Shown one piece after another: positions 1 to 36,821 of a DNA stretch of 36,821 bases (its first letter is position 1; every line of letters starts with the position of its first letter). The translations under genes were made by a program, and so were the position numbers. The DNA is from Klebsiella planticola ATCC 33531 (GTDB lineage: Bacteria > Pseudomonadota > Gammaproteobacteria > Enterobacterales > Enterobacteriaceae): contig NZ_JMPP01000040.1 of assembly GCF_000735435.1 (NCBI RefSeq), forward strand, positions 1 through 36,821, given 5' to 3'. The notes below the pieces were generated by a model. That model worked only from the letters and a program-made list of their open reading frames with translations, searched no databases and was not told the origin of the DNA.

Positions 1-782
1 GCGGCGGGGCGTGGATGGACGTCTTCGTTGAACAATCCACGCTGCTCGCGCAGCATCCGGTGATTTACAACGTTTGCAATTACCAGAAACCGAAGGCCGG
101 CCACAGCGCGCTGCTCTCCTGGGATGAGGTCATCACCTTATTCCATGAATTTGGTCACGCGCTGCACGGGCTGTTTGCCAGTCAGCGTTATGCCAGTCTG
201 TCGGGGACCAATACGCCGCGTGATTTTGTCGAGTTTCCGTCGCAGATCTATGAGCACTGGGCCAGTCAACCGCAGGTGTTCGCCCACTATGCGCGCCATT
301 ATCAGACCGGGGAAGCGATGCCGGATACGCTGCGTGAACGTATGTTACGCGCGGCGAAGTTTAATAAGGGCTATGACATGAGCGAGCTGCTGGCGGCGGC
401 GCTGTTGGATATGCACTGGCATAGCCTCTCGTCGGCAGATATTCCGCGTGATGTCGATAGCTTCGAAGCGCTGGCGTTGCGTCAGGAGCAGATGGACCTC
501 GCCGCGGTGCCGCCGCGCTACCGTAGCAGCTACTTCTCACATATTTTTGGCGGCGGCTATGCCGCGGGCTATTACGCCTACCTGTGGACCCAGATGCTGG
601 CGGACGACGGTTACCAGTGGTTCGTTGAGCACGGCGGCCTGACCCGCGAAAACGGTCAACGCTTCCGCGAGGCGATTTTATCTCGCGGCAATAGTACTGA
701 TTTAGCAGAACTTTATCGCCAGTGGCGCGGGCATGATCCACAGATTGAGCCGATGCTGGAAAACCGCGGGCTGAGTGAGTAG
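1..782 (+). CDS. dcp: Dipeptidyl carboxypeptidase Dcp, 3' part (5' end outside window)
   Basis: This is the C-terminal part of a zinc dipeptidyl carboxypeptidase of the M3 family, which removes C-terminal dipeptides from oligopeptides. The frame is open from base 3 and reads GGAW before the first internal Met, so the start lies upstream of the window. The zinc motif HEFGHALH (HExxH) is visible, followed by SGTNTPRDFVEFPSQ, which carries the downstream metal-ligand Glu region, and by the conserved PPRYRSSYFSHIFGGGYAAG block near the C-terminus. It matches E. coli Dcp closely as I recall it. A GC-rich hairpin with a T-run follows the stop codon, so the gene appears to end its own transcription unit. 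Confidence 0.95.
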   Translation, partial: GGAWMDVFVEQSTLLAQHPVIYNVCNYQKPKAGHSALLSWDEVITLFHEFGHALHGLFASQRYASLSGTNTPRDFVEFPSQIYEHWASQPQVFAHYARHYQTGEAMPDTLRERMLRAAKFNKGYDMSELLAAALLDMHWHSLSSADIPRDVDSFEALALRQEQMDLAAVPPRYRSSYFSHIFGGGYAAGYYAYLWTQMLADDGYQWFVEHGGLTRENGQRFREAILSRGNSTDLAELYRQWRGHDPQIEPMLENRGLSE

Positions 783-804
783 AGCAACTTTGTGTCGGAA
801 ACAG

Positions 805-828
805 AACCGGGCCCGGTGCCCGGTTTTA
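805..828 (+). terminator. Intrinsic terminator of dcp
   Basis: An 8-bp stem, AACCGGGC (805-812) with GCCCGGTT (818-825), encloses a 5-nt loop. Together with the following bases it gives a short T-run, 23 nt after the dcp stop codon. Confidence 0.8.
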
Positions 829-941
829 TTTATCAGTTTTTCCTTCCCCAAAATCTCTGCTGAATGTCGGCGGCGGCGGTAAAATGTTGTCAGGAGGGGG
901 ATAGCTTCACACGCCAGAGACAATGACACTTTCTCTCTCCA

Positions 942-1184
942 TCAGTCCTCTACCATCCACATATCAGCCTCCTCAAACATCTCCTGCACAGCACGGCTGA
1001 TTTGTTCTTTTTCGTGCTTGCTGGCATCGGTGTTAATTGCCGGTAAGGTCATCATCGGCTTTACACGCACATCGGCATCGGGAAATATACGGTGAATTCG
1101 CTTCGATAATTCAGCTGCAATCGTCTCTTTCGCACCGGGCAGTCCCTCAAAGTTCCGCTTGTCATAAATCAGTTCCACAAACAT
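942..1184 (-). CDS. DinI-like (MsgA-type) SOS-regulated small protein
   Basis: An 80-residue acidic protein of the DinI family. DinI proteins bind and stabilise RecA filaments and modulate LexA and UmuD cleavage. The family pattern is visible: an N-terminal beta strand (MFVELIYDKRN), a helix with ELSKRIHRIFPDADVRVKP, and the acidic C-terminal helix EQISRAVQEMFEEADMWMVED, whose length matches DinI. The N-terminus resembles Salmonella MsgA more than E. coli DinI, from memory. A purine-rich ribosome site (GAGGGA) precedes the ATG. An almost ideal LexA box lies about 37 nt upstream, which supports SOS control independently of the protein match. It is monocistronic by position. Confidence 0.85.
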   Translation of the reverse strand: MFVELIYDKRNFEGLPGAKETIAAELSKRIHRIFPDADVRVKPMMTLPAINTDASKHEKEQISRAVQEMFEEADMWMVED

Positions 1185-1220
1185 ATTTCATCCCTCTGCG
1201 TTAATTGTTGACGATATTTT

Positions 1221-1240
1221 TACTGTGGTTGCATACAGTA
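1221..1240 (-). promoter_or_regulatory. LexA (SOS) box upstream of the dinI-like gene
   Basis: The 20-bp site has the form TACTGT-N8-ACAGTA, a perfect match to the CTGT-N8-ACAG core plus the flanking TA on both sides. The site is symmetric, so direction is assigned from the adjacent dinI-like gene, whose start is 37 nt away. Confidence 0.9.
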
Positions 1241-1567
1241 TCAAGTTGAGTGGACGCCGTGAAGGTCAATCGTGCGATGCCGCGATTGTTTCTCGTGCGC
1301 CGCTCGCGAAACCGTCAAACAGTTCACCAGCAAAAGACCCGATGTTTAAACGTATCCCGATGTCTGCAAAGAAAATCGCCCGGCTTTTCTCTTTCCAACC
1401 TGCAGACCTCTTCCGGCGTTGTCCTCAGTGACGCCCTGCGCCCGGAACGGCGTTGTTAAACAGGTAAATATTAACTCTTTGTAATTAATATTTTTTTTGC
1501 TGTTTATTTGCCTCCGCTTAGACGAGAATATCCTCCCCGATAATGAAATGGCTGAAAAGGATCCGCT
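1241..1567. other. 327-bp intergenic region
   Basis: Two short overlapping reading frames near 1225-1459 lack ribosome sites and look incidental. The last 120 bases are AT-rich, with a T-run near 1490-1498, and presumably hold the promoter of the following small gene. No RNA gene or repeat was recognised. Confidence 0.4.
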
Positions 1568-1798
1568 ATGTTAGAAAAATACTTTCAATTTGATGGTGAT
1601 AGTGGCGACGCGGCTATCGAGAAACATAAACGTTTGCTCGCAGTTCAGGCAGCATTAGAAATTTCAAAAGCCGCCGTCTCTTCATCAACCGCAAATTCCG
1701 GTATTCGTAGCCAGATGGATTTACGTAATGTGGCTCAGGAAGTCGCTTCCTTAGCCGATGCCATTCAGGATGCTCTCGAAGGTTACGAGGAAAACTAA
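1568..1798 (+). CDS. Small conserved protein of unknown function (76 aa)
   Basis: I do not recognise this protein by name. It is 76 residues, soluble, with no signal peptide or membrane segment, and is probably all-helical. An N-terminal MLEKYFQFDGDSGDAA segment is followed by an amphipathic alanine-rich helix (about residues 20-40) and an acidic C-terminal helix with LADAIQDALEGYEEN. A good ribosome site (AAAAGGA) lies 6 nt before the ATG, and a strong intrinsic terminator follows the stop, so the gene looks real and monocistronic. The AT-rich upstream region could hold a promoter. No function is inferred. Confidence 0.7.
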   Translation: MLEKYFQFDGDSGDAAIEKHKRLLAVQAALEISKAAVSSSTANSGIRSQMDLRNVAQEVASLADAIQDALEGYEEN

Positions 1799-1828
1799 TC
1801 CTCCATCGCTGCGCTGTCTCCACGTCAG

Positions 1829-1852
1829 GCCTCGCGTTTGCGAGGCTTTTTT
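1829..1852 (+). terminator. Intrinsic terminator
   Basis: A 7-bp stem GCCTCGC/GCGAGGC with a GTTT loop is followed by six T residues. It ends the 76-aa gene. Confidence 0.9.
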
Positions 1853-1906
1853 ACGTCCGGGAGGCATTGTCCGGGGAGTTCCTGTTCGAGACCGCCCGCG
1901 GCGCGG

Positions 1907-2782
1907 CTAGGGTCTGTTCTCGTCTGCGGACCAGTGCCTGATCAGCGTTGCGCCGATGGCCGCAATCTGTTTATTGCGTTCATCCATTGTGGCGGGGGTC
2001 CCGGTCAAATAAATCACCACGATGCGCGCAGCTTTACCGTCCGGACCGAGAGCAGCGATGATCCCGCGCGAGCCGCGATTGCCGGCTCCGGTCTTATCGG
2101 CAATAAACCAGCCCGCCGGCAGCACCGATCGCAACAGCGGCCCCGCAACTTTGTCCTCTACCATCCAGCGTTGCAACTGCTGCTGCGAGGCGCTGGAAAG
2201 CACGCGGCCGGTCAACAGATTTCGCAGTGTCCTGGCCATCGCTTGCGGAGTCGTGGTATCTCGCACGTCGCCCGGCCGCGCTTCATTGAGTTCCGTTTCC
2301 CAACGGTCAAGCCGCGAAGTCTGGTCGCCGCTGTGGCGCAGGAAGCTGGTCAGCCCCTGCGGGCCGCCGAGAGTGGTCAACAGCAGGTTTGCCGCCGTAT
2401 TATCGCTCAGGGTAATGGCGGCAGCGCACAGTTCGCCCACGGTGAGCCCATCGGTAAGATGCTTTTCCGTCACCGGCGAATATTCCACCAGATCCTGCTG
2501 CCGGTAATGGATACGGCGATCGAGCTGTTCTTCACCGGCATCGACACGCGACAAGACTGCGCCGCAGAGCAGAACTTTAAAAGTGCTCATCATCGGGAAC
2601 CGTTCGTCAGAACGATAGCCGGCCAGCAGTTGCCCGGAAGCTAAATCCAGTTCGGCGTAGCCGACCCGGCCCTGAAGCTGGCTTTCGGCTTGTTTAACCG
2701 TCGTCACCGTAGCTTGATGCGCCCAACCGGGGAGCGCCAGGGCGGCTAACAATGGGAGAAGGGCGAATCGATATTGACGCAT
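1907..2782 (-). CDS. bla: Class A beta-lactamase intermediate between TEM and SHV
   Basis: A 291-residue periplasmic serine beta-lactamase that hydrolyses penicillins. The Met beginning [21 protein letters not shown] starts a classic signal peptide; the frame is open 25 codons further but that extension is not signal-like. All class A motifs are present in Ambler numbering: S70-T-F-K73 (MMSTFK), S130-D-N132, E166 with N170 in RWETELN, and K234-T-G236. G238 and an unsubstituted R164 predict no extended spectrum. T182 is SHV-like, while residues 104-105 (EY) and the stretch [12 protein letters not shown] are TEM-like. By eye, against reference sequences recalled from memory, the mature domain is roughly 75% identical to TEM-1 and 72% to SHV-1. 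It carries a short C-terminal extension (SADENRP) after the usual HW. Position beside lacY and the RecF-like ATPase matches the chromosomal blaSHV locus. Confidence 0.93.
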
Positions 2783-3020
2783 AGCGGAATGGTTCCCTGG
2801 GGTTGTGGTACACAAGTCGATCTGGCGGGTTTTGTGGACGTCACGGAAAATAAACAAAAAAATAAAGACAAATAAGAGTTATGAAGATTCACAATTTCTC
2901 TTTTTTCCTTCATCATCTGCCAGCTTTTACCAGTAATAATCAATGCTTAGCTCAGTATATGAAAGAGTTTTTTTCATTCGGGCTGGTATGAACTATAAGA
3001 ATGTACTGAAGGTTGTGTAA

Positions 3021-3338
3021 ATGCTCTACGCCGTCGGCGATCACATATTAACCATTGATCCATCCGGGAGGAACATGGTGGACCCGCTAATCAAGGTCAT
3101 GCTGGTGGGGGGAAAGGCGGATGGCCTGTTGGTCAGCGTCGCCGGCACGGCGACGGAACTGTCCGTCACCGCCGCGCAGTATGGCGCGAAATCTGGCAAT
3201 CCGCTGAGCTATCGGATTGTTTCGCAAACGATCGATGACGAACGTTATTTTTTCGGCGTGTTTAGCGAAACCCATGACGATGCCGACAAGCTCAAACGCG
3301 TGGCCCTGACCCGAGGCATGAAAAAGTCTCTCCGCTGA
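3021..3338 (+). CDS. Hypothetical protein (105 aa) upstream of RecF-like ATPase
   Basis: I do not recognise this protein. It is 105 residues with no signal peptide or membrane helix. The sequence suggests small beta strands (YAVGDHILTI, ADGLLVSVAGTATELSVTA) followed by a basic C-terminal helix ending ALTRGMKKSLR. The start is uncertain: the ATG at 3021 has only a modest AAGG 8 nt upstream, whereas the in-frame Met/Val pair at 3075-3080 follows a much stronger GGGAGGA at 3066-3072. The shorter form would be 86-87 residues. It is divergent from bla and lies 101 nt upstream of the ATPase on the same strand, so co-transcription is possible. A hairpin sits between the two genes. Confidence 0.6.
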   Translation: MLYAVGDHILTIDPSGRNMVDPLIKVMLVGGKADGLLVSVAGTATELSVTAAQYGAKSGNPLSYRIVSQTIDDERYFFGVFSETHDDADKLKRVALTRGMKKSLR

Positions 3339-3348
3339 GTGCGTCCTT

Positions 3349-3373
3349 GCCGGACGATTGACCTTCGTCCGGC
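3349..3373. repeat. Inverted repeat between the 105-aa gene and the ATPase
   Basis: GCCGGACG (3349-3356) pairs perfectly with CGTCCGGC (3366-3373) across a 9-nt loop. No T-run follows, so it is more likely an mRNA hairpin than a terminator. Confidence 0.55.
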
Positions 3374-3439
3374 CTGACCGTGTTATCATTCCCCTTGTTT
3401 ACCACTGCCGCAGCGCGGAGTTTTTTCATCGGGAGCACC

Positions 3440-4540
3440 ATGATTCACCATATCCGCATACAAAATTTCAGATCGGTCAGGGATATCGAGCTGGAACTGG
3501 GCGCGCTCAACATCGTGTTTGGGCCGAATGGCTGCGGCAAGTCCAACATTTACAAAGCCATTCACCTGTTAACCGCCTCCGCGGACGGCAAGTTCTCAAG
3601 CTATATCAGTGAGGAGGGCGGCCTGGAAAATGTGATGTGGTCAGGGCGAACGGCAGCGACGGCGCGCCACCCGCGTCGGCTGCAAATTTCCTGTCTGACC
3701 GCCGAGTTTGACTACGAGCTCCAGGTGGGTTTCCCGGAAAAGCTGCCTTATCCCACCCAGTTTATGCTCGACCCGATTGTCAAAGAGGAGTCCATCTGGC
3801 TGGCGGGATTCTCCCGGCGACCATCCGCCAGGGTTTTGCAGCGCAAAAACCAGGCCGCGTTCCTGCTCGATGTCAACGGCGAGAAAAATACCTTCACCGA
3901 CACGATTTATGAAAACGAGTCGATCTTTGGCCAGTTGGGCGAGCCGCACCGCTTCCCGGAAGTTTCTCGCGTTCGGGAAACTATGCGCCAGTGGCGCTTC
4001 TACCACGAATTTAACATCAGCCGACATTCGGCGCTGCGGCATCCGACGGTAGGTTACCGTTCACCGGTCCTCGACAGCGACGGGCATAATCTTGCCGCCG
4101 CTTTTCAGACGATTGTCGAAATTGGCGCCGAAGAGTTGCTGCACGAGATTCTGGCCGCCGCTTTTCCGGAGTGCGCGTTCTTCTGCGAAAACGAAAACTC
4201 GCGTTTCTCGATTAAGATGCGGCGCAACGGCGTGTTTCGCCCGCTGCTGGCGGCGGAAATGTCTGACGGCACGCTGCGTTTTTTATGTCTGGCGGTAGCG
4301 CTGTTGAGCCCGCGCCCGCCGGCATTCCTGGCAATTAACGAACCGGAAAACAGCCTGCATCGGCAGATGTTCCCGGCGCTGGCCCGGCTGATTGTCGAGG
4401 CCTCCCGCTATAGCCAAATCTGGTTGACCAGCCACTCTGCCGAGCTGGCGGCGCTTATCTCCTCACAGGCCGAGAGCCGGATATACGAGCTGGAAAACAG
4501 CGACGGCGAGACGCGAATCAAAGCCGCAGCGGCCGGATAA
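3440..4540 (+). CDS. RecF-like AAA/ABC-type ATPase
   Basis: A 366-residue cytosolic ATPase of the SMC/RecF (AAA_21-type) superfamily; its substrate is unknown. The start chosen is the ATG at 3440 after GGGAG, because MIHHIRIQNFRSVRDIELELG is the canonical N-terminal strand of this fold. Walker A is GPNGCGKS (residues 28-35). A degenerate ABC signature (EMSDGTLRFLCLA), a Walker B (AFLAINEPENSLH) and an H-loop-like LTSHSAELA follow in order. The coiled-coil arms are very short, unlike SMC or SbcC. No nuclease, TOPRIM or reverse transcriptase partner lies next to it, so assignment to a defence system is not supported. Homologues labelled recF sit beside blaSHV in K. pneumoniae, as I recall. Confidence 0.85.
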   Translation: MIHHIRIQNFRSVRDIELELGALNIVFGPNGCGKSNIYKAIHLLTASADGKFSSYISEEGGLENVMWSGRTAATARHPRRLQISCLTAEFDYELQVGFPEKLPYPTQFMLDPIVKEESIWLAGFSRRPSARVLQRKNQAAFLLDVNGEKNTFTDTIYENESIFGQLGEPHRFPEVSRVRETMRQWRFYHEFNISRHSALRHPTVGYRSPVLDSDGHNLAAAFQTIVEIGAEELLHEILAAAFPECAFFCENENSRFSIKMRRNGVFRPLLAAEMSDGTLRFLCLAVALLSPRPPAFLAINEPENSLHRQMFPALARLIVEASRYSQIWLTSHSAELAALISSQAESRIYELENSDGETRIKAAAAG

Positions 4541-4542
4541 TG

Positions 4543-4577
4543 TTCGCGGCCCGTCTTACGCAACGGGCCGCGAATTT
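4543..4577. terminator. Bidirectional hairpin between ATPase and lacY
   Basis: A perfect 12-bp inverted repeat, TTCGCGGCCCGT (4543-4554) with ACGGGCCGCGAA (4563-4574), fills the gap between the two convergent genes. Only three T residues follow on the plus strand, so termination strength is uncertain. Confidence 0.7.
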
Positions 4578-4582
4578 GCGGT

Positions 4583-5848
4583 TTACGCGGCGTTGTTATA
4601 GCCGGCGGTCGGCAGCAGCGTTTTACTGCCTTTCAAGGTGAACAGCGAGATAACGGTAAAGCCCAGGGTAATCGAACCCAGAATCAGATAAGCCTGATGG
4701 AAGCCGACGGTGTCGTACATGCGGCCAACCCATGCCGACAGCACGACGCCAGAGAGCTGCTTCGATAAGTTAAAACCGATCAGGAACAGGGTGGCGGACA
4801 GTTTCGGGTTAAATGCTGAGGAAATATATTTAAAGGTGCCGACCAGCAGGAACGGAACTTCAAACATATGCAGCATTTTTAAGATAACCACCTCGACCGC
4901 CGTCGTGGCGAATGAAGATCCGAGAATACGTACGGACATAATCATCCCGGCGGTTAGCAGCGCATTTTTCGCCCCGATACGGTTCACAATAGCCGGGGCG
5001 CAGAACATGATCAGCGCATTCAGCAATTCGCCGCCGGTGGTGACGAAGCCAAAGACTTCGGTTCCGCGCCGCGGGTCGGCAAAAAAGCCTTTAAAAAAAT
5101 TGGCAAACTGCTGGTCAAATACGTCATAGACGCTGGCAACGCCGACCACATAGATAATAAATCCCCAGAATCGCGGCATTCGCAGCAGCTCGGCGGCGAC
5201 GCGCAGAGAAAACGCCTGACGGTTTGCGCCTAAGGCATCCATAACCTGGGCGCTGTTGCTGCTTTCCGGACGGGAGAACCACAGCAGCACCCCGAGCACC
5301 AGTGCAAAGCCGGAGGCGATCCAGAAGGTGATATTGGGATCAATGCCAAACAAGATGCCGGTGATTGAGGCGCAGAGCGCCCAGCCGACACAGCCAGCAA
5401 CGCGGACCTTGCCGTATTCGAAACGGTTGGCGCGACTGACTCGCTCGATATAGGCTTCGACCGCGCCGGAACCGCTGGAGAAGACAATGCCCAGATAGAG
5501 TCCACCTACCAGCGCCCCGGCGATAATATTGACCTGCAACAGCGGTGAGAAGACAAATATAAAGAACGGGGCAAACAGAATTAATAAGATGGTGATGGTC
5601 CACAGCAGGTGTTTACGCAGCCCTAGCTTATCGGATATCAAGCCAAATATCGGTTGGCAAATAATGGCGAACAGCGAAATAGCAGAGAAGACAACCCCGG
5701 TTTCCGTTTTAGTTAAATGGTTTACGTCCGCCAGCCATACCGGGAAAAACGGGAAGTAGGCCGACATAATGAAGTAGTAAAAGAAAAAGAACAGCAGGAA
5801 ATAAATAAAATTATGCCGTTCGCGTGGCGCCAGTTCAGAGAATTTCAT
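4583..5848 (-). CDS. lacY: Lactose permease LacY (lactose/H+ symporter)
   Basis: A 421-residue inner-membrane MFS permease that imports lactose with a proton. Twelve hydrophobic helices can be followed. Residues essential in E. coli LacY are retained: the sugar-binding Glu (E131 here, in AVEAY, equal to E126) and Arg (R149, in KVRVAGC, equal to R144), the Glu of TTGGELLNA (E269), the Arg of MSVRILGSS (R302), and the His/Glu pair of LHMFEVPF (H322, E325). The motif DKLGLRK between helices 2 and 3 is intact. It is transcribed after lacZ, but 184 bases separate the genes, far more than in E. coli, and the gap holds a terminator and a repeat-like element. No lacA follows. Confidence 0.96.
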
Positions 5849-5867
5849 AGAGATGTTCCAGTGTTAT

Positions 5868-5996
5868 TATACTCGTCATCATTCCAGCTGCCTGATCCTG
5901 GCGGCACGCTGTTCCCTTGGTGATACTCGCCATCCCTGGGCTTCGGCCCGAATTCTGCCCATTTCCGCCACGGTGCATCCCGAATATGCGGGTATA
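5868..5996. repeat. Repeat-like ~129-bp element with imperfect terminal inverted repeats in the lacZ-lacY spacer
   Basis: The spacer segment begins TATACTCGTCAT and ends with bases whose reverse complement reads TATACCCGCATA, so the ends form imperfect terminal inverted repeats. Internal dyads such as GGGCTTCGGCCC are present and there is no reading frame. The terminal TATACTCGTCAT resembles the ends of short palindromic intergenic repeats of other Enterobacterales, from recall. A single copy is visible here, so repeat status is an inference. Confidence 0.5.
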
Positions 5997-6000
5997 GCCG

Positions 6001-6023
6001 TTTTAAAGGGGGCGAGAGCCCCC
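6001..6023 (-). terminator. Intrinsic terminator immediately after lacZ
   Basis: On the minus strand a perfect 6-bp GC stem GGGGGC/GCCCCC with a TCTC loop is followed by TTTAAAA, 9 nt past the lacZ stop codon. It lies inside the lacZY unit and should reduce read-through to lacY. Confidence 0.75.
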
Positions 6024-6032
6024 GTTGAGGGT

Positions 6033-9225
<3,193 letters not shown>

Positions 9226-9242
9226 TACTGGCGAAAATGAAA

Positions 9243-9258
9243 CCGACTCACGATCACG
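9243..9258 (-). promoter_or_regulatory. Weak CRP-like site upstream of lacZ
   Basis: CGTGA-N6-GTCGG on the minus strand has one good CRP half-site and one poor one. Its centre lies about 61 nt before the predicted lacZ start, the expected class I position. Position supports it more than sequence does. Confidence 0.35.
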
Positions 9259-9276
9259 AAACTTCAGAATCAGAGC

Positions 9277-9305
9277 TGATTTTTGTCGTCAGTTAGACAT
9301 AAAAT
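9277..9305 (+). promoter_or_regulatory. Predicted lacI promoter
   Basis: CTGATT (-35) and TAAAAT (-10, five of six consensus bases) are spaced 17 nt apart. The start would fall inside the lacI-proximal operator, implying autorepression. Confidence 0.45.
9284..9299. promoter_or_regulatory. Second operator-like dyad in the lacZ-lacI region
   Basis: TGTC-N8-GACA. Read on the minus strand it matches the lacZ-proximal operator at 12 of 16 positions (TGTCTA..C..A.GACA pattern). It lies only 2 bases from the lacI-proximal operator. Confidence 0.55.
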
Positions 9306-9322
9306 GTTAGCGGACGACATTT
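9302..9322 (+). promoter_or_regulatory. Candidate lac operator near lacI
   Basis: Arms AAATGT and ACATTT flank TAGCGGACG. Aligned with E. coli O1, 16 of 21 bases agree, including the AGCGGA core. It lies 40 nt before lacI. Operator and repressor therefore support each other. Confidence 0.75.
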
Positions 9323-9361
9323 GGCGTATTCAGACTGATTTTGCACAGAGAGGGGGGGATT

Positions 9362-10426
9362 ATGCAGCGGCGTTCGGCAACCTTAGATGATGTGGCACAC
9401 GAGGCCGGCGTTTCGCAACAAACGGTCTCCCGGGTACTGAATCGTCCCGATGTGGTCTCCGCGCGAACTCGCGAGAAAGTGATCCGCGCGATGCAGGCGC
9501 TGCATTATGTTCCCAACCGATCGGCGCAGCTGCTGGCGGGGAAAGCGGCACCTTCAATCGGGCTGATTACGGCGTCGCTGACGCTGCACGCGCCATCACA
9601 AATCGCGTCGGCGGTGAAAAGCCATGCCGGGGCTCATCAGCTGGAAGTGTCCATCGCCATGCCCGAACGCAGCGATTACGCTTCACTTCAGACCCGGCTG
9701 GATGAGTTTCGCGCTCAGCATATTCGCGGCGCGATTATCAGCCTGCCGCTGGAGAGCAGCATCGCGGAACGGCTGGTGCAGGAAAACCCCGATATCGCCT
9801 GTCTGTTTCTTGATGTGTCACCGGAGACGGAAGTCTCCTGCGTGCGTTTTGATCATCGTGATGGCTGCGGCGCCTGCGTGCGGCATCTCTGGGAGCTCGG
9901 CCATCGCGATTTTGGCCTGCTGGCCGGTCCGGAAAGCTCGGTCTCTGCCCGGTTGCGCCTCGGTAGCTGGCGGGAGACATTGCATCGCCTGGGCGTGAGC
10001 CAGGCCGTGACGGTATTTGGCGACTGGAGCGCCGCCAGCGGCTGGCAGAAAACCTTTGAACTGCTCCACCTGCAGCCACGGATCAGCGCCATCGTTGTGG
10101 CTAATGACCAGATGGCATTAGGGGTACTCAGCGCGCTGGCGCAGCTTAATCGTACCGGCAACAGTGCCGTTTCGGTCACCGGCTATGACGATACGGCGGA
10201 CAGTCTTTACTTTCAGCCGCCGCTGACGACCGTGGCGCAAAACTTCGATCTGCTTGGTAAACGGGCGGTGGAGCTGCTGACCCAGCAGATGGCGGCGCCG
10301 CAGGTGCCGATCCGCGAACTGCTCCCCACCCGATTGATCGTCCGCCAGTCAACCTGGCCTCGTGAGGGGGAATATTCCCGCGATCCGCTGATTGCGCAGC
10401 TCAAAGCGCTGGTGGATAAACTGTAA
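9362..10426 (+). CDS. lacI: Lac repressor LacI
   Basis: A 354-residue LacI-family repressor divergent from lacZ. The ATG at 9362 is chosen because a G-rich ribosome site ends just before it and the conserved helix-turn-helix (TLDDVAHEAGVSQQTVSRVLN) follows at once. The hinge/core junction AAPSIGLITASLTLHAPSQI, the inducer-binding Arg in SSVSARLRLGSW (R197 in E. coli) and the Asp in TGYDDTADS (D274) are conserved, so allolactose or galactoside binding is expected. The recognition helix has QQ where E. coli has YQ (position 17), alongside a G-to-T change in the operator half-site. The C-terminal leucine heptads (LIAQLKALVDKL) are short but could still form tetramers. Confidence 0.93.
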   Translation: MQRRSATLDDVAHEAGVSQQTVSRVLNRPDVVSARTREKVIRAMQALHYVPNRSAQLLAGKAAPSIGLITASLTLHAPSQIASAVKSHAGAHQLEVSIAMPERSDYASLQTRLDEFRAQHIRGAIISLPLESSIAERLVQENPDIACLFLDVSPETEVSCVRFDHRDGCGACVRHLWELGHRDFGLLAGPESSVSARLRLGSWRETLHRLGVSQAVTVFGDWSAASGWQKTFELLHLQPRISAIVVANDQMALGVLSALAQLNRTGNSAVSVTGYDDTADSLYFQPPLTTVAQNFDLLGKRAVELLTQQMAAPQVPIRELLPTRLIVRQSTWPREGEYSRDPLIAQLKALVDKL

Positions 10427-10435
10427 GCGGACGTC

Positions 10436-10452
10436 GGTTTAACTTTCATTGA
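10436..10452 (+). promoter_or_regulatory. Weak PhoP-box-like sequence upstream of the MgrR-like RNA
   Basis: GGTTTA-N5-CATTGA: the first half is a good PhoP repeat and the second is poor. The box ends 12 nt before a TAGCGT that could act as -10, the spacing used by PhoP promoters. Confidence 0.35.
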
Positions 10453-10476
10453 AGATAACTATGCTAGCGTATGGCC

Positions 10477-10576
10477 AGGCGTAGAAGGAGAGGGAAAATG
10501 CCTCTACGTAAAATGCAAAACACAATCTATCCATGCAAGCATTTATTCACCGCCAGCTATCTGGCGGTTTTTTTTT
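10477..10576 (+). ncRNA. mgrR: MgrR-like Hfq-dependent small RNA
   Basis: About 100 nt ending in a textbook Rho-independent terminator: CCGCCAG/CTGGCGG with a CTAT loop (10550-10567) and nine T residues. It contains the blocks GGGAAAATGCC and GCAAAACACAATCTATCC followed by ATGCAAGCATT, which agree with E. coli MgrR as I remember it. MgrR is a PhoP-activated RNA that represses eptB (lipopolysaccharide modification). A 5' hairpin (GTAGA with TCTAC) is visible. The 5' end is estimated from the weak PhoP-like promoter. From recall, E. coli mgrR lies near both dcp and mgtS; this window also carries those two genes, which supports the call. Confidence 0.7.
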
Positions 10577-10885
10577 GCCGCCATTCCCGCCTCAGCTATC
10601 GCTATTTTGTTTTATTCTGCAACTTGTCCATTAAACGTACACTGAGAAGAATAAAAGCGCTGTTTAGCAAGGCGGCGGTGCGGCGACTCTCGCGGGTTAT
10701 AGTTTTTCACCCAGCATAAAATGCTGCTGAAGAGGGGCGGAGTATCCCGCTCTCCGTGCCGGTAAAAATGGCGCTATGTCCAGCGGATTATGATCCAAAT
10801 TTAAATTTAACTCTTTGTTACAGAAGGCTTTCAATTTGATCGTAATAATCAAATCTCTTGTTTTGCACATTAAGGATAATTGATT
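10577..10885. other. 309-bp intergenic region before the Spy-like gene
   Basis: AT-rich, especially 10795-10880, and presumably carries the promoter of the next gene. No clear CpxR or BaeR site and no convincing gene were found. Confidence 0.4.
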
Positions 10886-11296
10886 GTGAATAAACTTTTC
10901 CGTAACACCCTGCTTGCCGTGGCGATGACCGCGGGTTTCTCCATGGCCGCTCAGGCAGCCACCGCTGACGAAGTACCGCCGGTTTCTCAGGACCCGGTGG
11001 TGCAGCACCTTAAGCTGAGTAACGATCAGGTGACAAAAATTAAGGGTCTGCATCAGGAGTTTGAAACCAACGTCAACAATATCAAAATCGAAGGTTTCAA
11101 AGATGGCGCGCTGATCGATGTTATCCAGTCCGGCAAGTGGGATGAGGCGAAAGTGAAACAACAGCTGGCTGCTTTTGGACAATTAGATCAGCAGGTCCGT
11201 TACTACCGCGTGAAATACTATTTTGGCGTCAACCAGGTGCTGACCCCGGAACAGCGTACCCAGGTTAAAAAAGATCTCCAGGAAGCGCTGAATTAA
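10886..11296 (+). CDS. Spy/CpxP-like periplasmic protein
   Basis: A 136-residue exported protein, probably a small periplasmic chaperone or stress protein. The GTG at 10886 is preferred: AAGGA lies 9 nt upstream and translation then begins MNKLFRNTLLAVAMTAGFSMAAQA, a standard signal peptide. An in-frame TTG at 10880 is too close to the ribosome site. The mature part is helical and carries LTPEQRTQVKKDLQEALN near the C-terminus, which resembles the LTxxQ motif of Spy and CpxP, and an upstream variant, LKLSNDQVTKIKGLHQEF. Length is slightly below Spy (161) and CpxP (166). A strong terminator follows. It is not the spy orthologue itself by sequence. Confidence 0.65.
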   Translation: MNKLFRNTLLAVAMTAGFSMAAQAATADEVPPVSQDPVVQHLKLSNDQVTKIKGLHQEFETNVNNIKIEGFKDGALIDVIQSGKWDEAKVKQQLAAFGQLDQQVRYYRVKYYFGVNQVLTPEQRTQVKKDLQEALN

Positions 11297-11303
11297 TTTC
11301 GAA

Positions 11304-11332
11304 CCCGCCAGCAATGGCGGGATTCTCTTTTT
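11304..11332 (+). terminator. Intrinsic terminator after the Spy-like gene
   Basis: CCCGCCA/TGGCGGG stem with a GCAA tetraloop, followed by ATTCTCTTTTT. Confidence 0.85.
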
Positions 11333-11374
11333 GCAGGATCGCATCACCAGCGACAGAATGAAAAATGAGCCATT

Positions 11375-11803
11375 ATGAAGAGATTCCTGTTCATCGCTCT
11401 CGGCTTTCTCGCCTTTACCTGCCAGCCCGGCTTTGCGGGTAGCAAAACCGTGGTGGATTACGGCGTTGTGCAGCAAAGTCAAATCATCACCCGCGAGACT
11501 CGCAGTCAGCCGCTGCGAACGCTTGCCGCCGGCGCGGTTGGCGGTGCTATTGGCCACCAGTTTGGTAACGGGAGCGGGCAAACGGCGATGACGGCGGTGG
11601 GCGCGGTTGCCGGAGCCAGCGCTTCGCATCACCGGCAAACGCAGCGCCAGGCCGCCCGGCAGATCGAACTGACGATCAAAACGCAATCTGGCCAGCTAAT
11701 CCAGGTGCTGCAGCCAGATGATGGTCGACTGACCTTCAATAAAGGCGATAAGGTTCGCATCCTGACCTCCGGTGCAAATACCAACGTTGATAAATCCGTG
11801 TAA
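11375..11803 (+). CDS. Exported glycine-zipper protein (SlyB/17-kDa-antigen-like)
   Basis: A 142-residue envelope protein. Residues 1-21 form a signal peptide ending GFA; a Cys at 16 lacks a proper lipobox (TC rather than [GAS]C), so signal peptidase I is expected. A glycine-zipper hairpin follows (AAGAVGGAIGHQFGNGSGQTAMTAVGAVAGASA, about residues 51-83, given here in pieces: AAGAVGGAIGHQFGNG and TAVGAVAGASA), typical of SlyB, PcP and related outer-membrane proteins. The C-terminal part (IELTIKTQSGQLIQVLQPDD) is a small beta domain like that of SlyB. The ribosome site is modest. A strong terminator follows. Its role is likely envelope integrity, but no substrate is known. Confidence 0.7.
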   Translation: MKRFLFIALGFLAFTCQPGFAGSKTVVDYGVVQQSQIITRETRSQPLRTLAAGAVGGAIGHQFGNGSGQTAMTAVGAVAGASASHHRQTQRQAARQIELTIKTQSGQLIQVLQPDDGRLTFNKGDKVRILTSGANTNVDKSV

Positions 11804-11808
11804 CCCGC

Positions 11809-11846
11809 AGGCCGCCTGCGGATAGAGGCAGGCGGCCTCTCTCTTT
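11809..11846 (+). terminator. Intrinsic terminator after the glycine-zipper gene
   Basis: A perfect 10-bp stem AGGCCGCCTG/CAGGCGGCCT with a 10-nt loop, followed by CTCTCTTT. Confidence 0.75.
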
Positions 11847-11918
11847 GCCGCTTGCCGGTTACGCCTTCACTGCGCATAAAAAGAGGAAAAAATCCTCTGA
11901 GCATCAGCCTCTTGTGAT

Positions 11919-11937
11919 AGTATTGAGAATTATTATC
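11919..11937 (+). promoter_or_regulatory. Fur box upstream of the TonB-C lipoprotein
   Basis: The 19-bp site AGTATTGAGAATTATTATC agrees with the classical Fur consensus at 14 positions, including an intact right half ATTATC. It lies 16 nt before the gene, so it probably overlaps the promoter or start of transcription. Confidence 0.7.
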
Positions 11938-11953
11938 AATATGGAAGCTGATG

Positions 11954-12286
11954 ATGAAAATATCCAGGGCCTTTCTGTTTGCCGGCTGCTGCCTGATATC
12001 CGCCTGCACCAGCCAGATGAAAGGAGTTGCGCCTGAGCAGCTGGTCTCCACGCCACCCGTTTATCCCTATTACGCTCTGGCCAACCATCTTGATGGGGAA
12101 GTGAAGATCCGTTTTGATGTTGGCGCCAACGGTAAAGTGGAGAAAATGTGGATATTAACCTCTGAACCACAGCACCTCTTCGATGATGCCGTCATTTCCG
12201 CCGTGGCAAAATGGCGTTTTGAGAGCAATAAGCCCTATAAGGGAATGACCAAAACCATCCGCTTTAAATTAAACAATGCCGGTTAG
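11954..12286 (+). CDS. Lipoprotein with a TonB C-terminal domain, iron-regulated
   Basis: A 110-residue protein consisting of a lipoprotein signal (MKISRAFLFAGCCLISAC, lipobox LISAC with Cys at 18) joined almost directly to a TonB C-terminal domain. The domain shows PPVYPYYALANHLDGEVKIR, a GANGKVEKMWIL strand, and DDAVISAVAKWRFES, all TonB_C hallmarks. The N-terminal membrane anchor and the proline-rich spanner of true TonB are missing, so energy transduction from ExbBD is unlikely unless lipid anchoring substitutes. Of two adjacent ATGs the second (11954) is better spaced from GGAAG. A Fur box upstream implies iron repression. It may modulate TonB-dependent receptors or be a degenerate TonB paralogue. 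Confidence 0.75.
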   Translation: MKISRAFLFAGCCLISACTSQMKGVAPEQLVSTPPVYPYYALANHLDGEVKIRFDVGANGKVEKMWILTSEPQHLFDDAVISAVAKWRFESNKPYKGMTKTIRFKLNNAG

Positions 12287-12679
12287 CGTTAATTCGGCAG
12301 CCGATCTTTCTGTTCTACGTTCACCCGGAATTGTTCAGGATCTCTTTGCCGTTGGTCGTCCTTTGTCATTCAGGCAAAACATCGGCGTGCCGGGATAGCG
12401 AGGGCAAAGACGAGGGCCAGAACGGCTGGATTCCCCGAAGTCACTTCACGGTTGTGCGCTAATTTGCCGCTATTTTTGCAATAAAAATAAGGCCGATGGC
12501 GACTTTTTGCGGCGAGAAACGTATGCCGTGAGAAGGTAAAGCATTGACCTGACGAGCAAAGAGATACGAATAAAAATTGTTCTCATAGACAAAAGTGTGA
12601 TCGCGATCAATATGACCAGCCATGAGTAACATTAAACATAGCTAATGTATTCATTCTAAAAATAATCAGGTGGTATTCG
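12287..12679. other. 393-bp intergenic region with a possible gene remnant
   Basis: The region has no complete gene. An in-frame tail at about 12331-12462 ends GKDEGQNGWIPRSHFTVVR and resembles the end of an SH3-like domain, but it has no start codon or ribosome site. A CRP-like site lies near its right end. The last 60 bases are AT-rich and presumably carry the yagU promoter. Confidence 0.35.
12593..12614 (+). promoter_or_regulatory. Candidate CRP site upstream of yagU
   Basis: TGTGA-TCGCGA-TCAAT: a perfect left half, correct 6-nt spacer and a partial right half, about 70 nt before the start codon. Confidence 0.5.
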
Positions 12680-13243
12680 ATGGCTATCAAGGACTTCTTT
12701 GCACAAACGGAACCCGGACGCCGACGTTATGGCGTGGCAACAGGCGTGGGGATTATCGCAGGTATTATGTCGGCATTTGTGAAGTGGGGGGCCGAAGTTC
12801 CGTTACCGCCCCGTACTTTCTCCGGCGGCAGGGATGAGTTTAACCCGCCCTATCTTTTTTTACGTGATTACCTGGGGATTGATCCTACTCACACCGTTTA
12901 TACCTTCTCAGAACACATCATCAATCCGGTGATGGTGACACATATTATTTTCTCGCTGGTATTTGCCATTGGCTATTGCGTGGTGGCAGAAGTTTTCCCC
13001 AAAGTAAAACTATGGCAGGGGGTATGGGCGGGTATCGTCGCCACTATCGCCGTTCACTGGATCTCTTTCCCTTTATTAGGTCTGACGCCTTCTCTGCTTA
13101 ATATCCCCGCCGACGAATATATTTCGGAACTGGTCGGGCATATTTTCTGGTTCTGGGCGATAGAGATGATCCGTCGCGATCTGCGAAACCGCATCACTCA
13201 TGAACCTGATGCCGAAGTTCCGCTGAATTCACCGTTCAGATAA
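12680..13243 (+). CDS. yagU: YagU family inner-membrane protein (DUF1440)
   Basis: A 187-residue inner-membrane protein matching E. coli YagU, which has been linked to acid resistance; the molecular role is unknown. The conserved N-terminus ([40 protein letters not shown], in pieces PGRRRYG and [13 protein letters not shown]) and the C-terminus [19 protein letters not shown] are nearly as in YagU. Four hydrophobic segments lie at about residues 19-37, 83-104, 113-132 and 146-162. It is about 17 residues shorter than E. coli YagU (204), the difference lying in the loop after the first segment. AGGTGG lies 7 nt before the ATG. A candidate CRP site lies upstream and a terminator downstream, so it is monocistronic. 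Confidence 0.9.
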
Positions 13244-13265
13244 TTGCCGCAAAAGCGACAGCAAT

Positions 13266-13293
13266 GACGGGCTCGCGACGGCGGGCCCGTTTT
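13266..13293 (+). terminator. Intrinsic terminator after yagU
   Basis: A 9-10 bp stem starting ACGGGCTCGC and closing with GCGGGCCCGT (one G-T pair), then TTTT. It lies just before the convergent DUF523-YbgA gene ends. Confidence 0.75.
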
Positions 13294-13299
13294 ACGTCA

Positions 13300-14259
13300 T
13301 CAGAGGAGTCTCAGGCGCAGACCTAAATCCTGTGGATAGGGGTTAAAGTAGTTTTGCGTCAGCAAATAGCGGTCCGGAAATTCGCCCAGGTAGTGTTTGA
13401 GCAATGTCATCGGCGCGAGTATTGGCAGCAAACCGGCGCGATAGTTGAGGATCACCTCGCGAAGTTCGCCGCGCTGGCGGCTACTGAGCCGTTCGCGGAA
13501 GTAGCCCTGGATATGCATCAGCACGTTGGTATGGTTTTTCCGCGAAGCGGGTTGTTTCAGAATGGCCATCAGCTTAGTGCGATACGCGACAAAGAAGGCA
13601 TCCAGATCTTCCCACTGATGAAGGGAGGCAACGAAAGGCCCAATTTCGCGATAGCCCGCCTGGTCATGCGCCAGCAGCTGCAGCTTGTACTGGCTATGGT
13701 AGTCCAGGAGAGCACGACGGCTGAGTCCCTGCGCGCGCAGGGTATTCAACTGGTGCAGAGCGAAGACGCGCTCGACAAAGTTTTCCCGCAGCACCGGATC
13801 GTGCAGGCGGCCATCCTCTTCTACGGGCAGCCACGGGTAGTGCGTGAGCAATTGCTGCGTGAAAAGACCCACTCCTTCTTTACGCCCGCGGTTACCGTTT
13901 TCGTCATACAGCCGCACGCGCTCCATACCGCAGCTGGGCGATTTCGCACAGACCACAAAGCCAGAGAGGGCGTCCACGCTGGGGAGAAATGAGCGGGTAA
14001 ATTCGGCCATTTTCTCCGTCACATCATCGTGGGGCGTTTGGCTAAAACGCATCTCAATGGTCCCTTCGGTGGTGTGCACCAGACGAAGGGCCGGGCGAGG
14101 CGCGGGCAGGCCAATGGCCATCTCCGGACAGACGGGTTTGAAGGCGACCCAATCCGCCAGTTCATCCATGACAAAGCCCATCCGTTTATGTCCACCGTCA
14201 AAGCGTACGGCGGAGCCGGTTAAACATGCGCTGATGCCGACCGCGGGTTGCGTGTTCAT
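13300..14259 (-). CDS. DUF523 (TudS-like thiouracil desulfurase)-YbgA (DUF1722) fusion protein
   Basis: A 319-residue two-domain cytosolic protein. Residues 1-155 are a DUF523 domain with Cys residues at 12 (ISACLTG), 44 (KPVCPE) and 110 (SPSCG), the pattern of TudS enzymes, which use a [4Fe-4S] cluster to desulfurate 2-thiouracil. Residues 160-319 are a YbgA (DUF1722) domain, with LSRRALLDYHSQYKLQLLAH and YRAGLLPILAPMTLLKHYL. E. coli K-12 YbgA has only the second domain. Domain order and spacing look intact. The regulator gene upstream on the same strand and a palindrome in between suggest regulated expression. YbgA often neighbours photolyase (phr), but no phr is here. Confidence 0.85.
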   Translation of the reverse strand: MNTQPAVGISACLTGSAVRFDGGHKRMGFVMDELADWVAFKPVCPEMAIGLPAPRPALRLVHTTEGTIEMRFSQTPHDDVTEKMAEFTRSFLPSVDALSGFVVCAKSPSCGMERVRLYDENGNRGRKEGVGLFTQQLLTHYPWLPVEEDGRLHDPVLRENFVERVFALHQLNTLRAQGLSRRALLDYHSQYKLQLLAHDQAGYREIGPFVASLHQWEDLDAFFVAYRTKLMAILKQPASRKNHTNVLMHIQGYFRERLSSRQRGELREVILNYRAGLLPILAPMTLLKHYLGEFPDRYLLTQNYFNPYPQDLGLRLRLL

Positions 14260-14360
14260 GGTGCCATCCTCATGATTGCATTGGTTGTAGGAACAACAGG
14301 AGCCGCGTCGGTTGCCGGGCCGCGCGACGTCTTCACATACCTAAAACTTACACAATAACT

Positions 14361-14378
14361 AATATTTGTCCAAGTATT
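14361..14378. promoter_or_regulatory. Palindrome between the MerR-type gene and DUF523-YbgA
   Basis: AATATTTGTCCAAGTATT is an 18-bp dyad with 14 of 18 symmetric positions (AATA.TTG..CAA.TATT). It lies about 100 nt upstream of DUF523-YbgA and is a plausible operator for the adjacent MerR-type regulator. Confidence 0.5.
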
Positions 14379-14476
14379 GGCGAGGATATTTATTATTATT
14401 TATTTAATTCATGAAGTTATATTTGACGATTTTTACCGGCCCTTTCCGTCAGGCGATGTGGAAAAGCGCGGAGGAC

Positions 14477-15256
14477 TCAATCTCCTTGAGCCGTATCGGC
14501 GGCCGCTTCCGGCGAGGCATCGCCGCAGGAGAGGGAGATAACGTCGAGGGCATTGACCTGCTGCCGCCAGCATGCAATCTGTTTTTTGCGGGCTGCGGTC
14601 AGTTTTCCGGAGGTGACCAGCAGCCAGTTGCGCTGCGGGAAAACCTCGGGCGCCAGAGCCGCCGGCGGGACGGGAAGGAGATCGATACGCTGGCCCTGGC
14701 CGCTACGGGCGAGGGCCTCCAGCCAGATTTCGCAGGGGTCGGAGAGATGCCAGCCGGTTATCAGCCAGTTATCTCCCGGCGCTTTTTTGTCGCCTTCGAG
14801 GCAAAACGAGGTATAGGCGATAATGATCCCGTCAAGGATTTCGCGCAGCGTCATCACCGTCGGGATGCGGGCAGACAGTTTACCGCGTAGCGGACGCAAT
14901 ACTTTCGTTACCAGCTCCGGGCGAGGGGACTCGCGGCCTGAATCGTAGATCAGCTGGCGCAGGGCATCGATTTTACCCTCCTTAAGCCGCTGCAGCATGG
15001 TTTCCTGCAGGTTTAACCAGTTGTCAGTACGCCTCGTGACGGGGCTATCCAGCAGAGGTTTCACCTGGCTGACGGGAACGCCTTTTTGAATCCAGTCGAG
15101 AATTTTGAGCGCCTGCTGAACATCATCATCGCTGTACAGACGGTGTCCACCCTCTGTACGCCGCGGTTTGAGCAGACCATATCGACGCTGCCAGGCGCGA
15201 AGCGTGGTGGGGTTAATCCCGCAAAGCCGGGCAAATTCACCGATGGAGTAAGACAT
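14477..15256 (-). CDS. MerR-family regulator of the MlrA/BluR type
   Basis: A 259-residue transcription factor. Residues 1-70 are a MerR winged helix (YSIGEFARLCGINPTTLRAWQRRYGLLKPRRTEGGHRLY, in pieces INPTTLRAWQRRYG and RRTEGGHRLYSDDDV), almost identical to MlrA and BluR of E. coli. The rest is the helical and Rossmann-like cobalamin-binding-type region of MlrA-like proteins (LDGIIIAYTSFCLEG, LITGWHLSDPCEIWLEALA), without the DxHxxG corrinoid motif, so B12 binding is not expected. BluR pairs with the blue-light antagonist BluF, but no BLUF-domain gene is present here. Its likely target is the downstream DUF523-YbgA gene. The ribosome site (AGGT) is weak. Confidence 0.85.
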   Translation of the reverse strand: MSYSIGEFARLCGINPTTLRAWQRRYGLLKPRRTEGGHRLYSDDDVQQALKILDWIQKGVPVSQVKPLLDSPVTRRTDNWLNLQETMLQRLKEGKIDALRQLIYDSGRESPRPELVTKVLRPLRGKLSARIPTVMTLREILDGIIIAYTSFCLEGDKKAPGDNWLITGWHLSDPCEIWLEALARSGQGQRIDLLPVPPAALAPEVFPQRNWLLVTSGKLTAARKKQIACWRQQVNALDVISLSCGDASPEAAADTAQGD

Positions 15257-15619
15257 GAAGGAGACCTGAAAAGAGAGGATAGTCCCAATATACTATGAAT
15301 CATTGCCGGGTAAATGTTAAATGACTACGGCCGCGTAGCCCTGGGCGGTCGCTGCTATCGCGCAGATGATATCAGGCTCCGGTCATGCCGCCGAACGGCG
15401 TTATTTCAGCGTTCGCGACGACGTCAAATGCCTCTTTCCGCGACCGCTTTGGCGTCGACTCCAGGCACCCGTCGGCCACCGGTGTTCGCGAACAACCGCA
15501 GGCGCGTCCCGCGGATCCTGAAATGGAATAAATTGATAACTTCAGTGTGGTTTTAAGGTTTCGTTAATTAACCGCAACGATACTGATGAAATCAACCTTC
15601 CCGTAAACAACATGGTTAA
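15257..15619. other. 363-bp intergenic region with a GC-rich non-coding block
   Basis: Bases 15320-15530 are GC-rich and look like former coding sequence, but no frame has a ribosome site or recognisable protein. Bases 15531-15619 are AT-rich and include the palindrome GTTAATTAAC (15563-15572). This AT-rich part probably holds the promoter of the cytochrome gene. Confidence 0.4.
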
Positions 15620-16204
15620 ATGATGAAAGACCGGTTATGTAATGCGCTTCCTCACCGCGACACCCCTTTTTTTCGTGCGCTACATATCAGCGTAGCGGTA
15701 TTGGTTTTATTGCAGATTATTAACTCTGACTTTACTGAAAGCGAGGCCCTCGGCGACGTTAACCTGGCTGGGTTCATGACATGGTTTCATGTTATCTCTG
15801 GATTTACATTGATTGCTCTGGGTATTGTGATGCTTATCTGGATGCTGACACAGCGTGGTTTTCATTACTATTTTGCCTGGCTGACGCTCGATTTTCGCGG
15901 CATGGCTGCCGATCTCAAGACGCTGATTGCATTGCGTCTACCTGACGCGCATGCCGGGGGAGTGGCGGCATTCATTCAGGGACTGGGTGTTCTGGCACTG
16001 CTGGGCGTGGCTTTGTGTGGCGGGCTCTGGTTTGTGCTGAATACCGCGTTTGGTCCATCCTCTGCGCTGGCACATGATGTTCTGGGCTTGCATAGATTCC
16101 TGACCGTATTCATTGAGACTTATTTCTGGGCCCACGGAGCCATGGGATTACTGCATATTTTCCTCAAAGTCCGCAGTCAAAGGAATAACCCGGTGACGGA
16201 ATAA
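15620..16204 (+). CDS. Cytochrome b561-like di-haem membrane protein
   Basis: A 194-residue integral membrane protein of the bacterial cytochrome b561/hydrogenase cytochrome b type. Four hydrophobic segments lie at about residues 20-38, 50-76, 118-140 and 158-186. Histidines suited to bind two haems sit in the segments: H22 (RALHISVAV), H56 (TWFHVISGF), one in LGLHRFLTV, and those in FWAHGAMGLLHIF. Such proteins pass electrons between the quinone pool and a partner. No partner oxidoreductase or soluble cytochrome gene lies alongside. Two adjacent ATGs (15620 and 15623) are possible starts, and no strong ribosome site is visible for either. A 15.3-16.5 kb stretch of sparse coding surrounds it. 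Confidence 0.8.
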   Translation: MMKDRLCNALPHRDTPFFRALHISVAVLVLLQIINSDFTESEALGDVNLAGFMTWFHVISGFTLIALGIVMLIWMLTQRGFHYYFAWLTLDFRGMAADLKTLIALRLPDAHAGGVAAFIQGLGVLALLGVALCGGLWFVLNTAFGPSSALAHDVLGLHRFLTVFIETYFWAHGAMGLLHIFLKVRSQRNNPVTE

Positions 16205-16499
16205 TTATGTTAGCGAGAGAGCGGCTGCATTATTGTGCCCGACAAATGCCGATGTCTTGTACTGTATTTCTCAAATAACCGTTCTCCCGGCACTCAAACC
16301 GCCGTCAGGACTTTACCTGGCGGCCATCTGGAATGCTGAACTTTTCTTTCCGGTGAATGATGCCGGTTCATTCTCTGAAGGCACGATGGGAGATGATGCG
16401 GGTTGCAACATCTGCCAAAAATAAGAAAACATGAAATTGTTAAGGGTATAGCTTTGTCATATGTTTAAAGTGTCCACGTAATCTTAAGGAACCGTCATC

Positions 16500-17012
16500 A
16501 TGTTTAAGCGTCGCACTCTCAAAACTGCACTTGCGGCGGTTATATCGCTTGTCGTTGTTGCTGCACCGGTTTATGCAAACCCAGGAAATGGAAATGGCGG
16601 TGGGCATGGCAATGGGGGGAGTAACCACGGGAACAGCGGCAATCATGGCAACAGCGCAGACCATAGCAACAAAGGCCAGGGGAATGGGAAGTCTGGTGAG
16701 GATCATGGCAACCGCAAGAACTACGGAAAACCAGACCACGTTGACTCCGATATCAGCTTCTCGCGGGCGCGCTCCCTGGCAGTCAATTATGGTCTGGTGG
16801 GTTATAAGGCGCTCCCCCCGGGTATCGCGAAGAATTTAGTCCGCGGCAAACCGTTGCCTCCGGGGATTGCGAAGAAAACGCTCCCGGCATCCATGATTAA
16901 CGATTTACCGTATTATCCAGGATATGAATGGCGTGCGGTTGGCGATGATTTGGTGCTGGTCGCATTAAGTACGGCAATCGTGACATCAATTATTAATGGT
17001 GTTTTTGACTAA
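16500..17012 (+). CDS. CigR-like exported protein with Gly/Asn/His-rich region
   Basis: A 170-residue protein matching Salmonella CigR, an anti-virulence inner-membrane protein, as I recall. A signal peptide covers residues 1-26 (ending APVYA). Residues 27-75 are a low-complexity stretch of Gly-Asn and His-Gly-Asn repeats. The conserved C-terminal half has ARSLAVNYGLVGYKALPPGI and KPLPPGIAKKTLPASM, two LPPGIAK repeats typical of RcnB/CigR proteins, then a hydrophobic end LVLVALSTAIVTSIINGVF. AAGGA lies 9 nt before the ATG. It is monocistronic, ending in a strong terminator. Its role in an organism without a Salmonella-type SPI-3 island is unknown. Confidence 0.8.
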   Translation: MFKRRTLKTALAAVISLVVVAAPVYANPGNGNGGGHGNGGSNHGNSGNHGNSADHSNKGQGNGKSGEDHGNRKNYGKPDHVDSDISFSRARSLAVNYGLVGYKALPPGIAKNLVRGKPLPPGIAKKTLPASMINDLPYYPGYEWRAVGDDLVLVALSTAIVTSIINGVFD

Positions 17013-17031
17013 CGCTAACCTGTTTACTCTG

Positions 17032-17057
17032 AGGCCCCGCAAATGCGGGGCCTTTTT
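17032..17057 (+). terminator. Intrinsic terminator after the CigR-like gene
   Basis: AGGCCCCGCA pairs with TGCGGGGCCT around a minimal loop, followed by five T residues. Confidence 0.92.
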
Positions 17058-17247
17058 ATCGGCGAAAGCTGCACAGGGCAGACAGGGCAAAGCGTCTTAC
17101 GAGCGGCTGAATTTGTCTTCATCAGGTTAATGGAGACCTCTCGCTAACGTCCGCCCCCGGCACAAGGCTGGTATCGTGAACCGAGCAAGCATTTAGCCTC
17201 TGGCGCCTTCACAGGATGGATTCGCTGACTGCAGAACACTTCCGCTG

Positions 17248-18684
17248 TCAATGTCCCGCGGCCAACTCATGGCACAAAAGACCGAGTTGTTCCACGGCAT
17301 TCAACAGATGGCGGGTGGGTTCATTCGCACCGTTCAAGCGCAGGAAGTTTTTCAGTTCTGCCGCCCCCGGGGAAAACAACGGGCCCGGACTGACACCAAT
17401 GCCAAGGGCGAGTGCGCGACGATGTACCTCCAGCGCATCTATCTGTGACGGGAGTGTTACCCAAATCAGAAAACCGGCTTCCGGGGCGGCTACCCGCGTG
17501 CCCGGTGGGAAGCTTGTTTCAACCTTTGCGATGATAGCCTGTATCCCTTGCGCAATGTGGAGCTTCAGGTGCCGCAGATGCCTGTCATAATCACCGCTGG
17601 CCAGGATCTCGTTCGCCGCGGCTTCAATCAGCGGCGCGCCGGCCCACTCTCCGGCCATTCGGGCCTGCAATACCGTTGAGTGATAGCGTCCGGCTGCAAT
17701 CCAGCCAATTCTCCAGCCCGGCGCCAGGGTTTTAGACAGCGAGCTGCAATAAATAACATTTCCGCACCTGTCGAAGGCTTTACACGCAGGCGGACGCTGC
17801 GCATCACCGGCCAGATCGCCATACACATCGTCCTCAATTAAAGGGATGCCCTTACTGGCAAGCAGAGCCACCAGATCCCGCTTGCGGGCGACGGGCATAC
17901 TGGCTCCTGACGGATTCTGCACCGTGGGTGAGGCAAGAACGGCTGCAGGACGGTGGCGCTGAATGGCTTCTTCAAGTGGCGCTAACAGTAACCCTTCAAC
18001 AGGATCAGTGGGGATCTGCAATGCCTTCAGCCCCAGATCCTCCAACAGCAGGAGCGTGCCGAAGTAGGCCGGCTGCTCAATCGCCACGGCATCGCCCGGC
18101 CGGCACACGGCGCGAAGAGCCAGACGCAGCGCCTGGGTAGCGCCTGCGGTGATGATAAGGTCATCCGCGCCAAAAAGAGCCCCCCATTGTGCCGCGCGTG
18201 CGGCAATCTTTCTGCGCAGGTCTGCTCTTCCCGGGGGCAGGCTGTAGCTCTGCCCGCGCGCATCAAGCCGACGACCTGCCGTCTGCAATGCCCTGTGCAG
18301 AGTATCTACGGGAAGCCAGGCGGGATCGGGTAGCGCGGCGCCAAGCGGGACCAGGCGCGCCTCCGCGCTCCCGAACAGGGATCTGGCAATGGCGGACATG
18401 GTCACCGGCACGGGTACGGGGACAGAAGCGGTGCTCTGCGTCTCCCCGGCGGGAATTATCTGGCGGACAAAGTAACCTGAACGTGGGCGCGCGATAATCA
18501 GACCTTCCGCCTCCAGGCAACGTAGTGCTTCCAGCGCCGTGGGGAGACTGACCTGCTCGCGCTCGGCCAGTTTACGCGCGGAGATAATCCGATCTCCCGT
18601 TCGCAAAGCGCCTGAAGTCAGAGTCAGCCGCAGCATTTCGGCTATTCGGCGGTAGTGGGGAGTCGGCGGGGATGGCTCGGACAT
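17248..18684 (-). CDS. MocR/PdxR-type regulator (GntR HTH + aminotransferase-like domain)
   Basis: A 478-residue regulator with an N-terminal GntR winged helix (residues 9-75, YRRIAEMLRLTLTSGALRTG, then LAEREQVSLPTALEALRCLE) and a fold-type I PLP domain. The PLP lysine is visible in YCSSLSKTLAPGWRIGW and the PLP-contact Asp in LIEDDVYGDL. Such proteins sense amino-acid- or amine-related ligands through PLP. The Met at 18684 is chosen; an upstream in-frame Met at 18744 would place a 37-bp palindrome inside the coding region. No clear ribosome site precedes 18684, so short-leader or leaderless translation is possible. It is divergent from an N-acetyltransferase gene 98 bp away, its likely target. 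Confidence 0.85.
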   Translation of the reverse strand: MSEPSPPTPHYRRIAEMLRLTLTSGALRTGDRIISARKLAEREQVSLPTALEALRCLEAEGLIIARPRSGYFVRQIIPAGETQSTASVPVPVPVTMSAIARSLFGSAEARLVPLGAALPDPAWLPVDTLHRALQTAGRRLDARGQSYSLPPGRADLRRKIAARAAQWGALFGADDLIITAGATQALRLALRAVCRPGDAVAIEQPAYFGTLLLLEDLGLKALQIPTDPVEGLLLAPLEEAIQRHRPAAVLASPTVQNPSGASMPVARKRDLVALLASKGIPLIEDDVYGDLAGDAQRPPACKAFDRCGNVIYCSSLSKTLAPGWRIGWIAAGRYHSTVLQARMAGEWAGAPLIEAAANEILASGDYDRHLRHLKLHIAQGIQAIIAKVETSFPPGTRVAAPEAGFLIWVTLPSQIDALEVHRRALALGIGVSPGPLFSPGAAELKNFLRLNGANEPTRHLLNAVEQLGLLCHELAAGH

Positions 18685-18690
18685 CGTAAT

Positions 18691-18727
18691 CTGTATAGTC
18701 TGATTTTTGATAAATCTGACTATACAG
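18691..18727. promoter_or_regulatory. 37-bp palindromic operator in the MocR-nat region
   Basis: CTGTATAGTCTGATTT (18691-18706) is repeated inverted at 18712-18727 with a single mismatch; the centre is TTGAT. It fills most of the short space between the two divergent start codons and should control both genes. Confidence 0.75.
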
Positions 18728-18782
18728 GCGATACGAGGCGCCATCTATAGTGTGTGCCACACAAACCAGCCAGGGTAGTCAC

Positions 18783-19550
18783 ATGCACAGCGACAATTTC
18801 GATCTTTCCCTCTACTTCCGGCGCATAGGCTATAGCGGACCTGCGGCGGCTAATACCGCGACGCTACATGCGCTCATGCGTCACCAGCTCTTTGCGATCC
18901 CCTTTGAAAATCTGGACGTACAGGCAGGTAAAATCGTGTCGATGGCACCTGATGATATTGCCGACAAGTTATTACAGCAGAGACGGGGCGGCTACTGCTA
19001 TGAACTCAACGGGCTGTTTACGATGGCGCTGCAGACGCTGGGTATAACCTACCGTTTTGTTGCGGCACGGCCAATGTTCTATCCCGCACGCCGGCCTAAA
19101 ACGCATATGGCGGTCATCGCCGAAGTTGATGGTCGTCAGTGGCTTTGCGACCTTGGGTTTGGTAGCTACGGTATCCGCGCGCCGCTGGCCTTAGACGAAC
19201 TTGATACGGACATCATTCAGGATTTTGATACGTTCCGGCTTAGTCGTGATGCGAGTGGATACTATCTGCTTCAGGCCAGGGTTGAGGGAAACTGGTGCGA
19301 TCAATACGGTTTTGACCTGTCGCCTCAGGAATGGATTGATTTTGTTCCGGCCAATTACCTTAACTCCACGCACCCCGACGCGGTCTTTGTACAAAAGCTG
19401 CTGGTCATCCAGCATCGACCCGAGGGGCGCTTTATTCTGCTCGGCAATATGCTGAAGACCATTACTGCAGACAGGGTAGAAAAGCAGTCGCTGACAGAAG
19501 ATGAAATTGCGCATGCGCTTGAAAACCGTTTTGCTTTGTCTGTCCGCTAA
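18783..19550 (+). CDS. Arylamine N-acetyltransferase
   Basis: A 255-residue cytosolic enzyme of the NAT family, which transfers acetyl from acetyl-CoA to arylamines or hydrazines. The catalytic triad is visible: Cys72 in QRRGGYCYELNGLF, His108 in PKTHMAVI and Asp123 in WLCDLGFGSYG. The IPFENLDV block near residue 39 is also typical. The ATG at 18783 (MHSDNFDLSLYF) aligns with family N-termini and has GGGTAG upstream; the frame is open 11 codons further. It differs enough from E. coli NhoA that I give no symbol. It is controlled, by inference, by the divergent MocR regulator through the palindrome between them. The physiological amine is unknown. Confidence 0.9.
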   Translation: MHSDNFDLSLYFRRIGYSGPAAANTATLHALMRHQLFAIPFENLDVQAGKIVSMAPDDIADKLLQQRRGGYCYELNGLFTMALQTLGITYRFVAARPMFYPARRPKTHMAVIAEVDGRQWLCDLGFGSYGIRAPLALDELDTDIIQDFDTFRLSRDASGYYLLQARVEGNWCDQYGFDLSPQEWIDFVPANYLNSTHPDAVFVQKLLVIQHRPEGRFILLGNMLKTITADRVEKQSLTEDEIAHALENRFALSVR

Positions 19551-19747
19551 TGAGGCCAAATGGCCGATAAGTCCGCAGCTACACGGACACGTTGCAGAAA
19601 ACGGCCTCACCACTGAGGCCGAAGCTTGCCACAGACCCTGGCACATTATGTCGTTGATGCTGCCGGGGCAGGCTTCGAATCCTGCTCGCTGATTGTGCAG
19701 GTACCGCAATACGCTGCAACGCTTAACCCCACCGGGAAGGTCAATTT

Positions 19748-19770
19748 GCCGCCCCCTTTACGGGAGCGGC
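19748..19770. terminator. Hairpin between nat and the hydrolase gene
   Basis: GCCGCCCCC and GGGAGCGGC pair across a 5-nt loop with one G-T pair. On the minus strand AAATT follows, so it could end the hydrolase transcript weakly. The rest of 19551-19747 shows no gene. Confidence 0.5.
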
Positions 19771-19778
19771 GGGTATCA

Positions 19779-20807
19779 CTATTTCAGATTGCTTTTAAAG
19801 AATGACGTCAGCTTCGCAAAAGGGATCAGGTCAGTGCGGTCATACAGGTCGACATGGCCTGCGCCAGCAACGACATAGAGCTCTTTCGGTTGAGCGGCGC
19901 GTTTGTAAGCATCCTCGCTAAACTCTTTGGAATGCGCATTGGCGCCGGTAATAAACAGCATCGGGCGCGGCGCAATGGTTTCAATATCGTTGAACGGATA
20001 GAAGTTCATAAATTTGCCGATGCTGCTTAACAGAGGTTTGGTGGTCAGCTCTTGTTGCTCACCCTGCGGGGTATAACCGCCTCGCGCTGTACGGTAGAAA
20101 TCAAAAAACTCACGCTGTATGGCCGGTGTTGAATCATCCAGTTGGTTTACGGTCCCCGGAATGTACGCCTTCTCTGCGCCTTTAAATTCGGCCATTCGCT
20201 GTTCGATGGCCGACTGGATAAAGGCCTTACGCTGCTCTGGCGTCTGGGAATGATTCAGGCCATTGCGGAAAGCCGCTCCCATGTCATACATGCTGACAGT
20301 GGCAATCGCTTTCATACGGGGGTCAATTTTGGCCGCACTGATAACAAAGCTGCCGCTGCCGCAAATCCCTAGCACACCGATATTCTCAGGATCAACGTAC
20401 GGCTGGGTACTGAGGTAATCCACAGCCGCGCTGAAGTCATCAGCATAAATTTCCGGCGAAATCAGATGACCCGGTTCACCTGCACTTTCCCCCCAAAAGG
20501 AGAGATCAATCGCCAGCGTTACAAAGCCCTGGTCCGCCAGTTTTTGCGCATACAGATTCGCGCTTTGCTCTTTTACCGCACCCATCGGATGCCCGACGAC
20601 GATCGCCGGGTTTTTCGCATTCTGATTCAGGGTTTGCGGAATAAACAAATTGCCCACAACGTTCATCTGGTACTGGTTTTTAAAGGTCACCTTTTGCTGG
20701 ATAACCTTATCGCTTTTATAAAAGTTGTCGGCGCCTTTTGTCATATCCGCCGCAGTGGCGGCAAACGAGCTGATTAACAGCCCCAGCGCCAGAGTCATAT
20801 TTTTCAT
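19779..20807 (-). CDS. Exported alpha/beta hydrolase with a probable Cys nucleophile
   Basis: A 342-residue alpha/beta hydrolase with a cleavable signal peptide (residues 1-20, ending AATAA), so probably periplasmic. The fold markers are AIVVGHPMGAVKEQ (oxyanion region), LAIDLSFWGES, and the nucleophile elbow VLGICGSGSF. In that elbow the nucleophile position is Cys149 (G-I-C-G-S), as in dienelactone hydrolases (GxCxG), rather than the usual Ser. A catalytic Asp is likely in the FITGANAHS region, and the His is in VAGAGHVDLYD. It follows the MFS gene by 18 nt on the same strand, with its own AAGGA ribosome site, so the two form an operon under the divergent LysR gene. Confidence 0.85.
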   Translation of the reverse strand: MKNMTLALGLLISSFAATAADMTKGADNFYKSDKVIQQKVTFKNQYQMNVVGNLFIPQTLNQNAKNPAIVVGHPMGAVKEQSANLYAQKLADQGFVTLAIDLSFWGESAGEPGHLISPEIYADDFSAAVDYLSTQPYVDPENIGVLGICGSGSFVISAAKIDPRMKAIATVSMYDMGAAFRNGLNHSQTPEQRKAFIQSAIEQRMAEFKGAEKAYIPGTVNQLDDSTPAIQREFFDFYRTARGGYTPQGEQQELTTKPLLSSIGKFMNFYPFNDIETIAPRPMLFITGANAHSKEFSEDAYKRAAQPKELYVVAGAGHVDLYDRTDLIPFAKLTSFFKSNLK

Positions 20808-20825
20808 GGAGTTTATCCTTAATTG

Positions 20826-22013
20826 TCAGTGGTGTGTTTTACGTGATGTCAGAATGGTTAACCCTGCTGCGACAATCAGCAGCCCGCCGCTAAGAGCAAA
20901 AGTGCTTTGCCAGCCGGTGTGATCAAACGTCAGACCGCCAAGCGTGGAACCCAGGGCGATAGAAAGCTGGATAACCGCAACCATCAGTCCGCCGCCGGCT
21001 TCGGCATCATCAGGCAGCGTACGCGCTATCCAGGCCCACCATCCGGTCGGCGCAGCTGTCGCCATCAGTCCCCAGAACCCCAGTAGCGGCACGACAAACC
21101 CGAGGTGTTGGCCCGTGAGTATGAGCGTTACGGCGACGACAGCCATGAGTGAAGAGATGGCTGCAAGCGTCGAATAGAGGCCCCTCTTTAAAAAATGACT
21201 GATCGCCAGCGTGCCAATAAAACCGGCTATCCCGATGGTCAGTAAAATGAGAGATAAGGTGCTGATATCCACCCGGGTGACGGTTTCAAGAAACGGCCGT
21301 ACGTAGGTGAATAATGAGAACTGCCCCATAAAGAACAGCCCGCAGGCGAGCAGGCCAACTGCAACAACGGGACGGGAGAGCAGATGAAAAGCAGAAAGCC
21401 CAGGCCGCCTGTTGGTGTCGGGTGCCATCGCGGGGAGGCTGAAGCACTGCCAGATGAAGGCGACGATCGCGACCGGAACAAGGCAGAGGAACGCTCCGCG
21501 CCAGCCCATGACGGCACCGAGATAACTGCCGAGCGGTGCCGCGATAACGGTTGCCAGGGCGTTACCGCCATTGAAAATAGCTAATGCGTGAGGGACCCGA
21601 TGCCGTGGCACCAGACGAAGCGCCGTGGCGGCAGACATCGACCAGAACCCACCGATCGCAATACCAATCAGGGCGCGACCGGCCATATAAATCAGGTAGC
21701 AGGGAGACAGGGCGACCATTGTTGCCGATAAAGCCATTAATGCCGTCATGCCCAGCAGCAGATATTTACGATGCAGATTTCCGGCAAGAGTCGAAAGAGA
21801 CAGGCTGGTCAATACCGCCAGCGCCCCGGAAATGGCGATCCCCTGTCCAGCCAGTCCTTCACTGACTCTGAGATCGGCCGCGACAGGCGTCAGCAGGCTG
21901 ACAGGCATAAATTCTGAGGCGATAAGCACAAAGACGCAGAGCGTCATCGCCAGCACACCGCTCCAGTATGCGTGCTGTTCGTAATGTGGATTTTCATGAC
22001 GGAGTGTGGACAT
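20826..22013 (-). CDS. MFS drug/metabolite exporter (DHA1, AraJ/NepI-like)
   Basis: A 395-residue inner-membrane transporter with twelve predicted helices, of the DHA1 branch that includes AraJ, YdhP and NepI. The N-terminal pattern VLIASEFMPVSLLTPVAADL is diagnostic of that group, followed by GRALIGIAIGGFWSMSAA (motif C region) and a central cytoplasmic loop near residue 205. Members of this branch export purine ribonucleosides, sugars or drugs; the substrate cannot be read from sequence. GAGGT lies 8 nt before the ATG. It is the first gene of a two-gene operon with the exported hydrolase and is divergent from a LysR-type gene. Confidence 0.87.
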   Translation of the reverse strand: MSTLRHENPHYEQHAYWSGVLAMTLCVFVLIASEFMPVSLLTPVAADLRVSEGLAGQGIAISGALAVLTSLSLSTLAGNLHRKYLLLGMTALMALSATMVALSPCYLIYMAGRALIGIAIGGFWSMSAATALRLVPRHRVPHALAIFNGGNALATVIAAPLGSYLGAVMGWRGAFLCLVPVAIVAFIWQCFSLPAMAPDTNRRPGLSAFHLLSRPVVAVGLLACGLFFMGQFSLFTYVRPFLETVTRVDISTLSLILLTIGIAGFIGTLAISHFLKRGLYSTLAAISSLMAVVAVTLILTGQHLGFVVPLLGFWGLMATAAPTGWWAWIARTLPDDAEAGGGLMVAVIQLSIALGSTLGGLTFDHTGWQSTFALSGGLLIVAAGLTILTSRKTHH

Positions 22014-22100
22014 AAACGATTACCTCTGAATATCGACCCGGCTAAATTCAGACAAGCCGGGGCCGGACGCTATTCACGGGAATAACGACAAAAACGCACG

Positions 22101-22119
22101 CATAAACATGCTGTTTATG
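22101..22119. promoter_or_regulatory. Palindrome in the MFS-lysR divergent region
   Basis: CATAAACA-TGC-TGTTTATG, perfect 8-bp arms, lies in the 209-bp space between the divergent genes. It could be the LysR-type binding site (T-N11-A type) controlling both. Confidence 0.6.
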
Positions 22120-22222
22120 ATTATCAATGGCTGAAAGTTTTACACGGCTGGTGTAGCCTGACTAGCTAATGAATACTTAATGGGCTTATAAGCCAGAGTT
22201 ATTAATTGGGAGTGTCAGGCGA

Positions 22223-23140
22223 ATGAAGCGCAACCTGAATGACCTTCTTTATTTTGTCACCGTTGCCCGCGAAGGGAGCTTTACCCGAGCGGCGGCGCAT
22301 CTCGGCGTGACGCAACCCGCACTCAGTCAGGCGATTTCCGCACTCGAGGAGCGCATGCAAATTCGTCTCCTCACCCGAACTACCCGCAGCGTGTCGCCAA
22401 CCGCGGCCGGAGAGCGGCTGCTGCAGGCCATCGGCAACCGTTTTGATGAAATTGAAGCTGAACTGGATATGCTCACGGAACTGCGTGACAAACCTGCCGG
22501 TACGGTACGAATCACCTGCGGGCCGGATGTATTACGTACCACTTTATTACCCAAACTGACGCCGCTTCTGCGTGAATACCCGGATATTCATATTGAGTTC
22601 GATGCTAATCACGGTTTCCGCGATATCGTTGCCGACCGTTTTGACGCGGGAGTGCGTCTGGGCGACACCATTGATAAGGATATGATTGCGATACCGATTG
22701 GCCCGGAATTACGCATGGCGGCCGTGGCGTCGCCGGCGTATTTTTCACGCTACCCGATTCCGCAAACTCCACATGAACTGACGCAACATTGCTGTATAAA
22801 CCAGAGAATGGTCAAATCCGGGGGACTGTATGTCTGGGATTTTGATCAGGAAGGTGGTGATTTGAACGTTCGGGTGAGCGGGCAGGTGACGTTCAACACA
22901 TCAGAACATATTGTCACCGCCGCCCTGGCCGGATTAGGCATCGCATTTTTACCTGAGGAAGAGTTTGGTGCGCATATTGAAGAAGGTCGGTTGATCCGGG
23001 TGCTGGAAACCTGGTGTCAGCCTTTCCCTGGCTACTATCTGTATTACCCCAGCCGAAAACAAGTTTCTCCCGCATTTTCACTGGTGGTCGATGCTCTGCG
23101 TGTTTACCGTATGCGCCAGCCCGTAGACAAGAACAGGTAA
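22223..23140 (+). CDS. LysR-family transcriptional regulator
   Basis: A 305-residue LysR-type regulator. The winged helix is at residues 5-65 (LLYFVTVAREGSFTRAAAHL, then GVTQPALSQAISALEERM) and the effector domain follows from about residue 92 (GTVRITCGPDVLRTTLLPKL). It belongs to the large AaeR/DsdC-like group that represses or activates adjacent efflux genes. It is divergent from the MFS-hydrolase operon, and a perfect palindrome lies in the shared region, so this operon is its likely target. The ribosome site is not strong. Effector unknown. Confidence 0.92.
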   Translation: MKRNLNDLLYFVTVAREGSFTRAAAHLGVTQPALSQAISALEERMQIRLLTRTTRSVSPTAAGERLLQAIGNRFDEIEAELDMLTELRDKPAGTVRITCGPDVLRTTLLPKLTPLLREYPDIHIEFDANHGFRDIVADRFDAGVRLGDTIDKDMIAIPIGPELRMAAVASPAYFSRYPIPQTPHELTQHCCINQRMVKSGGLYVWDFDQEGGDLNVRVSGQVTFNTSEHIVTAALAGLGIAFLPEEEFGAHIEEGRLIRVLETWCQPFPGYYLYYPSRKQVSPAFSLVVDALRVYRMRQPVDKNR

Positions 23141-23340
23141 TTGATATTCCCTCACGTCCGGGCGGCCTCTGGTCTTAATACCTGAGGCCGTCGGTCGCAA
23201 ACAGATCGAATGCTGCAGGGGGCATGCCTGGGACAGGGCTGTTGGAAGACGCTCTTTTGGTCAATCTGTGCAGTCTATTGAGATATCTCTCGTAAACGAT
23301 GTTTGCCCGAAATATGCCTGACGTGCGTGACTGCTTAAAC

Positions 23341-23346
23341 TATAAT
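23341..23346 (+). promoter_or_regulatory. Consensus -10 element upstream of the small lipoprotein
   Basis: A perfect TATAAT, 27 nt before the chosen start codon. The -35 (CTGACG at 17 nt) is only partial. Confidence 0.5.
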
Positions 23347-23372
23347 CCCCGGCATTAATGTGGGGGAACTTA

Positions 23373-23633
23373 ATGAAAGGTATGAAGGCGGTGTTGGGTA
23401 TTGTACTCACAGGAACGCTATCAGGGTGCGCAGCAGTCCAGTATAACGATGGTGACAAGGTCAGCATTCAGGCTGATGCGTGGAACGGTCTCGATAGTTT
23501 GCATTCTACGGCCGTTAAAGCCTGTCAGCAGTATGGAAAATCAAAAGCAGTCTATCTCCATAGTGCAAATATGAACCCGAATTTGCCGAAGGGGAGTGGA
23601 GTGCAAAATACCCTCTGGAAATGTGAGCCGTGA
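23373..23633 (+). CDS. Small lipoprotein of unknown function (86 aa)
   Basis: An 86-residue lipoprotein with signal MKGMKAVLGIVLTGTLSGC (lipobox LSGC). The start at 23373 follows GGGGGA at correct spacing; an upstream in-frame ATG at 23358 precedes that ribosome site and is not favoured. The mature part is short, with two further Cys residues (KACQQYG and TLWKCEP) that could form a disulfide in the periplasm, and a central NGLDSLHSTAVKACQ helix. I do not recognise the family. A consensus -10 lies just upstream. It stands alone. Confidence 0.75.
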   Translation: MKGMKAVLGIVLTGTLSGCAAVQYNDGDKVSIQADAWNGLDSLHSTAVKACQQYGKSKAVYLHSANMNPNLPKGSGVQNTLWKCEP

Positions 23634-23787
23634 TGAGGCCGCGTTGCTGAATTCGTGCCAGACAGAAGGTGATATCGGCAAGTCAGGCAGGGGACAAAAA
23701 TGCCGTTCCGGTACTGTTCGCTGAATATCTGTTCTGCATGAGCTTGCCAGATATTGAGTTGCCGGTGCCGCAGCGGCATTGCCGTCT

Positions 23788-23991
23788 TTAGTGTAGGCCA
23801 AGACGGATCAGTTCAACGGGTTCGAACTTACCTTCATTCCCTTCAACTTCAATGGTTTTGCTGCGACGTAATTGGGCGGGTGTGAGCCCATTGGAGTGGA
23901 TAGCAACAATTTTACCCGTTTTACCTGTCCCATTAATCATCACCTGGCTTCCGTTGGTAATAGGATTGCGGTTACGATCATAAGTGACCAT
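23788..23991 (-). CDS. Small KOW/SH3-like protein (67 aa)
   Basis: A 67-residue cytosolic protein. The sequence [20 protein letters not shown] reads like a KOW/SH3-type small beta barrel, as in translation- or RNA-associated proteins, followed by [21 protein letters not shown] do not recognise a named family, and a nucleic-acid role is only an inference from the fold impression. A strong ribosome site (GGAG) lies 8 nt before the ATG, so it is very likely real. It sits in the AT-rich cluster of small genes with no operon partner. Confidence 0.7.
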
Positions 23992-24464
23992 GGGTATTTC
24001 TCCTCTTTCTCTCTGTGCATCAAAAAAACCGTATTATGTACAAGGCCGGGCCCTGGTAACGGACGTAATATAAATACGCCTTTGAGCCTGCTATGTTGTT
24101 GAGTTTGATCAATGTCACACTTTTTAGCGGTTAAGAGGGGACTATTCTGCGAGCCAGCGGCGTCTTAATAGTTAAATAACGTATAACTCTCACTTTTTTA
24201 TAATAAAACACAATATCAGCGGGTTGACGTTTTTCTGGCGCTGGCGATCGGCGCAAACATTCTGTTGAAGCAACCGCTGATACCGCCTCGGGTCATTTCC
24301 TGATAAACCGATGGGCCTTCCGACGGAATTCTTTTCGCTTTTAACCCCTCATTCCCGGGAGAAGTCAGACTTGATGTCGCCGGTTTTCACATTCAGTTGA
24401 TAGCCTTTGTTGCGGTTAAAAAGGCCACCTTCCGGTGGCTGTTTTAATCGCTGTAATAAACACC
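23992..24464. other. 473-bp intergenic region with a probable gene tail
   Basis: The stretch up to 24230 is AT-rich and holds no gene I can support. On the minus strand, bases 24349-24414 encode a tail (RNKGYQLNVKTGDIKSDFSRE then stop) that resembles the last strands of a PepSY-like domain, but nothing upstream in that frame belongs with it. It is probably a remnant. Confidence 0.35.
24416..24440 (-). terminator. Intrinsic terminator after the Gly/Pro-rich lipoprotein
   Basis: On the minus strand GCCACC-GGAA-GGTGGC is followed by CTTTTTAA. On the plus strand TTTT follows too, so it could act in both directions. Confidence 0.8.
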
Positions 24465-24605
24465 TTAACGGAGGTCTGGCCCATGAAAGTGTCCACCGCC
24501 AGGACCACCGCCGGGTCCTCCTCCGGGGCCTCCCGGCGGAAGGATGCATCCGGAAAGAGACACGGCTGCGCAGAGCACAAAGATGACAAGGATAATTTTT
24601 TTCAT
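24465..24605 (-). CDS. Very small Gly/Pro-rich lipoprotein (46 aa)
   Basis: A 46-residue lipoprotein not obvious in simple gene finding. The signal MKKIILVIFVLCAAVSLSGC has a perfect lipobox (LSGC, Cys20), and the mature 27 residues are ILPPGGPGGGPGGGPGGG followed by HFHGPDLR. GGAG lies 5 nt before the ATG and an intrinsic terminator follows, so all signals of a real gene are present. The mature peptide has three PGGG-type repeats and a His-rich end, too short to fold; it may be a metal-binding or surface-tethering tail. I do not recognise a family. Confidence 0.8.
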   Translation of the reverse strand: MKKIILVIFVLCAAVSLSGCILPPGGPGGGPGGGPGGGHFHGPDLR

Positions 24606-25196
24606 AATAGCTCCTGAACTGGCGAGCCTCAATTGCAAACCAAAAATGTGAATATTTTATGGAGAATCAATAATTCCCTTTCGCTACACACCTTAAACCG
24701 GAATATTCCATGCGTAAAACCTGGCCGCGAGGCCATCAAAGCGATGTGTTGACCTGAGTGGTATTTCTGCTGGTTCGCAGCGAGGGGGGCTCAATACCGA
24801 TGTCCCTCTAAGAGAAGCGGTGATGGGGGCTGTAGTGCTTTGTCATGCACGATGCCATTACGCCATCGAACGACATGCATTTATCCTGAATAATCCGCGA
24901 GGAGGGTCTGTTTAAAAATAGTCCGGCGATTAATGTGAGAAAAAAGGCTAGCAGCGGAATAGCTATATAGGTTTTCACTGGCAAGGAATCCGATATCGCG
25001 AATAATGCTGAATAATCTACACCCGCTGTATGAATGTAAAGTGACGATCCTTGATTGCAATCGGGGCCCCAGGCATGGCGGAAGGCGTGAATTTCTCATA
25101 ATGAAGCTAAGGCTATGATCGGGAAGCTAAAAGCGGAACGCCCCCTGGTGCAATCAGCAGCAGGGGGCGGTTACGGGTGGGGATTATCGTCGTTCA
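24606..25196. other. 591-bp intergenic region
   Basis: No gene with a ribosome site was found on either strand; short frames near 24881-25099 lack start signals. The right end holds the mgtS terminator. A small RNA cannot be excluded, but none is recognised. Confidence 0.4.
25139..25169 (-). terminator. Probable terminator of mgtS
   Basis: A perfect 9-bp stem CGCCCCCTG/CAGGGGGCG with a 13-nt loop, then TTCCGCTTTT on the minus strand, 28 nt after the mgtS stop codon. Confidence 0.75.
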
Positions 25197-25292
25197 TCAG
25201 TCATCCCATTTGTGGCTTAGATACGCGGCAAGAAAACCAAAGAACAGAATTGTTCCCAGTACTGCCATAAATACATGCATATTTCCCAGCAT
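25197..25292 (-). CDS. mgtS: MgtS, 31-residue inner-membrane small protein
   Basis: The peptide is 31 residues, MLGNMHVFMAVLGTILFFG then FLAAYLSHKWDD, almost identical to E. coli MgtS (YneM) as I remember it. MgtS is a single-pass inner-membrane protein made under low magnesium; it stabilises the Mg2+ importer MgtA and affects the phosphate/cation symporter PitA. The hydrophobic helix spans about residues 6-25 and the C-terminus is HKWDD. A strong GGAGG lies 6 nt before the ATG. An excellent PhoP box and a well-spaced -10 lie upstream, and a terminator follows. It is too short for usual gene-calling cut-offs. Confidence 0.93.
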   Translation of the reverse strand: MLGNMHVFMAVLGTILFFGFLAAYLSHKWDD

Positions 25293-25363
25293 GATTAACC
25301 TCCATCATTGATTAGTGTGCGCTAAGTAGTCCTTATTGAACGTGGTGTACGGTTGTTGCATAA

Positions 25364-25398
25364 AGAATAACCTGGTCAACCTAAACAAATAATTAACC
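25364..25398 (-). promoter_or_regulatory. PhoP-dependent promoter of mgtS
   Basis: On the minus strand GGTTAA-TTATT-TGTTTA (25398-25382) is a PhoP box with 11 of 12 consensus bases. It is followed after 12 nt by TATTCT (-10, 25369-25364), the spacing typical of PhoP promoters. The predicted leader is about 65 nt. Confidence 0.85.
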
Positions 25399-25440
25399 AG
25401 GAAAACTTTTTCAGCGTGAAATAAATAGTGCGGTGAGGGG

Positions 25441-25656
25441 TTAGAGTGGCCGTTCAAGGACGAACAGATAGGCCTCGCGCGACCAGAACAGTCCGGTTCT
25501 GCGGCGCTCCACGGACATCGTTTTGACTTCCCAGCCCTGCAGGGTGAACTCATTGAGAAAACGGCTCATTTTCTCCGGGTCAGCTTTCGCTTCGCCAAAA
25601 AACATGCTCCCCAGAATTCCCTCTTTGTACAGAACGACTCGACACTCTTTTTTCAT
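25441..25656 (-). CDS. DUF4177-like small protein (71 aa)
   Basis: A 71-residue cytosolic protein starting MKKECRVVLYKEGILGSMFF. The pattern of an N-terminal strand pair, a helix (DPEKMSRFLNEFTLQGWEVK) and a closing strand (SREAYLFVLERPL) fits the DUF4177 family. GGAG lies 8 nt before this ATG; an in-frame Met 12 codons upstream is less likely. Function unknown. It ends about 43 nt upstream of the mgtS PhoP box on the same strand and starts 53 nt from the end of ftrA, so read-through from ftrA is conceivable. Confidence 0.75.
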   Translation of the reverse strand: MKKECRVVLYKEGILGSMFFGEAKADPEKMSRFLNEFTLQGWEVKTMSVERRRTGLFWSREAYLFVLERPL

Positions 25657-25709
25657 CTGACAGGCTCCTTGCGTAATGACAGCGATCGGCAAACCATTGT
25701 GACCGCCTG

Positions 25710-26723
25710 CTACGATTTTACAACCGCAGCGGCAGAAAACTTCTTCCGGTATGCGGATGGGCTGATAGCGAACTGCTGGCGAAAATGGTGGCGCAGGGTG
25801 CCGGCATCGGCGAAACCGCTGAGTTCGGCGATTTTATCGATGCTGATGCGGCTATGGGTCAGATGCTGCTGCGCGCGCTGCAACCGCTCATCCAGCAGCC
25901 AGCGCGCAGGGGTCTTACCGGTCGCCGCCTGAAAACGGCGTAAAAAGGTGCGAGGACTCATCCCCGCCTGTTGCGCCAGCGACGCCACGGTATGGCTGGC
26001 GGCAAGATGCTGATGCAGATAATCAAACACCAGCCCCAGGCGCTGGCTTTCCCGCGCCTGGGCGACAGGGCGGACAACCTGCTGCGCCTGCGCGCCGTCG
26101 CGATGCGGAGAGACAACCAGTCGTCTGGCCACGGTATTGGCGGCGTCAATCCCATAATCCTCACGCACAAGGTGCAGGCACAGGTCGATGCCGGCGGCAC
26201 TGCCCGCGGAGGTCATCATGCCGTCAGAACCCACGTACAACACATCGGCGACCACATCAATCAGCGGGAAGCGCTGGCGCAGATTCTCCGTGTATCGCCA
26301 GTGCGTTGTCGCTCTGCGGCCATTGAGTAACCCGGCCGCCGCGAGAACAAATACGCCGGAGCAGATTGAGATAATCCGACAGCCGCGCGCATGGGCGGCG
26401 GCTAAGGCATCGCACAGCGCCGCCGGGACCGGGGCATCGATTCCGCGCCAGCCGGGAACCACGATAGTCTGCGCATCCTGAAGCAAATTCATGCCGCCGT
26501 CGGTCATCAGCCGGATACCACCGGTAGCCCGTAGCTCACCGTCATCGACGGCGGCGACCGCGAACTGGTACCAGCGATCGCCCATTTCCGGGCGGGGAAG
26601 ACCAAAGATCTCCACCGCGATACCAAACTCAAAGGTGCACAGGCCATCGTAGGCCAGCACAACGACCTTATGGTGTGACAACGTCACGGGAGGATTTGTC
26701 AGGATTTCAACGTTTTCTGTCAT
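25710..26723 (-). CDS. ftrA: FtrA/GlxA-type AraC-family regulator
   Basis: A 337-residue regulator. Residues 20-180 are a DJ-1/PfpI-like class I glutamine amidotransferase domain (VVVLAYDGLCTFEFGIAVEI, then IISICSGVFVLAAAGLL, which keeps the Cys of the nucleophile elbow). Residues 230-330 are an AraC double helix-turn-helix (TVASLAQQAGMSPRTFLRRF and SIDKIAELSGFADAGTLRHHF). This matches the FtrA type of GlxA regulators. The start is ambiguous: the Met at 26723 (MTENVEIL) leaves 68 bp for divergent promoters, while the Met at 26756 leaves only 35; neither has a clear ribosome site. It is divergent from a rhodanese gene, a likely partner. Confidence 0.85.
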   Translation of the reverse strand: MTENVEILTNPPVTLSHHKVVVLAYDGLCTFEFGIAVEIFGLPRPEMGDRWYQFAVAAVDDGELRATGGIRLMTDGGMNLLQDAQTIVVPGWRGIDAPVPAALCDALAAAHARGCRIISICSGVFVLAAAGLLNGRRATTHWRYTENLRQRFPLIDVVADVLYVGSDGMMTSAGSAAGIDLCLHLVREDYGIDAANTVARRLVVSPHRDGAQAQQVVRPVAQARESQRLGLVFDYLHQHLAASHTVASLAQQAGMSPRTFLRRFQAATGKTPARWLLDERLQRAQQHLTHSRISIDKIAELSGFADAGTLRHHFRQQFAISPSAYRKKFSAAAVVKS

Positions 26724-26763
26724 GGTTGCCGGCAGAGGATAAGTGAGCGGATTCATTAAATTA

Positions 26764-26773
26764 GTGGTACCAC
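26764..26773. promoter_or_regulatory. Perfect palindrome upstream of the rhodanese gene
   Basis: GTGGTACCAC, 18 nt before the rhodanese start, in the ftrA-rhodanese space. A binding site is possible but short. Confidence 0.35.
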
Positions 26774-26791
26774 AGACAAGGAGAATACGCC

Positions 26792-27184
26792 ATGAGTGTT
26801 GTAACCGCTTTTACCCCCGCCGCTTGCGCCGACGCTGCCGCCTGGTTCCGGCATAAACTGAGTTTTGAAACCGACTGCGCGGATGTCTACAGCGCGATGC
26901 GCGACGGGGCGTGCGATTTTGTACTGCTGCACGTCGTCGGCAGTGCGGAGACCTTTGCCCGACGGCATCTGCCTGGAGCGCTGCATTTGCCGCATCGCCT
27001 GATCGATGCCGGCCGCATGAGCGCGTGGCCAGCTGAGACGCTGTTCGTCGTCTATTGCGCCGGCCCCCACTGCAACGGTGCGGATATTGCCGCTCTCAAG
27101 CTGGCTGAACTGGGGCGTCCGGTCAAAATGATGCTCGGCGGCCTCACCGGCTGGCAGGACGAGGGGCTGCCTTTCGCCGACTAA
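26792..27184 (+). CDS. Single-domain rhodanese (sulfurtransferase)
   Basis: A 130-residue rhodanese-like protein. The active-site loop begins at Cys89 (FVVYCAGPHCNGADIAALKL), followed by the usual helix; a second Cys lies at 94. The earlier strands LLHVVGSAETFARRHLPGAL give the CDC25/rhodanese substrate-approach motif RRHLPGA. It probably moves sulfane sulfur, possibly in cyanide or thiol stress. AGGAG lies 8 nt before the ATG. It is divergent from ftrA, and an imperfectly T-less hairpin follows. Confidence 0.87.
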   Translation: MSVVTAFTPAACADAAAWFRHKLSFETDCADVYSAMRDGACDFVLLHVVGSAETFARRHLPGALHLPHRLIDAGRMSAWPAETLFVVYCAGPHCNGADIAALKLAELGRPVKMMLGGLTGWQDEGLPFAD

Positions 27185-27190
27185 CTCACT

Positions 27191-27218
27191 GCGGCCGGTT
27201 CTGCGGGTAGCCGGCCGC
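27191..27218 (+). repeat. Inverted repeat after the rhodanese gene
   Basis: GCGGCCGG and CCGGCCGC pair perfectly across 12 nt, 7 nt past the stop codon. No T-run follows, so termination is uncertain. Confidence 0.55.
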
Positions 27219-27222
27219 TAAA

Positions 27223-27235
27223 TGAATTTATTTCA
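27223..27235 (+). promoter_or_regulatory. MetR box upstream of the MetE-like gene
   Basis: TGAA-TTTAT-TTCA is a perfect match to the MetR consensus TGAA-N5-TTCA. A MetJ-like AGAAGTCT (seven of eight bases of AGACGTCT) lies at 27304-27311. Both precede the MetE-like gene at 27374. Confidence 0.65.
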
Positions 27236-27373
27236 TGTCCGATGAATTTTTCTCGTTTGCCGCTGACGGCAGTGCATGACAGTATCTGGACATATAGCCA
27301 TCCAGAAGTCTAAAATTCAAATAATGAACTATCACGGCAGGCAACTAATTGTGCTTACCGCTAAGGAGACACC

Positions 27374-28477
27374 ATGCAACGTCAACAGGCCCCGTTCCGC
27401 GCAGATATCGTCGGCAGTTTTTTACGTCCAGAGGCAATAAAGGTCGCGCGTCAGCAGCTTGCCGAAGGCGCCATCGATGCACAACAGCTGCGCCAGATTG
27501 AAAATGATGCTATCCGCCAGCTGGTCAGGCAGCAGTGTGATTGCGGGCTGCACGTGGTGACCGACGGCGAATTTCGCCGCGCGTGGTGGCACTTCGATTT
27601 CTTCGATGGTTTAGAAGGCGTTGAACGCTACGATTCCGACAAAGGGATCCAGTTCAACGGCGTGCAGACCAAAGCACACGGCGTTCGCGTCATCGGTAAA
27701 CTGGCGTTTGGCGATCATCCGATGCTGGAAGATTTTCGTTTTCTGAAAAGCGTCAGCGGCGAAGCGCAGCCGAAGATGACCATTCCAAGCCCGAGCGTGC
27801 TCCATTTCCGCGGCGGGCGTAAAGATATTGATGCCACGGTTTATCCGGACCTCGCCGACTATTTCGACGATCTGGCGACCACCTGGCGTGATGCCATTCG
27901 CGCCTTCTATGATGCCGGCTGCCGCTATCTGCAGCTCGATGATACCGTCTGGGCCTATCTGTGTTCCGATGAACAACGTCAGCAGGTGCGCGATCGCGGC
28001 GACGATCCTGACGCGCTGGCCAAAACGTACGCCCGGGTGCTGAATAAGGCTCTGGAAGGCAAACCGGACGATTTGACCATCGGCCTGCACGTTTGTCGCG
28101 GGAACTTCCGTTCCACCTGGATCTCGGAAGGCGGCTATGAGCCGGTTGCCGAGGTGCTGTTTGGCGGGGTCAACGTCGATGCCTTCTTCCTCGAGTATGA
28201 TAATGACCGCTCCGGCGATTTCGCCCCGCTGCGCTTTATCCGTCCGGGCAAGCAGCAGGTCGTGCTGGGATTAATCACCACCAAAAACGGCGAGCTGGAA
28301 AACCCGGAGGGAGTGAAAGCGCGTCTGCAGGAGGCCGCGCAGTATGTTGCTCTGCAGCAGATTTGCCTCAGTCCGCAGTGTGGCTTCGCCTCGACCGAGG
28401 AGGGGAACGCGCTGACGGAACCCCAGCAGTGGGATAAAGTCCGCCTGGTCACCGGGATCGCCGCTCAGGTCTGGTAA
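27374..28477 (+). CDS. MetE-like cobalamin-independent methyltransferase (YxjG/YxjH type)
   Basis: A 367-residue protein equal to the catalytic C-terminal barrel of methionine synthase MetE, without its N-terminal domain. The zinc ligands are visible: His and Cys in GLHVCRGNF, Glu in AFFLEYDND and Cys in LSPQCGFAS. The N-terminus FRADIVGSFLRPEAIK (DxVGSxLRP) and the substrate loop QLDDTVWAYLC also fit. Members of this group make methionine from homocysteine with simpler methyl donors or act in sulfonate and thioether metabolism; the donor here is unknown. A strong AAGGAG lies before the ATG. MetR and weak MetJ sites upstream support a methionine link. Confidence 0.88.
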   Translation: MQRQQAPFRADIVGSFLRPEAIKVARQQLAEGAIDAQQLRQIENDAIRQLVRQQCDCGLHVVTDGEFRRAWWHFDFFDGLEGVERYDSDKGIQFNGVQTKAHGVRVIGKLAFGDHPMLEDFRFLKSVSGEAQPKMTIPSPSVLHFRGGRKDIDATVYPDLADYFDDLATTWRDAIRAFYDAGCRYLQLDDTVWAYLCSDEQRQQVRDRGDDPDALAKTYARVLNKALEGKPDDLTIGLHVCRGNFRSTWISEGGYEPVAEVLFGGVNVDAFFLEYDNDRSGDFAPLRFIRPGKQQVVLGLITTKNGELENPEGVKARLQEAAQYVALQQICLSPQCGFASTEEGNALTEPQQWDKVRLVTGIAAQVW

Positions 28478-28498
28478 CCGCTCTTCATAGCGCAGCGT

Positions 28499-28515
28499 TG
28501 CACCGTTTTGAGGCA
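28499..28515. promoter_or_regulatory. NtrC-like enhancer site upstream of urtA
   Basis: TGCACC-GTTTT-GAGGCA: one perfect NtrC half-site and one four-of-six half-site. It lies about 95 nt upstream of the predicted sigma-54 start point, a normal enhancer position. It is embedded in a longer inverted repeat, CAGCGTTGC (28493-28501) with GCAACGCTG (28513-28521). Confidence 0.5.
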
Positions 28516-28576
28516 ACGCTGCCTGTCTGTTTCTCTCCTGCCGCGCCGTCGCGCGCTTTCCCGCCGTCAGATAACC

Positions 28577-28591
28577 TGGCACCGTTTTTGC
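28577..28591 (+). promoter_or_regulatory. Sigma-54 promoter of urtABCDE
   Basis: TGGCAC-CGTTT-TTGC has the invariant GG and GC exactly 10 nt apart. The predicted start is near 28603, giving about a 50-nt leader before urtA. This fits nitrogen (NtrC) control of urea uptake. Confidence 0.85.
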
Positions 28592-28652
28592 CTTATCACT
28601 TCCGGATAGTCGTTCATTCATTTTTCGTTTTTGCGATTTTCAGGAGTGAATC

Positions 28653-29924
28653 ATGCAGCGTCGAACATTATTAAAAGCTTTCGCACTCTCCGCCTCTACC
28701 GTTCTCATGGGCTACTCTTTCCAGGTTTATGCCGCCGACACCATTAAAGTCGGGATTATGCATTCGCTCTCCGGGACCATGGCGATTTCTGAAACCCCGT
28801 TGAAAGACGTGGCGCTGATGGCGATTGACGACATTAACGCTAAAGGCGGCGTGCTGGGGAAAAAGCTCGAGCCGGTGGTTGTCGATCCCGCGTCAAACTG
28901 GCCGCTGTTCGCGGAAAAAGCCCGTCAGCTGCTAACCCAGGACAAGGTGGCGGCGGTCTTTGGCTGCTGGACATCGGTCTCGCGAAAATCGGTTCTGCCG
29001 GTTTTTGAAGAGCTGAACGGCCTGCTGTTCTATCCGGTACAGTACGAAGGCGAAGAGATGTCGCCAAACGTCTTCTATACCGGCGCGGCGCCGAATCAGC
29101 AGGCGATCCCGGCGGTGGAATACCTGCTGAGTGAAGATGGCGGCGGGGCGAAACGCTTCTTCCTGCTGGGCACCGATTACGTCTATCCGCGGACCACCAA
29201 CAAAATTCTGCGCGCCTTCCTGCATGCAAAAGGGATCCAGGATAAGGACATCGAAGAGGTCTATACCCCGTTCGGTTACAGCGATTACCAGACCATCGTG
29301 GCCAACATTAAGAAATTCTCCGCCGGCGGTAAAACGGCGGTGGTTTCTACCATCAACGGCGACTCCAACGTCCCGTTTTATAAAGAGCTGGCCAACCAGG
29401 GTCTGAAGGCCACCGATGTGCCGGTGGTGGCCTTCTCGGTCGGTGAAGAGGAGCTGCGCGGTATTGATACCAAACCGCTGGTGGGGAACCTGGCGGCGTG
29501 GAACTACTTTGAGTCGGTCGATAATCCGACCAACAAACAGTTCGTGGCGGATTACCGTGCCTATGCCAAAGCCCACAAGTTGCCAAACGCCGACACCGTG
29601 GTGACTAACGATCCGATGGAAGCCACCTGGGTTGGGCTGCACATGTGGGCCCAGGCGGTAACCAAGGCGGGGACCACCGATGTCGATAAGGTGCGGGCAG
29701 CGATGGCCGGCCAGACCTTCAACGCCCCTTCGGGCTTCACTCTGACCATGGACGCGACTAATCACCATCTGCACAAACCGGTGATGATTGGCGAAATCGA
29801 AAGCAACGGGCAGTTCAACGTCGTCTGGCAGACCGATAAGCCGGTGCGCGCCCAGCCGTGGAGCCCGTGGATCGCGGGCAACGATAAGAAACCCGATCAT
29901 CCAATAAAAACTGCCGCGAATTAA
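28653..29924 (+). CDS. urtA: Urea ABC transporter substrate-binding protein UrtA
   Basis: A 423-residue periplasmic urea receptor. A signal peptide (about residues 1-27) with twin Arg in MQRRTLLKAFALSAST suggests Tat or Sec export. The mature protein is a two-lobed periplasmic-binding fold related to AmiC and LivJ: KVGIMHSLSGTMAISETPLK, then GCWTSVSRKSVLPVFEE and LFYPVQYEGEEMSPNVFY, all hallmarks of UrtA. GGAG lies before the ATG. It heads the urtABCDE operon, behind a sigma-54 promoter; a structured 137-nt spacer follows before urtB. Confidence 0.95.
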   Translation: MQRRTLLKAFALSASTVLMGYSFQVYAADTIKVGIMHSLSGTMAISETPLKDVALMAIDDINAKGGVLGKKLEPVVVDPASNWPLFAEKARQLLTQDKVAAVFGCWTSVSRKSVLPVFEELNGLLFYPVQYEGEEMSPNVFYTGAAPNQQAIPAVEYLLSEDGGGAKRFFLLGTDYVYPRTTNKILRAFLHAKGIQDKDIEEVYTPFGYSDYQTIVANIKKFSAGGKTAVVSTINGDSNVPFYKELANQGLKATDVPVVAFSVGEEELRGIDTKPLVGNLAAWNYFESVDNPTNKQFVADYRAYAKAHKLPNADTVVTNDPMEATWVGLHMWAQAVTKAGTTDVDKVRAAMAGQTFNAPSGFTLTMDATNHHLHKPVMIGEIESNGQFNVVWQTDKPVRAQPWSPWIAGNDKKPDHPIKTAAN

Positions 29925-29934
29925 GCGCCTCTCT

Positions 29935-29999
29935 CCCGGGTGCGCATGCGTTGCCCGGGCGACATAAGTCGCCCCGGTAAGCGCCAGCGCCACCGGGGA
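29935..29999. repeat. REP-like/BIME-like hairpin cluster in the urtA-urtB spacer
   Basis: Three adjacent dyads: CCCGGG (29935-29940) with CCCGGG (29954-29959), GGGCGAC-ATAA-GTCGCCC (29957-29974), and CCCCGGT (29972-29978) with ACCGGGG (29992-29998). The last has the GGTAAGCGCCAGCGCCACCGG core typical of Klebsiella REP repeats, given here in two parts: GGTAAGCGCC and AGCGCCACCGG. It probably stabilises urtA mRNA relative to the permease genes. Confidence 0.7.
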
Positions 30000-30061
30000 T
30001 ATCCCGGAATCCCGCGCGACCCTCGTTAGCGTTAACGGGGAAATGACACAAGGAGATACTC

Positions 30062-31627
30062 ATGAGCACATGGCGCATAGTGGGGTATTACCTCGCGCTA
30101 CTGGTGATGATCGTGCCGTGGCGGGCGCAGGCAGCGGACGCGGATGATTTTGTGGCGGCCAACCGCACCCAACAGGCGCGCCTGCTGGAACAGTGGGCTG
30201 CCGCGCCGGACGCCCAGCGACTGCCGCTGCTGCGGGCGCTGAAAGCGGAAACCCTGGTGGCGGATGACAGTGGCCACGCCTTCAGCCAGCAGCAGGCGCT
30301 GGGAGCCGCGCACTCTCCACAAGGGGTGACAAAACCGGTTCGCCTCACCAACCGCCTGCGTAACCTGGTCGCCGGGGCATTGGCCACCCATCTGCTTGTC
30401 AGTGACAGTGTCACGGAAAGAGCGGCCGCCGTCAGAACGCTACAGCGGGAGGCTACGCCGGAAATGGCGGGGCTGTTGCAACAACGGTTGGCGGTTGAAA
30501 CCGATGAGGGCGTGAAAACGCAGCTGGACATTGCGCTGGCCCGTCTGCAGCTTGCCAGCCCGGACAGCGCCAGACGGCTGGCTGCCGTTGAGCAGCTCGG
30601 CCACTCGGTGGATCCGGATACCCAGGCGCTGCTGATTCCCTATACCGATCTTCAGCATGAGCCTGACGCCCGCGTGCGCGCTGCGGCGGCAAACAGCCTG
30701 AGTCAGATTAAACAGCGTCTGCTGCTCGGCGATATTCTCGGCCAGGCGTTTATGGGGCTGTCGCTGGGGTCGGTTCTGCTGCTGGCGGCGCTGGGGCTGG
30801 CCATCACCTACGGGTTGCTGGGCGTCATCAATATGGCGCACGGCGAGATGCTGATGATTGGCGCCTATAGCTGCTGGTTGGTCCAGCAGGCGCTGGCCCA
30901 GCTGGCGCCGCAGTGGCTGGCTTTTTATCCGCTGGTCGCGCTGCCGGTCGCCTTCCTGATAACCGGCGGCATCGGCATGGCGCTGGAACGCACTATCATT
31001 CGTCATCTCTATGGTCGCCCGCTGGAGACGCTGCTGGCTACCTGGGGGATTAGCCTGATGCTGATCCAACTGGTGCGCATGCTGTTCGGCGCCCAGAACC
31101 TGGAAGTGGCCAACCCGGCCTGGCTCTCCGGCGGTCTGCAGGTTTTGCCGAACCTGATCCTGCCGTGGAACCGCCTGGCGGTGCTGGGCTTTGTGCTGCT
31201 GGTGCTGTTCTTCACCTGGTTAATTCTCAATAAAACCCGCTTAGGCATGAACGTACGGGCGGTGACGCAGAACCGGGCGATGGCGGCCTGCTGCGGCGTG
31301 CCGACCGGGCGCGTGGATATGCTGGCGTTTGGTCTCGGTTCGGGTATCGCCGGGCTGGGTGGGGTGGCGCTGTCGCAGCTGGGTAACGTCGGCCCGGAGC
31401 TGGGACAAGGTTATATCATCGACTCCTTCCTGGTGGTGGTGCTCGGCGGCGTCGGCCAGCTGGCGGGGAGCGTGGTGGCCGCCTTGGGCCTCGGCATCTT
31501 CAACAAAATCCTTGAACCTCAGCTCGGGGCGGTGTTGGGCAAGATCCTGATCCTGGTGCTGATCATCCTGTTTATTCAGAAACGTCCGCAGGGGCTGTTT
31601 GCCTTAAAAGGGAGGGTTATTGACTGA
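30062..31627 (+). CDS. urtB: Urea ABC transporter permease UrtB
   Basis: A 521-residue inner-membrane permease. It has a signal-like first segment, then a long extracytoplasmic helical region (about residues 27-225) with repeat-like ATEMAGLLQQRL-type segments, followed by a LivH-type permease domain (FMGLSLGSVLLLAALGLAIT, then GLLGVINMAHGEMLMIGAYS) with about eight helices. The long N-terminal part is normal for proteobacterial UrtB. AAGGAG lies before the ATG. It overlaps urtC by one base in ATGA form, so they are translationally coupled. Confidence 0.94.
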   Translation: MSTWRIVGYYLALLVMIVPWRAQAADADDFVAANRTQQARLLEQWAAAPDAQRLPLLRALKAETLVADDSGHAFSQQQALGAAHSPQGVTKPVRLTNRLRNLVAGALATHLLVSDSVTERAAAVRTLQREATPEMAGLLQQRLAVETDEGVKTQLDIALARLQLASPDSARRLAAVEQLGHSVDPDTQALLIPYTDLQHEPDARVRAAAANSLSQIKQRLLLGDILGQAFMGLSLGSVLLLAALGLAITYGLLGVINMAHGEMLMIGAYSCWLVQQALAQLAPQWLAFYPLVALPVAFLITGGIGMALERTIIRHLYGRPLETLLATWGISLMLIQLVRMLFGAQNLEVANPAWLSGGLQVLPNLILPWNRLAVLGFVLLVLFFTWLILNKTRLGMNVRAVTQNRAMAACCGVPTGRVDMLAFGLGSGIAGLGGVALSQLGNVGPELGQGYIIDSFLVVVLGGVGQLAGSVVAALGLGIFNKILEPQLGAVLGKILILVLIILFIQKRPQGLFALKGRVID

Positions 31628-32700
31628 TGAGCCAACCAATTACCTTAACATTAGCGCGTAAGGCGCCGCGGCCGCTGCAATGGCTCGGCGTGCTCCTGGT
31701 GCTGGGGTTGCTGAGTATGCCGTTTCTGGCGCTGCTGCCGCAATCGCATCCGCTGGCGGTCTCCACCTGGCTGCTGACCCTGAGCGGTAAAATCCTCTGT
31801 TACGCCATTGTCGCCGTTGCGTTGGATCTGGTCTGGGGCTACGCCGGTATGCTGTCGCTGGGCCACGGCATCTTTTTCGCCCTCGGCGGCTATGCGATGG
31901 GGATGTATCTGATGCGCCAGGCGGCGGGCGACGGTCTGCCGGCATTCATGTCTTTTCTGTCGTGGAGCGAGCTGCCGTGGTTCTGGTGGGGAACGCAGCA
32001 CTTTGCCTGGGCGATGCTGCTGGTGGTGCTGGTTCCGGGGCTGCTGGCGCTAGTCTTCGGCTGGTTTGCTTTCCGCTCTAAAATCAAAGGTGTCTACTTC
32101 TCGATTATGACCCAGGCGTTGACCTACGCCGGCATGCTGCTCTTTTTCCGTAACGAAACCGGTTTTGGCGGCAACAACGGTTTTACCGGATTCACCACGC
32201 TGCTTGGCTATTCCGTTACCGCGACCACCACGCGGGCAGCGCTATTTATGGTCACGGTTTTACTGCTGCTGCTGACGTTAGGGATCGGTTATCTGCTGGC
32301 GCAGAGTAAATTCGGCCGGATCCTGACGGCGGTGCGTGATGCGGAAAACCGGCTGATGTTCTGCGGATACGATCCGCGCGGATTTAAGCTGCTGGTGTGG
32401 ACGCTGTCGGCGGTGCTGTGTGGCCTGGCAGGCGCACTGTACGTGCCTCAGGTGGGCATTATTAACCCCAGCGAAATGTCGCCGACCAACTCCATTGAAG
32501 CGGCTATTTGGGTGGCGCTGGGTGGACGCGGCACCTTAATTGGTCCGGTTCTTGGCGCCGGGCTGGTGAACGGGGCGAAGAGCCTGTTCACCGTCACGAT
32601 GCCGGAGTACTGGCAGCTGTTCCTTGGTCTGATTTTTATCATTGTGACCCTGTTTTTACCTCGCGGGGTTATTGGCCTGCTACGCAAAGGAGACCGCTAA
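31627..32700 (+). CDS. urtC: Urea ABC transporter permease UrtC
   Basis: A 357-residue LivM-type permease with ten or so hydrophobic helices. The conserved permease motifs are GYAGMLSLGHGIFFALGGYA and TGFGGNNGFTGF, and the EAA-like loop AVRDAENRLMFCGYDPRGFK faces the ATPases. ATG at 31627 overlaps the urtB stop (TGATG), and its own stop overlaps the urtD start (TAATG). It forms the heterodimeric channel with UrtB. Confidence 0.95.
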   Translation: MSQPITLTLARKAPRPLQWLGVLLVLGLLSMPFLALLPQSHPLAVSTWLLTLSGKILCYAIVAVALDLVWGYAGMLSLGHGIFFALGGYAMGMYLMRQAAGDGLPAFMSFLSWSELPWFWWGTQHFAWAMLLVVLVPGLLALVFGWFAFRSKIKGVYFSIMTQALTYAGMLLFFRNETGFGGNNGFTGFTTLLGYSVTATTTRAALFMVTVLLLLLTLGIGYLLAQSKFGRILTAVRDAENRLMFCGYDPRGFKLLVWTLSAVLCGLAGALYVPQVGIINPSEMSPTNSIEAAIWVALGGRGTLIGPVLGAGLVNGAKSLFTVTMPEYWQLFLGLIFIIVTLFLPRGVIGLLRKGDR

Positions 32701-33497
32701 TGCAACCGGATGAAGGCCTGTTTACCCGCCAGCAGCCCACGGACCGCTTTCGCGCGCAGACCGACCCGGTACTGGAGCTGGAGAACATCAACGTCAATTT
32801 TGATGGTTTCCAGGCGCTGACGGATCTCTCATTGCAGATTGGCGTGGGCGAACTGCGCTGCATTATCGGGCCGAACGGCGCCGGGAAAACGACGCTGATG
32901 GATGTCATTACTGGCAAAACCCGGCCGCAGAGCGGCAGGGCGCGCTATGACCAGTCCATCGACCTGCTCGGACTTGACCCTATCGCTATCGCCCGCCAGG
33001 GGATCGGTCGCAAGTTTCAGAAACCGACGGTGTTTGAGGCGCTGACCGTCGCTGAAAACCTTGAGCTGGCGCTGAAAGGCGATAAGTCGGTCTGGGCCAG
33101 CCTGCGGGCGCGGCTGAACGGCGAGCAGGAGGACCGCATCAGCGACATTTTGCGCCTGTTGCGTCTTGATGGCGAACGTACGCGCCCGGCGGGGCTGCTT
33201 TCTCACGGGCAAAAACAGTTTCTCGAGATCGGCATGCTGCTGGTTCAGGAGCCGCATCTGTTGCTGCTGGATGAGCCCGCTGCCGGGATGACCGATGCTG
33301 AAACCGAGTATACCGCCGAGCTGTTCCGCACCCTCGCCGGGCAACATTCCCTGATGGTGGTGGAGCACGATATGGGGTTCGTCGAAACTATCGCTGACCG
33401 GGTCACGGTGCTGCATCAGGGACAGGTGCTGGCAGAGGGCTCGCTGCGCGAGGTGCAGGCGAATGAGCAGGTGATTGAAGTGTATCTCGGTCGTTAA
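32700..33497 (+). CDS. urtD: Urea ABC transporter ATPase UrtD
   Basis: A 265-residue ABC ATPase (LivG type). The start is the ATG at 32700, which overlaps the urtC stop and follows GGAGA; an apparent upstream extension lies inside urtC in another frame. Walker A is GPNGAGKTT (from residue 57), the signature LLSHGQKQFLEIG, Walker B HLLLLDEPAAGM, and the H-loop MVVEHD. It pairs with UrtE to drive urea import. Confidence 0.95.
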   Translation: MQPDEGLFTRQQPTDRFRAQTDPVLELENINVNFDGFQALTDLSLQIGVGELRCIIGPNGAGKTTLMDVITGKTRPQSGRARYDQSIDLLGLDPIAIARQGIGRKFQKPTVFEALTVAENLELALKGDKSVWASLRARLNGEQEDRISDILRLLRLDGERTRPAGLLSHGQKQFLEIGMLLVQEPHLLLLDEPAAGMTDAETEYTAELFRTLAGQHSLMVVEHDMGFVETIADRVTVLHQGQVLAEGSLREVQANEQVIEVYLGR

Positions 33498-33506
33498 GGA
33501 GAGCGA

Positions 33507-34205
33507 ATGTTACAGGTTAATCAGTTACATCAATATTATGGCGGCAGCCATATTCTGCGTGGGGTTGATTTTGAGGCCCGGCAAGGCGAGGTCACCTGTC
33601 TGCTGGGACGCAATGGCGTGGGTAAAACCACCTTACTGAAGTGCCTGATGGGGCTGATTCCGGCACGCAGCGGCGAAGTCATCTGGCAGGAGAAAACGAT
33701 TACCCAGCGTAAACCGCACCAGCGGGTACAGGCCGGTATCGCCTATGTGCCGCAGGGGCGTGAAATCTTTCCTCGCCTGACGGTGGAAGAGAATCTGCTG
33801 ATGGGGCTGTCGCGGTTTCCGGCCAGGGAGGCCGGGCAGGTACCGGAAGAAATTTATCAGCTGTTTCCGGTGCTGAAAACCATGAAACAGCGGCGCGGCG
33901 GCGATCTCTCCGGCGGTCAACAGCAGCAGCTGGCCATTGGCCGCGCGCTGGCCAGCCGGCCACAATTGCTGATCCTCGATGAACCGACGGAAGGTATTCA
34001 GCCGTCGGTCATCAAAGAGATTGGCGAAGTGATCCGTCAACTGGCGAACCGTGGCGATATGGCCATTCTGCTGGTCGAGCAGTTTTATGACTTTGCCGCG
34101 GCGCTGGCGGATCGCTATCTGGTGATGTCGCGCGGGGCGATTATTCAGCATGGAAAGGGCGCGGATATGGAAGCGGAAGGGGTGCGCGGCATGGTGACGA
34201 TTTAA
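33507..34205 (+). CDS. urtE: Urea ABC transporter ATPase UrtE
   Basis: A 232-residue ABC ATPase (LivF type). Walker A is GRNGVGKTT (residues 34-42), the signature DLSGGQQQQLAIGRAL, and Walker B LLILDEPTEGIQPS. The switch region reads LLVEQF, with Gln in place of the usual His, as in other LivF/UrtE proteins. It starts 9 nt after urtD with a good GGAG. It is the last gene of the operon; no urease gene follows. Confidence 0.95.
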   Translation: MLQVNQLHQYYGGSHILRGVDFEARQGEVTCLLGRNGVGKTTLLKCLMGLIPARSGEVIWQEKTITQRKPHQRVQAGIAYVPQGREIFPRLTVEENLLMGLSRFPAREAGQVPEEIYQLFPVLKTMKQRRGGDLSGGQQQQLAIGRALASRPQLLILDEPTEGIQPSVIKEIGEVIRQLANRGDMAILLVEQFYDFAAALADRYLVMSRGAIIQHGKGADMEAEGVRGMVTI

Positions 34206-34774
34206 AGGGCTGGCATGATTGAGGGCTTTGTCGCATTGAGGCAAGGCCCGTGTGCTTTCGACATACCCATCCTATAATGAACGGCTGTCTGTTCGCCATT
34301 TATTCTGCATTAAGTATAAAACTCAGTATATTTCATTGTTAGTCGTTCAGTTTGCTTATCTGTCTGCTCTCTATAAGATGACTCCGTTGATGATAGGGCG
34401 GTAATTGCGCCGTCCCTTTGATTAATTTCTGCGGCTCGCTCGTTCATTATTATTCATCATTTTAGGAGTTTTCTTTGTTTTAATTATTTGTTATTTATAT
34501 GTGTGGCAGGCATCAATATCCGCCATATATTGTAAGCGATAAATCACTCCTGCGCCTGCCGAAAATGTACTTAAGCTGCGAATTTAACGTCAAAGCCAGC
34601 GCTAAATACCAAATGTTGATTTCTATCGAATGTAATGGTTGTTGAATTGTGTGTTTATTATGAAATCACCCGCTAAAAATAAACGCTAGCCGCTGCAATT
34701 TTGTTGCGAGAAATACCGCCGCATAACGCCTGATTTATAAGTAGTTCGTCTGTCTCTTATACTCATTTTTTGCC

Positions 34775-34803
34775 TATAACGATCGATTAAAACGATCGTT
34801 ATA
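34775..34803. repeat. Perfect 11-bp inverted repeat upstream of flp
   Basis: TATAACGATCG (34775-34785) and CGATCGTTATA (34793-34803) with loop ATTAAAA. It may be an operator or an RNA hairpin; no T-run follows. A related 12-bp palindrome, AATCGATCGATT, lies at 34840-34851. Confidence 0.7.
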
Positions 34804-34864
34804 TGTTAAATGATAGCTTTTGGCTATTAACCGGACTGAAATCGATCGATTATAAATATTAGCT

Positions 34865-34898
34865 GGCGACAGAATTAACAGGCTATTCTTCTGTCGCC
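34865..34898 (+). promoter_or_regulatory. Leader hairpin upstream of flp
   Basis: GGCGACAGAA pairs with TTCTGTCGCC across 14 nt, immediately upstream of a ribosome site and short frame. It may be a 5'-UTR structure. Confidence 0.5.
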
Positions 34899-34910
34899 CG
34901 GAGAATATCA

Positions 34911-34973
34911 ATGAGCGAAAGATTAATTCTTTCTATGAATATATTTTGGGCGACATATAAATTTAAATATTGA
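34911..34973 (+). CDS. Candidate 20-aa leader peptide before flp
   Basis: ATG at 34911 follows a good GGAGA (about 7 nt) and encodes MSERLILSMNIFWATYKFKY before a TGA, 26 nt upstream of flp. It follows a strong hairpin, so the arrangement looks like a leader peptide, but no family is recognised and translation is unproven. Confidence 0.35.
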   Translation: MSERLILSMNIFWATYKFKY

Positions 34974-34999
34974 ATGATGGTTAAATAAGGAAACTGGTA

Positions 35000-35233
35000 A
35001 TGCTAAATCGTGTTTATGACAAGTATCTGGCTGCTTATACCTGTGTTGCTGGATGCATTCATGATTTCAAACGTAATGAAAAAGGCGTCACCGCCGTTGA
35101 GTACGCGATTGTCATCGCTGGCGTGGCCGCCGTTGTTTCAGTGGTATTTGGTACGGGTGGCTCCGTTCAGACAACGCTGACTTCTGTGTTCTCAGCGGTC
35201 ACAACGAAGGTAACTAACCTTGTCAATAACTAA
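35000..35233 (+). CDS. Flp/Fap-type pilin (major Tad pilus subunit)
   Basis: A 77-residue type IVb pilin. The prepilin motif is EKG/VTAVEYAIVIAGVAAVVS: cleavage after Gly29 leaves Val30, with Glu at +5 and Tyr at +6, the pattern required by TadV-type peptidases. The hydrophobic helix runs to about residue 50 and the short C-terminal tail ends VTNLVNN. The 29-residue leader is longer than many Flp leaders. AGGA lies 9 nt before the ATG. It is the first gene of the tad locus, 96 bases before the CpaB-like gene. Confidence 0.92.
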   Translation: MLNRVYDKYLAAYTCVAGCIHDFKRNEKGVTAVEYAIVIAGVAAVVSVVFGTGGSVQTTLTSVFSAVTTKVTNLVNN

Positions 35234-35329
35234 TTATTGGAACATCTAATAATGATACAGGCATCATAGGATGTGATGTCTGTATTCAGAGATGATTTCA
35301 GTATTTCTGGCAGAACAAAGTGGATAACA

Positions 35330-36202
35330 ATGAATATGAAAAGAGGCGGTCTGCTGGTTTATGTGGTGATGATCGTTGTCGGTATTCTGGGGCTGTTTTT
35401 CTATTTTAATCAATCCCGCACGGCTGCTCCTCTGCAGGCCAGTCAGCCAGAAAAAAAACCGCAGCAGACCATCAGCGTGGCGATAGCTACCCGTGATTTG
35501 GATGCCAGAACAATACTCCGGGCCGGGGACTTTCAGATTAAAACCATGACGGTTGAGGTCGGCAGTAGCGACGCTCAGTTTAATCTCATCGGTAAAAGCC
35601 TCGATAACTGGGCGTTAAAAAACACGGTGCCGGCGAATTCATGGATTTTGCCGGGATTACTGGTGGAGCCGGGCAGCGATGAGTATCTGAGTCTGTTTTT
35701 ACAGCCGGGAAATATTCTCTACACCTTCGAGTTAAACAAAGCAGACAACTATTTATTAAATAACGTCAAGGCCGGGCAGGGCGTGGATATTTATCTCTCC
35801 TATCGCCGGATATACCCCAAACATGAAGATACCCTGGAAGTGGGCGCCGACCAGTCCAGGGAAAAAAATCAGCTTTATAACCGTCTGAAACCGCTGATGG
35901 GTAATAAGCGGGTGCTGGCGATTCGCCCGGCAAAAACGGTGGTCAATAACGGCGTCAGCGTGGTGGAAAAGGGGAGTCAGCTGGTGGTGGAGCTGCAGGA
36001 TCGCGAGGTCAAGATGCTGAAAGGGCTGGGCGGTGAACTGGCGAATGTTCTCCTGTTCCCGGCGGCAACCTCCCCGGAGGGGAAATCGACCATTGCGCTC
36101 CCATCGCTGGAGGCGGCGTGGCCGGTCAGCGACGACGTGATTTTTAATCTACCTCCCGTTCCTGCAAAGCTCGCCTCAGAAATTAACGAGCTTCGAGGCT
36201 AA
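35330..36202 (+). CDS. CpaB/RcpC-type Tad pilus assembly protein
   Basis: A 290-residue Tad assembly protein. An N-terminal membrane anchor (GGLLVYVVMIVVGILGLFFYF) precedes a SAF-type domain (ISVAIATRDLDARTILRAGD) and the CpaB core (GQGVDIYLSYR, then LVVELQDREVKMLKGL). CpaB/RcpC helps assemble or gate the secretin channel. The start at 35330 (MNMKRGG) is chosen because it sits just before the anchor; an earlier in-frame start near 35273 would add a hydrophilic tail. Next downstream is the secretin gene, in the usual tad order. Confidence 0.87.
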   Translation: MNMKRGGLLVYVVMIVVGILGLFFYFNQSRTAAPLQASQPEKKPQQTISVAIATRDLDARTILRAGDFQIKTMTVEVGSSDAQFNLIGKSLDNWALKNTVPANSWILPGLLVEPGSDEYLSLFLQPGNILYTFELNKADNYLLNNVKAGQGVDIYLSYRRIYPKHEDTLEVGADQSREKNQLYNRLKPLMGNKRVLAIRPAKTVVNNGVSVVEKGSQLVVELQDREVKMLKGLGGELANVLLFPAATSPEGKSTIALPSLEAAWPVSDDVIFNLPPVPAKLASEINELRG

Positions 36203-36267
36203 ATCGCCGCCTGACGTCAGGTGGCTTATAACACCATGGACCCCCGGATACAGGGATATTTTAAAAC

Positions 36268-36821
36268 ATGACTCAACGATTGTACTGCATTAAAAGGCTG
36301 TTTGTGCTGCTGGTGTTTTGCACGTTTTCCCTGGGGGCCTGGGCGGAGGTGGTCAATCTCAAACCCGGGCAATCGAAAACGCTGCGCTTCGCCAGCGCCG
36401 TTAATACGGTGTTTGTGTCAGACCCGGCCGTAGCCGATTACAAAATCGTCAACGATAAAAATATCGTGTTGTATGCCCGCAAGCTGGGCAGCACCGAACT
36501 GGTGGTCTATGGCGCGCAGGCGAAAATATTGATGAATCTCAGCGTGGATGTTGACCCGTTTCTGAGCGATATCCGCCAGCGCGTGGCGCGTGAATATCCC
36601 GGCAGTACGGTAGAGGTGAAACGCTTCCAGAATGCCGATAAAGCCACGTGGATCCTGAGCGGCACCGTGCCCGATGAAGAGACCCGCGACGGGGTCTATC
36701 AGCTGGTCGGCAGCCTGGTGGGATCCGGAGATGGCGGCGGGAAAAGCACCGGCGGCAACGAGAGCAGTGAAAACGCCCGTTTTGCGGTCGCCAAAGTCTA
36801 TGACAACGTCATTAACCGCTT
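36268..36821 (+). CDS. CpaC/RcpA-type secretin, 5' part (3' end outside window)
   Basis: The first 184 residues of a Tad outer-membrane secretin. A signal peptide runs to about residue 26 (LFVLLVFCTFSLGAWA). The mature N-domain has VVNLKPGQSKTLRFASAVNT, VSDPAVADYKIVNDKNIVLY and RKLGSTELVVYG, the CpaC N-terminal signature, followed by a BON-like TWILSGTVPDEETRDGVY. The frame stays open to the window end, so the secretin domain lies outside. AGGGA precedes the ATG by 12 nt. Confidence 0.87.
   Translation, partial: MTQRLYCIKRLFVLLVFCTFSLGAWAEVVNLKPGQSKTLRFASAVNTVFVSDPAVADYKIVNDKNIVLYARKLGSTELVVYGAQAKILMNLSVDVDPFLSDIRQRVAREYPGSTVEVKRFQNADKATWILSGTVPDEETRDGVYQLVGSLVGSGDGGGKSTGGNESSENARFAVAKVYDNVINR

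Follow-up and report, generated by a model that had tools for sequence, protein, structure and literature searches.

The window analysed here, a stretch of 36,821 nucleotides from Klebsiella planticola ATCC 33531 (contig NZ_JMPP01000040.1), carries on its minus strand, at positions 1907 to 2782, a class A beta-lactamase gene that matches the NCBIfam model blaPLA. The reading frame starts with ATG and runs through 291 amino acids with zero internal stops; its product is recognised by the Pfam families Beta-lactamase2 (146.8 bits) and Beta-lactamase (114.1 bits), and is the single match to this protein in its own genome. Alignment with TEM, which also supplies the ABL numbering, places a predicted signal peptide at residues 1-21 (2720..2782, minus strand), so that the mature enzyme would begin at H22 (H26 in ABL numbering). 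On the same strand lie the codons of the SxxK nucleophile Ser70 (residue 66, 2585..2587), of Ser130 in the SDN motif (residue 126, 2405..2407), of the omega-loop deacylation base Glu166 (residue 162, 2297..2299) and of Lys234 in the KTG motif (residue 230, 2093..2095). S70, K73, S130-D131-N132, R164, E166 and N170 are all kept in this alignment, as are K234-T235-G236, R244 and the C77/C123 pair. The original prediction, made from the letters alone, had every class A motif intact, which agrees with the presence of all catalytic residues that we checked, and its identities counted by eye, about 75% to TEM and 72% to SHV, come out at 196/261 (75.1%) and 189/261 (72.4%) over the mature part. Residue 240 is Asn in the query and in the displayed ORN and TER rows, Glu in TEM, SHV and RUB, and Ala in the GIL enzyme of Citrobacter gillenii.

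In class A enzymes, the active-site serine is acylated by the beta-lactam and Glu166 assists deacylation. Since the catalytic residues are intact, the protein would be expected to follow the same route: exported to the periplasm, it would have its Ser70 acylated by the beta-lactam, and Glu166 together with water would release the product. No beta-lactamase regulator gene is present among the named neighbours of bla, the nearest LysR-family gene that we found lying 19 kb away (22223-23140), and low constitutive expression, giving intrinsic penicillin resistance, may therefore be supposed. Upstream of bla, two predicted promoter-like matches face the gene (3021-2992 and 3019-2992, minus strand), among 6 such sites against 2.9 expected on both strands of positions 1-4600; the second hexamer that they share consists of letters also kept in genomes without bla.

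The gene is embedded in a conserved neighbourhood. Its outer flank is formed by the C-terminal part of an M3 peptidase (15..782, plus strand, Pfam Peptidase_M3), presumably dcp-like, and a 76-residue ORF without a Pfam family (1568..1798, plus) adjoins the 3' end of bla; copies of this ORF, 88-100% identical, lie by bla in genomes G003, G007, G009 and G015 of the genus. On the other side follow a stretch common to bla-bearing and bla-less genomes of the genus (2869..3000, found in 18 of 20), which meets the bla segment at its left edge, a small conserved ORF of 105 residues, divergent from bla and without a Pfam family (3021..3338, plus), and an AAA ATPase with a RecF/SMC-like N terminus (3440..4540, plus, Pfam AAA_21/AAA_15), which is syntenic in the compared stretches L001, L002, L003, L008 and L040. 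Beyond it lie lacY (4583..5848, minus, Pfam LacY_symp at 688 bits), lacZ (6033..9146, minus, Pfam) and a lacI-family repressor (9341..10426, plus, Pfam). The lacY gene and the RecF-like ATPase are thus where the original prediction had put them, beside bla, and its further statement that this is the setting of chromosomal blaSHV was correct: in K. pneumoniae (L040) the part from bla to lacI is kept, with blaSHV in the place of bla and the same neighbours beside it. The full order of peptidase, 76-residue ORF, bla, 105-residue ORF, AAA ATPase, lacY, lacZ and lacI recurs in Raoultella ornithinolytica NBRC 105727 (L001); it is partial in other compared stretches, L002 being without the peptidase, L003 and L008 without the 76-residue ORF and L006 without the AAA gene. 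Against L119, from genome G009, the window is colinear, with 11,577 aligned bases at 94.2%. The gene is chromosomal, and its locus is as in other Raoultella.

Further features of the window were recorded in passing. A DinI-family ORF (942-1184, minus, Pfam DinI at 76.1 bits) is preceded by a perfect palindrome, TACTGT-N8-ACAGTA (1221-1240), unique in the window, 36 bases upstream, which we take to be a LexA-like motif; this suggests an SOS-induced gene near bla. Farther along the plus strand are a CigR-family protein (16500-17012, NCBIfam T3SS_CigR_fam, 206.4 bits with a cut-off of 78) and urtA, urtB and urtC of a urea ABC transporter (28653-32700), each above its NCBIfam cut-off.

A mobile-element boundary at the locus, it had been proposed, would argue against vertical inheritance; no transposase or integrase came up among 26 window proteins compared with Pfam or NCBIfam. 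Megablast gave no match in 72,556 plasmid records, a set that may omit records of the window's own genome or of one very near it, and in the best 5000 plasmid records, with the same reservation, the best place is at 60-80% identity. In 5426 E. coli genomes, with the same possible omission, positions 1-5000 have a sole match, 396 bases of lacY at 79.8%, which lies on plasmids in 4 of the genomes. The G+C content of the bla stretch (0.54-0.61) is in line with that of its flanks (0.46-0.65).

To which family the enzyme belongs was assessed with the curated NCBIfam models. The query passes blaPLA (NF038398) with 683.6 bits for a cut-off of 670 and the umbrella model for PLA/ORN/TER with 654.3 for 550, and falls below the cut-offs of blaORN (647 for 670), blaTER (532.9 for 620), blaTEM (467.3 for 625), SHV (462.4 for 640) and SHV_LEN_OKP (478.8 for 535). 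We calibrated the PLA and ORN models on nine relatives. The R. ornithinolytica protein of L001 passes ORN (685.2) and misses PLA (647.8), P0005 passes ORN (683.1), and P0002, which represents a cluster of 105 sequences and differs from the query at 3 residues, passes PLA (680.8). The umbrella model accepts all nine, and six pass neither of the two narrower ones, among them P0003, just under both cut-offs (PLA 664.4, ORN 665.6), and P0006 (646.7 and 637.9); the border between PLA and ORN is narrow, as these six fit neither model. The query and L001 share 274 of 291 residues (94.2%), with 17 substitutions between them, and the published identity of PLA-1 to ORN-1 is given as 94% (PMC8365188). 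With L001, which passes the ORN model, as the ORN reference, the query thus has both the 291-residue length and the roughly 94% identity to ORN-1 that go with PLA. For the proposed criterion of more than about 95% identity to a named PLA enzyme, the cut-off of the curated model served as stand-in.

For the phylogeny we used a tree of 53 rows (LG+C20, 6 of them outgroup rows), chosen by us as the query, 29 of 80 loci and 23 of 167 proteins, the latter coming from two protein searches (best 120 of 5476 and best 120 of 7435). The query lies inside a starred clade of 13 PLA/ORN/TER rows (99/99). Because the curated model cut-off, the tree and the synteny all agree, we regard the protein as almost certainly the class A penicillinase native to the organism's chromosome, a member of the PLA family of the Raoultella planticola type. 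The possibility raised at the outset, of a described Raoultella enzyme of PLA, ORN or TER type, is therefore realised as PLA. In published descriptions, PLA-1 has penicillinase activity that is inhibited by clavulanate (PMC8365188), and a sequenced R. planticola carries blaPLA2a on the chromosome (PMC8907287).

The original prediction had also described the enzyme as one whose segments alternate between TEM-like and SHV-like, which raises the question of a mosaic formed by recombination between genes of these two kinds. TEM and SHV differ at 83 sites; of these, 29 are TEM-like and 22 SHV-like in the query, and the remaining 32 match neither. Yet the two classes of sites do not cluster: they form 23 runs against 26.0 expected (P = 0.24, 20,000 shuffles), and the longest run is 5 (P = 0.84). 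At 27 of the 29 sites the TEM-like state is also that of the majority of 27 other lineages, and at all 29 it is present in at least one of them; the SHV-like states are the majority at 11 of 22 and present in at least one of the 27 at 20 of 22. T182, which had been counted as SHV-like, occurs in 8 of the 9 displayed rows, with TEM as the sole exception. The best solved-structure match of the query is ENCA (3zdj), which we take to be a reconstructed enterobacterial ancestor; it has the query's residue at 20 of the 29 TEM-like and 18 of the 22 SHV-like sites. Given the non-significant runs test and states that are common to other lineages, we rejected recombination as an explanation and consider it extremely improbable; the alternation does not stand as a mosaic. 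On the aligned rows, the TEM-like and SHV-like residues are apparently mostly states common to the enterobacterial lineages of the group, and point neither to recombination nor to TEM ancestry. The appearance of lying between TEM and SHV thus requires no special history.

A second proposal was that the gene represents a chromosomal lineage that branches at the base of TEM or as its sister and would be informative about the source of TEM, for which no chromosomal source is named in the titles or abstract openings of the papers listed (the word TEM is absent from the main text of PMC7782503). We examined it with the 53-row tree, forced-clade tests and a protein search seeded with TEM. The mature-part identity is higher to TEM (75.1%) than to SHV (72.4%), the deep branch order among the enterobacterial lineages has no resolution in the tree, and a forced clade of PLA and TEM that includes the chromosomal-looking kin L005 and P0040 has a p-AU of 0.091, above 0.05. 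Against this, TEM sits with L005, P0040, P0134 and P0074 in a starred clade of five rows (100/97) with PLA outside, and the forced union of PLA with the TEM core, without L005 and P0040, has a p-AU of 0.048. Dickeya solani (80.1%), Gibbsiella (79.3%) and Citrobacter gillenii (78.5%) are all nearer to TEM than the query is, and the closest natural rows among those compared are P0074 (88.9%), P0134 (83.5%), L005 (82.4%) and P0040 (81.2%). For comparison, a forced clade of SHV and TEM has a p-AU of 0.105. The data thus lean against a union of PLA and TEM, with tests that are not decisive (0.091 in the widest form). We rejected a TEM origin as the best reading in view of the separate clades and the disfavoured widest union, and consider it highly unlikely; at 75.1%, against 81.2-88.9% for TEM's clade mates, the gene does not appear to be informative about where TEM came from. 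A phylogeny combined with synteny had been suggested as the check on this idea: the Klebsiella/Raoultella synteny is real, but the position with TEM is not found, the two falling in separate starred clades.

Several observations concern TEM itself. Its nearest natural relatives among the compared rows are L005, P0040, P0134 and P0074, at 81-89%; the gene of L005 (labelled Serratia marcescens, 7992-8855), found in 1 of the 5 genomes of its genus set, adjoins what by eye appear to be urea ABC transporter genes. Genes with 73% identity to the query, the same value as for TEM, make up part of loci L014-L038 and occur on short contigs from unrelated organisms such as Actinacidiphila and Streptomyces (L028-L030), Thermotogota (L032) and Nitrospira (L038). 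Since L017 and L022 also bear short lacZ and LacI-like pieces, this suggests cloning-vector contamination of the assemblies. In L115 (genome G005, 1748-8704), a TEM gene at 5626-6486 (665.1 bits for a cut-off of 625) has, by eye, sulfonamide and aminoglycoside resistance genes and transposases as neighbours, an acquired contrast to the PLA locus.

To place the PLA locus within the genus, we examined it in all of a set of 20 genomes. Nine carry bla there (G000, G003, G007, G009, G012, G014, G015, G018 and G019), and it is missing in the other 11. In G001 and G002, the peptidase gene is followed by 135 and 99 bases, respectively, and then by the conserved stretch and the 105-residue ORF; in G004, G005, G008, G010, G011, G016 and G017 the peptidase and the 105-residue ORF are about 2.5-14 kb apart, with no bla of this family in between; and in G006 and G013 the compared stretch has no 105-residue ORF and the whole genome no good AAA match. 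Some class A match exists in 17 of the 20 genomes, in seven of them at 41-42%, presumably OXY-like; the matches also include a TEM gene elsewhere in G005 and, in G013, one at 69% on a different contig. A homologue of 2869-3000 precedes the 105-residue ORF in all 18 genomes having that ORF (89 to 132 bases matched), and in the nine genomes that carry bla, the gene begins 69-89 bases to the left of this stretch in the same orientation (for G018 the computed distance is 144, because its match picks up at residue 22 and so 63 bases late). In G001 and the window the homology has its left edge at the sequence ACAAATAAGA, and in G012 this edge is about 10 bases nearer bla. PLA/ORN/TER and SHV thereby have one junction in common, give or take about 10 bases, and lie in the same orientation. 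As separate observations, a start (MNYK...) lies inside the conserved stretch upstream of the 105-residue ORF (2988-3020, plus), the frame stopping after 10 codons in the window and running longer in seven bla-less genomes (L113, L114, L118, L120, L121, L126 and L127), where by eye it would give a small secreted-looking protein; and L117 (G007) keeps bla, the 105-residue ORF and lacY with no AAA ATPase match at E <= 0.001 genome-wide.

A 2023 study proposed that ORN-1/PLA-1 came into the ancestor of Raoultella from outside, probably through horizontal transfer (PMC10484340). The place of PLA by lacY would then not reflect shared ancestry with blaSHV, and some of our results accord with this: G001 and G002 present a site without bla, a forced clade of PLA and RUB is not rejected (p-AU 0.455), and the genomes with bla do not form a single clade when flanking genes are used for the tree (p-AU 2.2e-5). 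This tree, quickly made and midpoint-rooted, uses genes of the same neighbourhood, and for G006, G012, G013, G015 and G019 fewer than half of its columns are filled; counted on its 18 genomes other than G006 and G013, two changes are needed, and the distribution is explained equally well by two gains and by ancestral presence followed by two losses. It is less easily reconciled with acquisition that the PLA/ORN/TER and SHV junctions coincide within about 10 bases in the same orientation, that a forced clade of PLA and SHV has a likelihood 0.85 lnL above the free tree (p-AU 0.558), and that 295 genomes of the family, 25 of which have a match at E <= 1e-90, hold no match above 76% outside the genus. 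Because junction and orientation are shared and the bla tree tolerates PLA together with SHV, the evidence speaks for a locus that was inherited and then lost in places, rather than for the published acquisition, which we regard as possible but rather doubtful. We think it fairly probable that PLA/ORN/TER and SHV/LEN/OKP are one orthologous locus, present at a fixed junction in the ancestor of Klebsiella and Raoultella and lost at least twice, namely in the lineage of G001 and G002 and in that of G004, G005, G008, G010, G011, G016 and G017. If true, this would contradict the acquisition view for ORN-1/PLA-1 (PMC10484340). Among the papers listed on blaSHV, lacY, recF and Raoultella, none is shown to mention a shared locus. 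The evolutionary point is a small one, and the junction provides an easy way to find out whether the class A enzymes of Klebsiella and Raoultella were inherited jointly.

The gene is almost certainly an ordinary, already described intrinsic penicillinase, PLA; it would confer intrinsic resistance, and it is neither recently acquired nor, as it appears, ancestral to TEM. Compared at the level of the family, it passes the curated PLA cut-off and has the 291 residues and chromosomal Raoultella synteny of that family, with no difference found. With ORN of R. ornithinolytica (NF038401), it shares the length of 291 residues, the locus and N240, but differs from L001 by the 17 substitutions and misses the ORN cut-off. 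TER of R. terrigena (NF038400) belongs to the same clade, occupies the same locus and likewise has N240, but is identical at only 213 of 260 positions of the mature part, and its model has a length of 284 against 291. The SHV/LEN/OKP enzymes of the K. pneumoniae complex are class A penicillinases at the same junction and in the same orientation beside the AAA gene and lacY, from which the query departs by its 72.4% mature-part identity to SHV and by N240 in place of E240. TEM, finally, resembles the query in 75.1% of the mature part and in all catalytic residues, but has P167, M182, S235, E240 and T265 where the query has T167, T182, T235, N240 and L265, belongs to a different clade, and is present on thousands of plasmid records.
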